Part shown: in pieces, positions 1-64,000 of the stretch
Layout of the letters: each line of letters starts with the position of its first letter
Position numbering within the stretch: the stretch's first letter is position 1
From: Lepidurus packardi
Lineage: Eukaryota > Arthropoda > Branchiopoda > Notostraca > Triopsidae
Direction: 5' to 3'
DNA: 64,000 bases
Assembly (NCBI GenBank): GCA_023053545.1
Contig: JAKZAN010000005.1
Span: 1,302,001-1,366,000 of the forward strand
Program-made: the position numbers and the translations under genes
Notes under the pieces: generated by a model
Database searches by the model: none
The model's input: only the letters and a program-made list of their open reading frames with translations
Told to the model about the DNA's origin: nothing

Positions 1-305
1 GGTTAGGCTATTCACTGTTGTCTTCCGGTGACTGCGTGCACACCTGTTGCATTGTGTTTCGGAAAGCCAGATTGTGTTTTATCGAGACGTCTTGGAATCT
101 TGTGCTCTATTACTGGCTGTTACGCGAAAAGCTCGGGGGAGGACGACAAACTCTTGGGGAATGTTACGTTCTACGTGATAGAGTGCAATTGAGAGTGTTC
201 GTCGAGCCTTGCTGCAAGCTGGTAGTGGAAGTTGGGAATTTGGGACGTCCCCAAGGAGCCGGACCGTGTACCTTTTAAAAAGGTAAGAACTAAAATTAGG
301 GAATT
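1..305 (+). other. Upstream region / probable 5' UTR of SPTLC2
   Basis: No coding exon is supported here; the 86-residue open frame shows no family features and does not join the downstream gene. A good donor-like site (AAG then GTAAGA) near 281-287 could belong to a 5' UTR intron. The first convincing ATG of the next gene is at 306. Confidence 0.35.
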
Positions 306-2676
306 ATGGCGCGGGAAGAGGAGTGCTTCGAAAGCGTGCCGCTGCATATAGCGATCGTGACGTACATGAATTTCGCACTGTGGTATGTCGTGTGGGTCGT
401 TCGCGAGTTCATTAACCAAACGTTCCTAGGCGATAAGATTGTCGTTGATAAGACGGTGAGTCAAGCCACAAATATTGTACAAGATCTTATCTAGCTTGTT
501 TAGTTTGTGTTTTTTTTGTTGCAATTTTTAAGGGTTATGTTCCGCTGGTTTCAAGCTTTGAGAGTCTGTACCGAAGAAATGTTATGCGACAAGCAGGAGA
601 CTTGTTCGATGCACCCATTTGTAGCACACCCGGACCGACGTTTACCCTCAAGAATCGCGTTTTCAATTCCAACCGAAAGGTTCTGTAAGTTTTGTCAGAC
701 TTTTGACTGCTTTAAGTGGACCCTTAAAAAGGGTTTAGGCTCCCGTATACCTAGCTTATTGACGCGAAGCAGTCACAGATGGCGCTGGTGTTTGTTTCTT
801 TTTTGCGAAAGTATGTTCATGAAATGGTTTTTAACGAAAAAGTTTTCGTTCAAAACCATTCGCCCGCACCGAGCTAAGAGACATGGGAGTCTTAAGGGCA
901 TTTATAAGCTAAGACTGTGTGGGTTTTATTGCTCAATTGATATATTATCTGGTATTCCAAAAAGGTGTACCGGCACTACGAGCGAATGTCTCAACATGGG
1001 GTCCTACAATTATCTGGGTTTCGCGCAATCCAGTGGCCCGTGTGCCGAAGCGGCCGAGGACGTAACGATGAAATACGGGGTGGGAGTGGGATCCACCCGA
1101 GCTGAAATTGGTAAAAGGAGAGGGGAAAAAAACGTCATTTTTGCTAAACATTCTTTTATGTGTACAGGTACCTTGGCTGTTTTGAAGGATTTAGAAGCAC
1201 TCGTGGCCAGATTCCTTGGAGCTGAAGATTCGGTCGTGTTTGGTATGGGCTTCGCCACGAATTCGCTGAATTTACCGACTCTGATGGGCAAAGGCTGTCT
1301 GGTCCTCAGTGATGAATTCAATCACGCGTCTATCGTACTGGGCTTGCGCTTGTCAGGCGCCACCATACGAGTGTTCCAGCACGGAAGTACGTAATAAAAC
1401 ACCTATTATTTATGCTGACGAAAAGGAAAGAAGGAATTTGTAGCTCCAATTGTTACTTGTAATGTATAGACGTAGCGCATTTGGAGCAACGCCTGCGGGA
1501 AGCGGTTGTGGACGGCCAGCCACGTATCAACCGACCTTGGCGCAAGATACTAATCGTCGTCGAAGGCGTTTATTCGATGGAAGGCTCCATTGTGCGCTTG
1601 CCTGAAATCATTGCCCTCAAGAAGAAGTATAATGCCTATCTGTACCTGGATGAAGCCCATTCTGTGGGTGCAATGGGACCTCGTGGCAGAGGTGTCGTCG
1701 ATTACTACGGATGCGACCCTAGCGAGGTGGATATACTCATGGGCACTTTTACCAAAAGCTTCGGTTCCGCTGGAGGATACATAGCGGGCTCCAAAGTATT
1801 TTCCGTTTTTTTCGTACATGTTTTTCAAACGTTTTTGAAATGTTTGTAGAATCTCATTAATTATATACGAACGACAAGCCATGCAGGCTGTTACGCCACG
1901 TCCATGTCTGCGCCAGTAGCCCAGCAAATTATTAGCTCAATGAAGATCATCATGGGAGAAGATGGCACGGATCAAGGTACATTCTTTTTAAGCGAAGAAA
2001 ACTTCAGAATAACTAAAAGAATAACTGCTTAACTCAATACAAATAATGTATCAAATAATAACTTGTCTACTGAATAATAACTGTTTGGCTCTATTTACGA
2101 TAGGTAAACAGCGCCTCCAAAGTTTGGCATGGAACAGCAAATACTTCCGCACCAAACTCCGACAAAAGGGCTTCATCGTGTATGGTCATGATGATTCTCC
2201 TGTTGTTCCTCTGTTGATGTACATGCCTGCCAAAGTCATGTCAGTCTAAAGTGTTCTACAATGGGTCTGTTCTTTGGAAATTATAATATTGGGTATTTTT
2301 CTGTCGTAGATATTTCGTACGTGAGATGAAACGGCGAGGAATCGCTACCGTGGGGGTCGGTTTCCCCGCGACCAAGCTTTGCGAGTCTCGCATCCGATTT
2401 TGCATTTCTTCAGCCCATACTCAGGAAATGCTAGACAAGGTATTGCAATATTCACACTGTGTTGGTTTATTTCAAGGATTTCCAGTTGAGCTTGAGGCGT
2501 TGTTTTTTATTTTATGTTTATTTCATAGTTCATTTTTTTGTTTTTAATTCGTACAGGTGATTGCTGCTGTGTCTGACATGGGCGATGTTCTCTGCCTTCA
2601 CTACTCGCGACTGCCTCGTCCAGTCGGGGACGTTACGTACGGACCCGTGGCCAAGAAGAACGGTTACATTCACTAA
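306..2676 (+). CDS. SPTLC2: Serine palmitoyltransferase subunit 2 (long-chain base subunit, SPTLC2/lace-type), 501 aa, 9 exons
   Basis: Exons: 306-455, 533-684, 965-1110, 1168-1386, 1470-1795, 1850-1976, 2104-2239, 2310-2439, 2557-2676. They sum to 1506 nt in one open frame with GT-AG borders. The product is the PLP-dependent alpha-oxoamine synthase that joins serine and palmitoyl-CoA in the ER, the first step of sphingolipid synthesis. Residues ~14-34 form a membrane segment ([21 protein letters not shown] region). Seen motifs: [28 protein letters not shown], the DEAH motif at ~283-286 and GTFTKSFG with the PLP lysine at ~318. The catalytic lysine and the match to SPTLC2 rather than SPTLC1 (which lacks this lysine) decide the subunit. 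Length is a little shorter than vertebrate SPTLC2 because the N-terminal tail is short. Exon 2 is less conserved but its phase and the ICSTPGP motif fit. A poly(A) signal lies at 2710. Confidence 0.95.
738..811 (+). repeat. Dispersed repeat Q, copy 1 (SPTLC2 intron 2)
   Basis: About 74 bp match 46407-46480 at roughly 80% by eye, sharing blocks such as CAGTCACAGATGGC and TTTTGCGAAAG. It lies wholly inside the 280-bp intron 2 of SPTLC2. Family unknown. Confidence 0.6.
823..860. repeat. 17-bp inverted repeat in SPTLC2 intron 2
   Basis: Arms 823-839 and 844-860 (AATGGTTTT / AAAACCATT ends) pair with one mismatch around a 4-nt loop. It lies just after repeat Q copy 1; part of the same sequence (GGTTTTAACGAAAAAGTT) recurs at about 46850, so it may belong to the same repeat. 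Confidence 0.6.
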
Positions 2677-2709
2677 TTGGTTTCACGTTTTTATCCGTTC
2701 TAGAATTCT

Positions 2710-2715
2710 AATAAA
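2710..2715 (+). terminator. Poly(A) signal AATAAA of SPTLC2
   Basis: Canonical AATAAA 34 nt after the SPTLC2 stop codon. Confidence 0.6.
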
Positions 2716-3667
2716 AAAGTACGTTTGAAGTGACATTTTCCTCATAGTGCAATTCGCCAGTCAGTCTTGCAAAAAGCTCACATCCAGCGTTGTTACGGTT
2801 CCCACACCTAACCCTGACTAATATCAGCTAATATCGTTCTATGCATGGTTTCGGTGACGAAAAGATATTCTCATGGCGACTCTAAGAACCTTCCATTCGC
2901 CATGTTCCTGATGCAATTATAAATACATCTGTACATCACTGTCTCGTAATGCAATGGTATCGAATTTTGTCTTTTAGTAACATCCACCCAGCAACAATGA
3001 ACATTTGTATTTCCCTACCGTTTGCTTCATCTCATTAATTAGTCTTCTTCGCGAATGCCTCGTTATGGAATAATGGATAAGCTTCCGTTCATATGCATTC
3101 CTTTCCCAGCAGTCTAATTGGGCATTTTTTGCTTTATACGCCCCCCCCCCCCCCCCCCCAACATGGGATGACGCACAAGGCAACGGCGGTTTTGCTCGCT
3201 GCAGGGCCATGGCTGCGCCGTGTTTGGGCCATGCTGCGTGGGGCCTCGTATTGGTTGACAGCTCATGCTCGACGTCAAGTCGGTCTAGCCAGGGACCACG
3301 TCGACATTGCGTTTCTTTCGGCGAAATCTGAGTTCTCGACGTCGATCCCCACAACAGTATATTCAAAATCTAGCATTCCTATTTTGTATGTGAAAGCGTG
3401 TTGATCTCGACCCAAGTGATTCATTGTTGCAAGTAAACCTTCATTATTTCCTTAACTCCTGTTCCAAAAGCCTCTCGTCTGCAGTCCTCGCTAACGTACT
3501 GAGATATTGATAAACTTTGGCCAAGGGTGTTGGCCACCTTTCCCTACGTGGTAATTCTCTTTTCTACGCCAGAGTGATTGCCGGTCACTTTCCTTGGAAC
3601 AATTTTATAGCAACCTTACTTAATATTTTCTGCATTCTAATCAAACCTCAAGTAATCCAAATCAGCG
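2716..3667. other. Intergenic spacer, SPTLC2 to reticulon; poly-C tract
   Basis: No gene seen. Holds an uninterrupted run of 19 C at 3141-3159. Overlapping open frames on both strands (2974-3404) have no recognisable domain and run through the C tract, so I treat them as chance. The distal part probably contains the promoter and 5' UTR of the long reticulon form. Confidence 0.5.
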
Positions 3668-6600
3668 ATGGAGTTTCAAGAACACAAAGTTCTAGAGCAA
3701 GGCAAGCTGAACGACGGCGCGGATCCGCATCATGGCTTCAGTTTGGACCAGGACATGCAAGAACAAATCCGACAGGCTTCCCAAGATATTCGCGAAGAGG
3801 CTCTTCATCATGCTGGCTCGGAATTCGGCAGCCATGCTAAGAACCAGGAAAGCCCCAAACACGAGTCAGCTGCGGCTTTCAGTCCCAAGCATGAGGAAAC
3901 TCCAGCCTTACTGACTTTCGGAGAGCCACACGATCACAATCATGGCGGCGACAAGGACAAGCCAGAAGCTGCAGAAACTAAAGAACCCAGCAAAGCCCAC
4001 GAAAGTCCCAAACATACGGAGCATCAACCCATTGATCTGAAGGAAGAAAAGCCCGCTGCTAAAGATATTCGGTCCGAAGACGTGGAAAAGCAGTCCGAGG
4101 AAAGCTCGCCGGTCGCTGAGAAGCATGAAGAGCCCTCTGCTCCTCCCAAGCCCTCTCCTGAACCCAAAGCAGCAGAGAAAGCCAAAGAAGCTGAACAGAA
4201 AGAGCCTAAGCCAGAGAAAACGCCAGAGAAAGTCAAGGAAGAAGAGAAAACGACGCCGGAAAAGAAAAGCAGTCCTCAAGAAGAAAAAGGCAAGCCTTAT
4301 GGTGTTCTGCGGTCTGAAGACTTGATCCAAGAAGCAGAAAAGAAAGCCGAGCATCTTTATCCTGAAATTCCTCAGGAGCAGGCGGAACAAGACAAACCCA
4401 AGACGCGTCAATCCCCCCAGCAAAAGCAACAATTGGAGCAGGCCTCGGGCTCTCTCTTCAATCCTCGTAAGTGTTTCTGAATCGAGCCAAATTGTTTTTC
4501 TTTAATAGAAAACCACCAAGACCTTCTATGAGTGCATGCATGGGTGTGGGCTTTGGTGTTTTTGACTTTCTTAACTATCGCTTCTTTTGCACATTTTTTA
4601 GGCTCCTGGCTGGACGCGACACGTCTGGATCCCAAAGGTAGTATTTGCACCTCTTCCTAAAACTCTCATTGTATTTCGAAAGTAGCGCCGACGACGGACT
4701 AGGGGCGGTCACGTGGGAGCGGGTTTATTGATCACGTGGGAGTGTTTATTGATTTTCTAGCCCGAGTTCGAGACGTCCCGCCCTGTGCCTTGTACCCGAC
4801 AGACTGGGTTGGCGATTTGCCTACATGTTGCAGACGGGTTATTTTATTATTATGATGGGTTTGGAATTTACCCGTAGAGCCATAGAGGGGGTTGCATTAA
4901 GAGCTTTATAAACAAACACGTTCTCCGGATTTAGTGACAAACGGGTGGACGGTGTCCTGCTTCAAAAATGACACTAGGATGTCAGTCTTCTAACAGTGAT
5001 TTTTTTCTCTGCTAATGGAGTGAAAGTTTGAACGATTCTCAACGAAAACTGGTGAGAATCGTTAACCTAAGCAAATGCATTTCCAATCCACTTTTCAACT
5101 CGAGTGACACCCGGTTGTCACTCTTTTTCCGGAGAACGTTTTGCAACAACCTGACACGCTAGTCTCATTTAATACGTCTGGGTTTTACCAGAACTGGTTA
5201 ATTTATCCAAAGCAGCGTTTCTTTGCGCAAACTTTCGACGTCATACTTCTGCAGCGTAAATCGGTCTAGAATAACTCGAGCCAGATTAATGCTCCATAGC
5301 GCATTTGCTCAGTTCGAAGGTAATGAGATAGACCAATTTCAGTCAGGTATGGATGAATTCAAGTCAGTCTAGTCAGTTCGATTACTTCCGTTGCAGGCTT
5401 TTGTAAGGGAAAAAGGGGTGGAAACGTTGGCGTCAGTAGAGGATCTCGCGAGTAAGGCCCGTATTTTTGTCCAGAGCAGGGACTTGGTGCCAGCAGCTCC
5501 CAACGGTCTTATTGACGCGAGTTTTAGGTGTGCTGTACTAGCGCCCCGTCGTTGCATTATCGGACGGTGACGGCAGGAACGCCAACTAAGTAGAGCTCTC
5601 TTTCTGTGTTGCTCGGCCTCGTAGCGGGAACAAAAAGCGTGGAGCTGGTCTCCCGTGCACTCGAAATTCGACGCTTGCGAATTTGTGACTTGAAAACCTT
5701 GGATAACTGTTAGCGTGTCTCTCTTTTCCGGAACAAAGTTATGAGCCGTGTGGAAAACGTTCCTGTCATGGCTCTTTTACCACGAGATCGAAGTGAGTTT
5801 CAGTTTGCTGCTATACGTACCTTTATTTAATTTTAATGTGGAGATTTGGTATTAATCCTTCCTTTCCATTAGCAGAAATAGTAACTATCCTTCATCCATT
5901 CTGTGCTTTCCATTCATCCATTCCTGTAGTTTTTGCAGTCCGGATCATTTTTACTCACCAAGGGTTCGAACTATATGAATTTATCAAGCAAGTTATAAGG
6001 ACAGCTATTTAAGGCTTTTTTTTCATTGATAACCGGAATTTAGCCTAATGGAAAGCTTTTCTTTGGTCTGGATCGATGGCAATTTTCCTCACGGCATCAC
6101 CAGAATGCGCCAACTAGAATGACATTGCATTTTTGTGTCTTTTGCAGACCTCATGGGTCAGGTGCCAAGTTTATTTTCATCGCTTGGCACCATGGTCTCG
6201 ACGACGAAACCCGGGCCAATTCTTTTTAAACCTTTCAGCTCCTGTACAGGGTTCACATTATCTTTAGGTGACTAATAGAATAAGGGTGGAATATCTTTTA
6301 AGGACGTTGTTTCGTCGACAATGTTGGCGCCACCATTGTTAGTTTTTATTAGAAACTCTACTGAGGGATGCTTCCCATACTTAAAAACTGTAGTATTGTA
6401 AGAAACGTTGAAAATTCTTTGAAGTTCCTAAAGGTTTGAATTAAACTAAATTGTTTAGAATTCAATTCCCATACTAAAGTAATGTTGGAACCATTGGCTC
6501 AAGCCGGTCAGCAATGAAAAATGATCGGCTGTTTAAAAAGTAGAGGTGTTTCTTATACTTGGAAACTATGGAAAAGCTGTAACTTGTTGACAATTCGTAA

Positions 6601-9194
6601 CGCGAACGTTGTTTAGAACTGAATCATCAGAAGTAATCGATAGTGCAAAAGAGCATTGAACTATAAGAGCCGTGATAAAGGTAGTGTAGGAAACCATTGG
6701 CTCAGGCCGGGCAACAATGAAAAATATCGACCGTAGTGGCACCTGGCCTCTGGCATGCAGGAAAGTCGGTTAGAACAGTTCCAGTGTAGCTGGGAAGGGT
6801 CATGTGCTATTCTGGTGAATTTTTCTCTTGTTATAAATCGATTCAAGCAAACGGGCATCTTCTTAATGTGATTTAACAGATTCAGGGCAGAAAAAGCTTC
6901 ACTTGTAAAGCTTTCGAAGGAATACCGTGTATTTAACTAATAGTTTTTTCAGCTGGGAACCTCGTGCGGCACTGAATTTGTGCCACTCTTTGCCAAAAAG
7001 TACCGCACCAGGTTCCCAGCTGAATTCGTTATAATGCTTCTGTATTTTCATTGTTGAGCAACAGCCAACCAGGCAGGATCATTTCGTAGTTGTTCTGACA
7101 AGCGTTGCTGTTTGTGTCGTAGCAGTCTTATACCGCATATAACCGCATAGGATTTACATCCTTTCGTATCGTCCTAATCCATCACTCGGGAGACCAGTCA
7201 CGTGGGGACGACGTGATCGACTCTATGGTATATGTCGCATAAAGAAGCATTTAAAGACGAACCAAGCTTTTATTAGAATTTATTTTTACATGTATTAAGT
7301 ACAGTGTCATGTGAGGCTTATAAGCGATGTCGTATTGGAACTAACCTACCCGTTAGGTTGTGTAGGGTAAAGTTAGTAGGTTTAAAGAGCAAAAGAAACC
7401 GGTTAATGATTCCGAGTTGATGGTTTCATAAACAAGCTGGCGCTGGGTTTACCTGTGTCTCATTGACCGCGTGGCTGTTCGTTCTCTTTTACTTCCCTTT
7501 TTATCCGACCTTCCCTTTGGAACTGTCTTTGCCACTTTCCTCATTCCCACGGATTCAAGGGTCCGTCTTCCTCTTTTGCTCTGGTGGTTCAAGCAGAATC
7601 GAACTGTTCTAAGCTGCTTCCAAGAGTTTGGCTTTTCAGGTTGTGCATTTAGTCCCAAGGACCTTAAGTATTTGAATTGTTCTATTTTTTGCGATACGCT
7701 GAATTAAAGAGCCACGCTTGCAATTTGGCAACCTCAAATTCAAGCCTTTTGAATTACTACACCTTAAAACGCTTGGCGAGGTCATGCGACCCTTGGCAGC
7801 TGCTAGTTAGTGTCGAGCATGTTGTCGCCACTCGTTTCTAGGAGTTGGTAGCTTCTTTTGTTTGAACTAGCTTTGCGAAATTGGCTTTCAGCGTTTTCTG
7901 CCAAAGTCAGCCGAGTTTGTGCTCCGTTCAACGTTGATGTATTTGTACCGATTTTTCTTCACGTATTAACTTGATTGGAATTTCCCCTGCAGGCTTGTTA
8001 GCACTCCTTTAAAAAGCAGCCAGACCTTAAACGTTTTGGTTCCTTTACCCCCAAAGTTTTGTTCAAATTTTGTGTCCGCCCTTGCTGAGGTTCATAGCAG
8101 TCTAGAAATGGGTCGCAAAAACCGCACTCAAAATGAAACTTCTGAAGTTGAGGATGTTTCACGAGGAACTGGTGAGCACACATGCAATACGCTAAATTAC
8201 GATTTAAAAGCTAAAAACAAAAACAGAAAAGAATACCGCACCGCAAAGAATACCATTCCATATGTTTTTTCGAAACACTGGTTTGGGGGAAATTAGAGCT
8301 CGTAATGTTTGTCCTAATACGCTTTTTAACCCTTTTACACCATCCCGGGACCGACTTCGCCGGAAAAATAAAAAAAAAAAATCCTCAAATATGTGTGCAA
8401 ATTTTCTAAAATGTTTTCCTTTCTGATTCCAGTTGCAGACCTTGTTTACTGGCGCGATGTGAAGAAGTCTGGCGTCGCATTGTTCAGCATTTTGGCTGTG
8501 CTGGTGTCCCTTTCATCCTTGTCGTTAATCTCTGTCGTTGCCTATGTCTCCTTGATTGGTCTGACCGGCACGACTTGCTTCCGAATCTACAAGAATGTAT
8601 TGCAAGCCATCCACAAAACAGAAGCCGGACATCCTTTCAAGTAAAAAAAAAAATCACTAAATAGATACTATTTAAGCCTGATTTCATGTTACCGCAGGGA
8701 GTATTTGGACGTGGACTTGACCTTGTCCCAAGAAAAAGTCCAGGAAGCTTCGACTTGTTTGGCAGAGAAGCTGAACAACACGGTCAACCAATTGCGCCAC
8801 GTTTTCTTGGTAGAGGATCTGTTCGATTCCCTCAAGTTTGGCGTCTTGCTCTGGGCCCTTACGTATGTAGGAGCTTGGTTCAATGGCTTGACCCTCGTTA
8901 TCCTTGGTAAACTACTCCCTTTTTGATTAAGACAAGGCTTGGCAGCTAAAAGGCCTAATATATCTTAGGTGTCATTGGGCTATTCACATTGCCCAAAGTT
9001 TACGAAACGTACCAAGAACCGATCGACCAACAACTTGACATGGTCAAGGGCCATTTGGGGAATATCACGGCCAAGTAATACTGAAACCAAGCGTCCGTTT
9101 AAGTCGACTTTTATCAATCATGTTTCTTTTCTTTCATGTCACTAGGATTCAGGCTGTGTTACCCATTGGGGGCAAGAAGGAAAAAGCTCAGTAA
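3668..9194 (+). CDS. Reticulon, long isoform 468 aa (exons 1-6)
   Basis: Exons: 3668-4466, 4602-4637, 8433-8640, 8698-8906, 8969-9074, 9146-9194; total 1407 nt in frame. Reticulons are ER-membrane hairpin proteins that shape tubules and high-curvature membranes. Exon 1 encodes ~266 residues of low-complexity, Lys/Glu/Pro/Ser-rich, probably disordered sequence. Exon 2 adds 12 residues (WLDATRLDPK). The last four exons encode the reticulon homology domain: ADLVYWRDVKKSG, a first long hydrophobic hairpin (~residues 292-325), a ~65-residue hydrophilic loop (DVDLTLSQEKV...), a second hydrophobic segment (LKFGVLLWALTYVG...) and the conserved tail VYETYQEPID. The Lys-rich C-terminus (GGKKEKAQ) is typical. 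Intron 2 is 3.8 kb and holds two further short first exons. Confidence 0.93.
4914..5200. mobile_element. MITE-like repeat P, copy 1 (reticulon intron 2)
   Basis: Ends carry inverted ACGTTCTCCGGA (4918-4929) and TCCGGAGAACGT (5128-5139), both followed inward by a TGACAAACGGGTG-like block. An internal hairpin pairs 5031-5041 with 5053-5063. The same internal sequence (GACACTAG...GTC, GCATTTCCAATCCA) recurs at 15035 and 30603, and one end alone at 17639. Similarity between copies runs about 50-60 bp beyond the right inverted repeat, so the true ends are uncertain. Confidence 0.65.
5741..5792 (+). CDS. Probable alternative first exon of reticulon (MSRVENVPVMALLPRDR)
   Basis: An ATG opens 17 codons plus one base, then a strong donor (A|GTGAGTTT). 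One leftover base is exactly the phase needed to join the reticulon domain exon at 8433, giving ...PRDR-I-ADLVYWRD. It would give a ~207-residue short isoform. Vertebrate reticulon genes use alternative promoters in the same way; here no transcript evidence is available, so the exon is inferred from phase, donor and position. Confidence 0.5.
6161..6191. repeat. 9-bp perfect inverted repeat
   Basis: GGTGCCAAG (6161-6169) and CTTGGCACC (6183-6191) with a 13-nt loop, in reticulon intron 2. Function not known. Confidence 0.5.
6948..7024. repeat. 25-bp inverted repeat (hairpin) in reticulon intron 2
   Basis: Arms 6948-6972 and 7000-7024 share TTCAGCTGGGAACCT and GTGCGG with two mismatches; loop 27 nt. 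A small internal palindrome (GGCAC/GTGCC) competes with the main stem. Could be a hairpin RNA precursor or a tiny inverted-repeat element; the sequence alone does not decide. Confidence 0.65.
8108..8171 (+). CDS. Alternative first exon of reticulon (MGRKNRTQNETSEVEDVSRG)
   Basis: ATG plus 21 codons and one leftover base, donor G|GTGAGC. It joins in phase to the exon at 8433 (…RGT-V-ADLVYWRD) for a 211-residue short reticulon. It lies 262 bp upstream of the domain exon, the usual place for the short-form first exon of reticulon genes. Confidence 0.7.
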
Positions 9195-10275
9195 CGCGTT
9201 TTTTGAGGTTTTTACCTAGGAGAGGTAATGGAAAGTTTCTGCGGAAGCGTAACGGTGTTGGGAATTACTCTGAGAAGAAATCTGTGAAATCTTTGTTGAA
9301 TCTGGAAATGAATTACCTTTATTTACCCCATCGTGATTTAATTTCGTTTATTTTTTACTAGTTATGTAGCTTTTTCCAAAAAGTGTTGTTTTCTCGATGG
9401 GTCCTTGAATCGTAGGTTGGATATTTTATCCCGTTCCCCACCCCCTTAAAAAAGTGAAAAAGAAAAAAAAGCTGCTCCCTTGGTATCTCCTTCCTTTACT
9501 AGAACACGCGATTTTTGCATGTGGTACTCTCGCATCTTGAGGCAAGTGGTCAGTTTTGACTAGCCAAGTGTATTTTTGCGCGACGAGGAAGAAACCGAAA
9601 ATCAATCTGGAATTTCTTTTGCTTCCTCAAAAGTTGGCCTTTCTTTGTTGCATTATGTTTGCTCAGCACTGTAGTGCGCATGCCAGCAATGCAAAATTCG
9701 TAACAGCATCTAAGCCTGACATTTTCTCGCAAGCGAAAGCTCCTTACGCGTTCAAACAGGGCGTGTAAGGTTCTCTTCGGAAGCGTTCTGGTCCGCTTTT
9801 TGTCTTGCTACAACAAAAGTATTAACTGTTTACACAACCAGGTAAATGCTAGAGATTTAATTGGTTGAAAACTGTTTGACCATGGATATTTTTGTTCATG
9901 TGAGCAAAAGAAGATTGATGTCAAAGACGTTTAGCGGTTATAACGCCTTAGGTTTGGTTTGGTTTCAATTCGACCGCCCAGCTAAACAAAATACAACCTT
10001 TTTCATTCCTAAACATGGACGGGGATTATTCGTACCATTCCCATGCGATACTCGGCAGAAGTGCAAGGCTAACTTCTGCGCCAAAGGGGCTAGAGGCGTG
10101 ACATGTGGAACAGCAAAGCCAGCCTTGGGAGGGCCTTCCCAAGGAGCTCCGCTTCACTCGTATGTTCCTAGCGGTCGCCACACGGGGTTATCACTCCTTC
10201 TCTAGCCTTCAGGAGAGTAGGAAGTAAACAAGGATTTTTCATTCTTGCCAAACCACAGAACTTTTGTTACGAGAA
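9195..10275. other. Intergenic spacer, reticulon to glycogen phosphorylase
   Basis: Holds the reticulon 3' UTR and the phosphorylase upstream region. No further gene is supported; open frames at 9556-9768 and 9861-10205 have no recognisable features. No canonical AATAAA was seen soon after the reticulon stop. A small palindrome (CCTTGGGA / TCCCAAGG) lies at about 10123-10145. Confidence 0.45.
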
Positions 10276-17195
<6,920 letters not shown>

Positions 17196-17303
17196 GCTTC
17201 GAAACGGTTTGTTTGTACTGAAAGAAACCAGACTAGGAATTGGGAACGTTGCGACGTAAACTAGATTATTCGCGCTTAGATGCTGTTTCGTTTATGTTAA
17301 AAG

Positions 17304-17309
17304 ATTAAA
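17304..17309 (+). terminator. Possible poly(A) signal ATTAAA of glycogen phosphorylase
   Basis: Second-commonest poly(A) hexamer, 109 nt after the stop codon; no AATAAA seen nearer. Confidence 0.35.
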
Positions 17310-17638
17310 CAAAGTTTATTTCTCATTGTCTCTTAAAAAGAAAGTCCTTTTTTTTGGCAACATTGCACTGGCCATTGAGCCACATCCCTGTTGTATTGTG
17401 TCGAATATGTCTGGCTTTCGTGACGGGTCAAAGAATCAAACAAGTCAGTGGAGGTTGGAAACATGAACTTGGAAGGGGCGAGATCGTTTTCTTACATTGT
17501 GTCTTTCTGGTCTGGATGCGAAACTTTACTTCGCATGCGTTTAAACTGAAGCAAGTTGAAAGTCTTTCCTCCGATTCAAACATTTAATACATCGTTGTTG
17601 CAGGGGGTCGACTGAATTTTATGTCTCACGAAAATCAT

Positions 17639-17692
17639 ATCAACACGTTCTCCGGATTTAGTGACAAACAGGTCTAATGTATCCCGCTGCAT
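17639..17692 (+). mobile_element. Repeat P, copy 4 (one end only)
   Basis: ACGTTCTCCGGA at 17645-17656 followed by TTTAGTGACAAAC..GGT and TCC.GCT.CA..A matches the left end of copy 1 (4918-4965). No matching right end follows, so this is a fragment. It lies in the spacer just upstream of the RRM gene. Confidence 0.5.
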
Positions 17693-17938
17693 AACATTTT
17701 AGATGTTTTGCGTTTCGACATGGTCAAAGGTTCTGGTAGAAGCGGTTTCCCACCAGCTTGCTGGTTGCTTGTGGTACGAATACCGGGGAAGGAAGGCGCA
17801 TTGTTCAAAAAGCGCGCGCTCGTTGGCCCCGCCTTTGAGGAAAGATGCCCGCTTCCAGGTCTGCTTGTTCGTAAACAATTGAAGCGTTTTTCATTATCTG
17901 AAGTTATCTATGTCATCCTGGGTTGTGTGACCTCAATA

Positions 17939-18961
17939 ATGAGTGACAAAGAAAGAACCCTTTATTGTGGCAACGTCCACCCCAAAGTGACAGAGGATTT
18001 GTTGTGGGAGTTGTTTTTACAAGTAAGAAAACCTTGTTGGGGTATTAGCTCGCCTTCGAAAACGCCTATTTGGATGATGTTGACTTCTTTGGGCTGTAAT
18101 ATAGAACTTGGGTCATGTTAGTAAGGTAATGTACAACATTCTGTTTAATTTTTTTCCCTCTCTTTCCCGTGTTTATAGGCTGGCCCACTTGAACAAGCAA
18201 AGATAGTTACTGACCGCGAAGGCAACCGCAAATCCTTTGCCTTTATTGTTTACAAGCATGACTTCAGCGTTCCCTATGCTATCAAAGTCTTGGAAGGTTC
18301 GGAGCTGTACGGGCGAATGCTTGAAATTAGGTTTCGCCACGAAGACGCGCGAATTCAGAGTGGTGATCTCAACAACAGTAACAATCCCCAAACCACCTTT
18401 GTTCCACGTGGGGTGTCGGTCATAGGAGACGCGTCAGGTGCTTTTCAATCATTTACAGACAATAACCGTCCGAACGTGCCTTTTTATTTGCCCCTGCCTA
18501 TGCATCATATCCCCCCGCCCGGCAGCGGACTCTACCCCTGTTTCGCTGGGGTGCCCCTTCCACCACAGATGGCGCGGCCATCGTTTCTGGGCGCGGGTCC
18601 CGTCCCGTTACCGATCGCTTTTCAGGGGAACCCTGATCAGCAGTCCTTCGACTTGTTTTACACTGACCGACCTGGGAGTAGAAAAAACTGTGACGTGGAC
18701 TACCGCTTTCCTATCCGTTCGACGTACCGAGCGCGGAGCAGGTCCCGCTCACCCCCGACACGTTCACGAAACGGCTCGTCGGACGCGTTTCGCGAGCACG
18801 TGCGAAACCACAATCCTGACCACATATTGCGTAACGATCGTGGCCCCTCCCGTGACCGCCACAACCGTTCCCCTCCTGATCGCCGTAATTATTATGATCA
18901 TGATGACCGGCACCGAGATGCAAACCCCCGCGAACGACAGCAGAGAAGTTACCGACGATAG
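17939..18961 (+). CDS. RBM7: RBM7/RBM11-like RRM protein, 288 aa, 2 exons
   Basis: Exons 17939-18022 and 18179-18961 (GT-AG, in frame). One N-terminal RRM (about residues 7-80): RNP2-like LYCGNV, the helix VTEDLLWELFLQAGPL, RNP1-like KSFAFIVY and ELYGRMLEIRF. The TEDLLWELF..AGP pattern and the small size resemble RBM7 and RBM11. RBM7 is the RNA-binding part of the nuclear exosome targeting (NEXT) complex with MTR4 and ZCCHC8. After the RRM come a Pro-rich segment and an Arg/Ser/Asp-rich tail (SRSRSPPTRSR, SPPDRRNYYDHDDRHR). An in-frame ATG at 17708 would extend the N-terminus by 77 residues, but the match to the family starts at MSDKERTLYCGN, so I use 17939. A poly(A) signal lies at 19465. 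Confidence 0.82.
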
Positions 18962-19464
18962 CTCTAACTGTCGGTCCTCATGTACAGACAGGTGTCGAAG
19001 CGAATGACTTCCAACCTTGACGCTCTTTTTCACTAAAGTTATTTCTGAAGGAAGTGACGTAGGTTCTTCCGTTGTGGAAGGTTTGATCAGTAAAAAGCCG
19101 CCACCGTAAAATTTTAGTACAAAAATAACGAACGTGATACTCCCAAACACAAATACTTGAGTCAATATTCTCCTCATATTTGAGTGTTCCATTTTTTTCT
19201 TTCTGAAGCAATATTTCTAACTAGGTAGTATTACTGTACTGCTGTCAACATTGTTGTTGAGAGGGTAAAAACATGTCAGAACAAGTGGAGCTAGGAAGCA
19301 CGAAGAAAAGGAAAGAAGAACTATAATATGTATGTGTTGTAGTACAAAACTTGCATTCTAGAGGGTATGTAAAAAAGAAATGAAAAGAAATGGCTGAGAA
19401 CTACTTGTAAGCCATTGCCATGTCTTTACAAACCCCAGAAAGTTTAGAGTAGAAATTTGGGTTC

Positions 19465-19470
19465 AATAAA
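19465..19470 (+). terminator. Poly(A) signal AATAAA of the RBM7-like gene
   Basis: Canonical hexamer in GTTCAATAAAAG, about 500 nt after the stop; no earlier AATAAA seen in the 3' UTR. Confidence 0.5.
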
Positions 19471-20151
19471 AGAAATCGTTGGCATGTACAAACTTTGTGC
19501 AAGAAAAGGCCATATTCTTTTATTTTCTTATTTTTTATCTTTTTTTAAACGAAGAGTCTTAAGATTTATTTTTAAGAAATGATGGTGTTGATCTTGGAAG
19601 TGTTCAAGTATCAGTGATTTGCAGTAAGAGATCACTAAGAGGTGAACACTGAGGCAGAAACAGGAGACTGACTTAACATTCTTAATGGTTGTTTAACATT
19701 GTTGACTTAACATAATTGACCTCATTTTTCTTAATTTTTGTAATTTTGCGGTTATTTTTTAATTGAATGCTCAATGTTGTAAATCGCATTTGCAGAAACT
19801 TTTTTGAAGTGTTAAGACCTTCAACTGACAGGTGCGAATGGTGACTTTCGAGTTTGCATTTGTTGGTTTTAATGGGTGTTTGGCAAGAGCCGCCTTCTTT
19901 GTTAATGAACGGACGGGTTATCTCTGTTCGCTATCTGTCTATCTGATTCCAGTGTTATTGCTGCCCAAACCCTAGGGCGCGCAGTTAGCTCACTCTTTAT
20001 AGCAGTACACGGCGAAATCGATGGTCGTATTGAAGACCTGCAGGGTGGGGGGTGGCAGTAAAACATGAAACACCACTTAAGAAAGGTTACGTGGTCAAGT
20101 GCAGTCCTCTGCCGTTCTGTTCTAATTCTGGCTTCTGTGTTTGTTGCTGTA

Positions 20152-20490
20152 GTTTCGGACAGTACCCACGAATCTCTCTTACTTCACTCTTTTCTTTGAG
20201 ACTTTTTTGTTATATGTGTATAGTTCGGGCCTTTCAAACCACCGTTGAAATTTCCACTGGCTCGGATTTAAAATTTAATTACTTGGAAACGTCCCTTGTT
20301 TGGAAACAGCGCTGCTCAGTTGTTTCGGACAGTGCCCACGAGTCTCTCTTACTTCACTCTTTTCTTTGAGACTTTCTTGTTATATCTATAGTTGGGGCTT
20401 TTCAAACCACTGTTGAAATTTCCACTCTCTCGTATTTAAAGTTTAATTATTGGGAACTTTCCTGAGAGAAACAGCGCTGCTCAGTTGTTT
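20152..20490 (+). repeat. Two-unit tandem duplication, 170-bp period
   Basis: Units 20152-20321 and 20322-20490 share GTTTCGGACAGT.CCCACGA, TCTCTCTTACTTCACTCTTT and CAGCGCTGCTCAGTTGTTT with scattered mismatches and small gaps. The open frame across it (20052-20369) ends in the second unit and is likely chance. Confidence 0.8.
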
Positions 20491-20593
20491 ATACATAGAT
20501 AATGCAATCAATACGAAGATTTAACCATGCTGTTCCAAATTTACCCCAAACTTCGAGCTTCCACTCAATCTAGTATAAGGTTGGAACGGTATA

Positions 20594-20648
20594 CATGTGC
20601 GACATTAGCCATGCCTGTGCTTCCAAGGCGTTGCTAATGTCGTACATG
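20594..20648. repeat. 55-nt hairpin, long stem and 9-nt loop
   Basis: Arms CATGTGCGACATTAGC (20594-20609) and GCTAATGTCGTACATG (20633-20648) pair with one mismatch; GCCT/AGGC inside extends the stem after a small internal loop. Shape is like a small-RNA precursor, but no expression evidence exists. Confidence 0.7.
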
Positions 20649-21066
20649 AAAACGCAACTCGTCGGGTGTAAAGTTACATGCACCCAGCATGTAAAATGGG
20701 GCAGGGAGGGTGAGAGAATACGAGAGAAAGCAGAGTTCGTGAATCTCGCGAGAACATGGAAGCGTAGATCGGAAGTTGTACCGGACTTGAGGTGCATTAC
20801 CAACTTTGCACTTGTATTGGCAGTAGACGGAGGATTAGGGCACTGTTGGATATGTAGTTGGAAATTTCTAGTGAGTTGGAAGATCATACCACGCTCAGGA
20901 TTCCGTCTTTGTTGTAACTATTGATGTTAGACGGCTACCTGTTTAAAATGGATGGTGCACTGAAAATTTAAAATGGATTGCGCACTTCCTGCCTTGGGGG
21001 TCGTAGATTTTGGATTATGTAGTGGTCAATAACCCATGTTACCGAGCACGTGATCTTATCCTGCCT

Positions 21067-21130
21067 TTTAAAAAGAAAAGGATGTTTTCTTTTTTAAAAA
21101 CCCAGATATCCTTTTAAAAACGGATATCTG
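21067..21130. repeat. Two adjacent hairpins
   Basis: First: TTTTAAAAAGAAAA pairs with TTTTCTTTTTTAAAA (21067-21100, one bulge). Second: CAGATATCC (21103-21111) pairs with GGATATCTG (21122-21130), loop 10 nt. Confidence 0.5.
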
Positions 21131-22000
21131 AGAGATCAAGATCGTTTAGAGATCGATGAGGTGATGTGATGTCAATTTTACAAGACACAGGGAGAAGGGC
21201 ACGATATTGTTCGTCTCCAGGGGAATCCTTCGGAGGAGTCTTTCTTTGCTCTGCCGAAACCAAAACAGATAAAACACAAAAGGAAGTGCGGTATCTTATC
21301 GAAAAGTAAAAGTTAGTGAACCCAGATGAAGACCCGGAGACTTACTTGCTGTGTGTACCAAAAAGCCTATGGTCAGCGTTTTCATTCTAGGCCACGTTGG
21401 GATCTCTGATTTCCCTCGACATTGAACCGCCCGGCTCGCTTCTAAACACCGGCGAGAACACTGGCACCTCGTGGAAAACGTGTATGGAATTTTCTTCGGG
21501 CTAAGAGAAAAGCTTCTGCTTGATGATTCTTTAACCTTCTTGTGTAGTACTCTGTCAATCCTTATTTTGCTTTCTAGACTTATTGTTTTAAAACTTTCGA
21601 GTTAGCAAAAAATAAGTTTCGTGTACTGTTAGGACTCTTCAGTCGTACACTGTCTACGAAAAGGCTAGGGAAAGGGGCCCCTTTAGAACGAAGATGAAGG
21701 ATGTCTTTTCGTGATCAAGTTCACACCTAATCTCTTTTTTATGGAGACTCCCTTTTCATTTTTGGAGGGTCTGGCGAGGAGTGTAGCAATGGCAAAAGCT
21801 CTTCGTTGGGCCGTGATCAAGAGCCGATGAACTGAACGTGATTACATTATTTATATTTTTTTTCTTTTTTAAAAGGAGAGTTGGTTTGACATTTGGCAGC
21901 AAGAGCACCTGACTACATATCACTGTCGAAATTTGTGTTTGGTAAGAAAGCCTTCCAATATTATGGCGCCATATCAGTCCTCCGGAGCTGACCTGCCCTC

Positions 22001-22260
22001 AGACCATAGGTTACCTTAGGTAAAGGTTAGGGTTTAGGTTAGGAAAAGGCTAGTAACCTCATGCGTCTTCCTTGTGCCGTAATTTTTAATACGGCTTAAG
22101 CCCCTTTTAAGCTCATTGACACTTAACAATGAGCGGAGACTTTATAAACTCGCAATGATATGGATCCCTTGAAAGATTATGGAACCGTAGTCCTTCTGTC
22201 GAGACGTTTTTGTGTTGCGTTGCCCAGACCAGCGGTTTACCTTAGGTAAAGGTTAGGGTT
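22001..22260 (+). repeat. Repeat R copy 1 bracketed by ~35-bp direct repeats
   Basis: AGACCA...TTACCTTAGGTAAAGG then TTAGGGTT occurs at 22001-22034 and again at 22226-22260. Between them lies repeat R copy 1 (about 22086-22228), which matches 26528-26664 at roughly 80%. Shared blocks include TTTAATACGG, AAAGATTATGGAACCGT and TGTCGAG.CGT.TTTGTGT. The direct repeats could be an insertion-associated duplication or part of a larger element. Confidence 0.55.
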
Positions 22261-22361
22261 ACTCCCGTGTAGCTTAGCTAACCACAAGGAATCGCGGAGC
22301 GCTTCGCACGCGGTGTATATGAGCACACATTTATTCTGCGCGTAAAATCACTAGCTTTTTC

Positions 22362-22362
<1 letters not shown>

Positions 22363-22388
<26 letters not shown>
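22363..22388 (+). repeat. Poly-A run, 26 A
   Basis: Uninterrupted run of A. Possible retroposon tail, but no element could be recognised upstream of it. Confidence 0.8.
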
Positions 22389-22392
<4 letters not shown>

Positions 22393-25300
22393 ATAAAACG
22401 TCTACGGCAGGACAGTTTCAAATTCGCAACCTTGTTCTTCATCGCATAGGTGAATAATAAATATACCTTTTTCAATTAGAGAAGGTAATAATTGTAAAAA
22501 AGCACAACAGCCACGCTCTCCGTATTGGCATGACCTTACATTACTCTCAAGTTCTGTAACAATTTTGTGTACTTTGTACTTAAGAATGCTTCATGGTTCT
22601 ATACCCTCAGCACAGAAACGCTTATGTGCTGTGGATACAGAACAATGCTTACGAACGTTTATTAATGAAGTAAAATTCTCAGCTGTACTCAGCCTTAGGT
22701 CCGATTAAGTTAAGTTTAGGTTCGAATCAAGCGTAGATCGGCCACATGCCCCGTAGATCATGCTTGGAAGGATGCTTTGGAGACGGAGGTAGGGTTTACC
22801 TTTCTATGTTGGGCCCAATATTTCCCCATAAGCTGTACATTTCTGCCAGTCGTGTAATAAGAAGGTGAAGGGTATAACTTTGTGACTCTATGGCTTTGTG
22901 CATGGCACTACAAGGGGGGGTTTGTTCTGACTGTGAAGAAGGGGGGCTGACACAACAAGGCGTGTATCTTTTGATCTTTGCGTGTCCGTGTGGAAAGGGA
23001 TAACACTAACTCGAAACGCAAAGCGAAATCCTCCCCTCACCCACCATGTTTCCTCCCATGGCCCGAACACACAAGTTCGCTCTACCTTGTGCTTTTGCTA
23101 CTGATTACCTTGGATTGATGACATGAGAGCTCGCTACAAGCGTGGTTGGCGTGTAATTGCCCTCGCATGCAACTCAAACTCCTTTTTGGCCCAGAGACAA
23201 GTCGGCACAAAAAACATTTTTGCCATTTCCAAGCTCCTATTGCTGCCCTATTGCTTCTCGCGTCCCTTTGTGCGGTATGTGTGTATAGCATTCACCAGTT
23301 CGCCAGGAAAACACTGCTTTCTTTTTGTTTGCAAGCCATTTCCCACGAAACGTGCAAAAAAAAACCGAAACGTTAGTAGCCAAAAGAACCAGGCATTTAG
23401 CTCCGTTGCTAGCTTTTTGTTTTGGAAGACAACCTTGCGCTCGCTTTTTGTTCTATAGATAGGTTAACTCTTGTTCAGCCAGCAGTGGGTCCTCGAGCCT
23501 CAACAAGCAGTTAGTTGTCACGAAATTATGGTTGCAAATGAGCATGCTATAAAGGGACTGTAATTGCGGATCCCGAAACCAAAGTTTAAGTGTGGGTTGC
23601 ACAAATAATAGGATGACATGCACCAGCCCGAATCGGGGTTAGGTGTTTGAATCCTTTTATCATTATCATCACTTTTATGATATTATTAAATAAAAGCTGA
23701 AATGAAGGAATGCTTTTTGCGTTTCTTTTCGTCATTTTTCTCTATATTCAAATAATTCCCGAGGTTTTCGCTTAGCTTTGGGGGCTATAAATAGGCGGCC
23801 CCTTTGACTTTTTTAACAAAAAAAACTTACGATTTTTCTTCTATTTTTTTCCCAAAAATTCCACCAGGGGACCATGACAGGATTGTTTGTGGTATAAAGT
23901 CTAAAGCTGGCGGCAAATCACAACAGATTGAAACATTAAGTGGTAGTGATGGTCACTGGGAAGCTTGAAAAAGGAAGAAAGAAAGGGTTTGGCATGGGTA
24001 CTACAACTTCACCAAGTCGCGGAGTAATTGAAAATTTTCTCTCCGTCCGCGGGAGCCCGAAAGAAAGCTTAAGATGCACAAGGGGGACGTTCGCGGGGAG
24101 CACATTGACTTGATTCTAATGGGAGTTTACGGAAACATTGTGGGCACATAAACTGAACGCTCGTGTCGGTTGCAGGAGGTTAGGAGAGGTCAATTGGGAA
24201 GGACTAAAGGGCGATGAGACCTGAGGTCAAGTTGACAGTCTGAACGGCGCTTTATGGCCCACTTGGGCCGGCTCCTTCTCATTCCGGGGCCCGAGCTCCT
24301 GGAACCGCGGAAAACCTACGCACATACTCTTTTATGGCAAAAACCTCTTTTCCAATAACCTCTGCTTGGAAACGCTTTTTCTGGATACTTTTTTCTTATT
24401 GTTTAAAACCCTTAAGAGAAAAAAAAAATGATTCCTGGACTCATGCGCCAGAGTCCAAGAATGAGTCCCAAACATCCATAAGGGAACTTGGAAGTAATCA
24501 AGAAAAGCTTTTATTCATAATTATTAGAGAAGAGGGGGTCCCCACCCAGAATCAATGACCAGGAAAACAACAGTTCCTACTTTTGATTCCATTTTGGGGG
24601 CGAGACAGAGAGAGAACCCCACCTTTGATTCCTTTGATTGCTAAAAGCTGCGGTAGTATAGATCCACAAGGGGAGTGAACACTTGAAAGGAAGCAAGTTG
24701 TCCATCCGTCTTGTGTCAGTGCATCGGTCATCATTTGGCAAGCTTAAGTTTTGCAAGATTCGGAAGACCTGGGTAGTAGTCCAGTCTTTCCTGTCAAGCC
24801 TTTCCCTTCTGGTATGCCTGACTCCGTTAATGACTCCAGATAAATGAAGCCTACCGAAGAGCTGCATGTGAGGCTCAAAACGATGCTAATGCCGTACATT
24901 TCTTTTTTCCCCTATAAGGATGTTTCAGGCAAGTGTAGAAACCTTGAGGGGAACTGAACTGCCGGAGTTTAGGGGGTCGATGGAATAGACTTTCTGTCTT
25001 GTTTACGGATGCCAGTGCATCGGAATGTGCTGTGGATACAGGACACTTGCGTGGAATGTAAATTCGTCATCTATTGCTAAAGCCGGAGGAGTTTGATGAG
25101 CCTACGCCCCCTTCAGTGCACCTCGATATGTTGTTTTGCCTTCCGTGGCGTATATCGATGAGGAATGATAGGTTCCGGTAAGGTTTTTAGTTCTATGGGA
25201 GGATAGGTTTATACAGCATTGATAGCCTGGCCACATGCGATTGAGGAGTGTTATTAGCATATGTATGCCCGCCGATGTTACAGCTGGATTATGATGTATC

Positions 25301-26527
25301 TCTCGTAACTCACACTTGCGATATCTTCAGCTTTTTGGAATTTACGTCGCAAAAGCTTTACATGGTTAACTACTGTCAGGCTGCTCAACCTGCCAGTACT
25401 CTAGTCTAGTCCCGATGTTTTTTTTTCCTATAGGACCGAAAATTTCTTTCCCGGCAAACGCAAGATAGATATATGGGGGAAAAGGAACTCCGTAGGGAAC
25501 ATTTAGACGCCTGGGTTTTTGTTTTCCGAAGCGCCGGGCGGGAAGATATTCATCACAGCATCCTGCTTGCGGCTGCTCCTGAGGCAATCGTATAACACTG
25601 CACAAAGTATAACGTGCGTGTTACCGAGATGTCTTGTCTTTAAGACAGTCTAGTAAGGTCTTTTTTTAAAAAGACGCTACGGATAATGAGAAGATAAGGG
25701 CCCCTCGTTCCTCATCTTTGGACCCTGGAAGTCATAAAGGCCTCGACGGAAATGAAGTCTCTTAACTAACCTGCTTCTTTCTCGACAGTAACAAAGTGAG
25801 CAGCATCTAGAAGGAGCTTTGCGGAGCAGTTAGGAGTTGCTTCAGAAAGTCGATTCGTTTGTCAACCGTATAGCCATAGCTGTTGTGTAACGAAACTTGC
25901 TTCTGAAGTACCGGGAAGGAGACAGAGAGAAGAAAAATTGCCCGAAACCCGAATTATAATTCTGTTTTGAAGTGATAAATTACCAGGAAATCCGCGAGAG
26001 GTTGGCAGGTGATGCAGACTTGAGCTCGCCAGACCGCGCCGATGCCGTGTTTTCAGAAGAACATGGTCGCTGATGCAAACAGATATGTCCATGCATCACA
26101 CGCTAGGACGCCTGGCTTTTCCTTTTGTGCGGCTTACATGTGACTTTCTGCCGTACTTTTTCTACGCGCTTCGGTTTCTTTTTTATTCCATTTGTTACTG
26201 GTCACGCAGAGCCGACCAAGATAAAATAGTCTCATTTATCCCGACGCAAAGCATTTATCGAAACGAGGAACCTTATGGAACCAGCATTCTCACTCATTCA
26301 AAAATGGATATAAAAAATAACATTTCTATCGACTGTTGTGTCCTTTGCCCTGGACGTAGACACAGGGACCACGAACCCCAACCTAAGGACGTGGTGCTAG
26401 CGATTGTTGTCGCTCTTCCGTATTTTCGTCGTCAGTCGTTGGTCTTACCTGGAGAAAGTTCATCTGCAAATTTCCATCCAAACGCCCAGTCCGTAGTGCT
26501 GGACAATTGTCGTCCTTGTGAAGAAAT
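22389..26527. other. Non-coding stretch
   Basis: No gene supported on either strand. The longest open frame (26073-26543, 156 codons) shows no domain I recognise and runs into repeat R copy 2, so I do not call it. A TATA-like GGGGCTATAAATAGGCGG at about 23781 looks like a core promoter, but no coding exon follows that I can support. Confidence 0.35.
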
Positions 26528-26664
26528 GTTTAATACGGTTTAAACACCTTTTAATCTCGAACCAATGAGCCGAGACTTCTTAAACTCGAAACGCTATTGG
26601 TTCCTTAAAAGATTATGGAACCGTCGTCCTTTTGTCGAGTCGTCTTTGTGTCGCGTTGTCCTTT
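26528..26664 (+). repeat. Repeat R, copy 2
   Basis: Same orientation as copy 1 (22086-22228), about 80% identical with a short gap after TTTTAA. No terminal inverted repeats seen and no flanking 35-bp duplication here. Confidence 0.55.
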
Positions 26665-29600
26665 GCAGCAGGTATTTCTGTTTGGACGGGTTAGCGCAGC
26701 GAAGGTTGGTTGTGCGATCAGGTAAAACGCATACGGTATAAGTCGAACGGTTTTTCGTGCACTTTAAAAGCAGATTGGACTGTAAAGGGAGTCGTAAGTT
26801 TGGATTTGGGTTTTTGAATGGAAAAGACTATTGAAATAGCGTCTAAGAAAAGGCAAAGGGAGGGTAACAAAAGGGGTAGTGAAAGGCTATCGTGAATCTT
26901 TCTTAAATAGACTTGATAGATCGGTATCCCCGGGACTCTATAGCAATCCTTACCCAGAGAGAGGGGGAGGCTTAGTTTATGTTGGGTGGGTGGCCTTGTG
27001 ATACAAAAGGAAAAATCGGTCTCATCTCCGTCGTGGACAGCAAGCGAAGTCTCCGGGGACTCTCGCTCCGGCGTGCAATGGAGGGAAAAAACCGAGCACA
27101 ACCTATACAGTGCGAAACCTATATAAGAGCCTTCTACTGTTGCTTTCCTTATTCCTTCAAAGCCTCATGGCCGAAGGGGCCGAACTAACATGAAAACATA
27201 TTTCATTCGAAGATAAGACTTTCTATCTATCCGTTTTTGTTCCGCACCCTTCTTTAGGTAAGCAAAACAAAAAAGAAAAATGCTGCGCCGATCAAAACCT
27301 TTGAATATTGCTTAAGGTTACGCAACATTAAGGTTAAGATCGGTAAGCCTTTGTAGGCAACCTTCTCGTGAGAGAAAAAAGTTTAAGCTGACAGGTCTTA
27401 GGATGAAGATCATAGAGGATGAAGATCCTTGGATGAAGTAAGGAGGGGACAATACGTAAGAATGGGAATAGGGGGTAATTTATTCAAAAGTTGTCTGTTT
27501 AGGACACAGCGGTGAAAGTTCCACGAGGTAGTGCATTTGAAAGTGTGATATACTTTGGATCTAGTTGTTGAGTGGTTGATGGCACGTAGCATTCTGTGGC
27601 ACGGGACATTGGAGAGGCACAGAAATAACAGTTGATTGTGTGTTATTTATCTACGGTGGCAACCGCACCAAACGAAGGGAGGCCTTCCGTTGTGCGTGTC
27701 TTATGTCTGACGGCGGTCTTATTGTTTCGTGTGTAGTTGAAGCGCTTGCGCCAGTTCAGCCAGCCCACGTCCGTAGTTGGTACGGCGCTGAAATGTCTTC
27801 CGACGAAAAAGACATTTACTGTCCCAGTCGAGCACATGGTATCGTCCGAAATTGTAGGGCGGCAAGCATCTCCCCAAGTTCCCGCGGGTTTTTTGGATGA
27901 TACCCGTTACCCGTCCTAGGTTTCTGGCCAGCTTTCAGTTCGCGGCATGACTATAGTACAAGTCAAATTGAACCCTTGGTCAGTGTCTGCACCGCAAGTT
28001 ACTCTTCCACCGCCGCAACCTGGATCAGCCAGCAGCTCTCATCTATCTTGCCAGTAAAGGCCGGGGTACCGGTACGCGCCAGGAAGAAAAAGCGAGCGAA
28101 GAGGTGGTTCGTGCGTGACGCCGTTGTGTGCCAGTCCCTAAGGAGACTAAGATAATTCAATTCTCATATCCTGTGCTGTGCTTTTTTCTCGTCATTGAAA
28201 GACGCTTCTAAGCCCGTACTTCTTACAAATTAGAACAATTTTCAGAACGTCCTAAAACAAGTGTGATTTTAACATCACTTTTTAACACACTGCAGACAAT
28301 GCCTACTTTTTCGGTCTGTAATAGCATGTGGGTCCTTCTCGGACGGAATCTCAGTGAGTTTCCGCATACATAATCAAAGGTTGATCCCGGAAAATAATTA
28401 ATGGACAGCGACTAATTCACGAATTCAGGCAGTTTTTATTTGGTGAACGACATGGTTTGAAGGTGTAAAAAATCCAATAGACGAGAACGAAAAGACATTC
28501 CCAGAGTTGAGTGTTTGTTGGAGTTACCGGCAGGTACCAGCAAGTTGCAGAATGGCGCGCTTCGTATTGCTGGCTGGGGCCCTGCTTACCTGGACAGGTA
28601 TAATACACCACCTTTTTCAGCCATTCAGTATAATTTCTATATATTCAGTATAATTTCTATTATTATTTTTTATTTCTTGTAATAAGAAAGAAATGAATGG
28701 TTCCTCTTTTTTTACGAAATTGTGTGGAATCTTCCATGGGTATTATTTATAATCGCAATACTTCTATTAGTATTTATCTTTTCCTAGATTTGGGGCATAT
28801 AACATGTATTTATGCAGTATAAGGCTGTAAGTATTCGAATGGGACGAGATTAGGAGCAGTGACGAGCTGGCGCGGGTTGGGAGGAGTAAAATTTATTTAC
28901 GACGTATGTGATCTAACGCTGTAACCGGGGCAGGCAAAGGGGAACAAAGTTGTCAGAAGCGACAGGCTTGGCAACAAAAGGCAGGACAAAGCTCTGGGAT
29001 TTTGTAATTAAAGTCGCTCTTGTGGCTCCTTTGACATGGTCGAGCCGTTTGAAACAAAGGAGGATTTGCCTAGTGACGTCTCGTTAATTGCAACACGCAT
29101 TCCAAATTTACAGTGTCAATCCCTTTCCCACCCCGCGCGCCAACACCTTCCTTCTCCGGAGCTTATTCGCTTTATGCGTTTTACATATTGGGCTTGCTTT
29201 GCTTTACTATCTTTGAAGGACACATTACGAGGTGCAGTCGAATCAATCCTCTTTTTTTCAGGACTACCAACTACACCCCCTTCAGGACTACCAACTAGGA
29301 CTACCCCCTTCTTTCCAAGTTTAGCTTTCGACAAACACGCCGAAACCAGAACTCTTGGTAAGCAAAGAGGAATTGAAGCCAAACTTTTATCTTGCCGTGG
29401 TTTATAACATTAAAATGTTGGGCGAGAACAAGGAGGGGAAAAGGGATTTTTCTCTTTAAGCCGGGTTGCGCGAGATGGAGCCAGAGATGGAGCGGAAGAA
29501 GGAAGCAGAAGCTTCGATTCCATGCATGCGTTTTTCCGCTAATGCAAAAGAGAGAGCAAAGGTTTAATAAGATACTTATCTTGGGTGCTTTCATTTCGAA

Positions 29601-30602
29601 TATAACCCCCGGGGTTAATAGGCGTTCTCCTTAGTTTTTGGGACGTTGACGACATTGTGCAAACGTCTTCTTCCTGCTTCCGCTGATAACGTTTTCCTTT
29701 CACACCCGTTTGCTATGCTTGGAAAATGTTGCTAACATGGAAAAAGGACATCCTAAGGAGAAGGAATAGGGGGTCATTTCTTTTAGGAGCGTGATGAAGA
29801 AGAAAGGAAAAATACAGCTTTTTTATTTAATTGAAAGCATAGAGGGCTCAGATGTGCTCATTAAGTCGACCGGTTTTGTATCATATAGGCTTTTTAAGAC
29901 TGGGAAGTCCTGCAACCCTTTTTTCCTTTTTTGCGCTTCCCAGGGAGACAGCAACACTGGCACGATCTTCTGTCTTTCTTAATGGGCTATGAAAGGTAAG
30001 ACATCATTTCCCTCCAGCAAGGAAGACTTTACATTCTATCGTCCCATATCCTTTTGCTTCTTCGAGGGCGAGATATTCCGAACGGAAAGGCAAAAGGTTG
30101 CAGCGTACATCAACGAAAGATGCTAATGTGCTCAGGTCTAAACTGCATATACAGGAGTCTGCAGGTTACGTGTTGTCAAGTGCTGTGTTATGCAAAGTCT
30201 TTCCGTTCCCAGTTTTACTTTTCTTTTGCTTTTTCTAAGGGGAAAAGTTTTAATGAAGGCCTTTTTAGACTTGAACATGCTAATTCACGCGATGACTCTA
30301 GTGTAGAACATGGAAGTAGCAACAAGTTCCTAACGTGTTTCCAAGATTTAACAAGGACTAAAGGCTTTTTATTTATTTTTTTCCATAGGATAATAAGTCA
30401 GTTCTCTTAAAAGCAGTACACAAACTTAAGTTTTCTGTTAGGTCTTTCATCGCATGATAGGGAAACTGTAAGTAAGTCTTAAGAAAGAAAAATCCGATAC
30501 AACTAGACCACGAGGATTTATGACGTAACGAGAGTGTTATGACGAAGCGCGAGCATAGAAATTTAACAATAAATTATTATTACCTCAATCAATTAAATCA
30601 AT
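26665..30602. other. Non-coding stretch
   Basis: No gene supported. A short tandem duplication, TTCAGGACTACCAACTA, occurs at 29257-29273 and 29281-29297. Open frames at 26718-27101 (minus), 27640-27919, 29036-29407 and 29301-29594 (minus) have no recognisable domains. Confidence 0.35.
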
Positions 30603-30882
30603 AAAAACTGACACTAGTATGTCACTTTCGAACAATTAATTTTGTTTGTTTTTTTCAGCTAATGGAGTGAAAGAAAGTCCAAGTTTTATACTTGTAACTT
30701 TATACAATTTTTATATAACTTTGCATAAGCTTTATCCAAGTTTTATACCTGATCCAAGCTAACCTACTGCATTTCCAATTTTCAACTCGACTGGCACCCG
30801 TTTGTCATTATTTTAACGTGAATGTTTTGTGACAATGGGGCATATTTGGTGTCATTTTTATCTCGGGATTTTGAACCTGTTG
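30603..30882. mobile_element. MITE-like repeat P, copy 3 (diverged)
   Basis: Shares TGACACTAGTATGTCACTTTCGAACA-like start, CAGCTAATGGAGTGAAAG, GCATTTCCAATTTTCAACTCGA and TGGCACCCGTTTGTCA with copies 1 and 2. The ACGTTCTCCGGA termini are degraded. Similarity to copy 2 extends to about 30882. Confidence 0.55.
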
Positions 30883-33302
30883 GAAGTTTCTGTGCTTGTT
30901 TTGCTTCTGGGAAGTACAGTTCGTCACCACAGTTTGCTGTAAACAGCAAGATTCGAAATCAAATCTTGGAAAATTCCAGATTTAGAACGTTCCGTTGTTC
31001 CGAAATTCCCCACGCTAACCGCCTGTACCGAGCTAAGGCATACGGGCGCCTTTAGTGCAACAAAGAAATCCACGAAAGCAAGATGGCGGTAAAAAGCCCG
31101 CCAGAAAGTTAACGGCACGTCTTGTCGGACTCTCCAAAAGCGGTCAGTTGTCTGTCACATCTTCAGAAGTCTGTCCCTAACTGTAAAAGAAAAGGAAAGG
31201 AAGGAGAATGAGCTACTCTTAAGCCCCACGCTAAAGACTTGAGCAGTGGGCAATAAGAGATGTACGAAGCATGAAAAAGAGAATGCTTCTAGCCCCGCAT
31301 CGTTGGTGAATAAAAGAGGGTTGGAACTACCCCTTTTCCTCTCGTTCCTATTTTCGCAAGGGTACCAGATCCAGCAAGTCGCCAAAGACGGCCAAGTCCC
31401 GCGTCCGCAGTAAAAAGAGATTCGTAACCCCGGGTAAGAGAGTAACAGGCGAAGAAGAAGACGCACGGGAGCGGAGGAGAAGATCGTTTTGGAAAGAGGG
31501 AAGCAAGAGGCCGTTAAATCGTGGTGTCAGGACGGGAGTGATAGCCCTTCCTTCTTCTTTTCGCCCTACCCCCCCCTTGTTTGGGATCCCGCCCCGCCTC
31601 CACCAATGTCAGGCTCCTTGGGTCCCCGGACGTCTTGATTCCCTACTCAGAACAGGATTAGGCCACCAAATGGGCTCAGCTCAGCCACTTGGATGCAAAC
31701 ACAAGAGTCACACCCAGACAAAGACGTGGACAACATGGGACCGACAGATGAGTCTAGGTTTGCGACAGAAGCACACATACTTGGGGTATAAAAATCATAA
31801 TTGTTTTTGGGACTTCCTAGCGCTGATTCCTTGGGGAAGAAATGACTTCCACTGTAAGGAAAAAGCAAAGAAAATCCACGTTTCGCGATATGCCTGACAT
31901 CCTTTTACTGACGCCTTCACTTGAGTCCGCTCTTCGGCGGTCCCTAGAGCCCGTCCTAGACTGCTCGGGTACAGAATAGACTTCCTGGCAGTTGCTGGAG
32001 CCACCGTGGGGGCAACCCGCTTACGGAATACTCGCGAGACTCGGCGAGCGAGATGAGGAGTGAGTGGCCCAAAAATTGATCTGTCAAACGATAGACGATA
32101 TGACTGAACTGCTGCAGAATCCATACCGGACCCCAAGTAATGGTTTTAGAGCCATCCCTTTTTTTCTTTCTTTTTTTTACTTGGTGGATTTCCTTGGCGC
32201 CCTTCAAAGTTGGATCAGTATATTTCAAGTTTTCCAACTTTGGCGAATTGGCGAAGAAAAGTTGAGGTGGATTGAGTTGAGTAGTATCGATTGGAGTGAA
32301 GATCTCTTTGTAGGTGCAGAAAGTTTAAAATATGGCACCCGTATCGGCAACTATTACCCTCAAAGTTTTTGTTTTAGAAGTGAAGACGGGCAAAGTTGAC
32401 GTGTTAAGGGAATTGGTATAGTGGAGTACAAAAAAGGGAAGGCTATCTGGGGGAGATTTTTTTCAACTACAAAGAGACACATTTGATTGACAATCCAGCA
32501 CGCCTCTGTAATTTTATTGAGAGAAATTGCCAGCGTCTCAGTTACACCGCTCTAAAAGATAAGAATTTAAGGAAGAAAAAGTCCCCTAGCAAGTAATTCT
32601 TCTGTGAAATCATTGCCTTTCCTTTTATTCGTTTCCGTCCCCATTTTTTTTTTTTTTTTTTTTTTTACAGCCGAAGAATCTTTCGGGAAAGGGCTTTTCC
32701 TGCCTTTACCATTATGTAGCCATTTTTCGGATCAAAGGAGTAACGACTGACGAAACATATCTATATTGATTGGCTGTTAGTAGCACCATAGTTTATTCAT
32801 GGGAGTGACATGAGCATGAAGAAAGATTCATCTGGAATAGAAAGCTTTCATTGCCTTTTCTCTCAAGCTTCTATATTTACCGATTAGCTTATTCCCCTTT
32901 TAGCTTTCTCTCGCGTCCCTTTACCCATGCAATGTATGTATGGCCGCGTGCATTACCACGTCTTTTTTCGAACGCTGTACCCAAGTCGTTAATTTAGTTT
33001 AGAATTAATTCATGTGTTTTCTTACAACTTCATAATTTAAGGCTTAGCTTAGCTTTCAATACCAAGACAGTAAAAGCTCTCTTGCGTAAGCAGTACGCGC
33101 GATTTTTTTTTCTCACAAAACTTCTTGACATTATGGTCTTCACTCATTTGAAAAATTGAAATGAATTTTTAACCTAAGATGAGAAAAACAAACAAAATTG
33201 TGGATTTGGACACTAAAATACTCTAGACGTAGTTTTAGGTTGTTTTTTAAGGGAAAAAATCATATAGGTTGTCCATGTGGTTATAAAGTTTGCCGTTGTT
33301 TT
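30883..33302. other. Non-coding stretch with a poly-T run
   Basis: No gene supported. Uninterrupted run of 23 T at 32644-32666. Several overlapping open frames at 31155-32399 on both strands show no family features. Confidence 0.35.
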
Positions 33303-33391
33303 GCGCCGAAGCCATGCGCACTCATATACATCTATGCTAAGCACTGCGCGCCACCTTGCGGGAGCTTGGGTGTGACAAGCTAAGCTATACG
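33303..33391 (+). repeat. Dispersed 90-bp repeat S, copy A
   Basis: Starts TTGCGCCGAAGCCATGCGCA, centre AGCACTGCGCGCCACCTTGCG, end GGGTGTGACAAGCTAAGCTA. Three other copies: 43626, 63226 (same strand) and 55822 (opposite strand). Copy A lies ~110 bp upstream of the TTAA element. Confidence 0.75.
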
Positions 33392-33750
33392 GAAACCTTC
33401 ATGCGTTGCACACAATATTTAATATTTTTAAACTATTTTATTTAATACTTAACAGCGCAAATTCCTAACTGCATCATTGTGCACTAACGTTTCAACTTTA
33501 AAGAGCAATAGCCACGAGTATAGCGTATTGATATTTGGATGGATTCTTATTGTACACATTATTCTAAAAACGGGAAAATTTGTTTAAAATTTTTCTGACT
33601 AGCCGTTCCTGAGTTATGGGCTTGCGAAGTTTTTTGCATTTTCCCGCCACGGGCGCGTGACGTAGATAGTGGAGGCGCGGCCCAGGAGCGCTTTGTTATT
33701 CACTGGCACTGTATAGACTTCTTCTGTGCTTCCTAAGTTTTAGTGAAAAA

Positions 33751-34191
33751 ATGGCAAGTAAGCTGCCATCAGAGTCGATTACTAAAAGTTCTGGTAACCA
33801 GTGTGCTGCTTACGGTTGTAAAAACTATGTTACTGCTGGTGTAGGGATGTATAAATTCCCAAAAGATGCACAAAGAAGACGGCAATGGGTTTTGCAAGTA
33901 CAAAGGACTAGGGCTGATTTTGTGGAAGCCCAAATGAGCAAGTGGGTGTCTCTCTGTGGTGACCATTTCACCGAAGATCAATTCGACAGTAGTGTTGATC
34001 GACAGTTAGCAATGGGACTTAGGGCAAAACGTCGTGGTAGGAGTTTGTTGCCAACCGCTATCCCTACTAAGTTTGATAGGCCGGCTATTGTGTCTGGGGT
34101 GCGAAGTCCACCCAAACCTCGGAAAACCTCAGCTATTGAGAAAAGACAACGCCATAACGTAAATATACTCCAACGTTTGAAGACCAAATAG
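33751..34191 (+). CDS. THAP-domain protein, 146 aa, transposon-borne
   Basis: Single open frame with a clear C2CH THAP zinc-binding domain at about residues 18-107. It has C18-x4-C23, then C69-x2-H72 (in SLCGDHF), a conserved GVGMYKFPKD turn, the W in the KWVSLC segment and the closing AIPTKF motif (AVPTxF in the family). THAP domains bind DNA and are found in P-element and Kolobok transposases and in proteins tamed from them. After residue ~110 there is only a short basic tail and a stop, with no nuclease core. It therefore looks like the N-terminal DNA-binding part of a transposase cut short; a functional THAP-only protein cannot be ruled out. Confidence 0.8.
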   Translation: MASKLPSESITKSSGNQCAAYGCKNYVTAGVGMYKFPKDAQRRRQWVLQVQRTRADFVEAQMSKWVSLCGDHFTEDQFDSSVDRQLAMGLRAKRRGRSLLPTAIPTKFDRPAIVSGVRSPPKPRKTSAIEKRQRHNVNILQRLKTK

Positions 34192-34231
34192 GGAAACACT
34201 AACACTGCCACGTGGCTTTGGCATTGGCGAC

Positions 34232-34383
34232 CTTTGAGCCCTATATGGCTCAAACTGGTAGGCCTGAGCACATTGTTGAATTACGGGCACAGGAATGACA
34301 AAAGCCTGGTCAAATTCCGTCCCTTCATCTTCTAGAAAGGGGCTTCTATCACAATAATCGGTCTCGTCAAAACCTTCTGCCAT
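34232..34383 (-). pseudogene. First exon of a YQFEP-motif protein, orphaned inside the TTAA element
   Basis: Reading minus from the ATG at 34383: MAEGFDETDYCDRSPFLEDE and onward, acidic, then QAYQFEPYRAQ and a donor-like GT at 34231. A short acidic N-terminus followed by a YQFEP/YMFEP motif resembles the start of many invertebrate proteins carrying the P2X7 cytoplasmic-domain homology; this is from memory of the family and uncertain. No downstream exon can exist on the same strand inside the element because the THAP gene follows at once, so the gene is presumably broken. Confidence 0.4.
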
Positions 34384-34661
34384 TTTACTCGTTGAATATC
34401 GCGTTGACACTTCGAAAGTACACAAAACACACGGTCAGCTGAGCGCCCAGGAAGCTTAGCCCTCCACTATCTACGTCATCAAGGCCACGTGACCGCGTTG
34501 GCCAATGGCAAAATATGTATCGTTTGAATTTTAGACTTCTTATTTTCTTTTTATCTAGGTTATGTTTTCGCGTATGATAAAAAGACCCATAAAGTTAGAA
34601 CATATATTTGTTACTCCTTTTAATAAGACAAAGTTGTTTTTTGGTGGCTATTGCCCTTTAA

Positions 34662-35797
34662 GGTTTTTTTTTCAACTTGTAACTGGAATGGTATATACTG
34701 CAACTTATTTATTTATTTTTCGTATCGGGTGCAACAAGGACTACCCTCTACAAGTCGTGATTGATTTCGAAGGGTTCTTTATAGTGATGAAAGGGGACTA
34801 TGTAATGGGAATCCATTGAAAACTATTGCCTCAGGCCTTTTTAGGGGTACACTAGAGTACAAGTGACCCCACTTCTTGGTACTTAATCTTGGAACACGTT
34901 CGGGTTCATTCAGGCGGGGTAAAGCATAACATCCTTCGTGTAATATGCCCATTTCCAGGTAAATTGTTACCAGTTTGTGAATAGTGCATACACACCGTAT
35001 ATTCAATAACAGCACCTCGCTTCTATGCTCGAGTCTCACCCACGCCTATTCAAGGGAAGTTCACGGTATATTCTGTATAGTCGGTTTTCCATTTTTTAAC
35101 GTCGGTTACATCACGTGTATGGAGCGTCGTTATGTATTGCCTTAGAAAAGGGGAGGTATCTTTTTTACCTGTTCAAAAGTAAGCTAGACTTTTTGCGTTC
35201 AGGCTACAACGGTTACATCCAGGTTTAGGCTTCGAAATGGCAAATGGTTTATAGCAGTGAATGTATTCCTAACGGGAGCACCTAAATGTGGACCCCTTTC
35301 TCGCTAAAGGGAGGGTATAGCAATAACGTTAGGGGAAGCTCGTGGTTGTATATGCAAGTCTCGTCATCTTGATGGCTGCCAAAGCGCAGGAAAAGAAAAT
35401 AAGTTTGCCGGCACTTGTAATCTGGCTTTGATGCGGCTTCGTGACTGGTACGCATTGAACCTGGGGACCATTGCCACCAGTAAACCTTTAATTGCTCTCT
35501 AGTTTTACGCCGGGCTTTTTACAGCGTTCAAATACCTTAGCTCCCGACTGGTACAACGTGCGTCACAGTCAACTTCTTTTTCCAAGTTCCAAACGTTGAT
35601 GCAATTCACTTTTTTCTTTTAAATTAATTTTCAATTATTTTCTGACATTTTAATTTAATTTTATTTATCTTATATTTCTCTACACTTTAGATTGTTTCAT
35701 TGGTTGTCTTCCTTTCTTTTTGTTCTTATTTGCAGTTCGCTGCCTCCGCAGAAAAAAAAAAAGAACTTTATTTGATTTGCCCCCGATAATGCGTGAC
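34662..35797. other. Non-coding stretch up to the assembly gap
   Basis: No gene supported on either strand; AT-rich just before the gap. Confidence 0.4.
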
Positions 35798-35897
35798 NNN
35801 NNNNNNNNNNNNNNNNNNNNNNNNNNNNNNNNNNNNNNNNNNNNNNNNNNNNNNNNNNNNNNNNNNNNNNNNNNNNNNNNNNNNNNNNNNNNNNNNN
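35798..35897. other. Assembly gap, 100 N
   Basis: Exactly 100 N, the usual placeholder for a gap of unknown size. Sequence on the two sides may not be truly 100 bp apart. Confidence 0.99.
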
Positions 35898-36085
35898 TAT
35901 CAGCTTAACGGATGAAAGTTGCGGGTCTTTTCTTCTTCTCCAAAGGATGATGCAAAGCCAGGGCTGAGCAGGGAGGAGGGAAAGCATCGCACACCACACG
36001 ACAGGCTTGTCTTGACCAATGCGCAATCTCCTTGAACAAAACAATTACATTTTAATAAAGTTTTACTGAACAAATAAAAAAAAAT

Positions 36086-37830
36086 CCTACTGAAGCTCTT
36101 TGCAGCAAAGACGGGCTATCAAAGGAACAAGCTAAGCTTCAAAAAATCATCGCAAACGAGCGGATCAGCTCACTGTACTTCTATACGGAGCTCCATCTGA
36201 AGCCCATAACAGCCTGGGACCAAGCAAATATTAATTTAAAGAAACTAGTTCGTTCAAATTAAAATACTTTACCTCCAGTGGTGAACGCCAAGGTAGAAAC
36301 TGTTGAATTCGATTGCACAAGAATCTTTGTTTTCTTCTAGTGGACGGAATTTAACGACACAAAGGCGCAGACGTCATTGAAGATAATATTTAGTAATAAC
36401 GCAGGAGATCCAATTGAGAGCCTATTTAAATAAAAACATCATTAGTATACAATTTAGAAAACAAGAATTTAAGATTTACTCCGCCTCTTCAACGCCGCAC
36501 ACGAAATATCATCCCTTGCCTGCTGGTCCTCCACGGGCCCTACAATGCCCCGGAACCACGCCCACCAGAGAACCACTTAAGACCTAACACGCGGAAAATG
36601 AGCGGGCCTGCTCGTGGTATTTCCCAATACGAAATATTAGCACAAGGAGCTCTGTCTGAAACCTATTAGCGAATGATAAGGCAGATATTAATAAAAAAAA
36701 TCTAGTTCATTCAAATCAAAAAATTACCACGCGTAATGATCAACAAAGATGAAACTGTTGAATCTGATAACTGCAACTCACAGGAATCTTTGTCTTCTTA
36801 TAAAGTGGACGGAGTTTAGCGTCATAAAGGCTTCAATTGAAGATAATCTTCGGCAGTGGATCCCGCTGAAAAGCCTTTTCTTAATTAAAAAATAAAACTA
36901 TTAGTATTCAATAAAAAAATAAAAATAGAATAAAAACTTACTTCACTTCTTCAATCCACACTCGAACTCACCCCGGGCCTGCCTAACTTCCATCGGGCTG
37001 CAAAATCCATCCAAACGACGCCCCCAAACCCCAGAAAGGCTCCGTTGCTACCATTTAAAGACCTAATACGCGAAGACCTAACGCATAATGGAGCAACGGA
37101 AGCTTTTCTGCCACCCAGAAGGTTGAATTGCAGCAAATCTTTAGGCGATTTACCGCAACCAAACCTCCTAGCATACCTGGTGCCCTCTGGGTTTCCTAGT
37201 TCCATCACACGAAAGGGCGAATCCAAATCAAAGGCTACGTAAAGACGATCAGTGAGATCAGCTAGCACAGCGCTCAAAGGCAAGGCAAGGGTTGAGGGAA
37301 GAGCTATAATGATGACGATGATCTTCGGTGATGCAGCTAGGGAAATCGCCATAGATGCACGGATAATCTTCTTTAGGAAGGCCTGCACTACTAAATAGCG
37401 AGGAAAGAACACTAGGGGCTCAAAAGAGGAAGCCTAGAGCAAAGAGAAATGAGAAAATCCTAGGAATAAATAAAAACTTCCACTGCAGAAAACTCCTTTT
37501 GGAGCGATATTATCAAAGGACCAACTACCCTTCAAAGAACCTTTCCAAATGATCGGACCAGCTCACAAATTTGTCGAGACGGAATATTAGCGCAAACGGA
37601 GCTCCATCTCAAGCCAACAATAGCCTATGGATCAAGGGGATGTTAATTTTCGAAAATTAGTTCATTTAGTTTAAAAATGGTTTACCTTTCGTTATAAACG
37701 CCATGGACAAAACCGGTGAATTTGACAACGGCAGCTCATAAGAATCTTCGTCTTTCTCTAAAGTAGATGATATTTTGCTTCATATTTTTAACTTCATTTT
37801 GGCTCCGAGAACTAGAAGAAAAGAGAAAAC
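36086..37830 (-). pseudogene. Three diverged tandem copies of an exon-bearing module, minus strand
   Basis: Three units align along their length. A ~70-nt exon (A) ends on the minus strand at donors just below 36273, 36728 and 37686 (G|GTAAAG, G|GTAATT, G|GTAAAC), with an AG acceptor kept ~70 nt upstream. Copies 2 and 3 read KDKDSCELQLSDSTVSSLL and KDEDSYELPLSNSPVLSMAF in the same frame; copy 1 has a small deletion that shifts the frame. A second segment (B) has RWSSV..NI.....ELVRSFGK in copy 3 and degraded versions, with stops, in the others. A third (C) is present at about 36480-36600 and 36940-37080. I do not recognise the protein. Conserved splice sites and frame argue for a duplicated gene now decaying. 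Confidence 0.5.
36951..37412 (-). CDS. Open frame of 153 codons within the triplicated module; unidentified
   Basis: Longest open frame of the module region. It has a hydrophobic stretch (IIVIIIALPSTLALPLSAVL) and then a soluble part (YVAFDLDSPFRVMELGNPEG). The 3' part overlaps segment C shared with the next unit, where a different frame (…QARGEFECGLKK, compare …QARDDISCAALKR in the other unit) is the better conserved one. So this frame may only partly reflect the old coding sequence. No function proposed. Confidence 0.25.
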   Translation of the reverse strand: MFFPRYLVVQAFLKKIIRASMAISLAASPKIIVIIIALPSTLALPLSAVLADLTDRLYVAFDLDSPFRVMELGNPEGTRYARRFGCGKSPKDLLQFNLLGGRKASVAPLCVRSSRIRSLNGSNGAFLGFGGVVWMDFAARWKLGRPGVSSSVD

Positions 37831-40800
37831 ATCCAGTATTAACCATTATGAAAGACGCTACAATTTATAGTATTCGGCGTTTGTACCTTTTGTGGACACT
37901 CGGTGAATAAGACAAGAAAGAGTTAAAGTTCCAGACTATTGAGTTGTTGGCCAAGTCGACTTATTCACATATTCCTTTCGCTTCGAGACATTGTACGAGT
38001 TTCGCAGCCCCAAAAGGATTCCGTTCCACCCTCTTTCTGCGGTCTACATTCTCTACATTCCTGTTTCAACACAACTCAGTAAGGTCTTAAGCTTTAACAA
38101 GTTCCACTTGAGTCACGGAAAAAGCACGTCATCCCACCCGACTTGACAAACCGAAACCTGGCGGACCAGCCGTGTTTGCGAATGCTCTCGCGTTGAGCGG
38201 CACGGAACAAAGACAGCAAATTGTTCGCTAAGCTGGCTTCGGACGCGGTACCGGCTATAGCGGCCATTGCTGGGGAATATTTAACATTACCTTTTTCAAC
38301 CAGAAAATGGGAAAAATTGGTTTCCACTGATACTGTCTTTTTTTTTAAAACATGGGATTTTCCCCCGGGAGTGTATCTTTGTTGGTAGCTATGAGACTTG
38401 ATGAAAAAAGCGAAATTTGAATATGGCTAAAGTCAGATATTTTTTTTTTAAAAGTGGAGAAATAATTTTCGTCTCATTAAAGGAAACGAAAGGCAGTCTA
38501 CAGGAACTTCAGACATATTGTTAAGCGAATTAATGGCATTATGTAGCCAGTGGGAGCGAACAAACTTGAAATCGTTCGAAAACCTAGTGACGCAGGAATA
38601 ATTTCGAAAATATTCAGTAATGACGCTTTCAATTAACAAAATGTGCAAATATGCACGCTGCTTGCTTAGCAGTTAGCTTTGATTGCTTTCAGTTTGATCA
38701 AAGTCGGATGGAGTCGATAAATTTAAAATAAAACGGGAGCAAATTGCCTGACGTGCGGTACACTTGGCGCGGTACAATATGGCTTGGGTTCTCTAATTCC
38801 GTCGTCTACGCAAAGTGGCGTCGAGTGCCTACAGAGGTATCCACGGGCCATGGCAACATTAGCAACGAGCAACGTAGCAACGAGCAACGTAGCAACGAGC
38901 AACGAGCACAGGGTTTTCTATATATTCCGTATTCTGGCATTTTGCTTTTTAACAATACGCTTTACACGTTTGAATACAAAATTCAATGATTTTTGTAAAA
39001 GAAAAAAAATTAAAATATTGGAAAGTAATTAAACAACGAATTGTGGAGTCTACGTCTCGTAGCCACATTTGCAGATTAAACTAAAACATTTGATGCAGAT
39101 TAAACATTTGCTTTAAAAGATGTCTGAATGGATTAAATATAAACGTTCGTTTACATTTATAAATACATACATTTAATAAATGTTCCTTGTCAACAAGCTT
39201 CCAAGCTTGTAGAAAACTTGCAAATTTTGTGGCCGGACAAAAGAAATACTGACAAAACTGGAAATCAGACACGTAGTTTTGACACTGGTTTTAGAAAGTT
39301 CGCGTTTCAATAAACAAAGATGTCAGTAAAGTTGAGGATTTATTTTTCGAAGACCTTTGGCATAGGTTTTACGCAAACCAGGCTTCAAACAAATCATGCA
39401 TACATGAAAACATTGTATCGGTTTCTGCTCTTCGTAGTATGGTATTTGTAGGTCGACACTGGAGTAAATCCAATTAGCTTTACTATAGCTTTAAGTTCGT
39501 TTTACAATGTAGGGTAATTTTCTTTCCATGGTCCCTCTTGCAACGAGCTTCTCTATTTTGCAACTATTTTCCGAGCAGGAGCAGCAGGAGAATTTTAGGA
39601 GCGTTGTTCTTTCCAAGTGTATTATGTAGAGCCCACTTTTCTCGAAAATTGCATGACAGGACTGCTAATACACGATTTATTTTTTAAGTCTACTAAATAA
39701 GGCACAAGCATACCTGCAATATTACGCTAGGAACATCAAATCATCACACATCTCAAGAAAACTTGCGGCAACTTTGCTCGTGTTTCAGGTAGAATTGTTA
39801 TGCAGGCGTTGAAATAAGTTAAGAAATTAGCCCCCGAGGAGCGCTCCGAAAATAATTTTGCCGTATGGCGTGGCCCTCTAACAGCATTTTAACAAACAGT
39901 TCTTAGCTTCATTCGGGGCGTGCCTTATCGGTTTTAACTAAGCATCGTTTACGTCCAGTGAGGTTTGCTGGCTTAACCTGTTTTTGGGGACTTTTACTTT
40001 CTTTGGTAATCTTCGATAATTGCGTCTGTTAACTTGTCAATTACATGTTACTTATTAACAATAGTGTTGCGTTAAAACATTGCGTTGAAGACCATTTTAT
40101 GGAAAAACAGAGGATGTGGCGGGGAACCAACCAACTTAAATTTACAGGCCCAAATAACGTGAAAAAGACCATCCGTACATCACTCGCAATTGAAATAGGT
40201 GAAAAGTTTTAAAATTGTCGTTGGTGGACGTCGAATAGTGTTGTAACTAACTTATATTGTAACAAACATAAATAATGTTGTAACTAACACAACACAGCTT
40301 CCATACTGTAAGGAACTCGGACTGTATTGGAGTAACGTGAAAGGAAGACTGAACTAGAAAACCAAACATAGAGATTAACGTAGATATAGCTAAACAGCAA
40401 GTGCAGTATATCCAAACTTTCGTTAGAGATCGTTATACACAACAACTTGTACACAAACCTCGAAATTGAGGTTTTTCTGTCACTTGCTGTTGCTCAGATC
40501 TACGAGTCCTATTTAGACCTTTAAACGGCCAGTCGTGGCTTCAAGAATATTGCATTCGCCTGGATTGCTTTCTTGGTTCCCCATATTATTTCCTATTAAG
40601 ATAAATTGTATTTATGCATCAATTCTAAGCTTTTTTTGTCTGGTAGGAGCCTAAGCTTGTCAAGAAAGACGATATTATTGAACTTCACTTTGTGAGGAAG
40701 GCGAATTTTTCAAGCGTGTGGTACGAATGGTGCATTACGCAGCCGCAGCCTTCACAGGTTCATAACTCATGACGATCTTAAACAATTGGAAGATTTCCCT

Positions 40801-41234
40801 TAGAAAAGAAGTCAACCAGTGACATCGTGGATAAGGTGAGAAAAATACTAGAAAAGGATGGACAACACCTCAGATAAAAAAAGCTGGAAGTAGGCAACTA
40901 TACTTACAAGGTTTAAGGGGTATCAGTTATTAAATTAAATACGGATGTCTCATTTTAGCTTCCCAACACCACAAAATTAACCTCGAAGAATGCCATATTG
41001 TAAGCGTGGGTTGCAACATGGGAAGCCAGCGAAACTATGTAAAAGATGGAAACATATTTTTCCAATAACATAATTAACTTAAAATTTAGTGTCGCTTGTA
41101 CGGCCCAAGGAGAAAGAAGGCGCCCAAGCTCCGAGTTCTCTTATCGGATATGCTTGTAGGTATATTCTAGAAAGTTGAATCACCCAGTCGATTGATTTTT
41201 CTTAAATTTCTATGGGAACAACACTGTTTCCTAT
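37831..41234. other. Non-coding stretch
   Basis: No complete gene. A 77-codon minus frame at 38094-38327 has balanced composition but no known domain. At about 40650-40770 a plus frame (EPKLVKKDDIIELHFVRKAN...) without stops might be remains of the N-terminal part of the NACHT gene that follows; weak. Tandem 15-bp repeat at 38861 listed separately. Confidence 0.35.
38861..38905 (+). repeat. 15-bp unit (AGCAACGAGCAACGT) x3
   Basis: Three consecutive copies, the last differing at its final base. Confidence 0.85.
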
Positions 41235-42156
41235 CCAGTATTTCTTCCAGCAACACTGTATCCCAGACCGGACCAATTATTGCGACTCATTTCTTCGTCG
41301 CAATGGGATGTATTAAAAAGTAAAGGAGCAAAAGTTCTGATTCTGCTTGACCGGTACGATGAGGCCAATGCTAAGACCAAGGAAGAGGTAAGTCGGATAA
41401 TGAAGAAAGAAGATACGATGGAGTGCCACATCGAGATGCGGAAATGTACCCGATGATGTCAAAGGTGACGCCTTGCTTGTAACAGTGAAAGGCTTCGGAC
41501 GAAGACCGGTGGCAGTGGCAGTTGGCAAGTTCTTCATCAAGGTAAATCACGTAACCAAAGCCGATGTTATAAGTTATTTCGTCGAACCAGGACCTAGTAT
41601 CGATGATTTTACAAATTTTCAAGGAAGGTAAAGACAGCTGCCTGTGGTCTGAAGCAATTCAATGAATTCATGTGGAATTCATTGTCACATGACCTACCTA
41701 ATCGCGATGATTAAAAAATGTTCACGAACCGCCTGAAAAGAAACCACTCAGTCTGGAGCAATTCATTGAATGCATATGGAAGGTACGATTCGTAATTCCT
41801 TACAAGGAACTAGCTCACTGCTTTGCTTCATGATGCGTTGTTTAGTCAACGATTGCAGGAATAGTAAACTACCATCAACGTGTTTGGGTCTTTACTTTGC
41901 CATGATCAACCGGAACCTCTACCGGGCCGCCTTAAAGAAACCCAAAGCTGCCGAAAACGTCCAAAAACACTGGAACTGAGTTGTCCCCAGCAGTCGGATC
42001 CGCCAAGGTCACGAACGCTACCTCCAAGACTTCGGTAGTCTTTGCATGATCGGTCTGCAAACTCGAAGCATGAGCTTCCCCTTGTTTGAGATACGGGAAA
42101 CGCTGACTCCAAAGAGAACTACCAAGTTCCTCATCGAACCACGGCAGAATTTCTAG
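41235..42156 (+). pseudogene. Broken NACHT NTPase (NLR-type) gene
   Basis: Frame 1 from 41235: PVFLPATLYPRPDQLLRLIS...SKGAKVLILLDRYDEA, which has the NACHT layout of a beta strand, a helix and the Walker B LLLDGxDE box (here LLDRYDE). Then the frame shifts: from ~41452 DDVKGDALLVTVKGFGRRP...VGKFFIKV...ADVISYF resembles the sensor-1 region (LLVTSRP...V.GF....YI). From 41770 SSLLCFMMRCLVND...KLPSTCLGLY and, after an in-frame stop at 41977, DFGSLCMIGLQTRSMSFPLFEIRETL resemble the LP.TRTELY and LG.LA..GL.....F....L pieces of the winged-helix region. No P-loop was found upstream. NACHT ATPases act in innate sensing and related signalling. Frameshift plus stop means a pseudogene unless introns remove them. 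Confidence 0.5.
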
Positions 42157-44578
42157 CCGCCTACCATCTCAGTAGAGAAACGAACCAGAATCTTGTGCAA
42201 CAGAACTTACTGAACTTACTTACTTGATTGGAATGTGAAAGCCGAGGTGTTCAATCAACGCTTCCCGTGCCATTAAGCTTCCTGCTGACTGTCTTAGACA
42301 CTTTATGGAAAATTATTTCACCCAGCGTGGTGCCGCTGGTACCTGGTTCGTTAACGCTGCATGGCTTATCTAATTATAATACGTGAGGTGCTATGCATGT
42401 GTTCAGAGAACGAGAATACAGTCTTAGATACTGAAAAAATAATGTGTATTGAGCTTTGGTTCCCTATAGAAATTGAATGTTTTATTCTGTGGAAAGATCG
42501 GTGGCAATTTAGAAAGCCATTAATCACAAGATGTATACCGTAGTGGATGTATGCCAACTCGCAGTAAGGGAATTCCCGCCCTTTAAGTACGCCATTCCAC
42601 ATGTTTTTTTTTTACTTTGACTCGGCCTGAGCATTCCTCGTGGCCGCCCTTTTTTATTCAAGCTGAAGTAGTTATACAGTCATACATTCCTATGCTATTC
42701 TTTGAAAAATAAAGCGCAATCGTACGATAGTAAACGTTGCAAATTCAAGCTGAGATCGTGTCTTTTTAATAAGGTAAAAGAATGTTAACAGGAGCGTTAT
42801 CATTCTAAAAGATTTAAAACATACGCATTGATTTAATATATGAAGGTAAACCCTCGAATATGTTATACAATTCAATATTAAAATTTTACGTCAAAACTCT
42901 AGTAACATCATATTGACGTAAAAATTGCATAAAAACGAAGAGGCGTTCGGGATGCATGTTTTCTGCTGATAAGCGTTTCGAGAAAGAGGAAGGGGCGGGG
43001 TTGAAATACATACCGCCTTTATTGGACAGCCTGTACATTAAGCAGGAAAACTGCAAACACAGATAAGCTCAAATCACCCAAACCGTTCACGGTCTTGGGG
43101 TAACCTAACCCTTTTTACATGACAATTATCATCATAAAACGAAGACAGCCACGTTAGTTGTTTTTAGACGGCGGCGTCAATGAATCACACAAACCATAAC
43201 TCTGGACTACCCGAGTCTCCATAATAATACTACATTCTCTGAACCAGAGTACATAGGCTTACAAACCTATCTATTATGCTCCCAACTGTCAACCGTTTCA
43301 GTTTTCAGCCATTTGAAAATAATAAAAATTAGTTTTTGTCTCCCGTAACAGAACACGGGAAACAGAGAAAAGGACAAGGGATTGTGGCAAAACATAATAG
43401 CAGTAAGGTTTAGTTTGGAAAGAGAAGACATTTTAATTTTTTTTATTTGTGTTTTCATTACTTTCAAAAACGCCGATTAATTTTCTGACTACGCGAATGA
43501 AAGCAAAATTGCGATCTTAGAAGTTGTCGTCTCCTACCCAATCATTGAACATTATTCTATGAAATTTAGAAGAAAAAGTTTAAGCAAACTGAAAATGTGG
43601 TTAAAGTAATCCTGGCACGTTTCATGCGCAGAAGCAGTGCGCGTTCATATAGATCCACACGAAACACTGCGTGCCACCTGGTGATAGCGTGGGTGTGACA
43701 AGCTAAGCTAATAGCTTACATGTAATACTCGTAAGAAATAATTGGCGATGGAAAAAGTGGAAAAAGAGGATGCCAAACGCTACAAAGCCAGAATTTCCTT
43801 TGGTCTCCCACATATCCTTCCCTTCAACGGCCGCAATAACCACATTTTGTAATCTAGTTTTCCATCTAAAAATTCACTGCCCTTATTACCAACAGCCAAG
43901 AGTCAAGTCCCAACACCCAAAACGTTTTCTTCGGCAAGTCGCGTCATGAATGTGGGGGGAAAAGACTTTAGTACGACAAGTTTCTCCCTTTTTTTATCTG
44001 CAAAAGGCCCGCGTACTTTGAAAATCCCCTTTCGCCTTTCGGGGGGGAAAAGTGGTTAGTAAAAGACAAACAAACGGAAACCACAGATGCTGAGTGGGAA
44101 AACTATTTTTTCGCTCCCAATCAAACTGTAAAAAGTGCGTGGCATATAAACTTGTTGACAATGAAAACAGAGCTGACTTGACGCACGAGGCAAGAGCCAA
44201 GTGTGGGGCGGGATATTCTAGGGACGCTTTACCAAGCCCCGGCTATATGGCAATGAGGAAAGGATAGTCTTCCATCCGCCCCTTCGTTTCGAGTCCCTCA
44301 CTTTGTGTATTGAGCTCCAACCCACTCCGAAAACCACAACCAAAAAGCTCCATGCCCACCCAAATGTCAGTCAAAAAATCCTCTTCTGGCTTCGACCCAT
44401 CCAACTCGAGTCAAGTTGCAAGTCAGACGTCCACCTAGTCAGTCTGTCGTCGACAACTCCTCCCAGGTCCCGCAACAAGTAGTTAGTGCAACACCGTGAA
44501 TGGCTCAACAGCCCCTTTGGTTTAAAGTTAACACAGTTTTCGCAACACTTTTATCAAGACAGTAACATTTCCAAAGCC
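42157..44578. other. Non-coding stretch and upstream region of the first GATA gene
   Basis: No gene supported. Repeat S copy B at 43626. From 44220 the sequence is more GC-rich and contains likely promoter/5' UTR of the GATA gene; an Inr-like TCAGTC at about 44439 is suggestive only. Confidence 0.4.
43626..43712 (+). repeat. Dispersed 90-bp repeat S, copy B
   Basis: GCGCAGAAGCAGTGCGCGTTCATAT ... ACACTGCGTGCCACC ... GCGTGGGTGTGACAAGCTAAGCTA; the best match is copy A, sharing GGGTGTGACAAGCTAAGCTA. Confidence 0.75.
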
Positions 44579-47500
44579 ATGGAGCACCAACAGAGACACA
44601 CGAGTTCTGCGCCAAATTCACCCACCTGTGACCCCAACTTCCATATTGTGGCGAGGTCCAATTCGGTACCCTCTGCTGCAGTTGAATTCGCGGCGGTATC
44701 CGAGGAAGAATTGCCGTTAGTGTGCAACGGTGTATGCCAGCAGCAATCCCACGCAATTGAGAACCGTCTTCCCTTGCAAATCTTCGCTGTTGACTCTCAA
44801 CAAGCCCCATCACATCACATCTACGCGTCGCAGTTAGCCAGCGTAAGTATTTAGCTAATACATCCAGATAATAAGATCCTTACGGTCATTCATGTTATTC
44901 CAATAAGTGTCCTTGTTGCGTCGTTACTCCAACCAAGTCACCTTGCTGCATGCTATTGCGGTAGGGTGCTGCATGGTATTTCAACAATGAATTCAAGGCG
45001 ACTTAATTGATGATGATAGGAAACGAGAAGCTGAAAAAAAACCATTACAAACGAAATAGCCGCGATGGTAGTTGATGATCGCCAACTCGAAGCCGGAAAG
45101 CATTACCCATGAAATAACGGAAAGAAAATATGAAAATTTTTAAATATTATGTCTCGCCACATAATATTACAAGACGTCGTGTTTAGGCCAGCCAAGCAGG
45201 CAGGCATCATTTTTACATAAAGCAGGCCAGATCGGAGGCAGATCAGAGGTCAAGTTCGTCTCGAAATTCTAGAAAGCCTCCCAACCAGCCCCTCTTTTAA
45301 GAATGTGTACATGGCACGGAGCATCTTTCAAGCGAAAGCTATAAGATTTTTAAATATTTACGGTTTTGCACGCAGTTTAGGTCGTCCCATACGGCGACGG
45401 AAACTTTTTGACACCTTGTGTGACAGTCGATCTTGTTTTTGGCCCGATTTTTGCAGGACGAGCGACTCCATTCCGCCAGCACTACAGATTCGTCAACCAG
45501 TCCAAGTATCGATGCTCCGCCGGATTCCCTGGAATCCGAACTCAACCTCTTAGCTGCGACGGAACACCACCAACAGAATAACCCACATCAGCCATCAACG
45601 CTCCATGAAGAACTTCCTGGTACACTGGGAGCTTCGTCGGGGATGTACTCGTCGATATCTGCAATGTCCATCATAGACTCTTGCAATAATTTGACCTCGC
45701 ATCACCCGAATCTTCACACCCAGCAAGGCTTTCATCCTGCAGGGCTCGTCAATCAGCCAGAAAACGAACATGTGTCGTCCACGGGCAGTTTCTTTCCCAA
45801 TAACGCCTACTCCTAGTAAGTGTGCAAGTACTTTTTTTTCTTTATTTTTAGTCCCTTCATGTCATACAGCATAATTGTATGCTGTGTGTTTTTAAAACTA
45901 GACTTTGTGCTCGTCACCGATTTCGATCAATGTTACCAAACACAAGGCTCTGGTATCTAATCTCAAGTTGTGTGTCGTCTTTTATGGTTCTGGGAATATT
46001 AGCCCTTTGTGTCCTAGGGAGAAAGAGTCATGTAGCTGACAAAATGTTGGAGGGGGTTTGTGGGGGTGGATGAGGGGTCAACATGCACCTGATAAAGAGC
46101 TCCGAAGTTGGGTTTCTTTGGTTTTGACCAGCGAAGCATACATATATATATATATTCTTGTCATCCCTTGTTAGTAAAACCTGCCACAGCAAGTCAAATC
46201 ACTGAGCGTTTCTTTTTTTTCCCCCTTTTTATTGATTAGTGCTGCCCGTTCCTCGTATTTCGCCAATGCTAACCCTGGCAACAATTCCGAATCTCAATCG
46301 TGGAATGCAGGTAATAAGACTCGATCATACATTTTCCATTCATTATTCTGATATAATCTTATTCATTCAATAACATTTTAAAACACTGTTCCGAACGTTT
46401 TTTAAGGCTATCCTATACCTTAGCTTCTTGATGCGAAACAGTCACAGATGGCACTGATGTTTGTTATTGTTTTGCGAAAGCCTTGCATAAGACTAAAAGA
46501 ATGAAAGATAGTGCTAATAGACGGCTTGTTTTGCTTCTAAAAAGTAGAATTTCTCTCACCAGTTTGCTAAGTCAAGTCGGAACAAGATGTCTCGAAAACG
46601 GCTTTGCATCGCGTCAGATTTGAAAGCAATCTAAAACAAACGTTTGCTTTTCTTAGCAGCTAGTGCACAATCTAAGGACGTTCTTAGGCCACATATTTCA
46701 CATGCACATTTCATTCTCATGTCACTAATTCACCATTCATTGGAAAAAAGGTGGATGGGTTGTGCACTAGCTGTTAGTGTGCTCAAGCTTACAGTCACAT
46801 AATTGTTTGAACTATTTTTTTAAAACTAATTTTTCACGAAAGGAGCTGGTTTTAACGAAAAAGTTGTTCCGAAATTCCCCATAGCAAGTCAAGGTATTGG
46901 GGAAGAGTGTCTTCGAATGTGGAAAGGAAAAAGGATCTTGTGCATGAGAATAATTTACCGTTTTTTCTTTGGTTACGTTTATCACAGGCAATTCAGAGGC
47001 CAGTATGGACAAAGCGGCTAGCAACCGGTACTCGGCTTTGTTAGCGCGCAACAGCCTGACCTCGTACGACCTTGGTCCTACCCCAGCGTGGTCATCGTAT
47101 GACACGAGTTCTTCAACGCATGGTCAATACGGCTACGGTCAGAATGCCAGCGCCGCCTCGGTGCCTTCTTCTTCTTTGCCCATGTCGGCTACGTCGATCC
47201 TTCAATTTAACCAACGACGACTAGGCATGGGACCATTTGTTGGTAAGTCCAGTATGGCTTTTCTTGTTTCTTTTGGCTGCTTCCTTTCTGGCGCTTTCCT
47301 TGCAACTACGCTGTGTTTAGCAAAGCAATAAGCATGCCCACGCAGGTCGGCGTTAGGGGTCAAGTATGATTAAGTTGCCCACCACGGAAAAATAATCATG
47401 CTGTCGTTGCAAGCCAACATTCTCAGTTTTAAAATTACACGCCAATTCATTTCCTGCAAAGCAATTGCACACAATTTCAATGGCTGTTTTCTTTGCAAAA

Positions 47501-50189
47501 AAAAAAATGAAAATCAGGGAAAATTTATTTTTTCAAAGAGGATTGAAACCTTAACTCGAATGTTGGGGTGTCGGGGGAAGATATACAACCTGTCGTTAAA
47601 AACCCCTAAATGACTCGTCCCTTTTCCACTCGTATACAATACCAGGGACGTTTTAACGACCCCGAGTGATTAAAAACTTGCCGAGAGCTTCTGAAAATAT
47701 CAAAAGAAAATTAAAAAGAAGACCAAAGTTATCGATCAGTGCTATTTGGTGGTATTGCCGGATAGTCACTCCATTTTGCAACGAGTGTCCGATCTGTTTT
47801 CAGTTTTCAGTTCCAAATTGGGGAGCAAATGGGGAAAATTAGTCGTAGAAGGGTCAAGTCAGGTCGAAGATAAATCCAAACTTGAGAGCCTACACAACGT
47901 GTACCAACCAAAATGCACAAAAGGTTTCTGGAAGGAGCGCACTTGTCCAAACAATGGGAAAGACCTCGTTTTTCCGAGTATCATTCGCATATGTCGTGCT
48001 GTCCCGTCCAGAAACTTTGGGGGGGGGGGGGGGGGAACCAAAAATGACCCAAAATTCCAGAGGTTTGTCTTGTAAATAGATCCATAGCTTGTTCGCTCTA
48101 CTTTCCAAACAAGTTGAAAGCTGAGCGCCCAGAAATCAACCCAGTACCCCTTTGCGTTTTGAAAGATTTCTGGAAAGTTTGCATAGAGTAAGAGATCCGA
48201 GATCAAGCATCACATCACCTCCACTTTCCTCTCAAGCAAGTAATTGCTAGAATTACATAAAGACAGCCAGCAACTCTTTTTTGTGTGTGTGTGGCTTGAA
48301 CTTGGGAACATTTGAAACTGTCTCTGGTTTTACTGGCGGCGCGTGTGGGCTCGTGTCAAATGTCCACTTTTCGTTGCGGGGAGCATATAAAATATATATA
48401 TATTATATTCCTGGGCATTTTGAGTTGCTCGACGAAACTCCCAAAGAGCAAATAAATAAATAATACCAAAAAACTTCCCCAAGTCAAGGGTCACTGGTCC
48501 AAGCGGGTTATCAAGGAGCTCGTAATGAGGCTGATTTATAGGTCTGCTCATTGGCATAAGCAGAAAGCGTACTCGGTAGTCCATCCGAACCGGTCCTTAC
48601 AAGCCTTACAAGCCCCATAGCCAAAGCGCCGATCTTTCCCCGAGTGCAAAGGTTAATGCTGAGGAAGGACAAACTTTTTCGTTTTTGTTTCAATTTTAAA
48701 GGATTTTTTTAGCAATTCCCGTGGACTTGGAGTTGATGGAAAGCAACCTTAACTCGAATGTTTTATGTTAATTTTAAATTTTTACAAAAATGGATCACAA
48801 TTGGATGACAAATGGATCACAATTTTTTTAAAAAAATTGATACCTTGGACCACACTTTTCCCTTTTAGCTTTATTACAAATAAGAATAAATTGTAAAAAG
48901 TTACTACCGTGGACTCGGATGGGTTTAGCTGAATTGGACCGAATGAAAGCTTAATTCGAATGTTTTATTTTAATTTTAAATTTAAAAAAAATTATACTGT
49001 GGACCACACTTTTCCCTTTTTTCCCCTTTTCACTTTTTCCTTTTCCCTTTTAGCTTTATTAGAAATAAGACGAAATTTAAAAAGTTACTAGCTTGGACTC
49101 GGATGGGTTTAGCTGAATTGGACCGAATGAAAAGCTTAACTCGAATGTTGGGGTGTCGGGCGGAAGACGGCCAATTTCTGAGCTTTTTTCTTGTAGAGGA
49201 CAACGATTTCGCCGAGGGCAGAGAATGCGTTAATTGCGGCGCTTTGTCAACGCCGTTATGGCGGCGGGATGGTACCGGCCACTTTCTGTGCAACGCATGT
49301 GGTCTGTACCACCGCATGAATGGCATGAACCGACCGCTCGTCAAGCCAGCACGACGTTTGGTAAACAAGACATTTGACATAACAAAATTTTTCTAAAAAA
49401 AAGTTTGGGGGTAAACCGTATAATAAAAACACATGCTTGTTTCCCTTTGACGCGTTGCTATAGTCAACTTCCCGGCGAATCGGGCTCTGCTGTTCGAACT
49501 GCTCCACGGTGACGACTTCGCTGTGGCGTCGGAATTCCCAAGGTGATACCGTGTGTAATGCCTGTGGCCTCTACTTCAAGCTGCACGGGGTGAACCGTCC
49601 GTTGGCCATGAAGAAAGATAGTATCCAGACCCGTAAGCGAAAACCTAAAGCAACATCCAAACTCGAGGCCCTGTCCAATGTGGTAACCTTAGCTAGCAAA
49701 GCGTCAGCTTCGACTTCGTCGTCCTCGCATGAAGGCCTCAGTTCGGGGATTGTCATCAAAACAGAACCCAACATGAGCTCCAATCTGTCAGCGGCCAGCA
49801 ATTCCAACTCGGTTTTCAACCATTCGCCCATCACCACACCCTCGCCCCATTACCGCACCGAGTTGAACAACTCACCTTTCAACTTCCGACAGCAACAGAG
49901 TCCGGATAGCAGTACGTACTACAACCGCTCACCGTTGTACGCGACACCGATGCATAATAGCTCCAATCCGTATTCCCTGTCCCCGCAACGGCCTCCCAGC
50001 GATGAAGCGTACGCGGCCTATGGCAAAGAAGAGTTTGGTCATGCGGGGTCCTATGCGTACGCCGAATCTCCGTATAGTACTGCGACGAATCACACGTACC
50101 CTTCCCGCATCGTCATGGCGACTTCGGGGATCGGCGTCGGTTTGATGGACGGTGATGCGCGCTTTAGTCTTCCCATGGCTCAAACCTAA
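44579..50189 (+). CDS. GATA-type transcription factor A (GATA4/5/6 class), 612 aa, 6 exons
   Basis: Exons: 44579-44842, 45457-45815, 46240-46310, 46988-47242, 49197-49360, 49464-50189; 1839 nt in frame. Nuclear DNA-binding protein for WGATAR sites. Two class-IV zinc fingers of form C-x2-C-x17-C-x2-C: residues ~327-351 ([20 protein letters not shown]) and ~381-405 ([20 protein letters not shown]), then [21 protein letters not shown]. The RKRKPK tail places it with GATA4/5/6 rather than GATA1/2/3. The ~310-residue N-terminus is Ser/Asn/Gln/Tyr-rich, as in activation domains, and the C-terminus is Ser/Tyr-rich. IVIKTEP at the exon 6 middle is a sumoylation-like site. Intron 4 is 2 kb with internal duplications. 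First ATG is 44579; the longer frame upstream starts with GTG. Poly(A) signal at 50211. Confidence 0.95.
46407..46480 (+). repeat. Dispersed repeat Q, copy 2 (GATA A intron 3)
   Basis: Matches 738-811 in SPTLC2 intron 2 over ~74 bp at about 80%. Confidence 0.6.
47545..49165 (+). repeat. Degenerate duplications in GATA A intron 4
   Basis: CTTAACTCGAATGTT occurs at ~47549, 48750 and 49136, with a variant at ~48952. Two ~185-bp units (48744-48945 and 48950-49127) share TGGACCACACTTTTCCCTTTT, AGCTTTATTA.AAATAAGA and GGACTCGGATGGGTTTAGCT. GAATGTTGGGGTGTCGGG at 47552 recurs at 49143, immediately before the exon 5 acceptor. A run of 17 G lies at 48019-48035. Confidence 0.65.
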
Positions 50190-50210
50190 AATAGCGGGAA
50201 ATTCAATAGT

Positions 50211-50216
50211 AATAAA
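50211..50216 (+). terminator. Poly(A) signal AATAAA of GATA A
   Basis: Canonical hexamer 22 nt after the stop codon, followed closely by another AATAAA. Confidence 0.55.
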
Positions 50217-50866
50217 TAATAAAAAAAAATCCATCAAAAGTTTCGAAAACGTAAACTTGGTTGTTTGTACTGTACACAGATTGATTCGAGTTTTCTATCT
50301 TTGTCATAAAGTGCCTTTATGTTTCTAACACATCTCAAGGGCCCCAGTAGTGTTCATTCAAGTGCCAATAAGTGTTTGTACTAAACTGTACAAATTTCAA
50401 GGAAGATTTAAGATGGTGTAGCGTTGTTACAAGAATGGGTCAAGACACATGATACATGTTTGGTCTCGGCGCGAGTGCTTCTAGTGCATGGTCATAGATA
50501 CGTATAGCCAACCGAGATTGGTTCAAACTATTCCAAAAAGTTTGACGATATTATCGGTTGGGGATGTAGTAATAGGTTCGTTTCTATTCGTGTAGGGAAT
50601 GAAACAAAAACATGTGTAGATTGGTGACAAATTTTCTTTTTATAAACCAGAATGGAATCTAAAGGCATGTTACAGTACAGCTTATAGATACCAAAGAACT
50701 TTCGGGGGCATTCCAAGAGACGTTACGGTACTCGATGCAATTTGCAAAAAAAAAAAATTTAAATGCGAATTGCTTGGTCAATACCTGTTCCTGTCTTGTA
50801 AAGTGTAAGTTTCGCAAGTTAACCATGTCTTCTTTTGTTTACGTGTTTTGGTGATGCATAATGCTT

Positions 50867-50942
50867 ATAGGTTTCAAAATACAAAATTGAGTTCCATTTT
50901 TGATAGGTTTCAAAATACAAAATTGAGTTCCATTTTTGATAC
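50867..50942 (+). repeat. 36-bp perfect tandem duplication
   Basis: Units 50867-50902 and 50903-50938 are identical (start ATAGGTTTCAAAATACAAAA), so the duplication is recent. Confidence 0.9.
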
Positions 50943-51070
50943 CATATTTTTTACAAGTTTTATTAAAAAATAACAAAAATATTAAAAAATACTTCTTACG
51001 TAAGACGTAAGATGGCGTGCCCATGGTATCGTGGCAATAGCCAGCTTATAGCTAGCCTGTGTACTTTTTA

Positions 51071-51137
51071 CACCCAGTTTTTAATAACATTGTCTGGTAT
51101 CCCCAAATTACCAGACAATCTTATTAAAAACTGGGTG
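51071..51137. repeat. 67-nt near-perfect hairpin, 29-bp stem
   Basis: Left arm 51071-51099 (CACCCAGTTTTTAATAAC and on), loop 51100-51108 (TCCCCAAAT), right arm 51109-51137. The arms are complementary except for one C/C opposition. The size fits a small-RNA precursor or a young inverted duplication; stem perfection is higher than usual for a microRNA. Confidence 0.8.
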
Positions 51138-53265
51138 CAAGGATATGGTCGTCAAGGTGTCGAGATTACTTATCAGAGAGCCGTGGCACATTACAACTTG
51201 ATAAGCCAAAGCCTGAACTGCCTTTCCAACGCATTGCAGCCCAAGTCTCAAAGTTCAAACAACTAATAACGGAATGTTTGATTCTCCGAACTAACACGCG
51301 TTCTTGCTAACGGCTCCGTTAGCGAGAACTCTTTGCAAAGCACCATTTATATTTTTAAGCCCGAAAAAAGGGCAGAGGAAGTTTTAAGCGTTTCCTAACC
51401 AGACGGAAACCGTTGATCCAGTTCAAATATTTTGGCCAGCAAAATCGGCGCGCCATCCGGCCGTCAACTTTGCTTGTGCGACCCCAAAACCCAAACCACC
51501 ATATGGGATTAGCAGTATTGGAAAGTGCACACACGCTCCATAAGGTGCAGGCATTGTTGTATGTATACATGTTTAAACGTTCCAAGTTTACCTGCTTGAT
51601 AAGAGAACTCTGGGTCTGTCTTGACGTTTCTCCGATAAGAAAATTTGGACCACAACGAAAGTCTTTTTACCCTTGCAACCCCCCTTCTCCCAAGGTCCGC
51701 GACCTTTAACGTGAGACGTCTGCCTCCAGATTCAAAACCCAAAACTTGGAAATGCGTCGCATCCGAGTTTCCAACAGACATCCAAACTTTGAAATGTTCC
51801 CTTTTTTATGAATGTTATTTAAGGTGAGACTTAATATTACTCTATAATAGTATTAATATTATTAACAATTTTTTTTACACTATTATGAGTAATTTGTACA
51901 TGATTCATAAGGGAATATTAACTTTAAAGTGAAAAGGAAATGAGCGTCATTTGCCGGAGTCGAAGAGAACACCTGACGTCAGCGTAAGAAAACCGTACCC
52001 ACCTAAATAGAATGCGTCGCGGCCGGGCGTTCTAAAAAATGAGTGAAAATTCGGAAAAGGAATTTTTCACTCAAAAATGGGAACAGCTGCCGGTATTCTC
52101 TGGGTAAGATGTTTACGCGGGAAAACGTTGGCTTCAGAAAAGCACACGCAGAAAGCTGCACCAGTTGCATATGATTCATGCGATCCGGGCCCTGGTCCGT
52201 CCTACTCCATCAGCGTCGAGTCCGGCTTTTGCTCGTACATGTATGGGCGGTATGAAAAGCGCATTCAGGTGTGAGGAGCCCGTGAGCTCCGGACGCCGTG
52301 CTGAGGACGTGACAGTCTCTTTTGTGAGCTAAGGGCTATCTCGTGTGATATCGGTTGCTGCTGCTTTTTACGCTGACGCAGGTAAGCCACTTGTGTGTGT
52401 TCGTGTGTGTGATATTTCTATCTGCTCCAACGGCATATCATCTCGTCCATGGTCGAGGACTGGTAAAGATAGGACAATCTAAGCTTTTACAATCGTTTTT
52501 ACCAGACGCGCAAACGGATCTTAACAATCGGGAGATACTGCTAACAATCACTAGCTTTAACTTGAAAAGGCTCAACTTTAAAAGAAACGGCCGCCATTCT
52601 TACTCAAATTCACTAGTTGGGGATGAAACAGTCAAGAGTGAACCTCAGGAAGCAAAAACAAGAATAAATAACTGACGCAACAAAAATAAATAAATAAACC
52701 CTAATTTAGAACAAAGATTACTCTGATTTGAGAACTTTGTCGCTCTAAATAACGGAACTGATATCTCGCGATACATTCTTGTGACATTCTTAAACGTTTG
52801 ATGCAATGCTAAAGCTACACCAATGCTAAAGCAATTGTATCAAACAGTTCGAAAGCAGACAGCTCGAAAAGCATTCAGGTCGGTAACTTCCGGGGTCACT
52901 TTTCCGTGCCAAATACACACATCCTCTGCGCAACTCTTTTCACTTTCCTTACGGACGTCTTCCGCTTCCGATGTCCAAGAAGGTGTCTTGAGCTCGTTTC
53001 TTATGTCCTTTTCGCACCTAGGCACACCCACAAAGGTCCACACACTGAGCCACAATTCCCCCTTTCGCAATAAGAGACACAGCCGAGTCTAGGAAAACGG
53101 GATTTCCCGGGAAAATAACATTTTTTAAAAAGCGTGGACTCCCAATAAGAGCACTTTCCCGAGAGTTCCCAGTTTCGAGCGAATATTTGAAAACTCCAAA
53201 AGTTCCCGAGCCGTTAGGGCCGACAACAAAGTGTAAAGGCAAGCTGCGAGTACCTGCGATTCGCC

Positions 53266-53299
53266 TATATAAGTTGGAAGTTATCACGGGGTGTTATCG
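53266..53299 (+). promoter_or_regulatory. TATA box with adjoining GATA sites, upstream of GATA B
   Basis: TATATAAG at 53266-53273, followed by TTATCA (TGATAA reversed) at 53281-53286 and TTATCG at 53294-53299. It lies 236 bp before the GATA B start codon, in the right orientation. Two near-WGATAR sites beside the TATA box suggest control by GATA factors; inferred only. Confidence 0.5.
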
Positions 53300-53501
53300 G
53301 CGTCTCCATATTCCTGGATAGGACTATCAAAGCTTTGCAGATTGTAGCCTAACAACTATTAAAACAAATTAACATATATCAATCCGTCCCTTCCTCGTGC
53401 GGCGCCGCTTTTCCCCGCGTGTTTTACCTAGATTTCCTGCATTCCTGGTGTACGGCAGCCGGCCGCCATTTCTTTTACTTTCATCCAACCCCCGAGCGAT
53501 A

Positions 53502-56500
53502 ATGAAGATCACACCCACTAAGGAAGTGATCCATGTGAAGCAAGAAGAAGCCCCGTCAAGTCCCAACCCGGCTAACAGTGAGCCACCCAGTCAAAGCTTT
53601 AAACATGAACGCCAGTGCCATTCTCCCACCGAAACCTCAATGGTTCCTAACGTCATCTCTAGTCAGCAAGTTAGTACCATCACTACCGCCGAGGAACAAC
53701 AGCAACAACAACGCCTACAGCAGGAACAGCACCAAAGTACCGAAACCCACCATCATAACCATCAGCAAGATCAGCAGCAGCAAGAACCCATGGCTGAAGG
53801 TTACTCGTATTCCAATGCCCAATCCACCAACGAAGAGAGCTTACAGGATAACGCGAGCAACTACAGGGCCATCGACATGTCCCACACTCCCGAGTCGGTG
53901 GCGCACCAACTAGCGCTGAATAGGTACAACGAGTCAATACCCGAAGCGGACTCTCGTCACAGCTTACGAGCCTACTTTGAACAGCAAGGCAGTATCGCGG
54001 CTCAAGAAGAAGCCCTGCACCGCGAACACCATGAAGATCATCACGTGGGTAATGCTGGTTCAACCGTATCCTCCTTAGCGAACTTCCCGATTCGCCCAGC
54101 GTTACATGCCGAGGAGAACCTACGCGATGTTTTCCAATTACGTTATGTATCCGTGCCTGACGGCGAAGGCCAGCACCGTCCAGACCTCCACCACTATCCT
54201 AGCACTGAAGTACTAGAAGGACAACCTTTACATCGCAGCCAGCGTGAGGAACTGATCACTCTTCATGTTACCCGTCATCCAGAGATGGAGCTCATCAACC
54301 ACGAGATGTATCCTAATACACGCTACCACAGCTACGACCCGCTCTCAACAGAAGGCACTGGTCACTCCCCGCCTTCCTACAACGAAGCGACGGGGACGGC
54401 TGAAGGGAATGAGCTTTCAGTCGTTAACTTGAAGACGATGACGGCTGCCGACTCGCAGCATCAGCACCCGAGTCCCAGGCATTACAACCCCTTGTCGACG
54501 GATCCTATGTCCGCGGCGTTGCTGAGCGGCCTCGAGTCAGCCGACGGCTCGGGCGTGCCCTTTGTCCATGGTCCGGCATCTGGCGCCGCCACGCTTACCA
54601 ACTATACGTCTTACGGAACGCATCAGTCGCTAGCGGCTCATAGCGGCGGAACAGGGAACTCGCCCGACACGAGCTATTTCCAAATCAAAGAGCCTTACCT
54701 AAACTTCAATCCCAAACTGGAAGGGTCTCTTCTCAACAAAGACGCGACTTTCCACGTGACCTCCAAGTACCATAGCGGAGGTGCGCATGTCTACTCGGCC
54801 ATGTCGCCGCCTGCGTACGAAGTCCAGCTGTACCCAGCGACCTCCAATTACTACAACATGACCTCACAGTCCCCTGCTGCCACCTCCCGGAATGATACTC
54901 TAAACTGGTCAGCTGCCACGGCGCCTGCGTTAGACTACGGTTCCCTCAACTACGGCAACTACAATGCACCGCATATTCTAAACCTTGAACCCAGCACGGG
55001 TACGGGCGATATCAAGCCTTTACCTTCCATGTCCAGCCACCATCCCAGCAGCTTGGGTGCCGGAAGTAGCTCGAGCGCATCCGGGTACAACAACAGTTAC
55101 CAGTACTCCGCACCCAATTCGTCTTGGGGTACTGTGTACGGGGATGGTACTATCATGTACCATGGTGAAAACTTCCGCAAAGTAGAGCCAGGTAAAAAAT
55201 AAATAAAAAGAGGAAAAAACAAATAAATTTTTTATGTATAATGAATGATTCTACCTTCTTTGCATGCTCAGAGGACTTGCCTTACTTGGAAGGGCGAGAA
55301 TGTGTCAACTGCGGAACCATTTCCACTCCTCTTTGGCGTCGGGATGGCACGGGACACTATTTATGCAACGCTTGCGGGTTGTACAACCGAATGAATGGCA
55401 TTAATCGTCCCTTACTGCGCACACAACCGCCTAAACGTCCTCCTACTGGCATGGCTGTAAGTTTGGTCTGTCGAGAGAGAACGTAGCTTCTATTAAGTTT
55501 TTTTTTTTTTTTAAAAAAGTCGAAATCTTACGTGAATTTTTAAACTCGAGTTTGAAGATTGAAATCTGCAATCTCAATTGACTCTCGTAGTATAAATACC
55601 AATCAATTTTGATAGACGGCATTCGATTTTAATCATCAGATGCGGGCTGTCACAATTTGTCTGCTTAACATACAATTTGTATAAAAATTACAGTTTTTAA
55701 ACATAGAAAACCAAAAAATGAAATACAAATACTAAAAAATGATACACGAACCAACAAGAATTTAAACAAATTAATCTTATGAAATTATTAAGATGACTAT
55801 TATGAAATAGTCATCTTAATCCCGTAAAGCTTAGCTTTGGACACCCAAGCTAGCACAAGATGGCGCGAGAGTGCTTTGCATGGGTGTAAGTGTCCGTGCA
55901 ATGCCTCTGCGCGTGACACTGGCAAAGCAGAAGAATTTTCTAACCAAATGCATGATTTGCATGAAATTCTTCGTGAAAGTACACTAAAAATAACGTGTAA
56001 GGCATGACTATTAAAAACATCTACAACTTGATTCTTTGTGAGAAATTAAGTTGGATTTATTTCAATTTTGGGCCAACATGAAACCAGGAAAAAAATTGTC
56101 AATCCTTTCAAATGACTATTCCCTAAATTCCTGCCTTAAAGATTTCGTAAAAATCTCTTTTACTTTGTACATAAAGATTGTTAAATGCTCAAATAAATAC
56201 TCAAATTTTCTTGCCCTTTTTTGGTTTAGTCTGGAAGCCGCCGAGCTGGATTGACTTGCTCCAATTGCTCCACCTCCACCACTACTTTATGGCGGCGTAA
56301 TGCGCAAGGCGAACCCGTTTGCAACGCCTGCGGATTGTACTACAAACTACATGGGGTAAAAAAAAATGTCTGACCGTGCCGTCCTTGCCTAAAAAGGAAC
56401 AATAAAACAAATCACTTCTTGTTTTGTGAAACTGTACGTCCCTTCCGTCTAATGCAGCTTATAAGCCTATCCATCAAAAGCTCTTGGAATGCCCCAAACC

Positions 56501-59098
56501 TATATCCCAAAGTGAAAAAGAACAACAGAAAGCATTTAGGAGCGACCAAAAACCTTTTCCTAACCAAGCAATATAAGAAGCCCACCTTTTATTTTAAAAA
56601 AAAAGAAAAAAAAAAGTAAGACATTGAGTCGGAAAAGAAAAAGCTTTCAAGTACTTGTTGTCCTCCGTCGTGGTTCTTGCCGTGTCCATTGGCACTGGGG
56701 TGGGCCCAGTTATACATAGAGTAGTATAATAGGGACCCTTCTAGCTGTGGCGTCGCTTCACCTCATTTGCATGTCTAAGTAGTCTTGAAAAGATTCGATG
56801 CGGCTTGCCCATATCGCCGGATGGCATCGTCTTCCGGACTGGCACCGGCTAATTACTCCATCATGAAACAATGGGCCAACAAGAAGGCAACAGTATCTAT
56901 CCCCCCCAACGGTGGGCTTTTTCTTTTTTGTCTCTTTTTCTGAAGCTAGTTACGCCACAATTCTGTTTTTTCTTTCTCTCGCCATACAGCAAAGCGAGGT
57001 TTTTACACTTTAGTGAAAAAGCTCGAAAAGCGAAGGAGACTTTTTCAACAGGTTAGTATCAACGTGTGAGATGCTATAAAGGCACTATACCTGAGCGATG
57101 GGGTTGACCAAGCGGTCGACGCACACTTTTAAGAGCCCAAAGTGGGTTCCCATGTTGCCTATGCCAAGGCCATCCATAACCGGACGATGCTGAGGGAGAC
57201 TCGGGAGACAGCACACACACACACATAGCCTACACACAAACATAGATACACATACTAACTCTTTTTGTCTGGGCGGGTGCGGGTGGCTTTTTTCTCTGTC
57301 TTGGGGAACATTTTCTTGCAACACTAGACACTACGCAAACCCCAACACTCTAGTCATTTTTTATTTTAGAATATTTATCATTTTTTTAGAGTTTTTGTTT
57401 ACAATATTTTATTGGCACGCATGTAGCGCACCAGCTAATTCTAAGGGGAGTTCTAATATTCTTATGTTAGTCTTTAAAATTTCCGTATTAAAGTGCTTCT
57501 ATAAATTATTGGTATGATTATCTTTACCCTGTACTTAGCCATTCGTTTATACGAACTAGCACTAAGCAGGAAAACTAGGTAAACCTTCAGTTTTTTAGAA
57601 TAATAACCGGCGTAGCCTTTTGCCATTTGATTTTTACATAACATGACTAGGGTGGGGCTAAATTACTGGGGGGAGGAAGGGTAGAAGGTAGGGTACTAGG
57701 TAAACCTTATATTAAATGTACTATATTGTAATTATTATTTTTCGTTTCAATTGCGCACTCAATTTTTATACCCAATTCCTCATCCCAACCCTTTTACAAA
57801 GAAATAGCTTAGACCAAGAAGTCGTCTTAAAAAAAATCGATTTTCTAATTGAAAACGCCCTTTAGGTAATATCTTATTTGTAATACGACACCTTCCAAAT
57901 TCCAAGTTTTGTGTGATAACATTCCTAAGTGTATCGTCATTTTACCATTTCCTTATTGACTATATAAATGGCATAACCTGCACTGAAAAAAAAAATAACT
58001 CAAAATACGGTATACGTATATTTGGGCCTTTTTATGCCCATCTAAAGTTATACACTTATCTAAGGTTACAATACAGAATTGAAGGGTATTTTCCCTTCAC
58101 ATTTTCCCAGTAATAATATTTACAAATTGGAACACCGAATTAAGATTCATTGTAAAAATGTATAAACACAGTGGGCGCCGCTTATTATATCATTGGTTAT
58201 TAGACTCAGCCGCTGAATAGAATCAATATTGTGAATCAATTCACTTGACAAATGGATCGCCGTAAGCGGCACCTACTGCACTATTATATAAAAAGAAGAT
58301 AGGTACATCGCTACAGATTGTAATTTTGAACATAAACTGAAGGGAAAAATTGTTTACTGTTTCATTGTTTATTGTTCCCTGTTTACCATCTAAATTTTTA
58401 CTGAATGTCCCTCCTCATTCTAAATTACCTAAGCCAACAAGAAAAACTTTACTCAATTTGTCATTTCGCTTCAGGTAAATCGTCCACTGGCCATGAAGAA
58501 AGACGGAATTCAGACACGTAAACGCAAACCTAAAAGCTCCAGCACCAATGACAAATCAGCCAAAGGAACAGGTATTAAACCTATGCTCCCGTAACTATGC
58601 AATCTATCTCTCTATCTCTAAATCCAAGAACTTTTGACACTTGGATTCGTAAAAAGGCAGGAAAAAATTAGAAAAATTCATGAAAAATATCATAGGGGCT
58701 AAAGCGAGTGCCATGACCTATGAACTGAAAACGGAAATGGGCCACATGCACGACCTCAATGCTAGTATGCAAATGAGTGCTTCTTCTCCTGGCGCCTCGG
58801 CAGTGATTCACTACACTCCCGCTGTGACCAGTATGGAAGGCCTGAGTATGAGCCCCGGGAATGCTGGTGGTACCAAACATCATTCAGGCGTGCCCTCACC
58901 TTTGACTCTACCTTCCAGTAGCATGCTCAATCGCCACATCAGCAAGTAAAACAGCCTTAATCGAATCCAAACTTGTATCAAGTACTTATTTCCCGTTCTC
59001 ATTGTTTCAGCTTGCCACCCCTTGATTCAACGTTAACCGTCACTGTCCCGCGTCCGTCACCTTTGCATGGAAAGCCCTTACTTCGGGACGACGAATGA
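53502..59098 (+). CDS. GATA-type transcription factor B (GATA4/5/6 class), 811 aa, 6 exons
   Basis: Exons: 53502-55191, 55272-55456, 56230-56355, 58475-58571, 58696-58945, 59011-59098; 2436 nt in frame. Exon 1 is unusually long (563 codons), rich in Gln, His, Ser, Thr and Pro with a Gln run near residues 66-75 and a VKQEE sumoylation-like site near the start; it must carry the activation region. Finger 1 (~574-598) is [20 protein letters not shown] and finger 2 (~635-659) is [20 protein letters not shown], followed by [20 protein letters not shown]. The RKRKPK tail again marks GATA4/5/6. Finger 2's basic tail is split by a 2.1-kb phase-0 intron after YYKLHG. The start codon chosen is the first ATG; an in-frame GTG opens a further 35 codons. 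A possible poly(A) signal lies at 59674. Confidence 0.95.
55787..55820. repeat. 14-bp perfect hairpin
   Basis: ATTAAGATGACTAT (55787-55800), loop TATGAA, ATAGTCATCTTAAT (55807-55820), directly beside repeat S copy D in a GATA B intron. Confidence 0.75.
55822..55915 (-). repeat. Dispersed 90-bp repeat S, copy D (opposite strand)
   Basis: On the plus strand: AAAGCTTAGCTTTGGACACC, CAAGATGGCGCGAGAGTGCT and TGCCTCTGCGCGTGAC. Reversed, it aligns end to end with copies A-C (GCGCAG.GGCAT, AGCACT..CGCGCCA, AGCTTGGGTGTC.AAGCTAAGC). Confidence 0.7.
57212..57235. repeat. Short CA microsatellite
   Basis: CACACACACACACA-type run within the 2.1-kb GATA B intron. Confidence 0.6.
58169..58278. mobile_element. 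Mariner-like MITE M, copy 1 (110 bp)
   Basis: Terminal inverted repeats CAGTGGGCGCCGCTTA and TAAGCGGCACCTACTG (14 of 16 paired). Interior GAATAGAATCAATATT-like sequence is shared in part, in inverted orientation, with copy 2. Flanks read CA on both sides. In the GATA B intron. Confidence 0.7.
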
Positions 59099-61217
59099 AT
59101 CAACTTAATTTGCAATCATTGTATTGCCCATTTCTTCATTAGGACATGCAATGTCTGGAAACCCATAGATTCCCCAAATCAGCACAGGGATTTTTCTACT
59201 TAACCGTGTTTGACTTCTATTTAAAAAAAAATTGCTCAGACCTAGTCTTGGTTATCTATTCCATATTCTTCGTGCCAAATACGCAGACGCAGGAGAAAAA
59301 CAAAATGGGTGCTGTATCCTAAACAAGTGAAACTATTTCCAGACCGGGTCAAGTGTTCAGAATGGCAGCTGCGACAATTATGAACTAAACTTCCTATTCG
59401 GGGACTTAAAACAGCGACTTGATTTCAGTCTTTCGTACTCGAGCTATTTCTGCCACTGAAATAGAACTGTATTCTTCCGACGTAGAGCTTCAATAGTGTA
59501 TGCCCTTTCGTGTTGGTTTTAGATGGTAATAATGCGACCAAAATTTGTTGACCTAGTCTTGTACTATAAAAAAGTTGAACGGTTATTATTATCATTATGG
59601 TGAAAATGTCAGGAACATACAAAGAAAAACAAAGAGCCCCAAATGACAAGTGGGAAATGGAAAATTCTGGTGAAATAAAATCCATTAAGGGAAGTTTTGG
59701 AAATGACTTTTAGGGGGGGGAAGGGACAGCAAATAATATGCTAATGGTGTGTGTTCGTTTTCTTTCCGAGTTTCCTTGGCTTTAATCGTTTTCCGAAGAG
59801 CTTGTCATGAGCTTGGCACACGCAAAGTCAACCTATTCCATCAAGAACTCGTGCCATTACAAGTTAAGTCGTCAACCCAACAAAATGGCGGACCGTTCCA
59901 GGGTCCAGGATCTGCGAAAGGTATATCCAGCATTCCTTAACGCCCAATATTGAGTTGGCGGATCCGAAAGAGTGTTCTATACCTTTGAAAGCAAAAACAA
60001 ATAAAAAGTCAAGCAGAAAAAGAAACTAGCCACTTTTTTGAATGTAAAACGATCTGTAAAGTGCCAATCTAAAGAACCCATCTGACGAGAAGCCAAGCAT
60101 GTTAAGGGTGCTTTCGGGGTCTTAATGACTAGCGAACCCCAAGGGTAGCATCTTCGTTACGTTTACGTGTTACGTGTGTCTACAGCTTTTTTTTCATCCA
60201 GGTTGAGCTGCATAGGACAGGAGGATTGGATGCCAAGAATGAAAATTCCCCTCCACGTCAAGCTCTCCGTGGCCAATAGCACGCGTCTGGCATGGGCTCG
60301 GGTTCCCCAATCCTCACGCAAAGAGGGACGCTTAGTGACTAGGGACTAGCTCCTCCCTTCGGCTGGTCTGCAGGAGGGAACGAAAAAGAGGGCCATGTGC
60401 GGGGGAAAAGCAGCTTTTTGAATATGGTGTCGAATCCCTGGGGAGCAGTCGTATGTGAGAATACGGGCACAGGAGAAGAGCTGTCCAGCACTTTGCATCA
60501 ACACTTGTTTTTCTTCTGCCAATATAGGCCTGAGTGAGCTCAAATAATACCCAAAAAGACTAAGGGCACTGGTAAATTCCCGTACAAAGTTGCCAGGATA
60601 TTGCCTAACTGGAATACAAAAAAAGTGCGTTGGGTTTCGGACCATAACCAGGTAAATATAGACGATCCCGATCCCGAAGCCGAAGACGAAGACGGGACTG
60701 GAACTACAATTGTTTACAAACCGAAGAGTAAGAATTTCAGTTTTCAAATTCACGGAGAAATCTGTTCTTTTTAAATGACTTAACTTGGCTAATTCTAGAG
60801 AGGAAAGCGAAACTTTAACGAAGAGCTTACTATTTGATTTATTACTTAGTAGCTTAATAGCTACTACGTTACTTAAATAGCTTAAGATTGGCGCTAATAT
60901 GACCTGAGTCAAATCCGAGTAAATTATTTTAATAGTTCATATATGGCCATCATTTTACAAAAACGGATACACTGAACCCAATGGTTCCATTTGTAACTAA
61001 GTTTGGCTAAAGAAAAGTCTCATGCACGTCGGATCGAGGAAAAAAAATGCTTACAAACTCAAAAAACTCCAGTGTTTGCAAATTCCAGAACATTGGTAAA
61101 CTTCTAACGGAATGTACATCTAAAAAGTATAATAAATATATTTAGCTATAATGTTAGACTATTACTAATGATAAAAAAGTGCTTTGAAATTCGGTCTCTA
61201 TATTCCAATATTTTATA
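59099..61217. other. 3' flank of GATA B and non-coding stretch
   Basis: No further gene supported. Contains GATA B 3' UTR with AATAAA at 59674. A 188-codon minus frame at 60346-60912 has hydrophobic patches but no domain I know, and no splice context; not called. Confidence 0.4.
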
Positions 61218-61860
61218 CAGTAAGTGCCGCTTATTGTAATCCCATGTGTCAAATGAATATGGCTTCTATTCAGCGACTGATTCTAACGGTGAACGACGAT
61301 CATAATAAGCGGCGCCTATTGTAATTCCGACAAGTTTCGGAACAGCCTAACTGTGCAATTTCCTAACGTTGGTATAGGACCGAGGAACCGAGTTTCAAAC
61401 CCACTTGTAAAACACAACTACGGAACAGGTATCGAATTGATATGCCTTGGACAAGCATGAGTGACGATCGATGGTCCATTTCAGATACAAACGTCAAGTC
61501 CTAAGCTTACACACCGAGTACACGGACTATGCAAAATGGAGCAGTTAAAAAACGGAACTTATTCCCGTAATTTCAGTTTCCAACCAATAAGAGATTATTT
61601 GGGACAAAAAGGCTACAGATTTGTAACGAACCTATTTCATTTTCTGAAGTTTCAAGTTTCCTAATGTAACTTGTTTTCATGTTTTACCAGCTCTAAAACT
61701 CAAGTGCTTGCAAGTTTCGCAAGGCAGGACTGGCGAACATCAGGACAGGACAACTTGTAACGTGACGTACACATAGTTTAATTATAATGTTAGCCTACTA
61801 CTAATGATAAAGTAAGTGCTTTCAAAATCGGTCTCTATAGGGCAATACCACAGTTTATAG
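61140..61860 (+). repeat. Pair of ~80-bp direct repeats
   Basis: TATAATGTTAG.CTA.TACTAATGATAAA then AGTGCTTT.AAA.TCGGTCTCTATA occurs at about 61149-61205 and again at about 61785-61840. The first copy ends next to MITE M copy 2, which is absent from the second. Confidence 0.6.
61218..61321. mobile_element. Mariner-like MITE M, copy 2 (104 bp), TA target sites
   Basis: Termini CAGTAAGTGCCGCTTATT and AATAAGCGGCGCCTATTG; flanked by TA at 61216-61217 and 61322-61323, as expected for Tc1/mariner-type insertion. Too short to encode a transposase. Confidence 0.75.
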
Positions 61861-62815
61861 GTTTCACAGTACACAGGTTAACATTGGAAAATACCCTTGT
61901 TATACTGCGAAATTATCTACTGTGCCAATAGTTTCACTCTATTAAAACGTCTATATTACAGAATAGAGAATTTCACGGTAATCTTACAGCGTAGAGTTCG
62001 AGAACCATCGATCGTAACCATTGATTTGCGTTAGCAAGATACCTACATCACCTAATCGGTTTCAAAGTAACCAGGAACTTTTAACGAAAGACGTTTTCCC
62101 CAATGTGGGATGAACACTTAAGCTAGTTCCGGTATCAATTAAGAAGTGGGTGAGAACCTTTCCCCCGTTTGAAAACCGGCGGATCTGCAAAGTCCCCAGT
62201 GAAAGAGTCTCCTGGTTTGCCAGCCAACGGAAAATAAGTGTCGCTCCACAGTTGAAAACAATCCATCATTAACTGTCGTCTCATTTCTCGCATGGTCTAC
62301 CAGTTAATTTCAGTTCAGGAGGTAAAATAAGAGCTTTTCCCACTGGCCTACCAGTTAGTGGACTGGAAAAGGCACACGAAGGGAACGCTCAAGATGTCCT
62401 TAAAGCTGTTGAGATGGTCTGTCGCGAGTCAAGAAGCTGCTGGCAATGTTAAAAGTTCGCACAGTTAAAAGCCACAGCAGCGTCCGCCAAGTCTGCTGAC
62501 AAATGATCCATGCCATTAAGCAAGGAATGCACTCCAAATAATGCAAATGACCCCACAAGCATTCACACAAAATTTGCTCATTATTCGCCTTACAACTATA
62601 CAGAAAACCTTCTATACTCTATAGTCTAACCTCTCTATACTCGAAACACAGGGAGCCAACTGCGCGAGGCTACTCGAAACGCGAGAAACGGAGATTGATG
62701 TTAACTTTAAAAAAGTAAAAATTGAGGAAAAGCGATAAACTCACAAAGAAACACAAAATGGCAAAATTATTTCTCCTCGGCATTACTTTATCGAATCTTT
62801 TAAGAAGAATTTTTA
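61861..62815. other. Non-coding stretch
   Basis: No gene or repeat recognised. Confidence 0.4.
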
Positions 62816-62817
62816 GG

Positions 62818-63063
62818 CTTGTTTTCCATGCTTAGGCATAGGAATATCGCCATTACTCCATTTCATTGTTACTAAGGTGTGGTTTCCGTACTAAAACATA
62901 GGAAAACCGCCCTTATTTCGGTTTATTGTTCCTAATGTCCTATTTTTAATGCTTAAACATTGGAATATCGCCCTTATGGCCAGTACATTGTTACTAAGGA
63001 CTTCTTTTCAATGCTTAAGCAATATCGCCCTTGCTAACATCCATCTCTGGATGTTACTAAGGT
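62818..63063 (+). repeat. Minisatellite, ~62-bp unit, four diverged copies
   Basis: Each unit has TTTCC/TTTTAATGCTTA..CATAGGAATATCGCC.TTA and ends TTGTTACTAAGG. Units start at about 62818, 62879, 62938 and 63001. Confidence 0.75.
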
Positions 63064-63225
63064 CTATTTTCTAAAGTTCTACTAGTCGAAAAAATGCTTC
63101 AAACACAGTACATTATTCTTAAGTTAATGTAGAAAAATGAAGTACTCGTATTAATCTCAACCTGTGTAGCTAAAAGTAAGAATGTGTTGGTAAAATTGAA
63201 GAGTTATCCTGCTTGCCTTTATTAC

Positions 63226-63321
63226 GCGCAGAAGGCATGCGCGCTCATACATACTAACCCCACGCCAAGCACTGCGCGCCGCCTCTCGGTGGCTGGATGT
63301 AACAATCTAAGCTAATACGGG
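63226..63321 (+). repeat. Dispersed 90-bp repeat S, copy C
   Basis: CGCGCAGAAGGCATGCGCGC, CCAAGCACTGCGCGCCGCCT and GCTGGATGTAACAATCTAAG match copies A and B in order and spacing. Confidence 0.75.
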
Positions 63322-64000
63322 AGCGTCTAAAAATTACCTAATTTAGCCATTGGCAAAGGCGAAAAATAAAGACAAGAATGCTGAAGCTTCACAGGTGGAG
63401 ACGCCTTGGCCTCTTCCACTAACATTTCTATTTCTGCCCCCGTCAGCGAAATGCGAAAGAGGCGTGCCTTGGTGACACGCGTATCTGACACCCCGCCAGA
63501 GCTCGTCTCTCGTCAACCTGAACCTCAAGTTATCAAGCCAAATTGTTAAGGTGCACGACAACTTCATTAAAACTTCACTGCGCGTCCTGACCAATTTTTC
63601 CTCTTTTTTCTATTATTTTTTTCACTCTTTTTTTTTTCTCAAAGAAACAGTAATATATGTCTATATTAAAAACGTATGGAAATAAGACATGCCTTCCCCC
63701 CCTTTTTTGCATCTCAAATTACTCTGTTGGGGCTCGGGTGACTGTTAAGGCAAGTTAACTCGGAAGTAAAAGCCACAGGATCCCACTGTATTACTGACAA
63801 GATGAGGCGGCGAATCTGACACCCTTTACTAATTAGGGAGCTGTGGACATGAAGATATAAAACCCCGTGGCTTCCTTCCCCCCAGCGGTTTTCCGAAAAA
63901 AGGTTTTGGAGCTTCAAAAAGCATGTGTGGAAAAAGACCGCAAGTTTAACCCTTAACCCAAATTTGAGTCCCTTGCAAAGGGTTCTAGTTTTCATGATCA
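63322..64000. other. Non-coding stretch to window end
   Basis: No gene supported. Open frames on the minus strand at 63343-63594 and 63714-63995 show no recognisable domain. Confidence 0.35.

Follow-up and report, generated by a model that had tools for sequence, protein, structure and literature searches.

The stretch of 64,000 nucleotides analysed here (the window) contains a 1,156-bp DNA transposon flanked by TTAA duplications (33498-34661), and it is almost certain that this element is non-autonomous and arose by internal deletion from a Kolobok of the Kol0 lineage, whose complete form of 4,359 bp carries a transposase gene and, converging with it, a second gene called KolX. The anatomy of the element, its gene content, its insertion at TTAA, its multiple copies in the genome and the many distinct internal deletions among them are all seen directly. 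Such a two-gene element, together with a derivative at six sites that has KolX without the transposase core and long-term purifying selection on KolX, makes a role of KolX in transposition testable, and a pair of subterminal inverted sequences that co-varies between families yields a concrete sequence-level prediction of how the THAP domains of Kolobok recognise the element ends.

Anatomy of the window element

The features of the element are collected in Table 1. An earlier note on this DNA had described a Kolobok-like element bounded by TTAA, with 14-bp end repeats of which 13 bases match, a perfect 18-bp inner inverted pair, a plus-strand THAP ORF and, on the minus strand, a YQFEP-containing exon of a second gene, and all of these were recovered here. 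The ends, AGAGCAATAGCCAC and AGGGCAATAGCCAC, agree at 13 of 14 positions, and the inner pair, TGACGTAGATAGTGGAGG, occurs twice in the window at up to 3 mismatches, against 0.02 occurrences expected from shuffles. The plus-strand ORF contains a THAP domain (E 1.1e-13, 52.1 bits; cut-off 23.9), and the minus-strand ORF opens with an ATG at 34383; in the full-length copy (L031) this frame begins the first of the three exons of a gene.

On the map of that copy, position 699 is joined to position 3891 in the window element, where the two alignments share 4 nt, of which one does not match on the left side. What is kept is exon 1 of the transposase and about 63 initial codons of KolX exon 1, after which the minus-strand frame continues in the antisense of the THAP exon until its stop. 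The donor of intron 1 is retained and the acceptor deleted; because the acceptor is lost, the THAP frame enters intron 1 and ends at an in-frame TAG, which is also present in intron 1 of the full-length copy. Elsewhere in the window, a run of N of about 100 bases lies at about 35798-35899, some 1.1 kb to the right of the element, and ORFs at 504-1849 and 48986-50189 resemble, by eye, serine palmitoyltransferase exons and two GATA zinc-finger exons.

Table 1. Parts of the Kolobok derivative, in window positions
Feature	Position	Strand	Remark
TTAA target-site duplication, left	33498..33501	.	read, and mapping of copies
Terminal inverted repeat, left	33502..33515	+	begins AG (RR)
Subterminal inverted pair (18 bp), left arm	33658..33675	+	likely transposase (THAP) binding site and/or promoter element
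THAP-only ORF, 146 aa	33751..34191	+	transposase exon 1 running into intron 1 to in-frame TAG
KolX remnant, 84-aa ORF with YQFEP	34129..34383	-	overlaps THAP ORF
Internal deletion junction	34193..34196	.	full-length positions 699 and 3891 joined, ~3.2 kb lost
Subterminal inverted pair, right arm	34461..34478	-	18/18 identical to left arm
Terminal inverted repeat, right	34644..34657	-	ends CT (YY)
TTAA target-site duplication, right	34658..34661	.	read, and mapping of copies

The complete element and its transposase

Copy L031 (C16:1235953-1240311, 4,359 bp including both TTAA) is the one uninterrupted full-length copy among the copies fetched. Its gene models, both free of interruption, give a transposase of 9 exons and 804 aa in the orientation of the window and, on the opposite strand from the other end, KolX with 3 exons and 226 aa; the modelled introns of both genes are of the GT..AG type. 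The view that the window copy is a deletion derivative of a two-gene element, which full-length copies lacking the minus-strand gene would have refuted, is supported by this copy, which carries the THAP transposase as well as the minus-strand gene. The earlier note had also hinted at a second, little-studied protein in full-length relatives: the protein is there, and 'little-studied' was an overstatement, as it is KolX, which has been named and tied to the ballast domain of P2X7 (PMC9587614).

The transposase of L031 matches the THAP domain of Pfam with 49.9 bits (cut-off 23.9), and a Mutator-like match of 19.6 bits stays under the cut-off of 26.5. The motifs DGR/DSPG, TDRH, DVWH and SSVE, picked out by eye, would agree with the DDE plus C/DxxH signature that PMC9587614 gives for Kolobok, and it is on these motifs and on the position beside KolX that we call the enzyme DDE-like. 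A candidate zinc-finger motif of the H2CH type, HVDHPNPLFPKCLH, was noticed by eye in the same protein, and an H2CH motif is named for Kolobok transposases in part of PMC6004289.

Between its TTAA sites L031 has the termini AG..CT (RR..YY), and it is inserted in what looks by eye like a reverse-transcriptase ORF; when its flanks are joined with one TTAA, the frame is open across the joint for 119 codons. The element-free site is represented by three other genomic copies, which span the target with 92-94% identity over bases 2-404 of the 404 in the query, and by a fourth copy which spans it over 66-404. A second full-length copy (L047/L048) has its transposase exon 9 interrupted by other sequence. 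Over the part aligned with L064 the transposase gives a dN/dS of 0.11, with dS above 1, and comparisons with younger copies give 0.34 (L056), 0.43 (L057) and 0.90 (L048, 17 changes).

KolX, the second gene

Once spliced, KolX of L031 matches P2RX7_C with 35.8 bits, above the Pfam cut-off of 23.5; this domain was not found when single exons were searched, and only the spliced protein gave the match. Its closest solved structures are P2X7 receptors, with an E value of 0.0034 for the protein alone and 4.3e-8 with a profile of four KolX sequences, and the seven cysteines of KolX are present (WCxCxxC, CC, C, LPxC). Kojima and Bao (2022, PMC9587614) reported a gene of this name from Kol0 Kolobok elements and suggested that the ballast domain of P2X7 was derived from it; on sequence grounds the second gene of the present element is KolX of that lineage. 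With the C-terminal ballast domain of P2X7 and the Nanor proteins, as presented in the available part of PMC7016195, it shares WCxCxxC, CCR, a lone C, LPxC, FP and GQYxG; the difference is that KolX here is a gene of the element. As for the GDP contacts of P2X7, a structure alignment read by eye keeps R546, while H547 corresponds to F, R574 to E and R578 to K; GDP binding by KolX is unsupported, the contact residues being only partly kept.

A Pfam search of the genome for P2RX7_C returned 7 matches, none of them in the window family, presumably because single exons score too low; the same search of 14 control genomes returned 0. Five of the seven loci were fetched (L067-L071), and they represent a second, distant KolX family; at four of these loci (L067-L070) the opposite strand carries a transposase with about 30% identity to that of the window family; at L071 a transposase match was looked for and none was found. 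The spliced KolX of L067 reaches 54.5 bits. Adjoining this second family is a tandem array with a 20-bp unit in about 112 copies (TGAATTAATTCCTTACGGAC; L067:2-2241), which is also matched at L069 and at none of L068, L070 and L071.

KolX has been under long-term purifying selection, with dN/dS against the diverged L064 of 0.24 overall (ballast part 0.13, N-terminal part 0.58). For KolX and transposase alike these ratios are rough, since dS against L064 (1.3 and 1.7) is near saturation. Recent constraint was not seen among young subfamilies, where dN/dS is 0.76-1.0 over 19-28 substitutions. The KolX frame is open from end to end in 10 of the 11 loci aligned and interrupted in the remaining one (L057). 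KolX is not needed in cis, because 4 of the 15 junctions considered below remove its start codon (position 4081). No published role of KolX in the transposon was found among the matches listed, from mostly non-subscription literature.

Copies in the genome and their insertion sites

The genome searched comprises 108.6 Mb in 344 contigs. The window element found 53 matches in it (best 40 of 157 candidates scored), and its ends recur elsewhere, where a lack of other copies would have refuted the earlier note: 27 left ends (best 40 of 84 candidates scored) and 25 right ends (best 40 of 93) have at least 96% identity. In addition, TGACGTAGATAGTGGAGG occurs genome-wide 28 times forward and 28 times reverse at up to 2 mismatches, against 0 and 1 for the reversed pattern used as control. 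Among the 28 mapped copies with both ends seen, 27 have TTAA at both, the exception being L066 with a left end of TTAT; for 9 more rows of the mapping at most one end is seen, and in L036 the match on the right ends one base short. Beyond TTAA the flanking sequence is unlike in most copies, and the 8-nt right flank is shared between L035 and L044 and between L056 and L058.

Several minor observations were made on these sites. Ten of the 27 young left ends lie within C1:4148417-4781569, a stretch of 0.63 Mb, for which local hopping and segmental duplication are both possible. Copy L039 is inserted at a perfect palindrome, aacccacc-TTAA-ggtgggtt. Foreign insertions are nested in five Kolobok copies, at 762-770 (L044), 3938-3944 (L057), 4131-4139 (L059), 260-267 (L060) and 235-243 (L061) in the coordinates of the full-length copy, and they show overlaps of 7-9 bp which resemble target duplications of other elements.

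Deletion derivatives

The junction of the window copy was seen once among the copies mapped; L002/L038 was considered as a second copy of the same derivative and rejected, with a junction of 668/3911 against 699/3891. Six recurrent classes were distinguished, namely A (1484/3923, 5 copies), B (959/3937, 3 copies), C (1389/4115, 2 copies, with 163 nt of unmatched sequence at the junction), D (two deletions, 1306/2983 with 3616/4142, 2 copies), E (1348/2977, 6 copies) and F (1628/4122, 4 copies, with 107 nt of unmatched sequence at the junction). Singleton junctions exist beside them, and that of L058 holds 5.6 kb of unmatched sequence. In total 15 distinct junctions were tabulated, class D being entered by its outer bounds; left out of this count were L008, L012 and L061, whose right side is unresolved, the old and broken L065 and L066, L064, which has no left part, and the full-length or interrupted L031, L047/L048, L056 and L057.

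As to the origin of these forms, the transposase would cut at the TTAA ends, and gap repair that stops early after excision would leave deletion derivatives, some of them with short templated filler at the junction. If repair is interrupted in this way, templated filler is to be expected: 9 of 10 bases of the class E filler, AGATCGCGAA, are copied from adjacent sequence, the filler TCCAGGA at one of the class D junctions copies adjacent sequence as well, and no template is apparent for the class A filler. The window copy would be mobile only in trans, through an intact copy.

Class E (L049-L054) has a complete KolX, with the transposase core gone, at six sites with six different left flanks (C4:7639.5k, C6:10114k, C3:10646k, C3:2961k, C1:1881k and C1:3271k). 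Five of its six KolX proteins have the same sequence, from which the sixth departs at one residue; the class may be a recent amplification relying on transposase from elsewhere.

The subterminal inverted pair

The pair is not the same in all families. In class E (L049) and in L043, L055 and L058 the homologous place holds a different perfect pair of 20 bp, and family III (L075, L076) has a third version with arms alike at 17 of 18 positions. Measured from the element ends, the cores in the families with a pair are found at 154-161 bp on the left and at 174-183 bp on the right. TGACGT is read in 9 of the 10 arms of five families, and its first base is about 82-108 bp upstream of the start codon in the cases that show both. 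For the 12 bases beyond TGACGT, the two arms within an element agree at 12, 11, 10, 7 and 8 positions in the five families, the last two being the old copies L077 and L078. The true left-right pairing thereby gives 48 matches of 60 against a mean of 31.4, and only 2 of the 120 possible pairings reach it, the second being the exchange of the two old copies. No pair was clear in L073, nor beyond the termini in L066; L065 has a recognisable arm on the right alone, and the sequence fetched for L074 does not include its right end.

A comparison of the young family with the class-E subfamily locates the divergence between them. The non-coding arm regions are 67.0 and 71.7% alike, the terminal parts 81.0% (right, 179 bp) and 91.5% (left), and the first half of the THAP exon 83.6% against 95.5% for the second half, while transposase exons 2-9 reach 96.7-100% and KolX 93-98%. 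THAP codons 1-72 differ by 25 replacement and 10 silent changes (dN 0.17, dS 0.26), and the remaining codons of the exon by 4 and 4 (dN 0.03, dS 0.09). The THAP half is thus raised in silent divergence as well, and the ends, arms and THAP half together look like a block that is older or was exchanged, a pattern unlike that of positive selection acting on THAP alone. A scan for sigma-70-type promoters is irrelevant to an animal element.

In the simplest reading, the arms are bound by the THAP domain and are inherited with it as a set; the domain would then bind the subterminal pair at both ends, in front of both genes, and a promoter role of TGACGT additional to THAP binding is possible. In its full form, this reading would make the pair, whose arms precede the two genes at about 160 bp (left) and 180 bp (right) from the element ends, a site for the THAP domain of the element itself, changing together with it between families and serving both the assembly of the ends and, in a KP-like manner, the shut-off of both genes by transposase or by THAP-only products; so extended, it is tentative and leans towards the unlikely, and an exchanged block would also explain the raised silent divergence in the THAP half and the equally diverged right terminal part. 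Inspection of the arms by eye for the known THAP target consensus gave no match. The CREB/ATF site has TGACGT as its core, and we consider it unlikely, with some weight nonetheless, that the pair is a promoter element for a host factor before both genes rather than a site for the transposase. The distance of the core from the start codon and its presence in nearly all arms agree with such an element, the divergence of the arm regions falls in non-coding DNA next to a THAP half with raised silent divergence, and exchange of a whole block would explain the divergence without a change of specificity; however, a fixed host site needs no match between the arms of one element in the 12 bases beyond TGACGT. 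Gene conversion rather than binding might keep the arms alike, as gap repair allows one inverted repeat to convert the other, but this appears quite improbable to us: the identity of the arms ends after 18-20 bp, and their flanks are, by eye, unlike.

Retention of the THAP exon

In the 15 junctions, the left side retains 667-1,628 bp and the right side 218-1,383 bp. None of the 15 breaks falls within 220-661, where the THAP exon ends at 661 (P 0.0036; for the 11 young junctions alone, 0.016), and five fall within 662-747, just beyond it (P 0.0075); the uniform break model behind these P values is crude, and they are a rough guide only. The only copy which breaks within the THAP exon, at 497, is L065, which is old and outside the junction count. 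At the same time, 36 of 39 loci have an open THAP ORF; the other three are L065 and L066, both old and broken, and L060, where it is unreadable owing to an insertion near its start. Purifying selection on the THAP exon was looked for and not seen in 25 young copies, whose 11 substitutions comprise 1 silent, 10 replacement and 0 nonsense changes, where 22, 72 and 6% are expected under neutrality. Two indels in the exon are both in frame, too few to count. In these young copies the exon has 11 substitutions in 408 sites, against 12 in 249 for the left non-coding part.

Two explanations of this retention have to be weighed. The 142-147-aa THAP-only products might bind the subterminal sites and repress transposition or the transcription of both genes, in the manner of the KP protein and the 66-kDa intron-retention protein of the P element. 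All 15 junctions keep the whole exon and a third of them break just past it, while the right side is trimmed to as little as 218 bp with the KolX start codon lost in four; the ORF is open at nearly all loci, retention of intron 1 in the full-length copy would yield the same 146-aa product through the shared in-frame stop, and the lower number of substitutions per site than in the left non-coding part is a weak hint in the same direction. Repressors of this kind are made by P elements, according to the part of PMC7776569 available. Against such a repressor stand the 25 young copies without purifying selection, the break inside the exon of L065 and the crude break model; a long cis requirement on the left would, moreover, give the same retention, and we rate the repressor as possible, if rather doubtful. 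That the left 660 bp are retained as a cis requirement for transposition, and not for a THAP product, is a serious possibility, though still short of probable. The same junctions fit it, but about 218 bp are enough at the right end, the left part of L065 measures 497 bp (this copy is old, however, and may not have moved in that form), and T2-MITEs, presumed short derivatives of Kolobok, suggest that no long end is needed (PMC6004289, in the part available). Neither THAP retention in Kolobok derivatives nor a co-varying subterminal pair in Kolobok was found in print among the matches listed, which come from mostly non-subscription literature.

Relation to known elements

TTAA duplication (in 27 of 28 copies, and with element-free paralogous sites), 5'-RR and YY-3' termini (AG..CT, in the window copy as in L031), the THAP domain and KolX, with the scores given above, together place the element by its features in the Kol0 lineage of Kolobok, as a family which we did not find named, and the Kolobok-like identity proposed earlier is thereby upheld. 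It is hardly conceivable that the element is a piggyBac or a P element. PiggyBac likewise uses TTAA and P elements likewise carry THAP, but RR/YY termini are the rule that parts Kolobok from piggyBac (PMC9587614, accessible part), and the termini here are RR/YY, not the other kind that piggyBac has at TTAA; P elements make 8-bp duplications (PMC7776569, accessible part), whereas TTAA is found here, and KolX adjoins the transposase in two families.

The Kol0 Kolobok elements, as far as PMC9587614 was available, share with the present one TTAA duplications, RR/YY ends, a transposase with DxxH (here by eye) and a KolX with the P2X7 ballast motif and seven cysteines. They differ in that THAP, present here, has 0 occurrences in the main text of that paper, and in that a co-varying subterminal pair is absent from the available parts of it. 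The Xenopus Kolobok transposases (XKol; Hikosaka and Konishi 2018, PMC6004289, seen in part) share THAP (C2CH, P-W-F) with the present transposase and have DDE and H2CH motifs, of which it carries putative counterparts by eye, and their AVPTIF box corresponds, by eye, to AIPTKF here. Loss of catalysis with DNA binding kept is proposed there as a way for XKol to suppress transposons; XKol are domesticated genes in Xenopus, whereas the THAP-only ORFs here lie inside deletion derivatives. The P element of Drosophila, with KP and the 66-kDa repressor (PMC7776569, again in part), resembles our element in its N-terminal THAP, its subterminal inverted repeats, its internal deletions with a truncated product and the in-frame stop in a retained intron; it belongs to another superfamily, makes 8-bp duplications and has no KolX, and repression in the present element would be a parallel that we infer.
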